Assembly: GCA_012270555.1 (NCBI GenBank)
Contig: JAAXIC010000003.1
Coordinates: forward strand, 117,681 to 155,235
Direction: 5' to 3'
Source: Chloroflexota bacterium
GTDB taxonomy: Bacteria > Chloroflexota > UBA11872 > VXOZ01
DNA length: 37,555 bases
Within the stretch, counting starts at the first letter, position 1. Every line of letters starts with the position of its first letter. Shown here in pieces: positions 1-37,555 of the stretch. The notes beneath the pieces are model-generated. The model made no database searches and had not been told where the DNA came from. It worked only from the letters and a program-made list of their open reading frames with translations. A program made the translations under genes and the position numbers.

Positions 1-5
1 TTGCT

Positions 6-29
6 CCCTCTCCCGTACGCGGGAGAGGG
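6..29. repeat. dispersed hairpin repeat, 10-bp perfect arms
   Basis: CCCTCTCCCG (6-15) and CGGGAGAGGG (20-29) are perfect inverted arms around the loop TACG, followed by a GGGGTGAGGG-type tail. A related but shorter hairpin lies at 28229-28249. It sits beyond the 3' end of the VOC gene on the minus strand and could stop transcription, but there is no T-tract on either side, so I call it a dispersed palindromic repeat. Confidence 0.6.
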
Positions 30-99
30 CTGGGGTGAGGGTGTCTTAATCCAAGACGCGCTTCGCGGCGCCGGCGGACTTTCTACGGCGCACGCGCCC

Positions 100-471
100 C
101 TATACGTGCTGGTCCACCAGGATGGCATTGCCGTCCGGGTCCACCGCCACGAAGCTCCCCGGCCCGGTGGTCTCCTCGTCGGCCTCGTTCATCAGCGTCA
201 CGCCCTGCGCCTTGAGCTGCCGCTGCAATTCGCGCACGTCCGTGAAGCTCTCCAACGGCTGCGCCTGCCAATCCCACCCCGGATTGAAGGTGAGAATGTT
301 CTGCTCGAACATCCCCTGAAAAAGCCCAATCGTCGTCGTGCCGTTCCTCAGTATCAACCAATTCTGCGCCGCGTCGCCCCCCACGACCTCGAACCCAAAC
401 TTCGCATAAAAGTCCCGCGAAGCCTCAATGTCTTTCACCGCCAAACTCACCGAAAACGCCCCAAGTTCCAT
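100..471 (-). CDS. VOC (glyoxalase/bleomycin-resistance) superfamily protein
   Basis: This is a 123-aa, single-module VOC protein of the small cytosolic kind. The N-terminal beta-alpha-beta ([19 protein letters not shown]) and the C-terminal strand pair ([15 protein letters not shown]) are typical of the fold. The DPDGN turn is the family hallmark before the last strand. VOC proteins use paired beta-alpha-beta-beta-beta units for metal-dependent chemistry on small molecules or for drug binding; the substrate here cannot be told. The ATG at 471 is preceded by AGGAG six bases upstream, which decides the start. The gene stands alone on the minus strand, with the hairpin repeat at 6-29 downstream. 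Two other VOC-fold genes occur in the window (14007-14390 and 36638-37114) but are not close copies. Confidence 0.85.
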
Positions 472-597
472 GAAATACTCCTGTTGTAGAGTGCATCGAG
501 TTTTCTACGCCATTAACCACGATAGACCTGCCATGCACGGTAGGTAGAGAAGGCGGCACTTGGTCCTTTAAGTGGGCAATCGGAAAGCTTCACGATC

Positions 598-624
598 CGT
601 CATTCCCGTGAAAACGGGAATCCA
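598..624. repeat. dispersed repeat with GAAA-loop hairpin
   Basis: ATTCCCGT (602-609) and ACGGGAAT (614-621) are perfect 8-bp arms closing on a GAAA tetraloop, framed by CGT and CCA. A second, longer member of the same frame (CGTCATTCC ... GGAATCCA) occurs at 7698-7742. The copy lies directly after the orphan antitoxin gene, where a toxin gene would be expected. Confidence 0.6.
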
Positions 625-682
625 TCTTCTCTTAGACCGGCCTTCTCTTGACGGCAGACAAGCGCAAGTGGCTGTCCAACCA

Positions 683-898
683 CTACCGCTCGTTCAACTC
701 ATCCCGCGTGAACTTCCGCCCACTGGTGTCAATCGTCTCCTGCAACTCGCGTATCACCGCCATAGCCTGCCGCTCCCGTCCGACATACTCCGCCAACCAC
801 CGCCGAAACAGCGCATCCAGAGTCGTCCCCTCCGCCGCGGCCTTTCGCCGCGCCGCCTCTATCAAACTCTCATCAGCAGTCAGGGTTATGTTCTTCAT
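683..898 (-). CDS. ribbon-helix-helix antitoxin-like protein (VapB type), orphan
   Basis: This 71-aa protein begins with the short beta strand and two helices of a CopG/Arc-type ribbon-helix-helix domain (MKNITLTADESLIEAARRKA). Its charged tail ends GRKFTRDELNER. From memory, this tail is typical of VapB-like antitoxins encoded just upstream of a PIN-domain VapC toxin. Such a protein would bind operator DNA through the N-terminal ribbon and neutralise the toxin through its tail. No PIN gene follows: the 200 bases after the stop hold a dispersed repeat and no open frame with a PIN start. The gene is therefore either a stranded antitoxin or a repressor that has lost its partner. GAGG lies ahead of the ATG at 898. 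Confidence 0.7.
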   Translation of the reverse strand: MKNITLTADESLIEAARRKAAAEGTTLDALFRRWLAEYVGRERQAMAVIRELQETIDTSGRKFTRDELNER

Positions 899-1051
899 AC
901 CGGTACCTCGGCTAACATGAGTGTGGTGCGCAGTGTACCCAATGTGAAAGCAAGCCCGTGGCTATGCGATACTCTCGGACAAGCGCAGCATAGCTTGGGA
1001 TCAGGGTGATTGCGCAGTAAGCGTTGGGTTTATTAGAGTGCGCTGCATTAG

Positions 1052-1078
1052 TATAATGGACAGGGTATATAGTATACC
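1052..1078 (+). promoter_or_regulatory. TATAAT box followed by a 15-bp palindrome
   Basis: A perfect TATAAT (1052-1057) is followed at 1064-1078 by GGTATA-TAG-TATACC, a perfect inverted repeat covering the expected transcription start. The -35 region is weak (TTTATT at 17-bp spacing). The next start codon is the ATG at 1134. I read this as a promoter with a repressor site over +1; the orphan ribbon-helix-helix protein divergently encoded at 683-898 is one candidate binder. Confidence 0.45.
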
Positions 1079-1133
1079 GTGTAGAGTAGGAAAGGCTCGC
1101 TACGAGACGGGACGAGCGATCAGAGGGTGCGCC

Positions 1134-1364
1134 ATGAAGATGAAAGAGAAACCCACCGAGGAAATCAGTGCGCAAGACGAATCCGCTTTGTTGCGGCAGT
1201 TTGTCTTTGTCGCTATCTTCCGCAACTTCTTGAAGTCGTCACACCGGTACCTCACCCAATCCTACGATGACTTTGGCAAGGGATGGGAGGAAGATTTCTA
1301 TGCCTGGCCGGGAAGCACCTGGAAACGAAACGGATCGGCCATTGGCGGAATCTTCCGCAGATGA
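1134..1364 (+). CDS. small hypothetical protein (76 aa)
   Basis: I do not recognise this ORF. The ATG at 1134 has AGAGGG six bases upstream and a promoter-like box with a palindrome about 60 bases before it, so expression is plausible. The protein starts with a charged segment (MKMKEKPTEEISAQDES), followed by a hydrophobic/aromatic helix (LLRQFVFVAIFRNFLK) and a Trp-rich acidic-to-basic tail. The reading frame could be the truncated 5' end of a longer gene, because a second frame stays open across the stop (1267-1479). No homologue comes to mind; coding status is uncertain. Confidence 0.35.
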   Translation: MKMKEKPTEEISAQDESALLRQFVFVAIFRNFLKSSHRYLTQSYDDFGKGWEEDFYAWPGSTWKRNGSAIGGIFRR

Positions 1365-1666
1365 AGCTTCCGGTCAAAGTAGACAGTCGAGATCTTACAA
1401 CATGATGAATTATCCGAATTCTTGTTTACACCTATCCCTTATTGCATCTTTGTACTATCCATCCCATACATCCAGTTAGGATGCTGGGTTCCAGCAATTG
1501 ACCGCTCCGAAATAAAGCCTTCGACAATCCCCCGCTTTTGCACAACACCTATCATTAGATTATGGGTAGAGGTCGTATAGGGTCGAGTTTAAGTGTATAC
1601 TGCTTCTCTACACAGAAGTTGAGTGAGCCAGATTCGTATCGGTTCCATTAGAAAGCAGAGCCTATT
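1365..1666. other. AT-richer intergenic stretch upstream of a three-gene operon
   Basis: About 300 bases with no convincing gene. A short open frame at 1267-1479 overlaps its start but lacks any recognisable feature. Base composition drops compared with the first kilobase, continuing into the operon that begins at 1667. TATACT at 1596-1601 is the best -10 candidate for that operon; no good -35 is visible. Confidence 0.5.
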
Positions 1667-2437
1667 GTGCCTCAGCTAGATACAGTTCAGGACTTGGACT
1701 GGTGGCATGTTGAGCGTTTGCGTGCGACAACTTTCCATCCCATAGGCACTAATACCCAACGCGGAAGTGAATGGTGGGAACAAGTAATCGGTGACAATCC
1801 CGATCAAGTGCTCGCACGGCCCAAGGAGAAACATTCACAACTAACGGGCATACTCGACGATAACCAAGTTACTCTAGTAGTTCGTCCAGAGAGAGTCGAT
1901 TGGGTCATCCAGGCGGACCTAGGTGGCTCAAATGAGTCTGCGCAGGAAGTCGAGACACTTGGTCCTTTGACGCATGCACTGGGCACATACAGGAAGGTAT
2001 TTGAGGACTGGCTAAGGATTTGTCCCTCTACCGTGAGGTTGGCGTTTGGTGCAGTGCTCATGCGGCAAGTAAGCGACTATTCGTCGGCGATACAGTTCCT
2101 CTCACGATTACTTCCCAACGTTGAATTGGATGACGCAGGATCGGAAGACTTTCTCTACCAAATCAATCGACCGAGGTCATCTCAAACTAAGTCAGACCTT
2201 AGGATAAATCGTCTTACCAAGTGGTCAGTAGTGCAAATAGGGACAATTACACTTGGCGTTGAGACCTCGGGGGGAAGTCTGACGATCGGGCCCCAGCAGC
2301 TTGCGTGTCAATTGGAGTTGGACATTAACACCCCGGCAAGTTTGTCTGAGCCATTCAATCAAGATGAGCCTCAGTCACTGTTTAGTGAGCTATTGGAACT
2401 GGGAATAGAACTTGCACATAAGGGAGACCTTCCTTAA
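1667..2437 (+). CDS. uncharacterised protein, possibly TIGR04255-like, first gene of a three-gene operon
   Basis: This 256-aa soluble protein starts at GTG 1667. The pattern (a hydrophobic strand LVVRPERVDWVIQA, then LGPLTHALGTYRKVFEDWL, then FLYQINRPR, then a long alternating beta region) loosely resembles TIGR04255-type proteins, in which a central R/N-R motif follows predicted antiparallel strands. This is weak, from-memory evidence. No signal peptide, membrane segment or catalytic motif is visible. The stop is 2 bases before the next ATG, and the third gene overlaps the second, so the three genes form one transcript. Codon use and GC are lower than in the metabolic genes nearby, like the 14.8-21.3 kb island. 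Convergent placement against a Type IIG-like gene suggests, but does not show, a defence role. Confidence 0.6.
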   Translation: MPQLDTVQDLDWWHVERLRATTFHPIGTNTQRGSEWWEQVIGDNPDQVLARPKEKHSQLTGILDDNQVTLVVRPERVDWVIQADLGGSNESAQEVETLGPLTHALGTYRKVFEDWLRICPSTVRLAFGAVLMRQVSDYSSAIQFLSRLLPNVELDDAGSEDFLYQINRPRSSQTKSDLRINRLTKWSVVQIGTITLGVETSGGSLTIGPQQLACQLELDINTPASLSEPFNQDEPQSLFSELLELGIELAHKGDLP

Positions 2438-2439
2438 GC

Positions 2440-3336
2440 ATGATGGCTACTTCTTTTGCAAACATAACCTCTGAGGATAGGGATTCGACTAGGGTTCCTC
2501 CGATTTCTCAGAGTGTAGACGTGGAATTCGAAGTCGAGTTCCTCGAACGTGCGACAAGAAAACACCAACCTCTGGCCCGGGACCCAATTCAATCTAGCAC
2601 GGTCCAAGATTTTCTCGGTCTGCGCAGTTTCACGTATTCAGACGTTGCTTCCGACTTTAAAAAACTTTGGAAGTCTACCGGCACACTTAAGGATGTCCCG
2701 TCTTTTGCCTCATTTCGCGTAATGCTAACCAGAGATGTCGGAGATGCCCTACAAAAGGCCCTCGCCAAGCAAGCCGCGCTAATGTTTGAAGAGAGGTTAC
2801 CAGTCCAGGTTTTACGTTCAGAAACCTCCCCAGCGAGTCAGTTCAGTAGTGTGCCTGACGGTTCTACCAGCAGTGATGAATACTCGTCCCTCTTGAGAAG
2901 AAGAATTGTGGAACACCTTATGGGAACTGTCCATATTGCGTCCGATGAGGTGTTTGTTGACGGCATGGAGTCCACCCTTTCAAGAGACATGTCGATGCTT
3001 ATCGAGACCTATGGCGACTTAGCCGTGACTGCCATTGAGCATATACTTGGACTCTATTACGATCATGTCGAAATAGTCGGCGAAATCTTGAGACAGTTGG
3101 GTCAAATTGAGGACTCCGTAACCCACCGCAGTAGAATGACAGCACTCGTTGCCCATTTGGAATCATCTGATCCAAGAGTTCGGGATGCGGCTTCTATAGG
3201 TTTGGCGGCCATCGACGATCCAGCGGCTATCGAACCCATCAGAGAAGCTATCGGCCGTGAAAGCTCAGTCCAGTTGCAAAGAAACCTACAGTTGGTACTG
3301 GATCAATTGCAATCGACGAAATGGCAAGTTTCCTAA
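2440..3336 (+). CDS. HEAT-repeat protein, second gene of the operon
   Basis: The 298-aa product has a polar N-terminal half (about 1-150) with low-complexity Ser/Thr/Asp stretches, then a mostly helical C-terminal half. Residues from about 225 contain two HEAT-like helical repeats (ALVAHLESSDPRVRDAASIG and LAAIDDPAAIEPIREAIGRE). HEAT repeats are protein-interaction solenoids, so this is likely a scaffold for its operon partners rather than an enzyme. Two adjacent ATGs at 2440 and 2443 could both start translation. The 3' end contains the start codon of the third gene (16-base overlap), implying translational coupling. Confidence 0.65.
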   Translation: MMATSFANITSEDRDSTRVPPISQSVDVEFEVEFLERATRKHQPLARDPIQSSTVQDFLGLRSFTYSDVASDFKKLWKSTGTLKDVPSFASFRVMLTRDVGDALQKALAKQAALMFEERLPVQVLRSETSPASQFSSVPDGSTSSDEYSSLLRRRIVEHLMGTVHIASDEVFVDGMESTLSRDMSMLIETYGDLAVTAIEHILGLYYDHVEIVGEILRQLGQIEDSVTHRSRMTALVAHLESSDPRVRDAASIGLAAIDDPAAIEPIREAIGRESSVQLQRNLQLVLDQLQSTKWQVS

Positions 3337-3806
3337 GAGTGATTAGACAAGCAAGATGGCTGAAACATCCCGACTGGGAGTGGCTGTCGCCATGTGGAAT
3401 TCAAAGTGACGCCTTAGGTGACCTACAGACCAGGAACAATAGACTGTCAGTATATAGGGTAGAAAGCGATGAAGAAACAGAGCAGGTTGTGGTCGCTTTG
3501 GCGGCCAACAGGGATAATCTGGCAAACCTAGACTATGCACTCTTTGACCATTCTCAACTGACTGAAACACAATTCGCGATCTGCCAAGAGGACGGTGAAA
3601 CCCCTGACTTGCGAGTCAACAAATGGCACTATGACATAAGAAACCTTACCGTGAGCAAGCTGGTGGAATTGGCAAGCGTCGTTTCATCTGGCTGCCATGT
3701 CCGAGTTTCCAAGAAAGAGATTGAGAAGCTTCTACGGCTTGCCATTCGCGCAGGTAATCTAGACAAGAGCAGAGTTAATCGTGGGTTGTTGGCCAAAATT
3801 GAGTGA
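3321..3806 (+). CDS. uncharacterised 161-aa protein, third gene of the operon
   Basis: The ATG at 3321 lies within the last codons of the HEAT-repeat gene. The product is small and soluble, with aromatic residues near the N-terminus (ARWLKHPDWEWL), then GDLQTRNNRLSVYRV and NLDYALFD, and a lysine/arginine-rich helical C-terminus. I have an impression of conserved hypothetical proteins with a similar order of motifs (a 'DALxDLxTxxNxLSVxxV' segment followed by 'LAANRxxLxNLDYALFD'), but I cannot name the family. No catalytic motif is evident. The overlap with gene two and the shared low GC argue that the trio is inherited as a unit. Confidence 0.6.
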   Translation: MASFLRVIRQARWLKHPDWEWLSPCGIQSDALGDLQTRNNRLSVYRVESDEETEQVVVALAANRDNLANLDYALFDHSQLTETQFAICQEDGETPDLRVNKWHYDIRNLTVSKLVELASVVSSGCHVRVSKKEIEKLLRLAIRAGNLDKSRVNRGLLAKIE

Positions 3807-3811
3807 CTCTA

Positions 3812-3824
3812 GGGAATGGTTCCC
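3812..3824. terminator. short hairpin between convergent genes
   Basis: GGGAA-TGG-TTCCC is a perfect 5-bp stem between the stop of the three-gene operon and the stop of the convergent Type IIG-like gene. There is no T-tract, so a terminator role is only suggested by position. Confidence 0.25.
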
Positions 3825-3876
3825 AGTAACAAATGGAGTTGCACCGCACAGCAAACGCCTAGAGATGTCTAGCTTG

Positions 3877-6708
3877 CTACAAGCGTCGGTTGGAGATGAC
3901 GGGTTCGGAGGCGAGGAGGTGGCGGAGGGTGCTTAGGTCAGGGAGGTTGAGGATCTTTGAGATGCCGTCGTCCAGGGCTTGGCGGGCGGGGCAGTGCGCC
4001 ATGCCGGGGAGACGCTCGAATTCGGCAGTTGCCAGGCTGTCGAAGAGGCGGGAGAGTTGTTGAAGTTGGGATGCGGAGAGGCGGCGTGGGTCGAGGACGG
4101 GCAATTCCTTCAGTTCAGCCTTTTTCATCGCAACCCAGCCGCCCTCCGTGCTAGTGCGCTGGGCCGCAATGGTCAATAATCCCAATGAAGAGTTGAGCCA
4201 GATGGCAAGCGCTTTCTCGGTTGTCGCATCCTCAACCTGGACTTCCCACCAGACGTTGGATAGCACTCTCTTTTCTGACCGCATAGAAACAACTCTGGCA
4301 GTGTCAAGCCGCAGACGTTCAGCGACAAGCAGCCTGGCTGCCCCCTGCCATAGTTGATCAGCTTGCTTGAGGCGTCGTGTCGGCCGCGGTTTGGCAAGCG
4401 GTGCCAGGTATTTGTCCGGTTCGACAGTCAAGCACTTTCTTTTCTCCGTATCGTTGCCCAATACCATCGGATAGGCTGTTATCGTATCTGTCTGCTCAAA
4501 ACCGTCTAATATGTCACGCCGGTCTGGGCCAAGTACTCCGATACTACCAAGCTGACAAAGAGGAACGGTAGCGGTTAGCACCTCACCGGGAATCCAGACT
4601 TCCCCTTTCTCCCACAGTCGCACGGCGCTACGAGTCACGTCGGCGCGGGCGAATTGGACGCCGAACCATTGCTTGTCGGCCAGGTCCGCTTCGGCAATCG
4701 AGACCACTTCCCCCACGTGTCGGCCGTCGACTTCCAGGAGCGCTGTGCCGGTTTCCTCCAGATTCGCTGGAGTGGTGGCGGTAATGGCTTGGGCTACGCG
4801 GTGGGCGTCCAGCACGCCGTCCAGGTTCTGCCAGAGGTTTACAAATGTGGTGCGGTGTTCAGTTTCAACAGGTAATCGTGGACGACGCGTGGCGATGAGC
4901 AGCGCATCCGAGAATTTGGCGCTCTCGGAGAAGTTCCAGCGCTGGGGATCGTGGGATGTAATCACCAGGTTTAGGGTAAAGTCTTGCTCAATTAAGGCGC
5001 GAGTCTGCGCCCATGACCGCCCCGTGCAGACGGTGAGGGGCAGCACTAGTGCCAAGCGCCCCTCGCCGGGCAGCAGCCTTGGCGAGGCTGTAGCGACGAA
5101 AGCGGCGCCCATGCCCGCTATTGCCGATGCTTGCCGATCCTGTAGGCGGCGCTTGAGCTCCTCTTGTATTGCCCGCCGTTCAGTGGTAGGTAAGTAACCA
5201 AACATCAGACTGGAGCGCGTGAACGGCGGGTTCATGATCGCCAAATCAAGTCTAGGTAGCTTTGCTTTCTGGCGTGCCGCCGTGCCGCCGGGCCCGCCGC
5301 CGCTCACCGGCCCCACGTCTTGGCGCGCCCCCGATTCGTCCGGCGACAGGGCGTGTTGCACAAACGCTTCGTCGGTTCCCAAGTAGTCCAGCGACCCCAG
5401 GTAGACGCGTTCGCCTTCCGTGCCCAGGGGCATGACGTGGAGATTCATGCGGTCGAATTCGATGTGCGGATTGAGCATTGCCAGACTCGTAGCGGCAAAG
5501 TGCACAGCGGAAAGCTGCACGTCGTAGCCGTGGAGGGCCTGTTCCACCATCGCCTTGTGCAGCGTGGCGGCGCGGTTGCCGCCCGCGACTTTGTGGCGGC
5601 GTTCCGCTTCAGCGGCCACGGCCATGAGCAGCGTGCCGGTGCCGCAGGCGAGGTCAGCCACATTGAGAGAGGCGGGAAATTCGTGGTAGCGCCAGTCAAC
5701 ACCCGCCGGCCAATCGTGAAAGACCAACCGCGTCAACAGTGTGGCCGCGGGCACGGAGGTGTAGTACGCGCCGGTGAATTTGGCGTCGGACAAGAGGGTG
5801 TGAAAGAGCCGTCCGGAAAGATCATGTCCCTCCACCTTGCGCGTCTCTGCTGCTGCCTTGACCAGGGGAGCAATGACGGGCGTCCGCACGTCAGCTGGCC
5901 CGTCCTGCAACACGTCCAGGATGTCGGCTGCCAAGGAAAAAACCGGCACGTAGTCAATTTCTCTGCAGACCTTAAGCCAAGCATCCCGCAGGCTGGGAAT
6001 GCCCTGGCGCGAGGATTCGCGCACCGTAGGCACATCTTTGTTGACAACAGCGAGACGGTTTTGGAACGCTAGCGCGTTGAAGAGCGCCAAACATCCGATG
6101 CGGAGCGCGGCGGCTCGGTCCTTTTCCTGATCGGTTTCCGCGATGATGTCAGCGATACGACGTGCAATGCGCTCATGCCGACTGAGCTGATATGCTGCCT
6201 GCTCTAGCGCATATGCTACATTTGCCGCTGCCGCTTCCACCTGGTCCACGCCCTGCAGATCCAGCGGCAAGATGCGCAAGTAGTCGGCAAGATCGTCAAC
6301 CGACCCGCTGGTCAGGCGGCGCGGCTCGGTCGGCGAATCCTTCGCCATATCAAGCAGAGTCGGAAGCTTCGACTGCCACCACTGCAGATCGTGAGCATCC
6401 TCCAACGCGGCCTGCGGATCCTCCGCGTACCGCAGCCGGTCTGGATAGAGCACGCCGAGCACAGCGAGCGCCTCGGGAAACGCGGCCCGACGCTCCTGGA
6501 GTTGGTCTTCCAAGGGGGTGTCCGATCCTTCCCACTTGCACTCCAGGAGGATCCGGAAACTGCGCAAAGTCACCTGCACGTCGGGCGCGCCCCTGCTTCC
6601 GCGACGTTCCGGTTTGGACTTGAGGCCGCGGTCAGTGAGCATCTGCGCCAGGATGACGTTCAGCGCTTCTTCGCGGTTGACTTCTGTTGGTTTGACACGT
6701 GTTGTCAT
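3877..6708 (-). CDS. fused PD-(D/E)XK nuclease / N6-adenine DNA methyltransferase, Type IIG-like
   Basis: One 943-aa polypeptide appears to hold a whole restriction-modification enzyme. Residues 41-58 read APDV then LLECK, the D43...E56-x-K58 pattern of a PD-(D/E)XK nuclease. Residues 311-319 (FTGAYYTSV) fit methyltransferase motif X, DLACGTGT (352-359) is the SAM-binding motif I, and NPPF (493-496) is the catalytic motif IV of N6-adenine methylases. The region after about 690 (WFGVQFARADVTRS, then WIPGEV and repeated strands) should be the target-recognition domain. Length and domain order fit Type IIG/IIL enzymes, which cut and modify without separate S or R subunits; none is nearby. ATG 6708 gives MTTRVKPTEV directly before the nuclease. 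Convergent with the 1667-3806 operon; the amidohydrolase genes lie upstream on the same strand. Confidence 0.85.
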   Translation of the reverse strand: MTTRVKPTEVNREEALNVILAQMLTDRGLKSKPERRGSRGAPDVQVTLRSFRILLECKWEGSDTPLEDQLQERRAAFPEALAVLGVLYPDRLRYAEDPQAALEDAHDLQWWQSKLPTLLDMAKDSPTEPRRLTSGSVDDLADYLRILPLDLQGVDQVEAAAANVAYALEQAAYQLSRHERIARRIADIIAETDQEKDRAAALRIGCLALFNALAFQNRLAVVNKDVPTVRESSRQGIPSLRDAWLKVCREIDYVPVFSLAADILDVLQDGPADVRTPVIAPLVKAAAETRKVEGHDLSGRLFHTLLSDAKFTGAYYTSVPAATLLTRLVFHDWPAGVDWRYHEFPASLNVADLACGTGTLLMAVAAEAERRHKVAGGNRAATLHKAMVEQALHGYDVQLSAVHFAATSLAMLNPHIEFDRMNLHVMPLGTEGERVYLGSLDYLGTDEAFVQHALSPDESGARQDVGPVSGGGPGGTAARQKAKLPRLDLAIMNPPFTRSSLMFGYLPTTERRAIQEELKRRLQDRQASAIAGMGAAFVATASPRLLPGEGRLALVLPLTVCTGRSWAQTRALIEQDFTLNLVITSHDPQRWNFSESAKFSDALLIATRRPRLPVETEHRTTFVNLWQNLDGVLDAHRVAQAITATTPANLEETGTALLEVDGRHVGEVVSIAEADLADKQWFGVQFARADVTRSAVRLWEKGEVWIPGEVLTATVPLCQLGSIGVLGPDRRDILDGFEQTDTITAYPMVLGNDTEKRKCLTVEPDKYLAPLAKPRPTRRLKQADQLWQGAARLLVAERLRLDTARVVSMRSEKRVLSNVWWEVQVEDATTEKALAIWLNSSLGLLTIAAQRTSTEGGWVAMKKAELKELPVLDPRRLSASQLQQLSRLFDSLATAEFERLPGMAHCPARQALDDGISKILNLPDLSTLRHLLASEPVISNRRL

Positions 6709-6825
6709 CGTCGCTGTTGCCTTGCAGTGCGTTCCTCGTCGCGTAGGAACATAGTACTTAAATAATTTAGTCCAGTCGAACGGTTACATTCGAGTGTTCA
6801 ATACGGAAGACAGATGGGTTCCCGC

Positions 6826-7659
6826 TTACGCGCCAAACAAGCGCTCGGCGTTGCCGCTGAAGAGCGCTTGCTTCACGGCAGCGTCAACCTCGGCATACTC
6901 GATGCTGAGCTTGGCGGATTCGGCGTAGTTGATCGGCAGGTTCGAGCCGAACAGCAGGTGGTCCGCGCCCATGAGCGCGCAGAGGTCGTCCACGTCGCCG
7001 ATGGGCCCTTGCACGCGGGAGTTCTCAAAGTACAGATTGTCCTGGTGGTAGGCAGTCGACCAGAGGCTGGTCACCTCGGAAAACACAGCCCCGCAGACCA
7101 GAAAGCGCACGCCCGGGAAGCCGTTGACCGCCTCTGCCGCGTCGATCATGGTCACAGAGGGCACTTTCATCAGCCAGTGGGCAAAGCGGGGGTCTTCCAC
7201 GCCGATGGAGATGAGCACTACGAGGTCATGCTCCTCGGCCTTGCCCAGCAGCGCCTGTGCCTGGTCGTCGAGGAAGTGGTACTGCTGGTAGTTGGGATAG
7301 CCCCGGGCCTCGACCATGCGGGGGACATTGCCCTTAAGGCGGCTGTACTGATGATAGTTCGGGTGCAAGCGCAGGTTCCGCATGCCGAAGTCGTTGATGC
7401 AGACCTCCAGGTCGTGTTCCCAACCGGGAAAGCCCGGATTGATGGTGTAGGCGGGAATGAAGCGATCGGGATACCGCCGCACGATGGCGTGGAGTTCCTC
7501 GTTCCCCACCAAAAGGTCCTTGTAGAAGACGTTCTCCAGCCGCGAGACCACCGCCTTCTCGATACCGAGGGCGTCCATCTTGCGCAGGCGGTCTTCCGGC
7601 TGGGCATACGGCAAACGGCGAAACGGCCACTCGCCGAGAAAAGCATTTGCGTCAATCAT
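6826..7659 (-). CDS. amidohydrolase-2 family protein with lost metal ligands
   Basis: This 277-aa TIM-barrel-type protein belongs with the ACMSD-like amidohydrolases by its overall pattern (FIPAYTINPGFPGWEHDL, MRNLRLHPNYHQY, LLFGSNLP). Active members need a D-x-H-x-H at the first strand and a late Asp in an F-G-S-D motif for the divalent metal. Here the N-terminus reads IDANAFLG, so both His are replaced (Asn and Phe), and the late motif is FGSNLP with Asn for Asp. The mid-barrel His position also reads VLISIG. The gene is full length with a clean frame, so it is not obviously decaying; it may be a non-catalytic or differently acting relative. It ends about 120 bases before the Type IIG gene and is the third of three amidohydrolase genes on the minus strand. 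Confidence 0.75.
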   Translation of the reverse strand: MIDANAFLGEWPFRRLPYAQPEDRLRKMDALGIEKAVVSRLENVFYKDLLVGNEELHAIVRRYPDRFIPAYTINPGFPGWEHDLEVCINDFGMRNLRLHPNYHQYSRLKGNVPRMVEARGYPNYQQYHFLDDQAQALLGKAEEHDLVVLISIGVEDPRFAHWLMKVPSVTMIDAAEAVNGFPGVRFLVCGAVFSEVTSLWSTAYHQDNLYFENSRVQGPIGDVDDLCALMGADHLLFGSNLPINYAESAKLSIEYAEVDAAVKQALFSGNAERLFGA

Positions 7660-7697
7660 TGGGGGACAAACCTATCAGTTTGAATTGGCAAATTCTC

Positions 7698-7742
7698 CGT
7701 CATTCCGGCGAAAGCTCGCCCCGTGCCGGGGCGCGGAATCCA
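7698..7742. repeat. dispersed repeat, CGTCATTCC...GGAATCCA frame
   Basis: The segment begins CGTCATTCCG and ends CGGAATCCA, with a GC-rich inner palindrome (GCCCCGTGCCGGGGC). It shares its outer frame with 598-624, and lies between two amidohydrolase genes. Confidence 0.55.
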
Positions 7743-7826
7743 GTCTTCCCTTCCTCGCTCAGTCGTCCTCAGTGAATTATGGGCGGCGTAGCCCCAAGCT
7801 TGCTCCTCTTGACAAAATCACACATA

Positions 7827-8603
7827 TCAAATACTAGCACTGTCGCGCTCTTGCTGCCGGTCGAAGAGGCGCTGCACGTTGCCAAAGAGAATCCGCTCTT
7901 TCTCCGCTGGCGACAGATCGGCCCCAAACACCTTGGCAAGCTGCGAGGCAAACGACCGTCCGGAAGCGTCGCTGCCGTAGACGACATGGTCGGCGCCGAC
8001 GTGTCTAACGAGTATCTCCGTATAGCCGTTGGTGGCCTCGTTGCCGCCAACGTCCATTAGGACGTTGGGCAGGCCGAGCGCGCACTTGGCGCCGACCTCG
8101 ATGTCACCGGCGGCGTGGCCGAAGAAGAAGGTGACGTCCGGATGCCGCAGCGCCATCTCCCGCATGTCCGGACCGCTGGTCTCGGTGGGCAGGTTGCCCG
8201 TGACCTCGGCGAACGTGTGCTGCAAGACCGGCAGGCGATACTCAGCGCAGATTTGCATGATGCCGTCCACCTGTGGATTGTTGCCCCGGATAGCCTCCCA
8301 GAGCTTCACGCCTTGGCGGCCACGATAGCCTTTAACACGGTGTTCCAATTCGTCGCAAGCGAATTGACCGTGCACCGGATTGAGATACCAGAAGGGGATC
8401 ACGCGCTCTGGATGCTGCCGGGCCAGCCCCAAGGTGCGCTCGTTGCAGGCAGTCACGAATTCACGGGAGGGGAAGTTGGGCGACGAACTGCCTTCCAGAT
8501 TGATGCTGTTCGTGCACATGAGCATGTCGAGACGCTCGGCCTGCGCCAGCAAGCGCCGCATCATGTGCTCGCTGCGGAAATGCACGTGCACGTCGTAAAT
8601 CAT
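7827..8603 (-). CDS. amidohydrolase family metal-dependent hydrolase (paralogue 1)
   Basis: The 258-aa protein has the full set of metal-site motifs of the amidohydrolase-2/TIM-barrel family: YDVHVHFR at residues 3-10 (HxH), GVKLWEA (strand 4 Lys), PVLQHTF and FFGHAAGD (His ligands) and VYGSDASGR (Asp). It should hydrolyse, decarboxylate or lactonise a small carboxylated substrate in the cytosol; the substrate cannot be read from sequence. It is closely related to the next gene upstream (8827-9588): I estimate about 60% identity by eye, including long shared runs such as VIPFWYLNPVHG and ALRHPDVTF. The two probably arose by tandem duplication. ATG 8603 gives MIYDVHVH at the exact start of strand 1, matching the paralogue. 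Confidence 0.85.
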   Translation of the reverse strand: MIYDVHVHFRSEHMMRRLLAQAERLDMLMCTNSINLEGSSSPNFPSREFVTACNERTLGLARQHPERVIPFWYLNPVHGQFACDELEHRVKGYRGRQGVKLWEAIRGNNPQVDGIMQICAEYRLPVLQHTFAEVTGNLPTETSGPDMREMALRHPDVTFFFGHAAGDIEVGAKCALGLPNVLMDVGGNEATNGYTEILVRHVGADHVVYGSDASGRSFASQLAKVFGADLSPAEKERILFGNVQRLFDRQQERDSASI

Positions 8604-8826
8604 TGCACTTTGCTCTCGCGTGAACTTCGCTTAGCAGCGACCCCGCATGGTAGGGGCTGCCAACACGACTCATCGGGTCATGGCGCGGACTCTTTGCATT
8701 GTTCTTACCGGTTCCAGTAGTAGCGCGCGGGCTTGTCCCCCGCCTCTTCGTGCCAACGTCCAACACCCTTTTGCGCTATGCATCTCACGATGTCGCTATG
8801 CTTACATCACATTCACCGTAAGCACT

Positions 8827-9588
8827 CTAATCATAGCGTTGCCGGCCAAAGAGCGCAGCGGCGTTCTTGTAGAGAATTTTCTCACGTTCCTCCTCGGTGA
8901 TGTCCGGGCCGTAGACCTTCGCCAATTGGGACGCAAACGATCTGCCCGTAGTGTCGCTGCCGTACACCACACGCTCTGCGCCCAAGAGACGGACAAGCAA
9001 TTCCGTATACCCGTTGGTAGCCTCGTTGCCGCCAATGTCCATGAAGACGTTGCCCAGGCCAAGAGCGCACTTCACGCCGTACTCGAAGTCACTGCCGGCA
9101 TGACCCCACAGAAACGTGACATCGGGGTGCCGCAGCGCCATCTCACGCATCTCCTGCGGTGTGGTCTCGGTGGGCAGCGTGCCGCCGGCCTCGATGTTCG
9201 TGTGCTGCAGCACTGGCAGGCGGTGTTTCGCACAAAGGGCGAGCACGGGATCAACACATGAATCGTTCCCTTTCACCGCCATCCAGAGCTTCACGCCCTG
9301 GGGTCCCTGGTGCTGCGCCACCCGCTGTTGCAGTTCTGTGCACGCAGCGTCGCCGTGCACCGGATTGAGATACCAGAAGGGAATCACGCGCTGCGGATGT
9401 TCCCGCGCCGCCGCTGCCGTGCGGTCGTTACAGGCGGTCACAAAAGACATCGACGGAAAGTGCGGCGAGGCTGTGCTCTCCAGGTTGATGGTGTTCAGGC
9501 AGAGCACCATATCAAGCCGCTCGGCCTGGCACAGCGCCTGCGCCAACTGCGCGTCACTGCGGTAATGCACGTGCACGTCTATAATCAT
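8827..9588 (-). CDS. amidohydrolase family metal-dependent hydrolase (paralogue 2)
   Basis: A second active-looking amidohydrolase: IIDVHVHYR at the N-terminus, GVKLWMA, PVLQHTN, WGHAGSDFE and VYGSDTTGR supply the HxH, Lys, His, His and Asp positions. An upstream in-frame start at 9609 adds seven residues, but the ATG at 9588 (MIIDVHVH) lines up with the paralogue's start, so I use 9588. The differences from paralogue 1 cluster in the loop between the QH and GHA motifs and in the first helix, which would change substrate choice. Spacing between the three amidohydrolase genes is 170-220 bases, so they may have separate promoters rather than forming one tight operon. Confidence 0.85.
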   Translation of the reverse strand: MIIDVHVHYRSDAQLAQALCQAERLDMVLCLNTINLESTASPHFPSMSFVTACNDRTAAAAREHPQRVIPFWYLNPVHGDAACTELQQRVAQHQGPQGVKLWMAVKGNDSCVDPVLALCAKHRLPVLQHTNIEAGGTLPTETTPQEMREMALRHPDVTFLWGHAGSDFEYGVKCALGLGNVFMDIGGNEATNGYTELLVRLLGAERVVYGSDTTGRSFASQLAKVYGPDITEEEREKILYKNAAALFGRQRYD

Positions 9589-9747
9589 CGGAGTTCTCGC
9601 ACACGCCAACTTGGCTGCAGCTGCTTCGTGTGACGCAGCCCAGGCAGTAGCTACTGGAAACCTCTGCGGCCAAGCTGCGACATAGCATTACAATAGAGAG
9701 TATCCCGATCCCATCTGCGTCCCAGTAAACACAGTGAGGAGTTGCCG

Positions 9748-10188
9748 ATGCCAGAATCGCTCGACGACATCAAGGAACGCTATGAAGCGCTGGATATCAA
9801 GCTGGAGGTCGCCGGTGAGGATGCCATCGACCCCGATTTCCTGCTCACCTTTCCCTATGACTACCCCGACAATCCCGCTGAGATTGTGATCGATACGCAT
9901 GAGTTCACGGCGGTCTGCCCGTGGACGGGGCTGCCGGACACCGGCGAGTTGACCATTTCATATGTGCCGCGTTCGGATTGCATCGAGCTCAAGTCGCTCA
10001 AGTACTATCTGCTCTCCTACCGGCAGGTGGGCATTGTGCAGGAGCACGCCGCCAGCCGCATCCTCGACGATCTCGTGCAGGTGTGCGCTCCCCATACGAT
10101 GACGGTGTGCTTGGACTATACACCCCGGGGCGGTCTGCACACGGTGGTGACGGTGCGGTATCCGCCGGCAGCACAGGCCTCGGAATAG
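9748..10188 (+). CDS. queF: NADPH-dependent 7-cyano-7-deazaguanine reductase (preQ0 to preQ1)
   Basis: QueF reduces the nitrile of preQ0 to the aminomethyl group of preQ1 with two NADPH, in the queuosine tRNA-modification pathway in the cytosol. The 146-aa product is the short, single-module (type I) form. FTAVCPWTGLPD contains the nucleophilic Cys (C57), and ELKSLKYYLLSYR is the NADPH-binding QueF motif; QEHA follows as expected. GAGGA seven bases before the ATG at 9748 fixes the start rather than the upstream TTG. No other queuosine synthesis gene (queC, queD, queE, tgt) is in the window, but a queuosine-precursor transporter lies convergently next door. No preQ1 riboswitch-like element is visible ahead of it. 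Confidence 0.93.
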   Translation: MPESLDDIKERYEALDIKLEVAGEDAIDPDFLLTFPYDYPDNPAEIVIDTHEFTAVCPWTGLPDTGELTISYVPRSDCIELKSLKYYLLSYRQVGIVQEHAASRILDDLVQVCAPHTMTVCLDYTPRGGLHTVVTVRYPPAAQASE

Positions 10189-10192
10189 GTTT

Positions 10193-10206
10193 CGCAGGAA
10201 CCTGCG
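10193..10206. terminator. hairpin between convergent queF and transporter genes
   Basis: CGCAG-GAAC-CTGCG forms a perfect short stem between the two stop codons. There is no T-run, so this is only a candidate bidirectional terminator. Confidence 0.3.
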
Positions 10207-10224
10207 CTGAGGGCAGCGGTTGGA

Positions 10225-10977
10225 TTACGCCTCGGCGGTCTCAGCCGCGTTCACCATCGTCTCCGGGTCGCCGCCGAAGATGCCGAACGGGTTCAGGGAG
10301 TGCGGCGCGTCGTAGACGTCCATGCGCTCGGTGCGCTTGAGCCAGCCTACCACCAAGTAGGTCAGCGGCGTCGCGATGATTTCGTAGACGGTTTTTGCGA
10401 TCCAAGCGAGGATCATCGCGCGCACCACGTCCATCATGGGCCAGATGCCGGAAATGCCGAAGGCGATGCCGTAGAACATAACCGAGTCGACGCCTTGTCC
10501 GACAACCGTGGACGATATGGTGCGGAGCCACAAGTGACGGCCCGAGGTGCGGTTCTTGAGGACGACCATTACCATGGCGTTGGAGAATTCGCCAATCAAG
10601 TAGGCCACGAACGAGCCTGCCAAGATCCAGCCGGTAGTGCCGAGGATGATCTCGTAAGCGCCCTGGTCTTCCCAGAAGACGGCGCCGGGGATAAGGCCGC
10701 CGACGTAGAAGAAGATGACCATGAGCAGATTGCAGGCAAAGCCCAGCCAGATCACGCCGCGCGCCACCCGAAAGCCGTACACCTCGGTGAGAATATCGCT
10801 AATGATATAGCTCAGCGGGAAGCAAATGACCGCCACGGATACGACGAATCCCGTGCTGCCGAGAAACTCGAAAGGCAGGTCGAAGAGCGAAATGGGCTTG
10901 GCGGCGATCACATTGCTGATAAGCAGCACAGTGACTGCCAGGGCGGCGATGATAACGAGCTTGCCGGAAAACCGCAT
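10225..10977 (-). CDS. yhhQ: queuosine precursor transporter (YhhQ / DUF165, VUT family)
   Basis: The 250-aa membrane protein has about six hydrophobic spans. It carries characteristic family segments: an early SNVIAAKP loop, SYIISDILTEVYGF after the third strand of hydrophobics, and GEFSNAMVMVVLK followed by WLRTISSTVVGQGVDS. Family members such as E. coli YhhQ move preQ0/preQ1 across the inner membrane. The C-terminal 30 residues (YDAPHSLNPFGIF) are cytosolic and longer than I would expect. AAGGAGGG lies upstream of the ATG at 10977. Its place tail-to-tail with queF supports a shared role in deazaguanine supply: salvage by this protein and reduction of preQ0 by QueF. Confidence 0.9.
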   Translation of the reverse strand: MRFSGKLVIIAALAVTVLLISNVIAAKPISLFDLPFEFLGSTGFVVSVAVICFPLSYIISDILTEVYGFRVARGVIWLGFACNLLMVIFFYVGGLIPGAVFWEDQGAYEIILGTTGWILAGSFVAYLIGEFSNAMVMVVLKNRTSGRHLWLRTISSTVVGQGVDSVMFYGIAFGISGIWPMMDVVRAMILAWIAKTVYEIIATPLTYLVVGWLKRTERMDVYDAPHSLNPFGIFGGDPETMVNAAETAEA

Positions 10978-11137
10978 TGACCCTTAGCCCTCCTTGGTGT
11001 TGGCGCAAAGGTTTGCCTGACGTGTCGCAGGCAGTATAGTGCAGAGTGCGCCGTCGTTTCAAGGCTCAGGGCATGACAGGGGACGCGGCAGATACTTGAC
11101 GTGAACTTGGGCTAGCGCCCGCGGGAGGTTGCAGAAC

Positions 11138-12745
11138 GTGAATGTCGATGCCGGCTTACTGGGACATTGGCCGTTAGACGGGGATTGCGACGATCGCTCT
11201 GGCAACGGCAGTCACGGACGGAGCGAGGGTGGGCTTGCGTTTATGGAGCCGCTGCCGCTGGGCGGTGGGCCGGGCGCGGCCTTGTTCAACGGGCGCGGCG
11301 CGCGTATCACGGTGCCGTATAACGAAAGCCTGCCGTTGGGCACGGCCGACTTCTCGGTCGCGGCGTGGGTGAATACGAACCGGATCACCTCCGACGTTCC
11401 CGGTGACATCCTGAGCCGGTACTGCCCCGCTACGCGGCGCGGCTTCAATTTCGGCATCCAGTCGGCAGCCGGCGTGAGCTCCTCCCAGAGCAACTGGCGC
11501 AACGTCTTCTTCGGCATTGACGACGGCAACGTGGAACCGGCGTGGACCAACCACGGCCGGCCCGGCAATGCGCAGTACATCATGGCCTTGGCCGTCCACG
11601 AGGGCGCGCTCTACGCCGGCACGTACGAGGGTGAGGCGGGCGAGACCGGGCACGTCTACCGCTTTGCGGGCGGCTCGGAATGGGAAGACTGCGGCGCGCC
11701 CGCCGGCTGCAACGCCGTGAGCACGCTGGCGGAGTTCAATGGCGACCTCTACGCGGCAGTGAGTTGCTACCGCGCCCAGGGCTCCAGTCTGCCGAATTCG
11801 CCAAACCGCGTACCGGGCGGCAGCGTCTACCGCTACGCGGGAGGCACGGCGTGGGTGGACTGCGGCCAGCTTGGCGACGCTGAGGACGTGTTCGGCCTGG
11901 CGGTCTACAACGGCGAACTCTACGGTTCGGCCATGTATTCGCGGGGCATGTTCCGGTACGCGGGCGGCAGGACCTGGCTGCCGTGCGGCGATCCCGGCAC
12001 GCGCGTTGCGGTTTTGGGCGTCTTCCAAGGCGGTCTCTATGCCACCGGCTACGACGTGGGCGGCGTCTTTCGCTACGAGGGCGAGCGCCGCTGGTCCTTC
12101 TGCGGCAATGCCAGCGACTCTACCCAACTCTATTCGTTCGCCTCGTACCAGGGCCGGCTGCATACCGGCGTGTGGCCCAGTGGCTCCGTCTACCGCCAGG
12201 ACGACGGCCTGCCGTGGCTCGACTGCGGGCGACTGGGCGAAGAACTGGAAGTCATGGGCATGATGGTCTACAACGGCAAGCTCTACGCCGGCACGCTGCC
12301 CGCAGGTTCCGTGTACCGCTACGACGGTGAGGGGGAGTGGGCGCATACGGGGCAACTCGACACCACGCCGGACGTGCGCTACCGCCGCGCCTGGACGATG
12401 GCCGTTTACAAAGGCCGCCTCTTCTGCGGCACGCTGCCCTCGGGCAACGTGCTCTCGCTGGAGGCCGGCAGGAACGTGACCCACGACCACGCGCTGCCCG
12501 GCGGCTGGCGCCACCTGGCGGCAGTCCGAGCCGACGGCGTGCTTCGGCTCTACGTCGACGGCGAACTGGTAGCAGAATCCGCGCCCTTCAACACCGCCGA
12601 CTACGACCTCTCGATGGAAGAACCGCTGCAGATCGGCAACGGCCAAATCGGCCCCTTCAGCGGCAGCCTAAGCGACGTACGGCTCTACAACCGGGCGCTA
12701 AGCGACACGCAAGTGGCCGCTATCTTTGAAAGACAGCGCATGTAA
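11138..12745 (+). CDS. LamG-like (concanavalin A-fold) protein with an inserted beta-propeller
   Basis: A 535-aa protein of unusual layout. Residues 5-130 are the first half of a LamG/concanavalin domain (GLLGHWPLDGDCDDRSGNG, then DFSVAAWVN). Residues about 455-535 are its second half (GGWRHLAAVRADGVLRLYVD, then SGSLSDVRLYNRALS). Between them lie six clear repeats of about 45 residues with the pattern hY-x-G-x-LYA...(V/M)(Y/F)R(Y/F)-G-x-x-W-x-x-C-G, plus a partial seventh, fitting a seven-bladed propeller. Each blade carries one Cys in the W-x-x-C-G turn. No signal peptide or anchor is present despite the sugar-binding-like folds. GGGAGG at 11123-11128 sits nine bases before GTG 11138, preferred over the TTG at 11129, which abuts the SD. 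No neighbour explains its role. Confidence 0.75.
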   Translation: MNVDAGLLGHWPLDGDCDDRSGNGSHGRSEGGLAFMEPLPLGGGPGAALFNGRGARITVPYNESLPLGTADFSVAAWVNTNRITSDVPGDILSRYCPATRRGFNFGIQSAAGVSSSQSNWRNVFFGIDDGNVEPAWTNHGRPGNAQYIMALAVHEGALYAGTYEGEAGETGHVYRFAGGSEWEDCGAPAGCNAVSTLAEFNGDLYAAVSCYRAQGSSLPNSPNRVPGGSVYRYAGGTAWVDCGQLGDAEDVFGLAVYNGELYGSAMYSRGMFRYAGGRTWLPCGDPGTRVAVLGVFQGGLYATGYDVGGVFRYEGERRWSFCGNASDSTQLYSFASYQGRLHTGVWPSGSVYRQDDGLPWLDCGRLGEELEVMGMMVYNGKLYAGTLPAGSVYRYDGEGEWAHTGQLDTTPDVRYRRAWTMAVYKGRLFCGTLPSGNVLSLEAGRNVTHDHALPGGWRHLAAVRADGVLRLYVDGELVAESAPFNTADYDLSMEEPLQIGNGQIGPFSGSLSDVRLYNRALSDTQVAAIFERQRM

Positions 12746-12987
12746 AGCGAGGGTTCGACACTATAAAGGCTCACATGTTGATAGCTACGACCTGCCGAGG
12801 CTCGAACTTCCTCAGCAATGGTGTGCGACTGAGCTCCGCCCTTTCAGGAGAGGCTGGTACGTTGGCCGTCCCTCAGACGTTGCCTCCCCCTGTTGGCGCC
12901 TGTTGCGCTAGTTGTGGCGTGTTCTGATTGGACGCTGGCGCACAATGTGCTCTATCATTGAGCACCACCAACCGGGGAGGCCCCATA

Positions 12988-13821
12988 GTGACCACCTCAA
13001 ACAAACGCAAGGTCGAAGGTATGCCGGTAAAGACCGCGCTGATCACGGGGAGTGACCCATCCATGACCAAGCTCACTGAACACGTGCGCGCCCTCGACGT
13101 CCAGGGCGCATACAACGTCCGCGACCTCGGAGGATACGAGACCCGAGACGGCAGGATGACCCGCTGGGGTAAGTACTTACGATCGGACACATTGGCGAAT
13201 CTCAGCCCCGCGGGCGTAAACACTCTCCTCGAATACGGCATCCAAAACATCATCGACCTGCGCCGCAGCAGCGACCTGCAATTCAAGCCGAGCCCCTTCA
13301 TTGGCAATGAGGCCGTCACCTACTACCATCAGAACATGGCAGGCGACGTGGCCATCGAGGGTAGGGAAGTGATCGACGGAGTCGAGGACCCTGCTGAGCG
13401 GCGTGGCAGGGGGTATTGCTACATACTCGAACAGAGAAAGCACATCCTCCACCAGATATTCTCGGTTCTTGCCAGCCCGGGCGGTCTCCCCGTTCTCGTC
13501 CACTGTAACGCGGGCAAGGACAGGGCCGGAATCTCTGCCGCATTCGTGCTGGATATCTGTGGCGTTCCTCGCGAGACCATCATCGAGGACTACGGCCTCA
13601 CCGCGCAGTATCTGGTGCGGGCCTACTACGAGAACAATCCTGACGTGAATCCTGACGTATACACTTGGCGGGAATATCAGAACGACGTCTGCCATCCTCA
13701 CAGCATGCAAATCACCCTCGACCACCTCGACAGGATGTACGGTGGCGTCGAGGGTTACCTGCGAGACACCGGCATTACCGACGACCAATTCGCCGCCATC
13801 AAGGAGGCAATGACTGAATGA
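12988..13821 (+). CDS. tyrosine-protein phosphatase (Y_phosphatase3 / IphP type)
   Basis: The 277-aa protein has the N-terminal YNVRDLGGYETRDGR motif and the catalytic P-loop VHCNAGKDRAG, with Cys at about residue 173 and the invariant Arg. IIDLRR and an extended helical C-terminus match the bacterial IphP/Ptp family, which dephosphorylates tyrosine (often also serine or phosphoinositide) substrates. No signal peptide is seen. The GTG at 12988 is chosen because GGGGAGG lies seven bases upstream; the open frame extends to 12928 but without a ribosome site. The gene stands alone. Its GC and codon use match the GC-rich background. Confidence 0.88.
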   Translation: MTTSNKRKVEGMPVKTALITGSDPSMTKLTEHVRALDVQGAYNVRDLGGYETRDGRMTRWGKYLRSDTLANLSPAGVNTLLEYGIQNIIDLRRSSDLQFKPSPFIGNEAVTYYHQNMAGDVAIEGREVIDGVEDPAERRGRGYCYILEQRKHILHQIFSVLASPGGLPVLVHCNAGKDRAGISAAFVLDICGVPRETIIEDYGLTAQYLVRAYYENNPDVNPDVYTWREYQNDVCHPHSMQITLDHLDRMYGGVEGYLRDTGITDDQFAAIKEAMTE

Positions 13822-13900
13822 ACGCCCAGAGTCTCCCCAAAGCCGACCCCAGATGCGGCATAGGATCGTCTTGTCGCCTGATCGACTCCTCAGATAGGAA

Positions 13901-13946
13901 CTTCCCATCGGAAAGTTTGAAATTCGGTCTTATACGGCCCACCTAG
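13901..13946. repeat. 46-bp dispersed repeat, copy A
   Basis: The segment from CTTCCCATCGG to TATACGGCCCACC matches 23233-23278 at about 34 of 44 aligned positions by eye, and also 28268-28313. It lies in the 185-base gap between the phosphatase and VOC genes. Confidence 0.6.
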
Positions 13947-14006
13947 TGCGCCTAGTCGCGCCAGGCTGCGCCTGCATCACAACCAAGCCGGTACGGTCGG
14001 TCTTAG

Positions 14007-14390
14007 TTACGTCTGCATTATCTGGATCAGGTTGCCGCAGGTGTCGTCAAAGACCGCAATAGAGACGGTGCCCAAGTCTGTTGGCTCCATCGTAAAAGTC
14101 ACGCCCAGTGACTTCAGCTTCTCATACTCCGCTTGGATGTCCGCAACGCCAAAGGAATTCGCTGGGATGCCTTGGTCATGTAACCCTTTCTGATATGCCT
14201 TTGCAACCGGGTTTTCGTTTGGTTCAAGCAGCAGCTCGGTCCCGTCCGGGTCATCGGGCGAGACGACGGTAAGCCACCTGTATTCCCCCGCGGGCACGTC
14301 GTGCTTCTTTACAAAGCCGAGGGTTTCTGTATAGAACTTCTCGGCTTCCTCCTGGTCACTTACGAAAACTCCGCTGAGTATAATGCGCAT
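14007..14390 (-). CDS. VOC family protein controlled by an ArsR-type regulator
   Basis: The 127-aa protein begins MRIILSGVFVSDQEEAEKFY, has LGFVKKHDVPAGEYRW, a GTELLLEP metal-site strand, and ends VFDDTCGNLIQIMQT, all as in small VOC enzymes of the glyoxalase/fosfomycin/bleomycin class. It should be a cytosolic dimer. The gene follows the ArsR-like regulator by 27 bases on the same strand, an arrangement often seen where the regulator controls an accessory VOC or START-domain protein. Compared with the VOC at 100-471 it has a different central loop (NPVAKAYQKGLHDQGIP). The substrate is unknown. Confidence 0.88.
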   Translation of the reverse strand: MRIILSGVFVSDQEEAEKFYTETLGFVKKHDVPAGEYRWLTVVSPDDPDGTELLLEPNENPVAKAYQKGLHDQGIPANSFGVADIQAEYEKLKSLGVTFTMEPTDLGTVSIAVFDDTCGNLIQIMQT

Positions 14391-14417
14391 GTCCGGTTTC
14401 CCCTTCTTACTCTAGTG

Positions 14418-14690
14418 TTACTTGAGCCATCGATTCATGACACCCCTGATCGGTTCATCGTTGAAGACAATCACCCGAAACTTGCCACGCTTTTCAGAGC
14501 TTACCAGCCCTGCCTTCTCTAACACATCGATGTGCTTGGCCATGGCCTGTCGGGAGATTGCGACTTCATGCCGCATGATCAAGCGCGCCGTGAGCTCGTA
14601 TAGCGTCTGCTCCTTGCGCTCACAGAGCTCGTCGAGCATCAACCGCCGCGTTGGATCCGCGAGCGCCTTGTAGACTAAGTCTTCTTGCAT
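14418..14690 (-). CDS. ArsR-family winged-helix transcriptional regulator
   Basis: The 90-aa protein is a compact ArsR-type winged helix: LVYKALADPTRRLMLDELC is the classic first helix pair, SRQAMAKHIDVLEKAGLVSS is the recognition helix, and EKRGKFRVIVFND is the wing. There is no metal-binding ELCVCDL-type motif, so it belongs to the non-metal ArsR branch often paired with VOC or SRPBCC proteins. It likely represses its own operon through the operator in its promoter spacer (14706-14721). The ATG lies only eight bases after the -10 box, leaving almost no 5' leader. Confidence 0.9.
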   Translation of the reverse strand: MQEDLVYKALADPTRRLMLDELCERKEQTLYELTARLIMRHEVAISRQAMAKHIDVLEKAGLVSSEKRGKFRVIVFNDEPIRGVMNRWLK

Positions 14691-14698
14691 GCACGCTA

Positions 14699-14728
14699 AT
14701 TATACGCAACCATGAGGTTGCATGTCAA
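14699..14728 (-). promoter_or_regulatory. consensus promoter with an ArsR-type operator in the spacer
   Basis: On the minus strand, TTGACA (14728-14723) and TATAAT (14704-14699) are both perfect and separated by 18 bases. The spacer contains GCAACC-TCAT-GGTTGC, a perfect inverted repeat at 14706-14721. A repressor bound there would block polymerase. The regulator's ATG begins eight bases after the -10, so the transcript should be leaderless or nearly so. Confidence 0.8.
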
Positions 14729-14805
14729 GGGAAGATTCTCCAGGCCAGCAGGAACTACATCCCCAGCCATTTACAGGATTGGGATGACATTGGCGATCGG
14801 ACAGC

Positions 14806-15852
14806 TCAATTTGATAAATGCAAAGCCTCTAGGTCATAGGTCTCCAATAACGGAATGTCCTTGCTCCATGTCAGGCGGATTAAACACGATTCTAGGAAAT
14901 CCCGTAGAGATTCGTCCTGTTCTACCCAAGGCCCTTCTACAACTAAGTGACCACGAATGGTTTGAGAATCATCATCGGAGTCCATCCACATGTAGTGTAA
15001 AACCTGTCCAAGCCCTGTTCTCACCTGGTGGACGACTGACTCTGGCGATGTAGACTTCACTTCGAAGTAAATGTCGGCATCGGCGGCCTCCACAATGCAG
15101 TCAACAAGCCCATCGTACCTTGGGATTAATCCTATCTGAACAAGCCGAGCCCTAAGTTGATTCAAGATTTCTTGGTGCCGAGAAGTGCTAGGTGTATGTC
15201 CTGCCGTAGCTACATCCTCATTTATCCCCTGCTGGACTGCTTCCCGTGTCAGTAGATGGCGCCGACGAGGGACGGAGGGCCTCAGTGCTATGGTTGGGCC
15301 AAGGGCCTGTCGCGCGGCATTCTGATAGACGGGAGCCGGACCTGGCAGTTGTGATGTCACATAGTTGCGGCGCAGGAATGATTCCGCTATTCCTAAGTCA
15401 GGCCTCGAGTCACCGTCTCGTCTTGCGCGGGCGACATTAGTCCTTACTTGCTGGGCTATGGCATCCCATGGAACCGCAACCGACGAAGAGAAGTCATGAG
15501 AACCGCACGTCCCTGCTAGCTGCTGGGCTGATTCGGAGTCTAGGCAACGTACTTCGTAGCGGGGTGCGATTCTTGTGGTGCTAGGAAGCCTGATCGGAAC
15601 GGCATTGGAGGAGTTGTCAAAGAAGACCGCTGAGCGAGGACCACCTATCTTCAAATCTATACGATGACGAAATGTGTCGAGAGACACCTCCAAGACGGAC
15701 AGCCGGGCCAGCAACCTGCTGGACTCGCCTTCGGTGAGTACATAGATGTCATCCCCTACTCGGATGCGATGTCCATCTCCAGATGCTGCGATAGGCAATC
15801 CACCTTCCGCATTCCATTTCTCATTCGGGCTGGAGATAAGTTGAAATGGCAT
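14806..15852 (-). CDS. PD-(D/E)XK-type nuclease of the restriction island
   Basis: I do not recognise the full 348-aa protein, but residues 225-290 show a PD-(D/E)XK signature: E228 in a helix, D251 (LVDC), then E264-x-K266 in FEVKS, and a helix with Q276...GQVLHYMW (Q283, Y287), as in restriction-type nucleases. The N-terminal 200 residues (IRVGDDIYVLTEGESS, then alternating strands) form a separate domain, perhaps for protein or DNA contact. It is the last gene of the ParB-like/SNF2/nuclease arm, 22 bases after the helicase stop. In a restriction reading it would supply DNA cleavage, with the helicase driving it. The absence of other nuclease genes in the island supports this. GC is lower than in the flanking genes. 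Confidence 0.65.
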   Translation of the reverse strand: MPFQLISSPNEKWNAEGGLPIAASGDGHRIRVGDDIYVLTEGESSRLLARLSVLEVSLDTFRHRIDLKIGGPRSAVFFDNSSNAVPIRLPSTTRIAPRYEVRCLDSESAQQLAGTCGSHDFSSSVAVPWDAIAQQVRTNVARARRDGDSRPDLGIAESFLRRNYVTSQLPGPAPVYQNAARQALGPTIALRPSVPRRRHLLTREAVQQGINEDVATAGHTPSTSRHQEILNQLRARLVQIGLIPRYDGLVDCIVEAADADIYFEVKSTSPESVVHQVRTGLGQVLHYMWMDSDDDSQTIRGHLVVEGPWVEQDESLRDFLESCLIRLTWSKDIPLLETYDLEALHLSN

Positions 15853-15874
15853 TCTCTTGGAGCCCCCATACTTC

Positions 15875-17587
15875 CTATGTAGAGGGTGGCATATCCAAAG
15901 TCCGTCTCAGTAGTTCTATCATCTGAGCTCGTCCAGGCTTTCCAATCTGCTCAAGCACTTCTTCAGACAGCTGCATCTTTGCCATTGTGTTCTCAAACAC
16001 GTCTTCTTCAATGGTGTTCTTTGCTATAAGGAACCAGTACTTGCAGTCTCTGGTCTGGCCCGTCCGATTGATCCTAGCCATACTCTGTGTGAAGTTTCTC
16101 GACACGTCATCCAATGACTCGTAAATCGCATTACTCGCCGCCGTCAGGTCGATTGAGCTAGCGCCCACTTGGATTGTCGCTACGAGTAGCCGGCACTCTG
16201 GCTGCGTGAGATCAGCGGGCGAACCTTCACCTCCGCCTATCATGAGCGATGCGCCGTAAGGATCCGCATACCTGTCGCGTAGCATGGATGCAGTATCCCG
16301 GAACCTAGTCCATACGACTGCCTTCTCATTGGGATCTTCCAGAATAGTCTCGAGCAAACTATCCAATTGAAGCCACTTGGCAGGGGGATCAAAGACGGGG
16401 CTAGGCAAACTGCGGTGACCTGGGTCGGAGCATAGGCGCAATAGATTCTTGCGTCGGGACATGACTTGCCCAAGTTTGCTCGCATATGTCCGGTCGTCCA
16501 TCATTTCCAATTCCGAGAGAAAGTCTCTGGCAAGCTGGTCATACTCGTACCTTTGCGGCGGCGAAAGCTCGACGTAGACAGGCATAGCGACCTCTGGCAT
16601 CTTTCTAGGGTTTTCGCGCTGCAGGTAGTGAATCCCTTCCTCTAGTTCATGTACTACGACCAGAGCATCTTGAGTACGGTCACCCGTCAGTGCCAACCCG
16701 ACAGGGTAACCTGATAGAACAGTTAGTTGATGCTCGTAATCGGAAGGGGAATTGGGTGCTGGAGTCCCAGATGCGATCCAACACCTGCCGCATTCCTGCC
16801 GGATTTCCATCGCCGCCCTTGATCGTTGGGCTGCCGCGTTCTTTATCAGATCGCTCTCGTCGAAGATTATGATGGGGCGTTCTACTCCTTCAATGCGTTG
16901 CGCCCATGACTTAATTGGATATTGGTCACTTGCTAGCTGGCCGTAATGGACAATCAGCCACCTCGGATTAGACTGAAAAACTGCCAATCGCCGTTGTTTG
17001 GTTCCCGACGCTGCCGCCACATTGTTCTTGGTTTGACCGTCCGGTAACCACCGTGCCAATTCTGCTCTCCAAGGTGTCTCTATGGCCAAGGGTCGCTCAG
17101 CCACTACAAGCACACCTCTAACAACCCCTCTTGACAGCAGTTCGTGGGCCGCAGCGATCATTGTGCCGGTCTTGCCCGAACCGGGCTTCCAGAATAGTGC
17201 AAAGCGCCGGACTCCCGGCGCTGACATTAGTTCCGCAGCCTCTCGTTGCTCCTCGAAAGGCTCTAGCCCGAGACTCGCCACAGAATCCAAACGGTGGTGA
17301 AGTCTTGAACTCTGACCTTCAACGACTTCCCTCAGTCTATTATCTTCCTGGACTTGCGCTAGTCTCTCACGGGCCCTAGCGTCCCATTCGGGTGAAAACT
17401 GTTCAAGTGCTCCCACCAGTTGTTGTATATGTTGGGAGCCCACCGCCCATTGGCCTCTTGATGAGACTGTGGAGAACTTGACCCTCGCGTTTCTGAGGAC
17501 CCTTTGTATTTCACTCGGCGAAAGACCGTCTTTAGGTTCCAATCGAACGTCGATGGTCTCTCGCCTGACATTCAGGCTAACCTTCAT
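15875..17587 (-). CDS. SNF2-family DNA helicase/translocase
   Basis: The 570-aa protein carries the SF2/SNF2 motifs in order: KPGSGKT Walker A (134-140), VVAERPL (Ia region, from 161), DESD box (243-246) in place of DEAH, SGTPAPN motif III (273-279), and ARINRTGQTRD motif VI (about 504-514). The N-terminal 100 residues are not part of the motor and may be an adaptor. SNF2-type motors move along duplex DNA without strand separation and are used by several restriction and defence systems. Its start overlaps the stop of the ParB-like gene by four bases (ATGA), so the two are translationally coupled and likely work as a complex with the nuclease downstream. Confidence 0.88.
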   Translation of the reverse strand: MKVSLNVRRETIDVRLEPKDGLSPSEIQRVLRNARVKFSTVSSRGQWAVGSQHIQQLVGALEQFSPEWDARARERLAQVQEDNRLREVVEGQSSRLHHRLDSVASLGLEPFEEQREAAELMSAPGVRRFALFWKPGSGKTGTMIAAAHELLSRGVVRGVLVVAERPLAIETPWRAELARWLPDGQTKNNVAAASGTKQRRLAVFQSNPRWLIVHYGQLASDQYPIKSWAQRIEGVERPIIIFDESDLIKNAAAQRSRAAMEIRQECGRCWIASGTPAPNSPSDYEHQLTVLSGYPVGLALTGDRTQDALVVVHELEEGIHYLQRENPRKMPEVAMPVYVELSPPQRYEYDQLARDFLSELEMMDDRTYASKLGQVMSRRKNLLRLCSDPGHRSLPSPVFDPPAKWLQLDSLLETILEDPNEKAVVWTRFRDTASMLRDRYADPYGASLMIGGGEGSPADLTQPECRLLVATIQVGASSIDLTAASNAIYESLDDVSRNFTQSMARINRTGQTRDCKYWFLIAKNTIEEDVFENTMAKMQLSEEVLEQIGKPGRAQMIELLRRTLDMPPST

Positions 17588-18768
17588 TCGACTGCATTGG
17601 CGTCATTAGTTTCATCGGTGGAAACTGTCGCTTGGGCGATGACGCGTTGCAACGCGCTCTCCAATTGAGATCTTAAGACCGCCGGGATTTCCGCTAGTTC
17701 AACCGATGTCAAATTATCGATTTGTTTAACTATCTCTTCTAGACGCCTTTCCACAGACAGGTTGCGCGTAGCCTCTTCGCGACGCGCCTCGGCTGTGGCG
17801 CGGTCGAAATTCGCTCGGAGTCCTGTGCCGGCCAACCCCTCGCCCTCCAAGAAAATCTGGGTTGCTTGAGGGTTTCCGTATATCTCCTCAAGCCTACGTA
17901 CGGAAGCAAAACTGGGGAACAGTTCTTGTTGGATACCACGGAAAAGAAGTGCCTTGAACTCAGGTTCAGAGAAGACATTTTTCGTACGGTAGGTATCGTT
18001 GGCTTGGCGAAAGTACTGAAAGTTCTTGTTTATCTTCGCTTCCAGATCATCCTCATTGTCTTCGTCGCCATAGTCGGCCCTGAATTCCTCAATGAGGAGC
18101 ATTGTGTTAATCCGGTTTCTAATCTCGGTAGTGTTGAAGCGGGGAAACTCCCTCCGTACCAGTCTCCTTATTTCCAATTCTTGCTCTTGAGGAAATTGAT
18201 TGAACAACTCTTGGTACCTGCGATAGATTCGCCCATTGGTAACCAGCTGAGGCCATTCTTTTTTGAGGGATTCGGCATAGTTCTCTTGAATTATGATCGA
18301 CTGCCTGTGAAGATCTGGAGCCCCTTCTGGAAGCACAAACATCGGTGTGCGTGCCAGTAGGTGGAGCTGCTCGTTGGTGGCTCCGCCTCTATCGGAAAGA
18401 GCCCACATCACGGCAAACTTCCTGCGGTTGCCGTCAATGAGTGTCCCATCCCAAGTAACTATAATTGGCTCGCGGACTCCGTTCCGTTTCACATCCTCCC
18501 CAAGCTCTGGGATCGCGAAGCTCCCGTCAACGTAGTCCAGCATCAATTCGAGCATTTCGTCGTCGTCTGGGAAGACGTCAACAGATCGGTGTCGGGCATT
18601 CCGCCACCGGCTAAGAATCATGTCGATTCGGGGATTCTCTACCCAGCCCTTGATATGGCTCAAGTCACCTTCGGTTCGATAGAGAGGAATTTGAATACCG
18701 TTGAAATGCCTTGTTTCAAGCTGCCAGCCAGCTTTGTCGAGAACAAAGCAAGGTCTGTCATTGCCCAT
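17584..18768 (-). CDS. ParB/Srx-like protein of the restriction island
   Basis: The 394-aa protein has a ParB/sulfiredoxin-like N-terminal domain: VKRNGVREPIIVTWDGTLI followed by DGNRRKFAVMW, the G-x-R-R nucleotide-binding motif of this fold (around residues 104-120). The C-terminal 200 residues are helical and charged and end in a probable coiled coil (ERRLEEIVKQIDNLTSVELA). ParB-like proteins bind CTP or ATP and can act as clamps or sensors on DNA; similar modules occur in DndB- and DpdB-type genome-modification systems. I prefer ATG 18768 over the GTG at 18777 because GAGAGG sits about seven bases before the ATG and overlaps the GTG. It heads the minus-strand arm, so it is the first gene controlled by the shared intergenic region. 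Confidence 0.7.
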   Translation of the reverse strand: MGNDRPCFVLDKAGWQLETRHFNGIQIPLYRTEGDLSHIKGWVENPRIDMILSRWRNARHRSVDVFPDDDEMLELMLDYVDGSFAIPELGEDVKRNGVREPIIVTWDGTLIDGNRRKFAVMWALSDRGGATNEQLHLLARTPMFVLPEGAPDLHRQSIIIQENYAESLKKEWPQLVTNGRIYRRYQELFNQFPQEQELEIRRLVRREFPRFNTTEIRNRINTMLLIEEFRADYGDEDNEDDLEAKINKNFQYFRQANDTYRTKNVFSEPEFKALLFRGIQQELFPSFASVRRLEEIYGNPQATQIFLEGEGLAGTGLRANFDRATAEARREEATRNLSVERRLEEIVKQIDNLTSVELAEIPAVLRSQLESALQRVIAQATVSTDETNDANAVE

Positions 18769-18824
18769 ATCTAGCACCTCTCACGATCTTCCATGCTGCT
18801 TCTCCCCTAAATCACTTTGAATGC

Positions 18825-18855
18825 AGTATAGGGTAGCGAGACCCGCATCGCTACC
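18825..18855 (-). promoter_or_regulatory. promoter and 8-8-8 palindromic operator for the restriction arm
   Basis: GGTAGCGA (18832-18839) and TCGCTACC (18848-18855) are perfect 8-bp arms around an 8-base spacer. TATACT (minus strand, 18830-18825) abuts the near arm and is the best -10 box for the ParB-like gene about 57 bases downstream. The palindrome covers the -10/-35 spacer and the -35 position, ideal for repression by the XRE protein. No strong -35 is seen. Confidence 0.6.
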
Positions 18856-18871
18856 AAGTTATCGGCACAGA

Positions 18872-18935
18872 GCATGATTCGATTGCGCCACACGCAAGAG
18901 AAGTGCATATATAATGCATACCTATTGCATGATTC
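18872..18935 (+). promoter_or_regulatory. promoter and repeated motif for the methylase arm
   Basis: TATAAT at 18910-18915 precedes the XRE start by about 88 bases. Around it are TGCAT (18904-18908), ATGCAT (18914-18919) and TGCAT (18926-18930), the first two forming TGCAT-ATATA-ATGCA. GCATGATTC occurs twice as a direct repeat, at 18872-18880 and 18927-18935, bracketing the promoter. This looks like a multi-site controller region of the kind used by C proteins. The -35 box is poor, as expected for an activated promoter. Confidence 0.5.
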
Positions 18936-19002
18936 ACGAAACTTCTCTAGAATCGCCGTAGAGCAATGTTCCTACCCTTCATGGATTGAGTGTGGGGCAG
19001 CT

Positions 19003-19230
19003 ATGAATGGAAATCTCAGACGCCTTCGGGAAGCTCTGGCTCTATCCAGACGTGAACTGGCCAGACGCTCGCGCGTCGATGAGAGCACGATCTATCGCGC
19101 CGAGCACGGTTTGACAGTTCTACGTCCGAGTACGATTCAAAAATTGGTTAGGGTGCTGAAAGTTTCGCCTACCGAGATTACTCAGGCTGACGGAATAGCA
19201 GATGGAGATGTCAGAAGGCGAGAGCAGTGA
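19003..19230 (+). CDS. XRE-family regulator, likely controller of the restriction island
   Basis: A 75-aa single-domain helix-turn-helix protein: LRRLREALALSRRELARRS, then RVDESTIYRAEHG (recognition helix) and a closing helix LVRVLKVSPTEITQAD. Size and fold match controller (C) proteins of Type II restriction-modification systems and Cro/C1-like repressors. ATG 19003 is used; the frame is open to 18874, but that extension would be read through the promoter elements. Its stop overlaps the methyltransferase GTG by four bases (GTGA), so regulator and methylase are made together. It likely binds the palindrome at 18832-18855 and/or the repeats at 18872-18935. Its sequence resembles the C-terminal domain of the glycosylase two genes on. 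Confidence 0.85.
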   Translation: MNGNLRRLREALALSRRELARRSRVDESTIYRAEHGLTVLRPSTIQKLVRVLKVSPTEITQADGIADGDVRRREQ

Positions 19231-20471
19231 CTACGCCGACAGTCATATCGCTTTTTACTGGTGGCATGGGCCTCGACCTAGGGTTCGAAAACCAAGGATT
19301 CACTATTAAGGTCGCCTTGGACAACGACACCGCTGTTGAGGCTACGATTCGCAAGAATGGTCGTTCCTTCCCTGTTTTGACGAGTAATGTATCGGATGTG
19401 ACCACCCCTGATCTTCTCAGGTCAGCTGGCCTTCCAGTCGGCGGGGCCACAGTGTTAACAGGGGCTCCACCATGCGAACCCTTCACTACGGCTGGAGCAA
19501 GGAATGGATTCCAGGATCACCGTGCCGGTGCAGTCCACTCGTTCATTCGTATTGTCCGTGAATCTCGACCCGAGTATTTTGTCTTCGAGGAAGTCCCGGG
19601 ATTCCTTAGGGCTGCGAAGCAGCACATATCCTTCTACAAGCGATCCAGAATGCAGGACAAGGATTTACACCCCGACTACAGATTGGGGTCAGCCTTTGAC
19701 GAAGTGATGAAGGACTTTAAAGACCTCGGATACAATCTCAGCTTCGATCCTGAGAACCCCAAGGCATCGCTTCTCAATTCTGCGGACTTCGGCGTCCCAC
19801 AGAAACGTATCCGGTTTGTACTGATTGGGGCACGGGAAGGCCCAGCTATAGAACTCCCCAAGCCTAACCACGGTGCCCCAGACTCGAAGGAGGTCCAAGA
19901 GGGTGTGAGGAAACCGTGGCGCACCCTCAGAGACGCGTTGAAGGGGCTAGACTCTGATGGAGATGAGCGCGTAAACTTTCCGGAGAAATGGGGCCAGTAC
20001 CTCGATTTAGTCCCAGAGGGAGGGTGTTGGCGGGATCTGCCGGAACACTTGCATGTGGTTGTACTTGGGGGTGCCTACGATGATGGTTCAGATCCAATGA
20101 CCGCAGGAATGAAGGGTGGCAGGACAGGCTTCTTGCGTAGGCTCTCGTGGGACAAGCCTGCCCCCACACTGGTTGACCGTCCTACAAACAAGGCCAACTG
20201 TCTGTGCCATCCAGAGGAGACACGACCTCTATCGGTCAAAGAGTACGCAAGAATTCAAGGGTTCGAGGACGACTGGATTCTCTCTGGGTCACTTTCGCAG
20301 CGGTACCGGCTGATTGGCCAAGCCACGCCTGTCTGGTTAGCGGCTGCTATCGCTACCAAGGTACTTGAACATCGGATGGGCGCGTTACGTGGCAACGAGA
20401 GCACTCCAACACTGAAAGTAGAAGATGTGGCAACCCAGCAAGAGCTACCAAGAGAGCTTGTCCTTCGCTAA
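19227..20471 (+). CDS. DNA (cytosine-5) methyltransferase
   Basis: The 414-aa enzyme shows the C5-methylase motifs: ISLFTGGMGLDLGF (motif I, residues 7-20), GAPPCEPFTTAG (motif IV, catalytic C83), EEVPGF (motif VI, E121-E122-V123 in place of ENV), QKRIRFVLIGAR (motif VIII, 192-203), and a C-terminal ARIQGFEDDW with YRLIGQATPVWLA (motifs IX-X; GQAT-P replaces the usual GNAVPP). The target-recognition region (about 205-310) is variable and gives no sequence specificity. It methylates host DNA at the 5 position of cytosine, protecting it from the partner nuclease. GTG start, four-base overlap with the XRE gene, and 47-base overlap with the following glycosylase gene. Confidence 0.92.
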   Translation: MTTPTVISLFTGGMGLDLGFENQGFTIKVALDNDTAVEATIRKNGRSFPVLTSNVSDVTTPDLLRSAGLPVGGATVLTGAPPCEPFTTAGARNGFQDHRAGAVHSFIRIVRESRPEYFVFEEVPGFLRAAKQHISFYKRSRMQDKDLHPDYRLGSAFDEVMKDFKDLGYNLSFDPENPKASLLNSADFGVPQKRIRFVLIGAREGPAIELPKPNHGAPDSKEVQEGVRKPWRTLRDALKGLDSDGDERVNFPEKWGQYLDLVPEGGCWRDLPEHLHVVVLGGAYDDGSDPMTAGMKGGRTGFLRRLSWDKPAPTLVDRPTNKANCLCHPEETRPLSVKEYARIQGFEDDWILSGSLSQRYRLIGQATPVWLAAAIATKVLEHRMGALRGNESTPTLKVEDVATQQELPRELVLR

Positions 20472-21315
20472 TCTAGTGCTTCAGTGGGGAGTCCAGAACT
20501 TCAGTGAGTTCCCGTGGCGTCTCAAACGATCCCCTTATGAGGTACTCATAGCCGAGGTGCTACTTAAGCGGACGACCGCAACTGCCGCCGCACGGGTCTA
20601 TCAGAGCTTTCTTGACAAGTATCCCTCCTTGCAGCACATTGCGTCGGCTCCTGAAGAAGAACTGGTTCGTGCTCTGTCCAATGTAGGACTCCAGCACCAG
20701 AGGGCTCGATCCATTAAACGACTGGCTAGCTGGCTCCTGTCAAAGCACAGGGGCGCTGTTCCCGATAACCTAAAGGATCTGATGGAAGTCCCGGGGCTGG
20801 GTGACTATAGTGCTACCGCGATTCTGTCCTTCGGGTACGGTGTCCAGATAGCTGTTCTAGACACGAATGTTGAACGCATTCTACTTAGAGTCTTTGAAAA
20901 CGCTCTGCCGCCTCGTCCTTCTCAGCGGATTCTGCGTGAGGTCGCGCAATTCTTGCTGCCAAAAGTGAGACATCGCGATTACAATTACGGACTCTTGGAT
21001 CTTGGGAGACTGATTTGCAGGTATGCCGATCCCAGATGCGGTGAATGCCCCCTTACATCCCTCTGCGACTTCTACAGCAAATCAGCCGGAGAGTTATCTA
21101 GTCGGATCGTGAGAGAAAGTAAGGCGAGCTATGCCAGTAGGTTAAGGGAGATTAGGCGCAGCCGTGGATTGAGCCAAAGACGGCTTGCTGAGATCGCCAA
21201 CGTGTCAAAGCTAACCATAATCCGCATTGAGACTGGCAAGACATCGCCGCGCCAGGAGACTCTGCAAAAGCTAGGAAAGGCCCTCCAAGTGTGCCCTAGC
21301 GAGTTGTCTGGTTAG
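20425..21315 (+). CDS. HhH-GPD DNA glycosylase ([4Fe-4S], Mig/MutY-like) fused to an XRE domain
   Basis: The 296-aa protein has a MutY/EndoIII-type core: LQWGVQNFSEFPWR near the start, the helix-hairpin-helix EVPGLGDYSATAIL (121-134), catalytic Asp D146 in VLDTNVERIL, and the iron-sulfur knot C198-x6-C205-x2-C208-x5-C214. The position that is Lys in EndoIII and Ser in MutY is Tyr here (Y128). As I recall, that matches the archaeal plasmid T:G mismatch glycosylase Mig.MthI, which is also encoded beside a C5 methylase. Residues about 225-295 are a second XRE helix-turn-helix (SRGLSQRRLAEIANVSKLTI), an unusual fusion. The likely job is removing thymine from T:G mismatches left by deaminated 5-methylcytosine, as Vsr does elsewhere. 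A TTG at 20458 is an alternative start. Confidence 0.82.
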   Translation: MWQPSKSYQESLSFANLVLQWGVQNFSEFPWRLKRSPYEVLIAEVLLKRTTATAAARVYQSFLDKYPSLQHIASAPEEELVRALSNVGLQHQRARSIKRLASWLLSKHRGAVPDNLKDLMEVPGLGDYSATAILSFGYGVQIAVLDTNVERILLRVFENALPPRPSQRILREVAQFLLPKVRHRDYNYGLLDLGRLICRYADPRCGECPLTSLCDFYSKSAGELSSRIVRESKASYASRLREIRRSRGLSQRRLAEIANVSKLTIIRIETGKTSPRQETLQKLGKALQVCPSELSG

Positions 21316-21368
21316 AGTTATTCCTGCAGACTTGCCTACTTTGAGCTCCGGCTTTACCGATTTATTTC

Positions 21369-21478
21369 GCGCTCTCGACCATGTGCAGCAGTGACACCTC
21401 GCGCGGCTCTCCGAGGGACCATTACGGGCCGCTGTCGTCGCCTGGCTTGCGGCGCAAGCCCTTCAGCATTGGGCGCAG
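21369..21478 (-). pseudogene. fused fragments of a ybjQ-like gene and a winged-helix regulator
   Basis: On the minus strand 21410-21369 reads EPREVSLLHMVESA, and its DNA matches the real ybjQ gene at 30579-30620 in about 38 of 42 bases. Immediately upstream (21478-21429) a frame reads LKGLRRKPGDDSG, the LRRKLGDD segment of OmpR-type winged helices. A stop separates the two. Neither piece can make a full domain. Together they fill much of the 239-base gap after the glycosylase gene. Confidence 0.5.
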
Positions 21479-21554
21479 GCGGTAGTTCCAGGGCACCGTC
21501 TCTCCAAACCGAAAAGTACCGCAGATGTCAGAATCTTGCCATCTCGGGAGCGGG

Positions 21555-22892
21555 TCAAAATACCTTCGGAATGAGTAGGTGTGGGACCTCTTTGGTATAG
21601 CGATCCCAGTCTTTTCCGTATTTCTTCTTGCAGCGCGCGATATCGCGGCGCGCGCGATGGAGGATCATGATTACGAAAAACGTCACATAGAAGTAAGGCA
21701 AGACATTTTCGAAGCCGCAGATCAGGCCCCATGATAGCGCCATGAGGATGTCCGCGGTGTAGTGAGGCTTGCGGACGTAGCGCCACCAGCCGTCGATGAG
21801 CAGCTTGGAGCCGACCGCGGTGTCCAGGTAACGAGGGTTCTTGAGCGTGTCCCAGGGCAATTGCGGAATGGTCTTGCGTTTTACGTACGAGCCATTGATC
21901 TGCATGCGGAAGTGATTTCGTTGGCCGTTTGCGGTGTCGAAAACGTAGTAGGCGCCGAAGAGGAGCACGAAGCAGAATATCGTGTGCGGCAGCGAGAGTT
22001 CGAAAGGCGGTCGGGACGCGATGTACATGGAGTTGAAGCAATACACGAAGGGGACGCCGGCGAGGTTCCAGAAGATCAGCATCCATCCCCACTTTTCGTG
22101 GAAGATGTCCCAGGTCGTAGGGATGCACTCTTCGCCCTTCATGCAGGCGTTGGCATAGAGGAAGTGGGCTACCACCATGAAGATCATGGGGACACTCACC
22201 GAACCGTGCTCGGCGAACTGGTGCGCGGCCCCGCTGGCCGTCAGCAGAAAGAGCGTGAGCCAGGACACGCGAATTTCCGCCCACATCTTCAGGTCGAGCG
22301 CCCCGATGCGTGGGTTGAGCCACGCACCCATGAAGAAGTCGTACAGGAAATTACCTGACATGCGCTCGGCGTTGCCTGTGATCTTTGCTCCAATGTGCAC
22401 CGCGAGTGCGATCGCGTTGGCGCTGACTATCGCCGCGATCATGAGCGCCCCGAACTGTTCGTAGATCGTCTGCAAGGGGAAAATGCCGGAGAAGTGCAAT
22501 AGGGCCACGACGGCCAACGTGAGCCACCAGGCGGTGTATGCATTGCAGCGGTAGACCAACTGATTGCCGCCGCGCGATGGGATCGGCAACCCTCTGATTT
22601 CCAACCCCGGCAAGAAGGCCGCCATCAACCCTTGCGCGACCAGGAATCCCAAGTAGAGCGCGAACGTGCTCAACGACGGCATTGCATGTGCAACGATTAG
22701 GTCCCAGTTTCTCGCGAAGAACGGACCCAGATCGGAGATTCCCACCGGATAGAAGATAGCCCCGTCGTGGAAACGCCACGCGATCCAGAGGTAGAGCAGC
22801 AATACGTGGGAGAGGGTGATGATGACGCCCGCCCCGGGCGCTCCCCCGAACTCGCGCGCGGTCTCGCTGCTCTTGTCTGCGGTCATCGCCAT
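21555..22892 (-). CDS. ERG4/ERG24-family sterol reductase homologue
   Basis: This 445-aa polytopic membrane protein (about nine or ten spans) ends with a strongly conserved region: LLIDGWWRYVRKPHYTADI, then ALSWGLICGFENVLPYFY, then RCKKKYGKDWDRYTKEVP and IPKVF. This pattern is the C-terminal signature of the delta-14/delta-24(28)/delta-7 sterol reductases (ERG24, ERG4, DHCR7), which reduce sterol double bonds with NADPH in the membrane. Bacterial homologues exist (Coxiella and Methylococcus-like bacteria come to mind), but no sterol synthesis gene (squalene epoxidase, oxidosqualene cyclase) is present in this window. It may act on hopanoid, scavenged sterol or another polyprenoid. The N-terminal 200 residues are less typical. 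ATG 22892 or 22886 are both possible starts; no strong Shine-Dalgarno is seen. It is flanked by regulator fragments. Confidence 0.8.
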   Translation of the reverse strand: MAMTADKSSETAREFGGAPGAGVIITLSHVLLLYLWIAWRFHDGAIFYPVGISDLGPFFARNWDLIVAHAMPSLSTFALYLGFLVAQGLMAAFLPGLEIRGLPIPSRGGNQLVYRCNAYTAWWLTLAVVALLHFSGIFPLQTIYEQFGALMIAAIVSANAIALAVHIGAKITGNAERMSGNFLYDFFMGAWLNPRIGALDLKMWAEIRVSWLTLFLLTASGAAHQFAEHGSVSVPMIFMVVAHFLYANACMKGEECIPTTWDIFHEKWGWMLIFWNLAGVPFVYCFNSMYIASRPPFELSLPHTIFCFVLLFGAYYVFDTANGQRNHFRMQINGSYVKRKTIPQLPWDTLKNPRYLDTAVGSKLLIDGWWRYVRKPHYTADILMALSWGLICGFENVLPYFYVTFFVIMILHRARRDIARCKKKYGKDWDRYTKEVPHLLIPKVF

Positions 22893-23414
22893 AATTTGCT
22901 CAGTTCACCACTGTGGCCCGCAAGCCGTGGATGTCACGCCGGTCGCCAAATCACATCTCTTGCCGTGGAGTGCCTTAGGCCCCGCCCGCTAGGATCAGGC
23001 CATCGACTCCTCCCGATGTCGGCAGAAGCCGAACACCCACGCTGCCAGACCTATGGGCCGGCAACAGACTCTGTCAGTCTCCGCGCGGCTGAAGCGGCCC
23101 TTTCGATCAGGTCACTAAGGAAGCCGCAGCACACCCTCAAGAGGTCCTGTAGCAATGAGAGACCCTTCAACCGGTTGTGCGGAGGCTCGTTGCGGGCCAT
23201 CCCGGACTGACAGGCCCTTTCCTTAGACAAAATCCTCCCGCCGAAAAGTTCGCAATCCGGCCTTACACGGCCCACCAGAAAAGAAATTCCTCAGTATGGC
23301 CCACGGTAGTTGGTACCTAGTCCCGCCACTGAGTAACATAATTCTGCCGGTGAGTAGGAACCGTCCGAGGCTGGACGGGAATTTGGGTCAAGACTATGCA
23401 AGCACAGTCGGCGG
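22893..23414. other. intergenic region with repeat copy B and no clear gene
   Basis: About 520 bases upstream of the sterol reductase. It contains dispersed repeat copy B (23233-23278). A minus-strand frame beginning at ATG 23200 could encode 49 aa (MARNEPPHNRLKGLSLLQDL...), but it has no known motif and a weak ribosome site, so I do not call it a gene. Near-repeats of GGCCCAC and CTAGTCnCGCC also occur after copy A, suggesting the repeated unit may be longer in degraded form. Confidence 0.5.
23233..23278. repeat. 46-bp dispersed repeat, copy B
   Basis: TCCTCCCGCCGAAAAG...CACGGCCCACCAG aligns with copies at 13901-13946 (about 34/44) and 28268-28313 (34/46) by eye. All three copies are intergenic and end in GCCCACC. 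Confidence 0.6.
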
Positions 23415-23567
23415 TCAACTGTTGGGCTTCGGTTTCTTCTCCTGCGGCATGCGGTAGCCGACGCGAGGCTCGGTGAAGATGTAGGTGGGGTTGTGGACAT
23501 TCTCTCCCAGCCTGCGCCAGAGCTTGCTGACCATCGTGTGCATGGGCCGTAGTTTGCCGCCCGCCAT
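23415..23567 (-). pseudogene. C-terminal remnant of an OmpR-type response regulator
   Basis: The minus-strand frame reads MAGGKLRPMHTMVSKLWRRL, then GENVHNPTYIFTEPRVGYRM, then a basic tail and TGA. The segment R-x-L-G-E-N-x-x-N-P-T-Y-I-F-T-E-P-R-V-G-Y-R-M is the second half of the winged-helix DNA-binding domain of OmpR/PhoB regulators (recognition helix, wing and terminal strand). The receiver domain and the first half of the winged helix are missing, so the 50-aa piece cannot bind as a regulator. Two further broken pieces of the same domain lie at 21429-21478 and 24260-24369. Confidence 0.75.
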
Positions 23568-23602
23568 GAGGCAGATTCCCTGTTACGATAGAGTGCCCCC
23601 GC

Positions 23603-24217
23603 TTATGCACTTGATGGTCTTAGTGGCTCGAACACATACCCCTTTACGTTGCCATCGGATTGATCCTTCATGTGAATCAAGAACATATTCGGGTTGTTTA
23701 GAAGCTTGATCTTGTGCGAGTTGAGCAACTTGATGATGAGGTTCATCTCCTCAGGTATAGCTTTCAGCCAATAGTCGTAGTCCATTGGAGGTCCTAGCGG
23801 ATTCTTTGCGTGTAGAATCTCGCCCAATCTGCCGTAGAGTTCGCCGAACATTGCTTCTGTCAAGAAGCCTTCAGCTAGGTTCTTGATGTCTGACTTCACG
23901 GGTCCGGTCATGGGCACCTCGATCACGGGCTGGGGATAGAAGTCGGGATTCACTGTCCTCAGCCTCTTGAGGATGTCGTTGGCATTCCAGGCATTTCGCA
24001 ATTCCCTTAGGGAGCCATTCCAAATGTCTTGATTTGCCACTAAGGAGCCCAAAGCAACCAATTCAAGAATCTTGCGGACCTGTAGGCATGCCGAATCTAT
24101 GGCTGCCGCTTGATAAAGTGCATGATGGGGTTGACCGAGAAAATGCTCAACGACATTCGTCCGTTGTTTGACTTCTTCCATCACCTGACAGTATTTGTTC
24201 AACTCTAGGTCGGACAT
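23603..24217 (-). CDS. uncharacterised protein, possibly HEPN-like (204 aa)
   Basis: The product is helical and soluble. ATG 24217 is chosen because AAGGGGAAC lies just ahead; the frame is open to 24259, but that extension (EKPPSASVSPKG) runs out of a winged-helix fragment. The central helices contain QAAAIDSACLQVRKILELVA, and later YGRLGEILHAKNP, with R130-x5-H136 matching the Rx4-6H motif of HEPN RNases. I recall hypothetical proteins with a similar LHA-x-NP motif, but no function is established. Composition is lower in GC than its neighbours. It has no operon partner: the nearest genes on either side are remnants. A HEPN role is a suggestion only. Confidence 0.5.
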   Translation of the reverse strand: MSDLELNKYCQVMEEVKQRTNVVEHFLGQPHHALYQAAAIDSACLQVRKILELVALGSLVANQDIWNGSLRELRNAWNANDILKRLRTVNPDFYPQPVIEVPMTGPVKSDIKNLAEGFLTEAMFGELYGRLGEILHAKNPLGPPMDYDYWLKAIPEEMNLIIKLLNSHKIKLLNNPNMFLIHMKDQSDGNVKGYVFEPLRPSSA

Positions 24218-24259
24218 GTTCCCCTTCGGTGAAACGGATGCACTTGGCGGCTTCTCCAC

Positions 24260-24369
24260 CCTCGGTATGCGGTTGCCTACGCGCGGCTCTGCGCGGAGCT
24301 AATTCGGCGCGCCAGCTTACTTGGGATGCCGCCGCCGTCGCCCAGCTTGTGGCGTAGCCTTTTCACTCT
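24260..24369 (-). pseudogene. frameshifted winged-helix regulator remnant
   Basis: Minus strand 24369-24330 reads RVKRLRHKLGDGGG, as in the OmpR-type LRRKLGDD segment, and 24289-24260 in another frame reads EPRVGNRIPR, the degraded form of EPRVGYRMP. A stop and a frameshift separate the parts. The remnant runs in frame into the leader of the 204-aa gene downstream. Confidence 0.6.
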
Positions 24370-24489
24370 AGTACACACCGGAATCGAGCCACTGGAGTTG
24401 TCCTGGCCCGATATTCCCTTTAGTGGTTACTCGCGTGCGGCCGCCGACCTTTTGCCTCAAATTGGCTGTCGGCAAGTCTTAGATTCTGT

Positions 24490-25170
24490 CTACTGCCACA
24501 GGTCGGGATCGGGCCGGTTCATTATTCGATAGCCCAGGTAGCCATACCAGATAACCAGGAGCACGTAGCAGCCCCGGGCCAAGGAGATAAAGGTGTCGCG
24601 GCCGTCGTTGCTGAGTACGGCCAGTATGAAAAAGACCATTACGGCCAAGCTGGCGAGAGCAGCCAACAGGGAGATTATCCGGTTGAAGTCTTCTCTCGTG
24701 GAAAGGCCCAACGCAAAGATGGCGCCGCCGAACCCAAGCGTGATGCCACCGGCGTAGAAAAGAGCGGCGCCGGCGTAGTAGACGGGAACGCTCGCCATGA
24801 TCTCGTCATTGGTTTGGGCATCGGCCAGAATAAAGTCAATGCCGCCCAATAGAATCCAACCGGTCAGTCCCACGAAGATCATGAAGTAGCCCATCTGAAC
24901 GAGCGCCTTGCCGTTGCCCTGCAAGGTCACGTTGCGCATCAGCGCGTAGAGGCCCGAGAGGATTAACGCCAGGCCAAGCGTAATCGCGATGTTGGTTATG
25001 TTGGTAAGTAGGGCGTTGGAACTCTTGGCCGTGATGGAGCCAACGGCGTCTGACACGCTGGCGCTGTCTATCAGCAGTCCGCCCGGCTCTACGAGAAAAA
25101 AGACGAAGGCGATAATCGGGCCGAATATGAGAGAGAGACCCGCCAACCGATTCACGGATATTGTGCCCAT
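24490..25170 (-). CDS. multi-pass membrane protein of unknown function (226 aa)
   Basis: Six to seven hydrophobic spans alternate with short loops; the N-terminus (MGTISVNRLAGLSLIFGP) enters the membrane directly. AAGGAG lies eight bases before ATG 25170, which decides this start over the upstream frame at 25197. The layout (an early PGGLLIDSASVSDAV loop after span 1, then six more spans, a charged STREDFNR loop and a short polar tail) resembles the protein at 35485-36243, whose first loop is PGGPIIDPVDQTDF. The two are probably distant paralogues of an uncharacterised DUF4386-like membrane family. No transport or catalytic motif is visible. Confidence 0.7.
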   Translation of the reverse strand: MGTISVNRLAGLSLIFGPIIAFVFFLVEPGGLLIDSASVSDAVGSITAKSSNALLTNITNIAITLGLALILSGLYALMRNVTLQGNGKALVQMGYFMIFVGLTGWILLGGIDFILADAQTNDEIMASVPVYYAGAALFYAGGITLGFGGAIFALGLSTREDFNRIISLLAALASLAVMVFFILAVLSNDGRDTFISLARGCYVLLVIWYGYLGYRIMNRPDPDLWQ

Positions 25171-25455
25171 GTCTGAATCTCCTTTATGTGATGACATGAG
25201 AAGGATCCACTGGGTTCAATCCCCACTAGCATACACTTTTACGCCAGAGTTGTGGAATGGCAATAGGAAAAACCCAGCGCTCTGGCAATCTTCAAGAGAC
25301 TGCGTGCGTAGGCGAGGGTTCGCGTCTCTTTAGTCCCACCAATCTATAGCTGAGACTTAGGGGGGGACTCGGACGTTTACGCTGCAGCATTCGACGGAAG
25401 CTTGCCTGAAGCACGCTCAGCATCACTTGACGGTGGCGGGAAGCACCGCCAATGC

Positions 25456-27210
25456 CTAGCGCACGTACAGTAACCTAAACAACGCTTCGAGGTTGTCCCG
25501 GAGATTCTGCCACCACTCCCGGTCCGATCCATCGTCCGGCACGAAATGGATCGCGTATGATCCGTTCTCCTCCTCCTTGAACCGCCCGGCCAGGGTCACC
25601 CCGCGGCCTGGGGAGATCGCCTCGAAGACCCCTTCCGGTCCACGGACGCTCACCCGCTGCACGTACTCCCCCCGGTCAATGTCAATCAGCAACTCATCGG
25701 CGTCCTGGTACACGACCGTGCCGCTGACCTTCATGCATGCATCGTTGAACACGCCGACCACCGAGAGCGGCCCGGGCGCCAGGATGGGCGGGGAGTCCAA
25801 GGGACACGGTTTGTCGCGCGGCGAGACCACGTCGAGGCTGAACAGGACGAGTAGAACCACCACCCCAATGCCTATCAGGCTTACCAACCATGTGAGGCAC
25901 CCGCTCAGGCAACCGCCGCCTTTCTTCTGCTCAGCCGTCCCCTCTACCCTATACGTCTCATATTCCGCCGACTCTGTCCCTGCCGGGTCTGCTGGAGAAT
26001 CACACTGCGGCTCCGGCTCACTCCTAGCGTCTTCAGTCCCCTCGGCGGTCTCGCGGCCCGCGGCGTGCGCCGGCTGCTCGGCTTCCGGCGCTTCCTGGTC
26101 TAGCTGATCGAGTTGCTTGAGCAACCGGACTTCCTCTTCATAGCCCCACTGCGCAGCCGCTTTCGACGCATCTCCCGACCGTCCGCTCAGGTACCACTCA
26201 GGGGCGTGCAGGAAGGCCCGATAGGCCGCGTCGAGTTCAGTGCCCCGCAGGGAGGAATCGTCACCGGAGCCGAACCACGACGGGGCCGGGGCGGTATCAG
26301 TGAGCCACGGCTGGGCCACGTCAAACGCGACGGCGTAGGCCAGCATGGGATCTGATTGGTCTCGAGTCGCTGGCGCTCCGGGTCCGGCCAGGAACTCACT
26401 CAAGCCTAGCCACTGACTTATCTCGTGCGCCCCCGCCGGCGTGGGCTTCAGCATGCCTGTCCGTAGCGTCATCTGCGATGTTATGAACGAGTACACGAGA
26501 CCCGCAAACAGGCCGATCAGTGCGTTCGCCCACCACTGGTCCAGCCATAGAGCCGCCCAGAGCCCGCTGCCAACACCCGTCAAGATGCTAGCCACCAGCC
26601 ACCAATCACTGCCGTCGTCGGAGTTTTCCCTCCTGACTCGCACCGGGTTGTCATGGAAGAGGCCGCGGCGCTGCAGGTAGTTGCCTATCTGGTCGCCGAT
26701 GGCATCACTGTGCTTATCCAGTTCTTCTCGTAGCGCGTCAATCGTTGTGGGGCGCGACGGCAGGCTGTCGCATAGCGTGCGCTCCCAGTCATGCTGTGTG
26801 GGGCCCTGCCGAGAAAGCCGGTAGAGGAAGCCGACCCTTGTGCCGACGGCCTCGATGCGCAACGCGCCGCGCTGGCACATCTCGATGATGGCGGCCAGCA
26901 GCGTTGGGCTCCAAGTCATGTGGCCGTGCAAAACAGACACCACCGCCGCGGGCATTGAACTGGGCCGCGAGGTTCCCGTGTACCATGGACTCGCCTGCGG
27001 GGGCCGCCACCTGAGCCGCAACCACAGCACGATGATGATCAACTGGGCTACGACCACGCCTGTCGTGCGGAAGCCCCAAGCCACCTGCTGCGCCAGGTCC
27101 ATCTCCTGGAAGTTGGCAAAGCCAATCTCGGCAATTGCCTTGCCTGGGTCAATCGCGAACAGCAACCCATTTGTGGCAAGGGCCGCCAAACCCACCAGCG
27201 CACTCCCCAT
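25456..27210 (-). CDS. DUF2207-type membrane protein with an extra C-terminal domain
   Basis: The 584-aa protein fits DUF2207: a first span near the N-terminus, a second span (VVVAQLIIIVLWLRLRW), then the domain PAAVVSVLHGHMTWSPTLLA followed by AIIEMCQRGALRIEAVGT, two close spans (WLVASILTGVGSGLWAALW and ALIGLFAGLVYSFI), and the PTPAGAHEISQWLGLSEFL segment. After an acidic Pro/Glu-rich linker and another span (WLVSLIGIGVVVLLVLFSL), it ends in a beta-rich domain (VSGTVVYQDADELLIDIDRG, then GVTLAGRF) that could be OB-like and lie outside. ATG 27210 has GGAAGGGGAG upstream and is preferred over TTG 27261. The family's role is unknown. Confidence 0.75.
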   Translation of the reverse strand: MGSALVGLAALATNGLLFAIDPGKAIAEIGFANFQEMDLAQQVAWGFRTTGVVVAQLIIIVLWLRLRWRPPQASPWYTGTSRPSSMPAAVVSVLHGHMTWSPTLLAAIIEMCQRGALRIEAVGTRVGFLYRLSRQGPTQHDWERTLCDSLPSRPTTIDALREELDKHSDAIGDQIGNYLQRRGLFHDNPVRVRRENSDDGSDWWLVASILTGVGSGLWAALWLDQWWANALIGLFAGLVYSFITSQMTLRTGMLKPTPAGAHEISQWLGLSEFLAGPGAPATRDQSDPMLAYAVAFDVAQPWLTDTAPAPSWFGSGDDSSLRGTELDAAYRAFLHAPEWYLSGRSGDASKAAAQWGYEEEVRLLKQLDQLDQEAPEAEQPAHAAGRETAEGTEDARSEPEPQCDSPADPAGTESAEYETYRVEGTAEQKKGGGCLSGCLTWLVSLIGIGVVVLLVLFSLDVVSPRDKPCPLDSPPILAPGPLSVVGVFNDACMKVSGTVVYQDADELLIDIDRGEYVQRVSVRGPEGVFEAISPGRGVTLAGRFKEEENGSYAIHFVPDDGSDREWWQNLRDNLEALFRLLYVR

Positions 27211-27426
27211 GGCTCCCCTTCCTTCCCGCGTCGTGCCGCCTTGCCTGGCTCCGTCGGACAACCGTCCATCGCGCTACACTATTGAAAGGCAACCGTCACC
27301 GCTAGAATAGTCCATTCCCTGCAATAAGACATACTAGCAATTAGTTCGTAATTCAATCGTACTAGGCCCATCAGTCATGAGTACACTCCACATCCTTGAT
27401 TACTCACCAGACTTGGAATACGAAAT

Positions 27427-28203
27427 ATGATCACCGTTCCTGAGCCGCTGCAGCCGTTCGTCGCGGGCGCTGCCTGGAGTCGTATCACCGTTGGCGAGTC
27501 TTTGTCCGATATCTTCCGTCTGGATCGATCCGGGCAGGCGGCGCTCTATCTCAAGATCGCTCCAAGAGTCCGCCGGATGGAGTTGCTGCAGGAGAAGCAG
27601 CGGCTCGACTGGCTGCAGGGCAGGCTCCCCGTTCCCGCTGTTGTCGGGTACGAGACGGACGACCGGAAAGAATACTTGCTGCTCACAGCCTTGCCCGGTC
27701 GTCACGTAGCCGACCTGAGTGCCGCAGAGCCGAACGAGAAAATCGTCCAGCTCTTGGCAGCCGGACTACGCGCTATCCACGCGATTCCGATCCACGACTG
27801 TCCTTTTGACATGACGCTCGACCGAGAGATCGAAAGGGCAAGGTACAACGTCGTCAATGGTCTCGTCGACGAAGCCGACTTCGCTGGCACGCGCCTCGAC
27901 CGTTCGGCTGCAGAGCTATTCGAGAAATTGCAATCCAAGAAACCGGCCGATGAGGATCTGGTGTTCACCCACGGTGACTATTGCCTGCCAAACGTGATGG
28001 TGGACCGCGGCGAGGTCAGCGGTTTCGTGGATTGGGGCAGAGGGGGCGTGGCTGACCGTTACAAGGACATCGCGCTGGTATTAAGGAGTTTGAAGCGCAA
28101 TACCGGAGAAGACCTTGCGCGGGCGTTCTTTGAGGCATACGGCCTCTCGAGCTATGACGCAGACAAGCTCGCGTACTACAAACTCCTGGACGAATTCTGG
28201 TAA
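27427..28203 (+). CDS. aminoglycoside 3'-phosphotransferase-like kinase, APH(3') type
   Basis: The 258-aa protein is full length for the APH(3') family. FTHGDYCLPNVMVDRG is the catalytic Brenner motif (HGD...N), and GFVDWGRGGVADRYKDIALV carries the metal-binding Asp and the ADRYxDIA stretch specific to APH(3') enzymes. The N-terminal lobe has LYLKIAP for the ATP-contact Lys, and the protein ends YYKLLDEFW, close to the usual LLDEFF. It would transfer phosphate from ATP to the 3'-hydroxyl of an aminoglycoside or a related compound. Being chromosomal and environmental, its natural substrate may differ. The nearest upstream gene is divergent, and a terminator-like hairpin follows. Confidence 0.88.
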   Translation: MITVPEPLQPFVAGAAWSRITVGESLSDIFRLDRSGQAALYLKIAPRVRRMELLQEKQRLDWLQGRLPVPAVVGYETDDRKEYLLLTALPGRHVADLSAAEPNEKIVQLLAAGLRAIHAIPIHDCPFDMTLDREIERARYNVVNGLVDEADFAGTRLDRSAAELFEKLQSKKPADEDLVFTHGDYCLPNVMVDRGEVSGFVDWGRGGVADRYKDIALVLRSLKRNTGEDLARAFFEAYGLSSYDADKLAYYKLLDEFW

Positions 28204-28228
28204 GACAGCGAGTGGTGCACGTTATGCC

Positions 28229-28255
28229 TTCTCCCGTAGAGCGGGAGGGTGTTTT
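28229..28255 (+). terminator. terminator-like hairpin after the phosphotransferase gene
   Basis: TTCTCCCG-TAGAG-CGGGAGGG (28229-28249, two G:T pairs) is followed by TGTTTT, 26 bases past the stop. It also resembles the hairpin repeat at 6-29, so it may be a shortened repeat copy used as a terminator. Confidence 0.5.
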
Positions 28256-28267
28256 CCCTATTACAAC

Positions 28268-28313
28268 ACTTTCCAGCGAGAAGCTCGCAATTCAATCTTA
28301 CACCGCCCACCAG
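28268..28313. repeat. 46-bp dispersed repeat, copy C
   Basis: ACTTTCCAGCGAGAAG...CACCGCCCACCAG matches copy B in 34 of 46 positions by eye, including the terminal GCCCACCAG. It sits between the phosphotransferase terminator and a transposase remnant. Confidence 0.55.
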
Positions 28314-28429
28314 CTACAAGTAAGACCCGAGGGTTTCACCAACAATTCCTGTGCACCACACGAATGAGATCCGCGGTTGCAAACGGCGGCCGGAGGCTTG
28401 GGCGTGTCCACACGGCGTAAGTCGTCGCA

Positions 28430-28687
28430 GAAGATGACGTTACAAATCAAGCCGACTTCGTCGCAGACACCGGGGTAGAGTGCCTTCAGCTTGTCCCAGC
28501 GGGCGACGACGTGGCGCTAGCCATTCAAGCGACGGATGAGGCGCTCCACTTCAATCCACCGCTTGCACCCCTGCTCGGCACCATACAAAATGGCATTGAG
28601 CATTTGGATGATCGAAGTGCGCACGTTGGCGCGTTGCACGGGCAGGAGATGTGCGATACGTCGGTACTGCGCTTCCGTGAGATCCAT
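28430..28687 (-). pseudogene. internally deleted IS5-family transposase remnant
   Basis: From ATG 28687 the minus strand reads MDLTEAQYRRIAHLLPVQRA, then NVRTSIIQMLNAILYGAEQG and CK, the start of an IS5-type transposase (LPVQRGNV...LNAILY...GCKWR). It then jumps directly to RWIEVERLIRRLNG-stop-RHVVARWDKL, which is the C-terminal end of the same type of protein (ERLFRRLKGFRR...RFDKLD). The catalytic centre is deleted and a TAG stop at 28517-28519 interrupts the tail. No inverted repeats are evident. It cannot transpose on its own. Confidence 0.7.
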
Positions 28688-28794
28688 GGCAAATTTCTAC
28701 ATGAACTTCATTGGCGTGAACAAGCCCTAGTTTGGGAGAAGCGTCGCCGGCGGGATGAGGCCTCACTTATCCCGGCTGCGCACGCGCCACCCTG

Positions 28795-30144
28795 ATGAAC
28801 GCCGCGGACACGGAGACGACGACCCAGGGGCGCGCACTGCAGCGGGTCCTCGCCCTGAGCTACCCGCTCATCGTTGCCAACCTCTCTCAGATCGTGCTTG
28901 GGCTCGTCGACACCGCGATGATCAGCCGCGTCTCCACGGAGGCGCTCGCAGCGGTGGCCGTCGCCTCGTCCGTCAACATCGCCGCGAGCATGCTGTTCGG
29001 CGGATGGGCGACTGCGGCACAGGTGATTTCCGCCCGACGGTACGGCGAAGAACGCCCGACGGCCGTAGGGCAGTTGCTGGACATTGCTTTGCTCGTTGGC
29101 ACTGTCGCCGGCATCGTGGTGCTCCTCATCTTGAGCATCGGCGCAGGCCCACTCCTCGCCGCGTTCGGATTGAGCGAGGCAGTGCGGGCCGACGGCGTGC
29201 CGTATCTCCGTATTCTCGCGATCGCCGCACCGTTCGCTGCCGCCACGGCAATGTTCCGCGCCGTTTACGCAGGCGTTGGGGAAACCAGCGTGGCGATGCG
29301 AATGACGGTGCTCGTTAACGTGATAAACATCCCGCTCAACTATGTCCTCATCTTCGTGTTCGGCTGGGGCCTCCTCGGCGCCGGCGTCGGCACGGTGATC
29401 GCCGTAGCCATCGGCTGCGCGTACATGATCCAATTTGGGTGGAGACGGCTCAGGGGCACCTACGCATTGTTCGGTTACCGGCGCCTGCGTCGCTACCGGG
29501 AGGTGCTTCCGCGGCTCTGGTCTATCGGTTGGCCCGAGACGGCCATGCTCTTCCTGGGCTACGCCAATAACGTGCTTGTGGTATGGATTGTCGCTGCGCT
29601 TGGGACATCCGTCATTGCCGGGATGCAGATCATTACGAATGTACAGAATATCCTCTGGACGGTGATCTGGGCGCTTTCCTCCGGCGTGTCGATCCTCGTT
29701 GGACAGAGCCTTGGCAGCCGCGACGAGCGCGCGGCGGCACTGATCCAGCGGGCCGGGCTGCTGCTGATGGTCGCCCTGCCGGCAATCTTCCTAGCGCCGG
29801 TGCTTGTCGCGCCATCTTTCATACTGCACGTGTTGACCCCCGATGGCGTTGTCGTAGCGGAGGCAAGCCGCACCCTTCCCTTCTTGGCGCTGCAGGTGCC
29901 CTTTATGGCTACAAGCATGGTGCTAGCTGCGGTTCTGCGCGCCGCCGGTGACTCCAAGTGGGTCCTCTACACGTCCACGGCTTCCAGCTACCTGGTCATG
30001 GTGCCGCTGTCGTGGCTACTCGCCGATGCGATTGGCTGGGGACTCCCCGGCATCTACGTCGCGGGGATAGCCTTCTTCGCGGCGCGGACCGCCGGAGCCT
30101 GGTGGCGCTACCGGCAGGGAGCCTGGCGGACGGCGGAAGTGTGA
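28795..30144 (+). CDS. MATE-family multidrug/toxin efflux transporter
   Basis: The 449-aa protein has twelve predicted spans in two six-span halves. The first half begins LALSYPLIVANLSQIVLGLVD, followed by TAMISRVSTEALAAVAVA. Later segments such as YLRILAIAAPFAA, INIPLNYVLIFVFGWGLLGA and GQSLGSRDERAA fit MATE (NorM/DinF-like) exporters, which expel cationic drugs or metabolites using Na+ or H+ gradients. It starts at ATG 28795 and ends with a basic cytosolic tail. The GC content is the highest in the window, so this is native rather than recently acquired. The transposase remnant lies just upstream. Confidence 0.9.
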   Translation: MNAADTETTTQGRALQRVLALSYPLIVANLSQIVLGLVDTAMISRVSTEALAAVAVASSVNIAASMLFGGWATAAQVISARRYGEERPTAVGQLLDIALLVGTVAGIVVLLILSIGAGPLLAAFGLSEAVRADGVPYLRILAIAAPFAAATAMFRAVYAGVGETSVAMRMTVLVNVINIPLNYVLIFVFGWGLLGAGVGTVIAVAIGCAYMIQFGWRRLRGTYALFGYRRLRRYREVLPRLWSIGWPETAMLFLGYANNVLVVWIVAALGTSVIAGMQIITNVQNILWTVIWALSSGVSILVGQSLGSRDERAAALIQRAGLLLMVALPAIFLAPVLVAPSFILHVLTPDGVVVAEASRTLPFLALQVPFMATSMVLAAVLRAAGDSKWVLYTSTASSYLVMVPLSWLLADAIGWGLPGIYVAGIAFFAARTAGAWWRYRQGAWRTAEV

Positions 30145-30163
30145 GGTCGCGAAGAGGGCCAAG

Positions 30164-30409
30164 TTAGTCTGATTCGGCGAAACGCGTTCGCTTGGCGGCG
30201 TGGCGTACCTTCGCAAGGTGGCCGGGCTCGCCATCAAGCGGGAGGCAGACGAGTGCAATGGGCCCATCAGTCGAGTTCAGGTGGGTGACGGCCTTTAGCG
30301 AGAGTGAGACGCCGCAGTTGGCAAAGAGAGTCGCGAGGTCAAGGTGATGTGCGTTCCCTGAGAGGGGGTAGCGTACTCTCTGGCCGCAACCTTCCACTGC
30401 TGCATTCAA
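30164..30409 (-). CDS. small hypothetical ORF (81 aa)
   Basis: I do not recognise this frame. Its middle (LDLATLFANCGVSLSLKAV, then DGPIALVCLPLDGEPG) looks protein-like in hydrophobic pattern, and the tail (KVRHAAKRTRFAES) is basic, but the start region lacks a clear ribosome site. It may be a fragment of a larger lost gene. It fills most of the 325-base gap between the MATE and ybjQ genes; no other feature is seen there. Confidence 0.3.
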   Translation of the reverse strand: MNAAVEGCGQRVRYPLSGNAHHLDLATLFANCGVSLSLKAVTHLNSTDGPIALVCLPLDGEPGHLAKVRHAAKRTRFAESD

Positions 30410-30469
30410 ATGCTCTGATCTTTACCTGCGGTCAGATTGCGACGATTGCCACAGAGCTGAAACGCCGGG

Positions 30470-30784
30470 TCAGCCTATCTTGACCGCCGTGCCGTAGGCG
30501 ACGATTTCGGCCGATCCCTGCGCGACGCCCGCGGTGATGAATCGCGTGCCCACAATGGCATTGGCGCCCATCTTCTCCGCGCTCTCGACCATGCGCTGCA
30601 GTGACACTTCGCGCGCCTCTGCCAGCAGTTTCGTGTACTCGACTACCTCGCCGCCGACGACGTTACGGAAAGCTGCCATAATGTCCTTCCCAATGTGTCG
30701 GGAGCGCACGGTGCTGCCGCGCACCAAGCCTAACGTCTCGACGATTTCGGCGCCGGGGATTGTGTCAGTTGTGGTTACGATCAA
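30470..30784 (-). CDS. YbjQ/UPF0145 family protein
   Basis: The 104-aa protein matches the YbjQ (DUF74, putative heavy-metal-binding) family: IVTTTDTIPGAEIVETLGLV, followed by the conserved GSTVRSRHIGKDIMA, then GGEVVEYTKLL, MVESAEKMGANAIVGTRF and YGTAVKI. YbjQ proteins form pentameric rings; their function remains open. The start is TTG 30784: TGGAGG lies seven bases upstream and the TTG overlaps the stop of the small membrane gene (TTGA), giving translational coupling. A partial duplicate of its 3' half is at 21369-21410. Confidence 0.85.
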   Translation of the reverse strand: MIVTTTDTIPGAEIVETLGLVRGSTVRSRHIGKDIMAAFRNVVGGEVVEYTKLLAEAREVSLQRMVESAEKMGANAIVGTRFITAGVAQGSAEIVAYGTAVKIG

Positions 30785-31023
30785 TTGTCGACCTCCAGGA
30801 AATCCTCTTGCTTCTTCTGGATGATTCTGTCGCGTAAGGCGGCGGCCAAGAAGACGGCCAGGCCAACCGGTAAGGCGAGGAGGGCCACCCGTAACAAGAG
30901 CGGTATATCCTCCGCCCGCACGATTGCGTACACCCAGTACCCGCCCAACACGAGCAGTCCCGCGGCGAGGATCGCCCCACCGATCCACAGCCATGTCCTG
31001 CTGCTACTCTCGGGTTTCGCCAT
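30781..31023 (-). CDS. small two-span membrane protein coupled to ybjQ
   Basis: An 80-aa protein with two hydrophobic helices (WLWIGGAILAAGLLVLGG and LLLRVALLALPVGLAVFLA), a short polar N-terminus and a charged tail (RDRIIQKKQEDFLEVDN). AAGGAGGG seven bases before ATG 31023 decides the start. Its TGA overlaps the TTG of ybjQ, so it and YbjQ are made in a fixed ratio and may form a membrane-attached complex. The spacing of the two helices suggests a helical hairpin. No family name is known to me. Confidence 0.75.
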   Translation of the reverse strand: MAKPESSSRTWLWIGGAILAAGLLVLGGYWVYAIVRAEDIPLLLRVALLALPVGLAVFLAAALRDRIIQKKQEDFLEVDN

Positions 31024-31438
31024 CGGATTCCCTCCTTGTGCCGGAAAAGCTACCCTATTACTGACATTATCCCATCCCTGCATGGGGCTGTCATCGGTTT
31101 GTTCCCGAAGTCCGGTTCAGCCGAGATTGTGGTTCTATGGGAGCAGATCAGGCAAGGCGACTCCCCCCTCATCGGGGATTCCCGCCACTGAGTTCGCCAC
31201 TGCGCAAGAGCACGAGTTCAGGCGACAGACCATGCCTGGTGGAGAGATTACCGCCGTCGACCAACGGGAACTCCGCGACCGATTCCACGACTTCTCCAGC
31301 CGGCCTCATCGCCTCTAGGCCGCCGAATACAGTGTGGATCTCACAAAGGCCGTAGCCTATGGCGACTGGACGTTCTCACTCCAGTCGCCTTCGCCGTTGG
31401 TGTTCGCGGCGTGCACCGGTCCTGGATCTAGGCGTCGC
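31024..31438. other. intergenic region with a strong hairpin and a short open frame
   Basis: About 415 bases. GGCGACTGGA (31361-31370) and TCCAGTCGCC (31380-31389) are perfect 10-bp arms with a 9-base loop, about 50 bases after the lipoprotein stop; a terminator without T-tract. A minus-strand frame of about 65 codons ends at 31184 (...GLCEIHTVFGGLEAMRPAGE...VDGGNLSTRHGLSPELVLL...) and has protein-like composition, but no start signal; it may be a relic of an unidentified gene. Confidence 0.4.
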
Positions 31439-32326
31439 TCAGCGGTCGTCGACTTCAATCAGCACGAGACTCAGCAAGGCTCGCGCCCTGTCGGAAGGGT
31501 AGGCGTCACTGCCCTCGTAGACTATACCGTCCAGTCCGAACTTTGCCATGTCCGCCAGGGTGAATGTCCAGCCACCTGCCGCTGCTGCGGTCGCGAAGTG
31601 TTGGGGAAGGAAACCGTAGACGGAGATGTCGGCGTTCACTCCGATATTCTCGTAGTAGGCGGCCTCCAGTCTGATGCGCGTCTCGACCAGGGCGATATTG
31701 CTTACGATCGCCTCATTAATCTCTTCCTGCGTGAGATCGCCGGCGCCTTCCTGGAGCGCAAAAAAGAGCGAGTCGATGATTTGCTGGCGGCTACTGGTTC
31801 CCTGCTGTTCGGCAAAGAATTGGCTCTGACGGGCCGAACCGTGCCAGCCAACGATCCCACCGCTCTCAATAACCTTGTTTCGCCCTGCGGGAAAGATGTA
31901 GTTGGCACAGGAGGAGAAGCACAGACCGCGCACGCGCACGTCCCAACCGTTCTTGTAGACGATCTCGCCGATCTTCATGCCCCAGTACACTTCACCACCG
32001 AGCGACGAGATCACGAGTTCGGTAAGACCGCCCTGTGCCGCGAGCCGTACGAGTGTGTCATAGCCCTCAGGGTGCATGTCCCCCGAGTAGACTATGGAAG
32101 AGCCCTCAACTGTTACTGAAGGCGGCGCTCCGCCGGGAAAGCTGCGCAAAGACGCTTCCAGTTCGCTTTCGCTGAGGAGTGAAATCTCTAAGGCGTCTGC
32201 GTCCGGCTTAACAATAGCACTCGCCTTCGGCTCCGCCGGCGGTACGTCGGGACAATCGCAATCGCTGCAGGCTGCAATTACGAGCAGTGCGGCAACCGCC
32301 GCGACGACGAACAGGACTCTTTGCAT
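31439..32326 (-). CDS. ClpP/crotonase-fold lipoprotein, putative serine protease
   Basis: The 295-aa product has a lipoprotein signal: a hydrophobic stretch ending LVIAAC with the lipobox Cys at residue 20, so it is likely exported and lipid-anchored. The mature part resembles the ClpP/SppA-like family (COG3904-type): SSLGGEVYWGMKIGEIV, then LCFSSCANYIFPAG with candidate nucleophile S139, and GGIVGWHG with candidate base H162. These enzymes cut peptides outside the membrane. The acidic helical C-terminal half (EINEAIVSNIALVETRI) may bind partners. ATG 32326 is chosen because it starts the signal peptide; its ribosome site is weak. Confidence 0.75.
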   Translation of the reverse strand: MQRVLFVVAAVAALLVIAACSDCDCPDVPPAEPKASAIVKPDADALEISLLSESELEASLRSFPGGAPPSVTVEGSSIVYSGDMHPEGYDTLVRLAAQGGLTELVISSLGGEVYWGMKIGEIVYKNGWDVRVRGLCFSSCANYIFPAGRNKVIESGGIVGWHGSARQSQFFAEQQGTSSRQQIIDSLFFALQEGAGDLTQEEINEAIVSNIALVETRIRLEAAYYENIGVNADISVYGFLPQHFATAAAAGGWTFTLADMAKFGLDGIVYEGSDAYPSDRARALLSLVLIEVDDR

Positions 32327-32516
32327 GGAATTCTCTCTGTGTAAAGGGACGCTGTGCTTGGAGGCGCAAAAAACGTAGCCTATAGTAGCGATTGGCGAAT
32401 CGCCCGTCAATCTCCGTTGCGACCGGTCTCGTCTTCACAGTGGCGCGACGGCGTCAAGGTGCGCTTGGTCACCGTCACAGTTGCCCTAGCCGGGCCAGAG
32501 TTTGATAGTGATGCCC

Positions 32517-33164
32517 TCAGCGCATCCCGTTTCCAGGCGGAAGGCTTGGGTTTCGGCGCTGATACACGGCCTCGATCTCCGAATCGAGATCCTCCGCCAT
32601 GCGCTGCAAGTTCGAGCGCAGGCGTACGTTCTGGTAGGCGCCCCAGATCGTCATTGCGGGCGGCACCACCAAGATTGAGAAGATCAGGGAGTAGAGGATC
32701 GTGATCGCCGCGGTGATGGCGAACTGCTGGGAGGCGAGCAGCGGGGAGGCAATCAACACGCCGATCCCAAGCCCCGTCGTCAGCGCGGAGCCCAGCAGCG
32801 CCGAGCCGGTAGTCGCGAGCGTCCGGACCGCCGCTTGCTCGGGATCGCGCCGGCGGCCGTACTCCTCGCGGTAGCGATGGATGACGTGGATGGTGTAGTC
32901 AACGCCGATGCCGATCGAGAGCGCCGTAATGATCGACGTGACGATGGTGTAGGGTATGTCCAGCAGCGCCATCGTGCCCAACACCGAGATGAGGACGAGA
33001 AAGGTCGGCCCCACCGCGATGATCGCCAAGAGCGGCTGACGCACAGTCAACCAGAAGAAGATTGCCAAGACGCCGACGGCCAAGGCCACGGTCGTGCTGA
33101 TCGACTGCGTTTGCCCGTCCTTGACCGCGTCCGTGACCGCGAACGAAACGATTGTCTGTGACAC
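32517..33164 (-). CDS. RND/MMPL-family exporter, C-terminal part after an in-frame stop
   Basis: This 215-aa segment is the second membrane half of an RND (MMPL/HAE2-like) permease: TVALAVGVLAIFFWLTV, SIITALSIGIGVDYTIHVIH (with the Asp-Tyr pair of proton-relay span 10), and TTGLGIGVLIASPLLASQQF. The GTG at 33164 is an internal codon of the parent gene and not a natural start. It is in the same frame as 33192-35006, from which a single TGA and nine codons separate it. Unless reinitiation occurs, it is part of a broken gene. Confidence 0.75.
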   Translation of the reverse strand: MSQTIVSFAVTDAVKDGQTQSISTTVALAVGVLAIFFWLTVRQPLLAIIAVGPTFLVLISVLGTMALLDIPYTIVTSIITALSIGIGVDYTIHVIHRYREEYGRRRDPEQAAVRTLATTGSALLGSALTTGLGIGVLIASPLLASQQFAITAAITILYSLIFSILVVPPAMTIWGAYQNVRLRSNLQRMAEDLDSEIEAVYQRRNPSLPPGNGMR

Positions 33165-33191
33165 CGCGGTGATGGCGTCGTCATCGCCGAA

Positions 33192-35006
33192 TCAGATCCG
33201 CTCGATGTCCGCTTGGAGCATACGCGATGCCTCGGGATTTCCCGTGAACGCGGGGAACTGAAGGAGCAGCGTGTCGACGCCGTCCGGATCGATAACCAGA
33301 ACGTGCGCCAAAGCGGGCTCCCTCGCCTGCAGCCTTTCCAAGAACTCCCGCATCAGTGCTGCATCGAGCTCTACGTCGGCAGTGGCTCTCGCGAAGAGTG
33401 CGGCCAGTTCCGGGTCGTACTTGTCGCCGGGCGCTCCGCTGTCGCTGATCCAGTCGCGAATGAGCAACTCGTACGATGCCTGAACTGGTCCCGCCGCCGC
33501 TCTGGGGCGGAGCGTCTCATTCTCAAAAGCGGTGGTAAAGTCTTGTAGGTTCAGCAGTGTGCGGGTCTCGGTGGCCTCAGCCTTGAGGAGAACATCGACC
33601 AATTCCGTCGTGCCGCCGATAGCCGCGTCGATAGTCTCCACGTCCGCCAGCACACTCCCATCCCCGGGCAGGAGGTCGCGAATGGTGAATTCCGATTTTA
33701 GGCCGGTCGCCGCTACTCCAAGCCCAATTGTCACCACGGCCACCATAATTAAGTAAGGCGCGGGAGCGCGTGTGATCTCTCTGCCTAAAAGCTCAGCCGC
33801 GCGCTCTGCGCCGGGAAATGCGGTCGCGATGAGGCGGAGCGGTCGCAACGTGCCGCGCGCCTCGCGCCGCCGGTCGAGGATCGTCCGCCCGGCCGGGAGC
33901 AGCGTAAGCATCACAATCAGGCTCATACCCACGCCCAGCCCCGCGATGATGCCAAAGTCGCCGATAATGCTAACCGGAGAAAACAGACCGGCCAACAGAC
34001 TCACAATCGTCGTGACGGCGGCCAGCAACAGCGGTACGGTGACGTTGCGCAGACCCGTCCGGACCGCTGCCACAACCGGCTCGCCGGCAGCGCGTTGTTC
34101 ACGGTAATGCGAAACGGTTTGGATCGCGTAGTCCACGGTGAGGCCGATGATGATTATCGGCACCATAGCCGTGAGCGAGTTTGGCGGGCCGGTGAGACCC
34201 ACCCCTCGTGGCCCGAGCAACCCCTGGGCCCCATTGATCCAGATCAGCGCGATGAAAAGCCCCGCCAGCGTGAGCAGTAAATCTGAGATAGAGCGCATGA
34301 AGAGGAGCAGCAGCGCCGCGATCAGCAGGAAGGCCAGCCCTATCAGTGGCAGCATCCCCGTCTCCGCAGCCTCCCTGGACTCGTCTTCGATCACCACGTA
34401 TGAGACGCTGCTCACAGCCAAGGGTCCCTCATCCGCCACCGCAAGGTCGTAAATCCTCCGTTCCGCAGTCACAAGTCGGTCGTCGCCGGTGTTGCGCAAG
34501 CGAACGGTCGCGATCGCGACCGGCGTGCCGTCCGTGTCGGCGCCGGTCATCAGTGCCAGCGCCTCCCGCATCCTTGGGACGCCTTGAACAGCGTTGATCT
34601 GCTCCTGCGTGACTGAAGCGAGGCTGTCCGTTTGGAGCGCGGCCATTACCAGCGACGAGGGCGCGAAGATGGGATCGACCGGCGCCAGCAAATCTACCAC
34701 GGCGGGGTCGCTGGCAATGGCATTGAGCAACGCCGCCATCTGCGCGAGCCCAGCGGGCGTGAGCGCATTGCCGCGAAAGAGCAGCGTTACTACCCGGACC
34801 TCGCCGGATTCCCCAAAGAGAGATTCGATCTCGTCCAGCGCTTTGGTGATGGCGCTGTCTTCAGGGAGCGCTGAAGCGAGCCGCGCAGAAGGCTCGCGCA
34901 GCCCCGCTCCCGCGCCCAATGCGATGGTAACGACGAGGAGAACGAGGAGCGTCACCCAGGGGCGAACCGTGACCAGCCAACTCAGTCTGCCAAGTATGTT
35001 ATACAT
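33192..35006 (-). CDS. RND/MMPL-family exporter, N-terminal part ending at an in-frame TGA
   Basis: The 604-aa product has a first span (LVTVRPWVTLLVLLVVTIAL), a large external loop, spans 2-6 with GLTVDYAIQTVSHYREQ (the Asp-Tyr relay), another span, and a second large loop. It stops at TGA 33192-33194 (codon 605), right before the last five or six spans, which continue in the same frame as the ORF 32517-33164. With the TGA read through, the protein would be 829 residues, the usual length for two-loop RND proteins related to HpnN/MMPL, which export lipids or hopanoids. The most likely cause is a C-to-T change in a CGA codon. GAGGG precedes ATG 35006. Confidence 0.85.
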   Translation of the reverse strand: MYNILGRLSWLVTVRPWVTLLVLLVVTIALGAGAGLREPSARLASALPEDSAITKALDEIESLFGESGEVRVVTLLFRGNALTPAGLAQMAALLNAIASDPAVVDLLAPVDPIFAPSSLVMAALQTDSLASVTQEQINAVQGVPRMREALALMTGADTDGTPVAIATVRLRNTGDDRLVTAERRIYDLAVADEGPLAVSSVSYVVIEDESREAAETGMLPLIGLAFLLIAALLLLFMRSISDLLLTLAGLFIALIWINGAQGLLGPRGVGLTGPPNSLTAMVPIIIIGLTVDYAIQTVSHYREQRAAGEPVVAAVRTGLRNVTVPLLLAAVTTIVSLLAGLFSPVSIIGDFGIIAGLGVGMSLIVMLTLLPAGRTILDRRREARGTLRPLRLIATAFPGAERAAELLGREITRAPAPYLIMVAVVTIGLGVAATGLKSEFTIRDLLPGDGSVLADVETIDAAIGGTTELVDVLLKAEATETRTLLNLQDFTTAFENETLRPRAAAGPVQASYELLIRDWISDSGAPGDKYDPELAALFARATADVELDAALMREFLERLQAREPALAHVLVIDPDGVDTLLLQFPAFTGNPEASRMLQADIERI

Positions 35007-35484
35007 GCCGTACCCTCTGTCTGATAGAAACGGTTGCGGATTCCGCTGCTTCCCGGAACTCCATTGATATTATGCACTGTTATGGCGTCGCGTCACGGCT
35101 GAAGGTGCTGGCGGGTAACCTGTTTGGCAATCATCCTGGCCTTGTCCAGTCCGCACAAGGGGTGAAAGCCTGCTCCGGCGAGATCGGGGGGACCGGCTTC
35201 CTGACCGTCATTACCCTGAAAATAGCGTGACCAAGCCGTTCGTCCCCGTATCGTGCGATACGCTGTATCGAGTACGGGGCAGGCTCTGAGCATCGTCGAA
35301 GGGTGAACGGCGGGAGTAGCGGGTAGCAACTCCGCACCCTATTCTCTCCGTTCATGCTTCGACAAGGGCTTTCGTAAAGCCCAGGCTTCGCGAAGCCCAC
35401 TCAGCACGAACGGAGAGATGATTGCCCCAAGTTTTACAGTATGTTACCCTTCATGACAACTTTCACAAAAGGAGTGATAAACGT
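35007..35484. other. intergenic region rich in dispersed-repeat DNA
   Basis: About 480 bases between the divergent RND and membrane-protein genes. No gene is convincing. It holds a large hairpin repeat (35344-35417) and an adjacent unit CGGGGCAGGCTCTGAGCATC followed by GTCGAAGGG, which looks like another member of a dispersed 'GCTTCGACAAG' family. The promoter of 35485-36243 should lie in the last 60 bases but is not obvious. Confidence 0.5.
35344..35417. repeat. nested hairpin repeat with 10-bp outer arms
   Basis: CTCTCCGTTC (35344-35353) and GAACGGAGAG (35408-35417) are perfect outer arms. Within the loop are two further palindromes, GCTTTCGTAAAGC and GGCTTCGCGAAGCC, giving a cloverleaf-like fold. 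It contains ATGCTTCGACAAG, a motif I associate with abundant dispersed repeats in environmental genomes. Confidence 0.65.
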
Positions 35485-36243
35485 ATGAGTGCAGTGAACG
35501 CAACCGTCCCATCCGGAACGAGAGCCGGCGGCCTGGCCGTGATGGCGGGCATGGTCTTAACTCTCGTCGCATCCCTCTTCTTTCCCGGGGGTCCAATCAT
35601 AGACCCCGTAGACCAGACAGACTTTCCGGTCGCGGCCGCCGCTTTGGCTGCCAATCCTACATTGGCGCACGCGATGACGTTGCTGGTGATCATAGGCATG
35701 TTACTTTACAGCTATGGTTTCGTTGAACTCTGGCGACTGCGCGGGCGGGGAGCAGGCTTTGGCGTCTCGGTCCTGCGCTTCGGCATTGTGGCGAGCCTTT
35801 TCAGTTGGAGCGTATTCATCGTTGGCTTCGGCGCAAGGCACAGCGCGATCTACCTCATGCAACAGGGCCTCCGCGCCGGCGAAGGCACGGCAATGCAAGC
35901 GGAATTCGCGGGTCTCGCCGTATCCAGCCACATCACCATGATGGGACTGCTGCTGGCGTTTATGGTCGTGAATCCAATTGCGTCCGTCCTGGTAGGGCTT
36001 GGCCTCGCGGCGAGGTTCAGCAATCTGAATCTCTATATGCTGGCCGCCTACGGGCTAATCGCCATCGGACTCGGTGGGTTCATCAACATGGTACTGGCGC
36101 TGTTTCTCGACAACCCGGACGTCGTACTGCATCTCGCGATCAGCCAGCTCTTTCTGCTTGTTGGATCGCTCTGCCTCTTTGTCATAGGCGCGGGAATGTG
36201 CCTAGGCCGCAGCGAACTCGTAGCAGAGGATGCCGCGGGCTAA
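35485..36243 (+). CDS. multi-pass membrane protein of unknown function (252 aa)
   Basis: About seven hydrophobic spans follow a short polar N-terminus (MSAVNATVPSGTRAGG). The first span leads into PGGPIIDPVDQTDF, resembling PGGLLIDSASVSDA of 24490-25170, so the two are likely distant paralogues. AAAGGAG lies about eleven bases before ATG 35485; the open frame extends to 35422 without a ribosome site. Segments such as VSSHITMMGLLLAFMVV and LAAYGLIAIGLGGFINMVLA are unremarkable spans without charged motifs. The function is unknown. Confidence 0.7.
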   Translation: MSAVNATVPSGTRAGGLAVMAGMVLTLVASLFFPGGPIIDPVDQTDFPVAAAALAANPTLAHAMTLLVIIGMLLYSYGFVELWRLRGRGAGFGVSVLRFGIVASLFSWSVFIVGFGARHSAIYLMQQGLRAGEGTAMQAEFAGLAVSSHITMMGLLLAFMVVNPIASVLVGLGLAARFSNLNLYMLAAYGLIAIGLGGFINMVLALFLDNPDVVLHLAISQLFLLVGSLCLFVIGAGMCLGRSELVAEDAAG

Positions 36244-36637
36244 AGCCGGTTGTCTCTCTAGTTCTTCCGTCTGCGCCCGGTAATGGGAGCCGCCCCCGAG
36301 ATTGCATGGCTCAAGGCGCTTGGGTTTCGGCGCCCGGCACGGATTGGTCCAGGGTGGCGTAGGGCTGGGTGTCTGCGGGCCACGCGCAACCGTTAGCCAG
36401 CGCCGGTTCCACTATCCGCCTCCAACTCGGCAAGGCGCGCTTGTAGGACTTGCTCGATCAGCGACACGGGCAGTCGCTGCCGGTCTTGAGGCGGAGCGTG
36501 GTGCCGGACGTCCAGATGCCGGCGGCGTTGATTTCGTCTTTCATGGCGACCGGAACGGCTTTGCTCATGGTGTGCAGGCCGCAGTGGCGGGTGGCGGTCC
36601 GGCTTGGGCTTACTCATCGCGGATTGCCTTCTGCAAT
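36244..36637. other. intergenic region with a degenerate minus-strand frame
   Basis: About 390 bases. On the minus strand a frame from about 36566 reads MSKAVPVAMKDEINAAGIW, then TSGTTLRLKTGSDCP and a stop; a +1 shift then continues SLIEQVLQARLAELEADSG. This could be a frameshifted small gene, but I cannot name it. The other open frame here (36393-36641) has a basic, repeat-like composition typical of an out-of-frame reading. Confidence 0.35.
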
Positions 36638-37114
36638 TCACTCATTGCGAAACGCCTGCTCCAGCGCGGCGATATCCAGCTTGTTCATCTGCAGAAACGC
36701 CGCAGTGACACGTTCCACCGCCTCCGCGTCATCACTCGCCAGCATTTCGCCCAGCCTGACTGGCACAAGCTGCCACGAGACGCCGAAGCGATCGGTGAGC
36801 CAGCCGCATTGACCCTCCTCGCCGCCCGCGGAGGTCAAGCGCTCCCAGAGCCTATCCACTTCATCTTGGTCGGCACACGTGACCGCGAGCGACATCGCCG
36901 GGCTATGCGTGTACTGGGGCCCGCCGTTGATGATGCAGAACTCCTGCCCCGCCAATTCGAACTCGGCGACCATGATATCGCCCGTCTCGCCCATGCCGGC
37001 TTCGCTATAGCGCATGATGTTGGTGACGCGGGAGTCCGCGAAGCACGACGTGTAGAGGTCAAGCGCCTCCTCGACACGCCCGTCGAACCACAGATTGGTA
37101 ACGATTTTCTGCAT
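36638..37114 (-). CDS. PhnB-like VOC protein (3-demethylubiquinone methyltransferase-like fold)
   Basis: The 158-aa protein matches the PhnB/YycE-type VOC group: IVTNLWFDGRVEEALDLY, followed by a FELAGQEFCIINGGPQY strand and SLAVTCADQDEVDRLWERL. The conserved GWLTDRFGVSWQLVP near residue 110 and an extra C-terminal helical segment (AAFLQMNKLDIAALEQAF) are typical. Its function is not established in the family. AGCGGAGG precedes ATG 37114 and lies inside the end of the upstream SnoaL-like reading frame, whose stop is only three bases before this ATG, so the two genes were one operon before the IS insertion. Confidence 0.88.
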   Translation of the reverse strand: MQKIVTNLWFDGRVEEALDLYTSCFADSRVTNIMRYSEAGMGETGDIMVAEFELAGQEFCIINGGPQYTHSPAMSLAVTCADQDEVDRLWERLTSAGGEEGQCGWLTDRFGVSWQLVPVRLGEMLASDDAEAVERVTAAFLQMNKLDIAALEQAFRNE

Positions 37115-37117
37115 GGA

Positions 37118-37279
37118 TTAACCTCCGCTGGGTAACTCAATTGCATAGGACATCATTGACTCAATCTTTGTGCCGGACGTTGACGCGAAACGGTACACGT
37201 CGCAAAAAGCTACTGACGTGCCCTGCTCTGTCGTGATGACGCCGTTGACGGCGCCCTCACACTGATTCCAGGTTGCTAG
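37118..37279 (-). pseudogene. 3' end of a SnoaL/NTF2-like gene cut by an IS element
   Basis: The minus strand reads ATWNQCEGAVNGVITTEQGT, then SVAFCDVYRFASTSGTKIES, then MMSYAIELPSGG and TAA. The pattern (V-x-G...F-C-D-V-Y-R-F...G-x-K-I...S-Y) is the C-terminal half of a SnoaL-like/NTF2 fold protein. The homology stops at about 37279, where an IS5-type element begins, so the 5' half is either beyond the element or lost. It is followed directly by the PhnB-like gene. Confidence 0.5.
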
Positions 37280-37555
37280 GGGGTGTCGTCAAAGTCAGTT
37301 AGTGCTGGTAAGCTGAGGATGTAATCACTGTAGCAGGACGGGAGCTATGTCAGCAATGGTCGCAGCGCCGGCGCACCGTCGCCACGATATTTCAGACCGG
37401 GCGTGGGGGATTTTGGAGCCGCTTCTGCCCGGTGGCGCGGGCAAGACGGGTCGTCCGGCTCAGGACAACCGCCGTTTCATCAACGCCGTGTTCTGGATTT
37501 TGCGCACTGGCGCTCCCTGGCGCGACTTGCCACCGGACTACGGGGACTGGAAGAA
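37279..37555 (+). mobile_element. IS5-family insertion sequence, left part (runs off the window)
   Basis: GGGGGTGTCGTCAAAGTC at about 37279 is a plausible left terminal repeat, 68 bases ahead of a transposase start. The right end lies beyond the window, so neither the terminal repeats nor the target duplication can be confirmed; CTAG or TTGCTA just before it could be the target site. Confidence 0.6.
37347..37555 (+). CDS. IS5-family transposase, N-terminal part
   Basis: Sixty-nine codons are present before the window ends. RRHDISDRAWGILEPLLPG, then GRPAQDNRRFINAVFWILRT, then GAPWRDLPPDYGDWK is the N-terminal helix-turn-helix region of IS5/IS427-group transposases (DUF4096-like), which cut and paste DNA with a DDE catalytic centre further downstream. 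GGGAG lies just before ATG 37347. The catalytic domain is not visible, so integrity is unknown. It differs clearly from the relic at 28430-28687 (MDLTEAQY...), which belongs to another branch. Confidence 0.85.
   Translation, partial: MSAMVAAPAHRRHDISDRAWGILEPLLPGGAGKTGRPAQDNRRFINAVFWILRTGAPWRDLPPDYGDWK

What the first reader, a model, noticed from the sequence alone, without database searches (positions are those of the whole stretch)
14806..21315. Candidate new restriction-modification system: ParB-like + SNF2 + nuclease, divergent from XRE + C5 methylase + glycosylase
Six genes in two coupled arms share one control region. Seen directly: ATGA and GTGA overlaps, a 22-base gap and a 47-base overlap within the arms; helicase motifs, C5-methylase motifs, a PD-(D/E)XK signature and a G-N-R-R ParB/Srx motif. 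Known: C5 methylases need a partner restriction activity; SNF2 motors and ParB-like proteins appear in Dnd/Dpd/DISARM-type systems but not, to my knowledge, in this exact set. Inference: the minus arm is a multi-subunit restriction complex that acts on DNA lacking the 5-methylcytosine mark, or that senses foreign DNA through the ParB-like clamp. The block also has lower GC than its flanks, consistent with transfer.
Basis: partly seen in the sequence, partly recalled or inferred. Interest (0 to 1): 0.92.

Follow-up and report, generated by a model that had tools for sequence, protein, structure and literature searches.

The report
ParB-SNF2-nuclease restriction-modification system
A six-gene cluster in an uncultured Chloroflexota bacterium looks like an unnamed restriction-modification system: one arm marks the cell's own DNA with 5-methylcytosine and repairs damage to that mark, and the other arm, a ParB-like protein, an SNF2 motor and a nuclease, recurs in distant bacteria next to different DNA-marking enzymes.

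Summary
In detail: six ORFs in two divergent arms, with every overlap and gap as described. The minus arm is ParB-like, then SNF2, then PD-(D/E)XK nuclease. The plus arm is an XRE regulator, a C5-cytosine methylase close to M.SinI, and a MIG-type T:G-mismatch glycosylase. Co-occurrence holds. In Brevefilum fermentans (ParB 29-33% identical) a C5-methylase fused to an HhH-GPD glycosylase precedes ParB-like, SNF2 and a small PD-DxK-like ORF. Five more Chloroflexota loci carry ParB-SNF2-nuclease with N4/N6 methylases; ParB-SNF2 pairs also occur on Priestia (divergent C5-methylase, nuclease fused to SNF2), Rhizobium, Kozakia, Streptomyces and Enterococcus plasmids. Sampled SNF2 proteins with ParB neighbours separate from controls at a 100/100 branch. 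In two same-genus genomes the locus holds other defence-type islands with the same left boundary. No Pfam, PADLOC or NCBIfam model covers the ParB-like or nuclease protein, and nine paper searches found no description. Best reading: an ATP-dependent, multi-subunit R-M system, like CglI/NgoAVII in logic but built of different parts. Restriction activity, recognition site and ParB mechanism are inferred, not shown.

The parts
14806..15852 (-). Predicted PD-(D/E)XK nuclease subunit, 348 aa (D251, E264, K266 in the C-terminal domain; N-terminal half unassigned)
   Evidence: ORF; no Pfam/PADLOC/NCBIfam hit; C-terminal domain 26% identical over 68 aa to a 481-aa protein beside a C5-methylase in G043 (L158), E 3e-8 pairwise. 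AlphaFold model too poor to use.
15875..17587 (-). SNF2/SF2 DNA motor, 570 aa (GSGKT, DESD, SGTPAPN, QSMARINRTGQT motifs)
   Evidence: Pfam SNF2-rel_dom 5e-8, ResIII 2e-7; 27% identical over 429 aa to the Brevefilum SNF2; sister to it in the SNF2 tree
17584..18777 (-). ParB/Srx-superfamily-like protein, 397 aa, motif D-G-T-L-I-D-G-N-R-R-K-F-A
   Evidence: 29-33% identical to the Brevefilum homologue; six-member profile A3 hits PDB ParB 7bnk/7bnr/7o0n, E 0.002; weak PHROG ParB hits
18778..19002 (.). Divergent control region between the two arms
   Evidence: short inverted repeats, no sigma-70 consensus
19003..19230 (+). XRE/HTH_3 regulator, 75 aa from ATG 19003 (ORF can be extended to 18874), controller-protein-like
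   Evidence: Pfam HTH_3 9e-12; 39% identical to the C-terminal HTH of the glycosylase
19227..20471 (+). C5-cytosine DNA methyltransferase, M.SinI-like (motif IV PCEPF; motif VI EEV instead of ENV)
   Evidence: Pfam PF00145 1e-46; 43% to the Brevefilum methylase; 34-39% to plasmid methylases that adjoin SinI-family endonucleases
20425..21315 (+). MIG-type HhH-GPD [4Fe-4S] DNA glycosylase with a C-terminal XRE HTH
   Evidence: Best PDB match 1kea, G-T mismatch repair enzyme, E 3e-43 against 1e-31 for MutY; Ala at the MutY-V45 position, Tyr at Q182 and at MIG Y126; separate MutY- and Nth-like genes elsewhere in the genome

Best explanation
The block is a complete restriction-modification system. 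Modification arm: an XRE controller, a C5-cytosine methylase that marks a SinI-like (GGWCC-type, predicted) site, and a MIG-type glycosylase that removes T from the T:G mismatches left when the mark deaminates. Restriction arm: a ParB-like subunit thought to load on or recognise DNA, an SNF2 motor that translocates or remodels using ATP, and a PD-(D/E)XK nuclease that cuts, so that unmarked incoming DNA is destroyed. Shown: gene content, families, conserved association, clade-specific ParB neighbours, placement in a defence hotspot. Inferred: ATP-dependent cleavage of unmethylated sites, the roles of the ParB-like and XRE proteins, and the recognition site.
For: Both arms recur in Brevefilum fermentans, with methylase and glycosylase fused. 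Seven of seven Chloroflexota ParB-SNF2 loci with usable flanks have a DNA methylase in the cluster (C5 in two, N4/N6 type in five), in the order ParB, SNF2, nuclease; none of 21 lower-scoring SNF2 control loci has a detectable ParB-like neighbour. In Priestia a C5-methylase is divergent from ParB plus a PLD-nuclease-SNF2 fusion. In Rhizobium a type II REase-like protein and Vsr precede ParB, SNF2 and DUF3883. The window methylase resembles M.SinI; the nuclease domain occurs beside another C5-methylase. Other defence-type islands fill the same site in two sister genomes. MIG-like glycosylase beside a C5-methylase and an NgoFVII-type REase in Caldicellulosiruptor. SNF2 tree: ParB-linked proteins lie on one side of a 100/100 branch; the window sisters Brevefilum (96/97).
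Against: No activity data. The nuclease call rests on a short, weak alignment plus motif, and the Brevefilum nuclease candidate is a 157-aa ORF with no detectable homology to it. ParB homology is weak (profile E 0.002). Some plasmid copies (Kozakia) show no methylase in the stretch fetched, so the core may also act alone. GGWCC is under-represented in the genome, but equally so in related genomes in which the set was not found. Controls in the tree were chosen by lower profile score, so the split is partly built in.
Confidence: 0.72

Rival explanations
1. The ParB-SNF2-nuclease trio is a stand-alone defence system (anti-plasmid or anti-phage, sensing DNA topology or replication) that merely sits beside an orphan C5-methylase and glycosylase in a defence hotspot.
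For: Related trios with two or three ParB-like proteins occur in Bradyrhizobium, Rhizobium, Mesorhizobium and Roseomonas beside a DndB/DpdB-like DGQHR protein and no classical methylase; Kozakia has ParB-SNF2-DUF3883 without an obvious methylase.
Against: All seven Chloroflexota ParB-SNF2 loci with usable flanks include a methylase, two of them also with a glycosylase; the divergent C5/ParB-SNF2 layout recurs in Priestia.
Confidence: 0.18
2. The minus arm is a modification-dependent (type IV-like) restriction complex that attacks foreign modified DNA, and the C5 arm is a separate element.
For: ParB/DUF262 relatives act in GmrSD-type modification-dependent enzymes (PMC4619093, listed, and background knowledge).
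Against: No known modified-base reader domain was found in the proteins; consistent methylase partners argue for self-marking; an enzyme cutting 5mC DNA would endanger its own host.
Confidence: 0.06
3. The glycosylase is itself a restriction effector that excises bases at unmethylated sites, as PabI does, and the minus arm processes the abasic DNA.
For: Restriction glycosylases exist (PabI family, PMC4357717, PMC10273834); the glycosylase gene overlaps the methylase gene and the protein carries a DNA-binding HTH.
Against: MIG-like active-site residues; Vsr, a mismatch-repair enzyme, lies near related cores in Rhizobium and Mesorhizobium; HhH-GPD is unrelated to the PabI fold.
Confidence: 0.03

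Closest known systems
CglI / NgoAVII ATP-dependent R-M systems (PMC4267653, PMC5737866)
   Same: DNA methylase plus separate nuclease and helicase-like ATPase proteins that must cooperate; ATP-dependent cutting
   Different: Their nuclease is of B3/PLD type and their ATPase of DEAD/Z1 type (partly background knowledge); neither was found here, and the ParB-like subunit and MIG glycosylase are extra
SinI/AvaII-type type II R-M (GGWCC)
   Same: The methylase is 34-39% identical to plasmid methylases that adjoin SinI-family endonucleases, and aligns through the target-recognition region
   Different: No SinI-type endonuclease in the block; an ATPase-containing multi-subunit arm takes its place
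Mig.Mth T:G mismatch glycosylase / V proteins (Vsr) of C5 R-M systems
   Same: Glycosylase is closest to Mig.Mth (1kea) and encoded beside a C5-methylase
   Different: Fused to a C-terminal XRE helix-turn-helix; in Brevefilum an Nth-like glycosylase is fused to the methylase instead
DISARM class 2
   Same: C5-methylase scores best against DrmMII; SNF2 weakly resembles DrmD
   Different: No DrmA, DrmB or DrmC
Dnd / Dpd systems
   Same: A ParB-superfamily protein and an SNF2 motor occur in these systems (DndB/DpdB, DpdE)
   Different: No DGQHR/DndB domain and no sulfur or deazaguanine modification genes; modification is C5 methylation

Membership tests
Restriction-modification system (general) | Cognate DNA methyltransferase | tested here: met
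   C5-methylase with catalytic PC motif, Pfam 1e-46; motif VI is EEV instead of ENV
Restriction-modification system (general) | Linked endonuclease candidate | tested here: inconclusive
   PD-(D/E)XK-like signature; short homologous region in a protein beside a C5-methylase in G043; no library hit and no usable structure model
Restriction-modification system (general) | Cleaves unmodified but not modified DNA | not testable with these tools
   Needs biochemistry
Restriction-modification system (general) | Arms conserved together across distant genomes | tested here: met
   Brevefilum, Priestia and five Chloroflexota loci with N-methylases
CglI/NgoAVII type | B3/PLD nuclease subunit | tested here: not met
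   No PLD or B3 Pfam hit in the window proteins
CglI/NgoAVII type | Z1/DEAD helicase-like subunit | tested here: not met
   Motor is SNF2/ResIII type, no Z1 domain
DISARM | DrmA, DrmB and DrmC | tested here: not met
   PADLOC scan of all six proteins: only DrmMII and weak DrmD
SinI-type type II R-M | SinI-family endonuclease adjacent | tested here: not met
   No SinI-type hit among the six proteins
Dnd/Dpd | DndB/DGQHR domain with phosphorothioate or deazaguanine genes | tested here: not met
   No such Pfam or PADLOC hit in the window proteins
MIG (T:G mismatch glycosylase) | HhH-GPD, FeS cluster, MIG-type substrate pocket | tested here: met
   1kea best, CX6CX2CX5C, Ala at the A50 position, Tyr at Y126; the L187 position is Tyr, so not identical
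ParB superfamily | ParB/Srx N-terminal domain with GxxRxxA | tested here: inconclusive
   Motif present; profile hits ParB structures at E 0.002; no Pfam hit; structure model poor
ParB superfamily | CTP-dependent DNA clamp | not testable with these tools
   Needs biochemistry

The most novel reading that the evidence does not exclude
A previously unnamed class of ATP-dependent restriction systems in which a ParB-like (possibly nucleotide-switched sliding clamp) subunit recognises unmodified DNA and drives an SNF2 motor coupled to interchangeable nucleases (PD-(D/E)XK, NOV_C/DUF3883, PLD), paired with interchangeable C5 or N4/N6 methylases, across Chloroflexota, Pseudomonadota, Actinomycetota and Bacillota.
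Probability: 0.45. Interest if true: 0.82.

Novelty: new variant of a known kind. Interest (0 to 1): 0.68.

Why it matters
It would put the ParB fold, known from chromosome segregation, into the heart of a restriction enzyme and add an SNF2-driven architecture to the few known ATP-dependent R-M classes. The core is modular and found on plasmids of cultured bacteria (Rhizobium, Priestia, Enterococcus), so it can be tested now, and its adjacent methylases predict which marks to look for.

Tried and rejected
Restriction-site avoidance: GGWCC is at 0.73 of expectation in 603 kb of the genome, but at 0.66-0.74 in two same-genus genomes and a class relative, so it says nothing about this system. AlphaFold of the nuclease (single sequence) and of the ParB-like protein (two sequences) gave pLDDT about 40, so no fold search was run. 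The one genome-contig scan with a two-row ParB alignment returned only Brevefilum, because of its pattern choice; viral contigs gave nothing. ParB and nuclease tblastn against plasmids failed, and the pairing on plasmids was reached through SNF2. L017-L019 were ParB-domain genes in other settings, without the trio. DISARM, Dnd/Dpd, CglI/NgoAVII and SinI membership tested and not met. The Nostoc helicase hit lies in a much longer plasmid helicase, not this family.

Full report
Check of the observation. The overlaps and gaps are exact: ATGA ParB/SNF2 at 17584-17587, 22 nt SNF2/nuclease, GTGA XRE/methylase at 19227-19230, 47 nt methylase/glycosylase. The XRE ORF can be read from 18874, but ATG 19003 gives a 75-aa protein of controller size; the divergent region is then 18778-19002. 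The block is 52.7% GC against 58.9% for the genome; about 1% of 6.5-kb windows are as low.

Protein identities. SNF2: Pfam SNF2-rel_dom and ResIII. Methylase: PF00145 1e-46, best PADLOC model DrmMII; its closest plasmid relatives adjoin SinI-family endonucleases in Pseudomonas, Acinetobacter, Vibrio and Treponema, and the alignment runs through the target-recognition region, so a GGWCC-like site is predicted. Motif VI reads EEV rather than ENV; the catalytic PC is intact. Glycosylase: best PDB match Mig.Mth (1kea, 3e-43; MutY 1e-31). The MutY specificity residues V45 and Q182, A50 and L187 in Mig.Mth (PMC2714593), are Ala and Tyr here, and Mig Tyr126 is kept. Its C-terminal part is an XRE HTH that is 39% identical to the stand-alone XRE; MutY- and Nth-like genes exist elsewhere in the genome. 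The ParB-like protein has no Pfam hit, but a profile of six homologues finds ParB crystal structures at E 0.002. The nuclease has no library hit; its C-terminal D...EVK region matches a 481-aa protein encoded directly after a C5-methylase in genome G043.

Does the set recur? The first ParB search found one distant relative in 400 Chloroflexota genomes, in Brevefilum fermentans. There, on one strand, lie a C5-methylase fused to an HhH-GPD glycosylase, a sigma-70-region-4-like protein, ParB-like, SNF2 and a 157-aa ORF with a D...DAK motif. Identities to the window are 43% (methylase), 27% (SNF2) and 29-33% (ParB). The fused glycosylase is only 26% identical to the window's and looks Nth-like rather than MIG-like, which suggests separate recruitment of a repair enzyme next to the C5 mark.

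SNF2 profile searches show a score gap. The proteins above it in G337, G249, G257 and G555, and the ParB-found G546, lie in clusters of ParB-like, SNF2 and a NOV_C/DUF3883-type nuclease in that order, each with an N4/N6-type DNA methylase. G301, of the window's own genus, has ParB, nuclease, SNF2 and ParB on a short contig. None of 21 lower-scoring SNF2 loci has a detectable ParB-like neighbour. In a maximum-likelihood tree of 34 SNF2 proteins all ParB-linked ones lie on one side of a 100/100 branch, and the window's is sister to Brevefilum's (96/97). The controls were chosen by lower score, so this is supportive rather than independent, and the window branch is long.

Outside Chloroflexota, plasmid searches gave ParB-SNF2 pairs in Rhizobium, Mesorhizobium, Kozakia, Streptomyces, Priestia and Enterococcus. 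Priestia has a C5-methylase divergent from ParB and an SNF2 with an N-terminal PLD nuclease domain. Rhizobium has a type II REase-like protein and Vsr upstream of ParB, SNF2 and DUF3883. In Mesorhizobium a C5-methylase, Vsr and a GIY-YIG nuclease lie past an IS insertion and may be a separate R-M system. A looser group on alphaproteobacterial plasmids has two or three ParB-like proteins with nuclease and SNF2 beside DGQHR, GHKL ATPase and, in most, radical SAM genes.

Genomic setting. In two same-genus genomes synteny stops at window 14769-14771, 35 nt from the nuclease stop codon, and resumes at 23302-24467. Between these points one carries a HerA-like ATPase, PLD and AAA island, the other a 1051-aa N6-methylase-like protein with a small PD-(D/E)XK-like protein (identified by reading motifs, not by a family scan). 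This is a site that collects different defence-type cargo.

Mechanism. Most likely the methylase marks self DNA, the glycosylase repairs deaminated marks, XRE delays the restriction arm, and the ParB-like protein, SNF2 and nuclease form an ATP-dependent complex that cuts unmarked DNA. What works most like it is CglI/NgoAVII, where nuclease and helicase-like ATPase are separate and must interact (PMC4267653, PMC5737866); the parts differ. The step from genes to cleavage is inference.

Known or new. Tests for DISARM, Dnd/Dpd, CglI/NgoAVII and SinI membership failed on a defining feature. Nine literature searches found no description of this combination; the passages checked in PMC10853773, PMC12839542 and PMC3710099 discuss ParB, SNF2 or DUF3883 in other systems. 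The library lacks most subscription papers and preprints, and REBASE could not be searched, so a description that was missed is possible.

Noticed in passing
window 14770-24330; L144, L145: Variable defence hotspot in the genus: same left boundary, different cargo (HerA-like/PLD/AAA island; 1051-aa N6-methylase-like protein plus nuclease-like protein).
   Followed up: partly
L004 4295-9425; L013, L014, L015; L026: Alphaproteobacterial and same-genus loci with two or three ParB-like proteins, a small PD-(D/E)XK-like protein and SNF2, on plasmids beside DndB/DpdB-like DGQHR, GHKL ATPase and often radical SAM genes: possibly an undescribed DNA modification system.
   Followed up: partly
own genome (L080-L111), G109 (L112-L123): CAGCTG is strongly under-represented (0.15 and 0.05 of expectation) in the window's genome and a same-genus genome.
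   Followed up: no
L158 64-3752: C5-methylase plus 481-aa putative restriction protein inserted between two copies of part of a VOC-family gene, like a long target duplication.
   Followed up: no
L187 1735-4654: Caldicellulosiruptor plasmid pCALKR01: MIG-like glycosylase (39% to the window's) beside a C5-methylase and an NgoFVII-type endonuclease.
   Followed up: partly
window 21555-22892: ERG4/ERG24-type sterol reductase gene in the variable region beside the island, shared with one same-genus genome (G301).
   Followed up: no
window 21368-21410 and 30578-30620: 43-bp segment to the right of the island repeats part of a conserved region at 91% identity.
   Followed up: no
L006 5311-5994: Sigma-70-region-4-like protein between methylase and ParB in the Brevefilum cluster, perhaps its control gene.
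   Followed up: no
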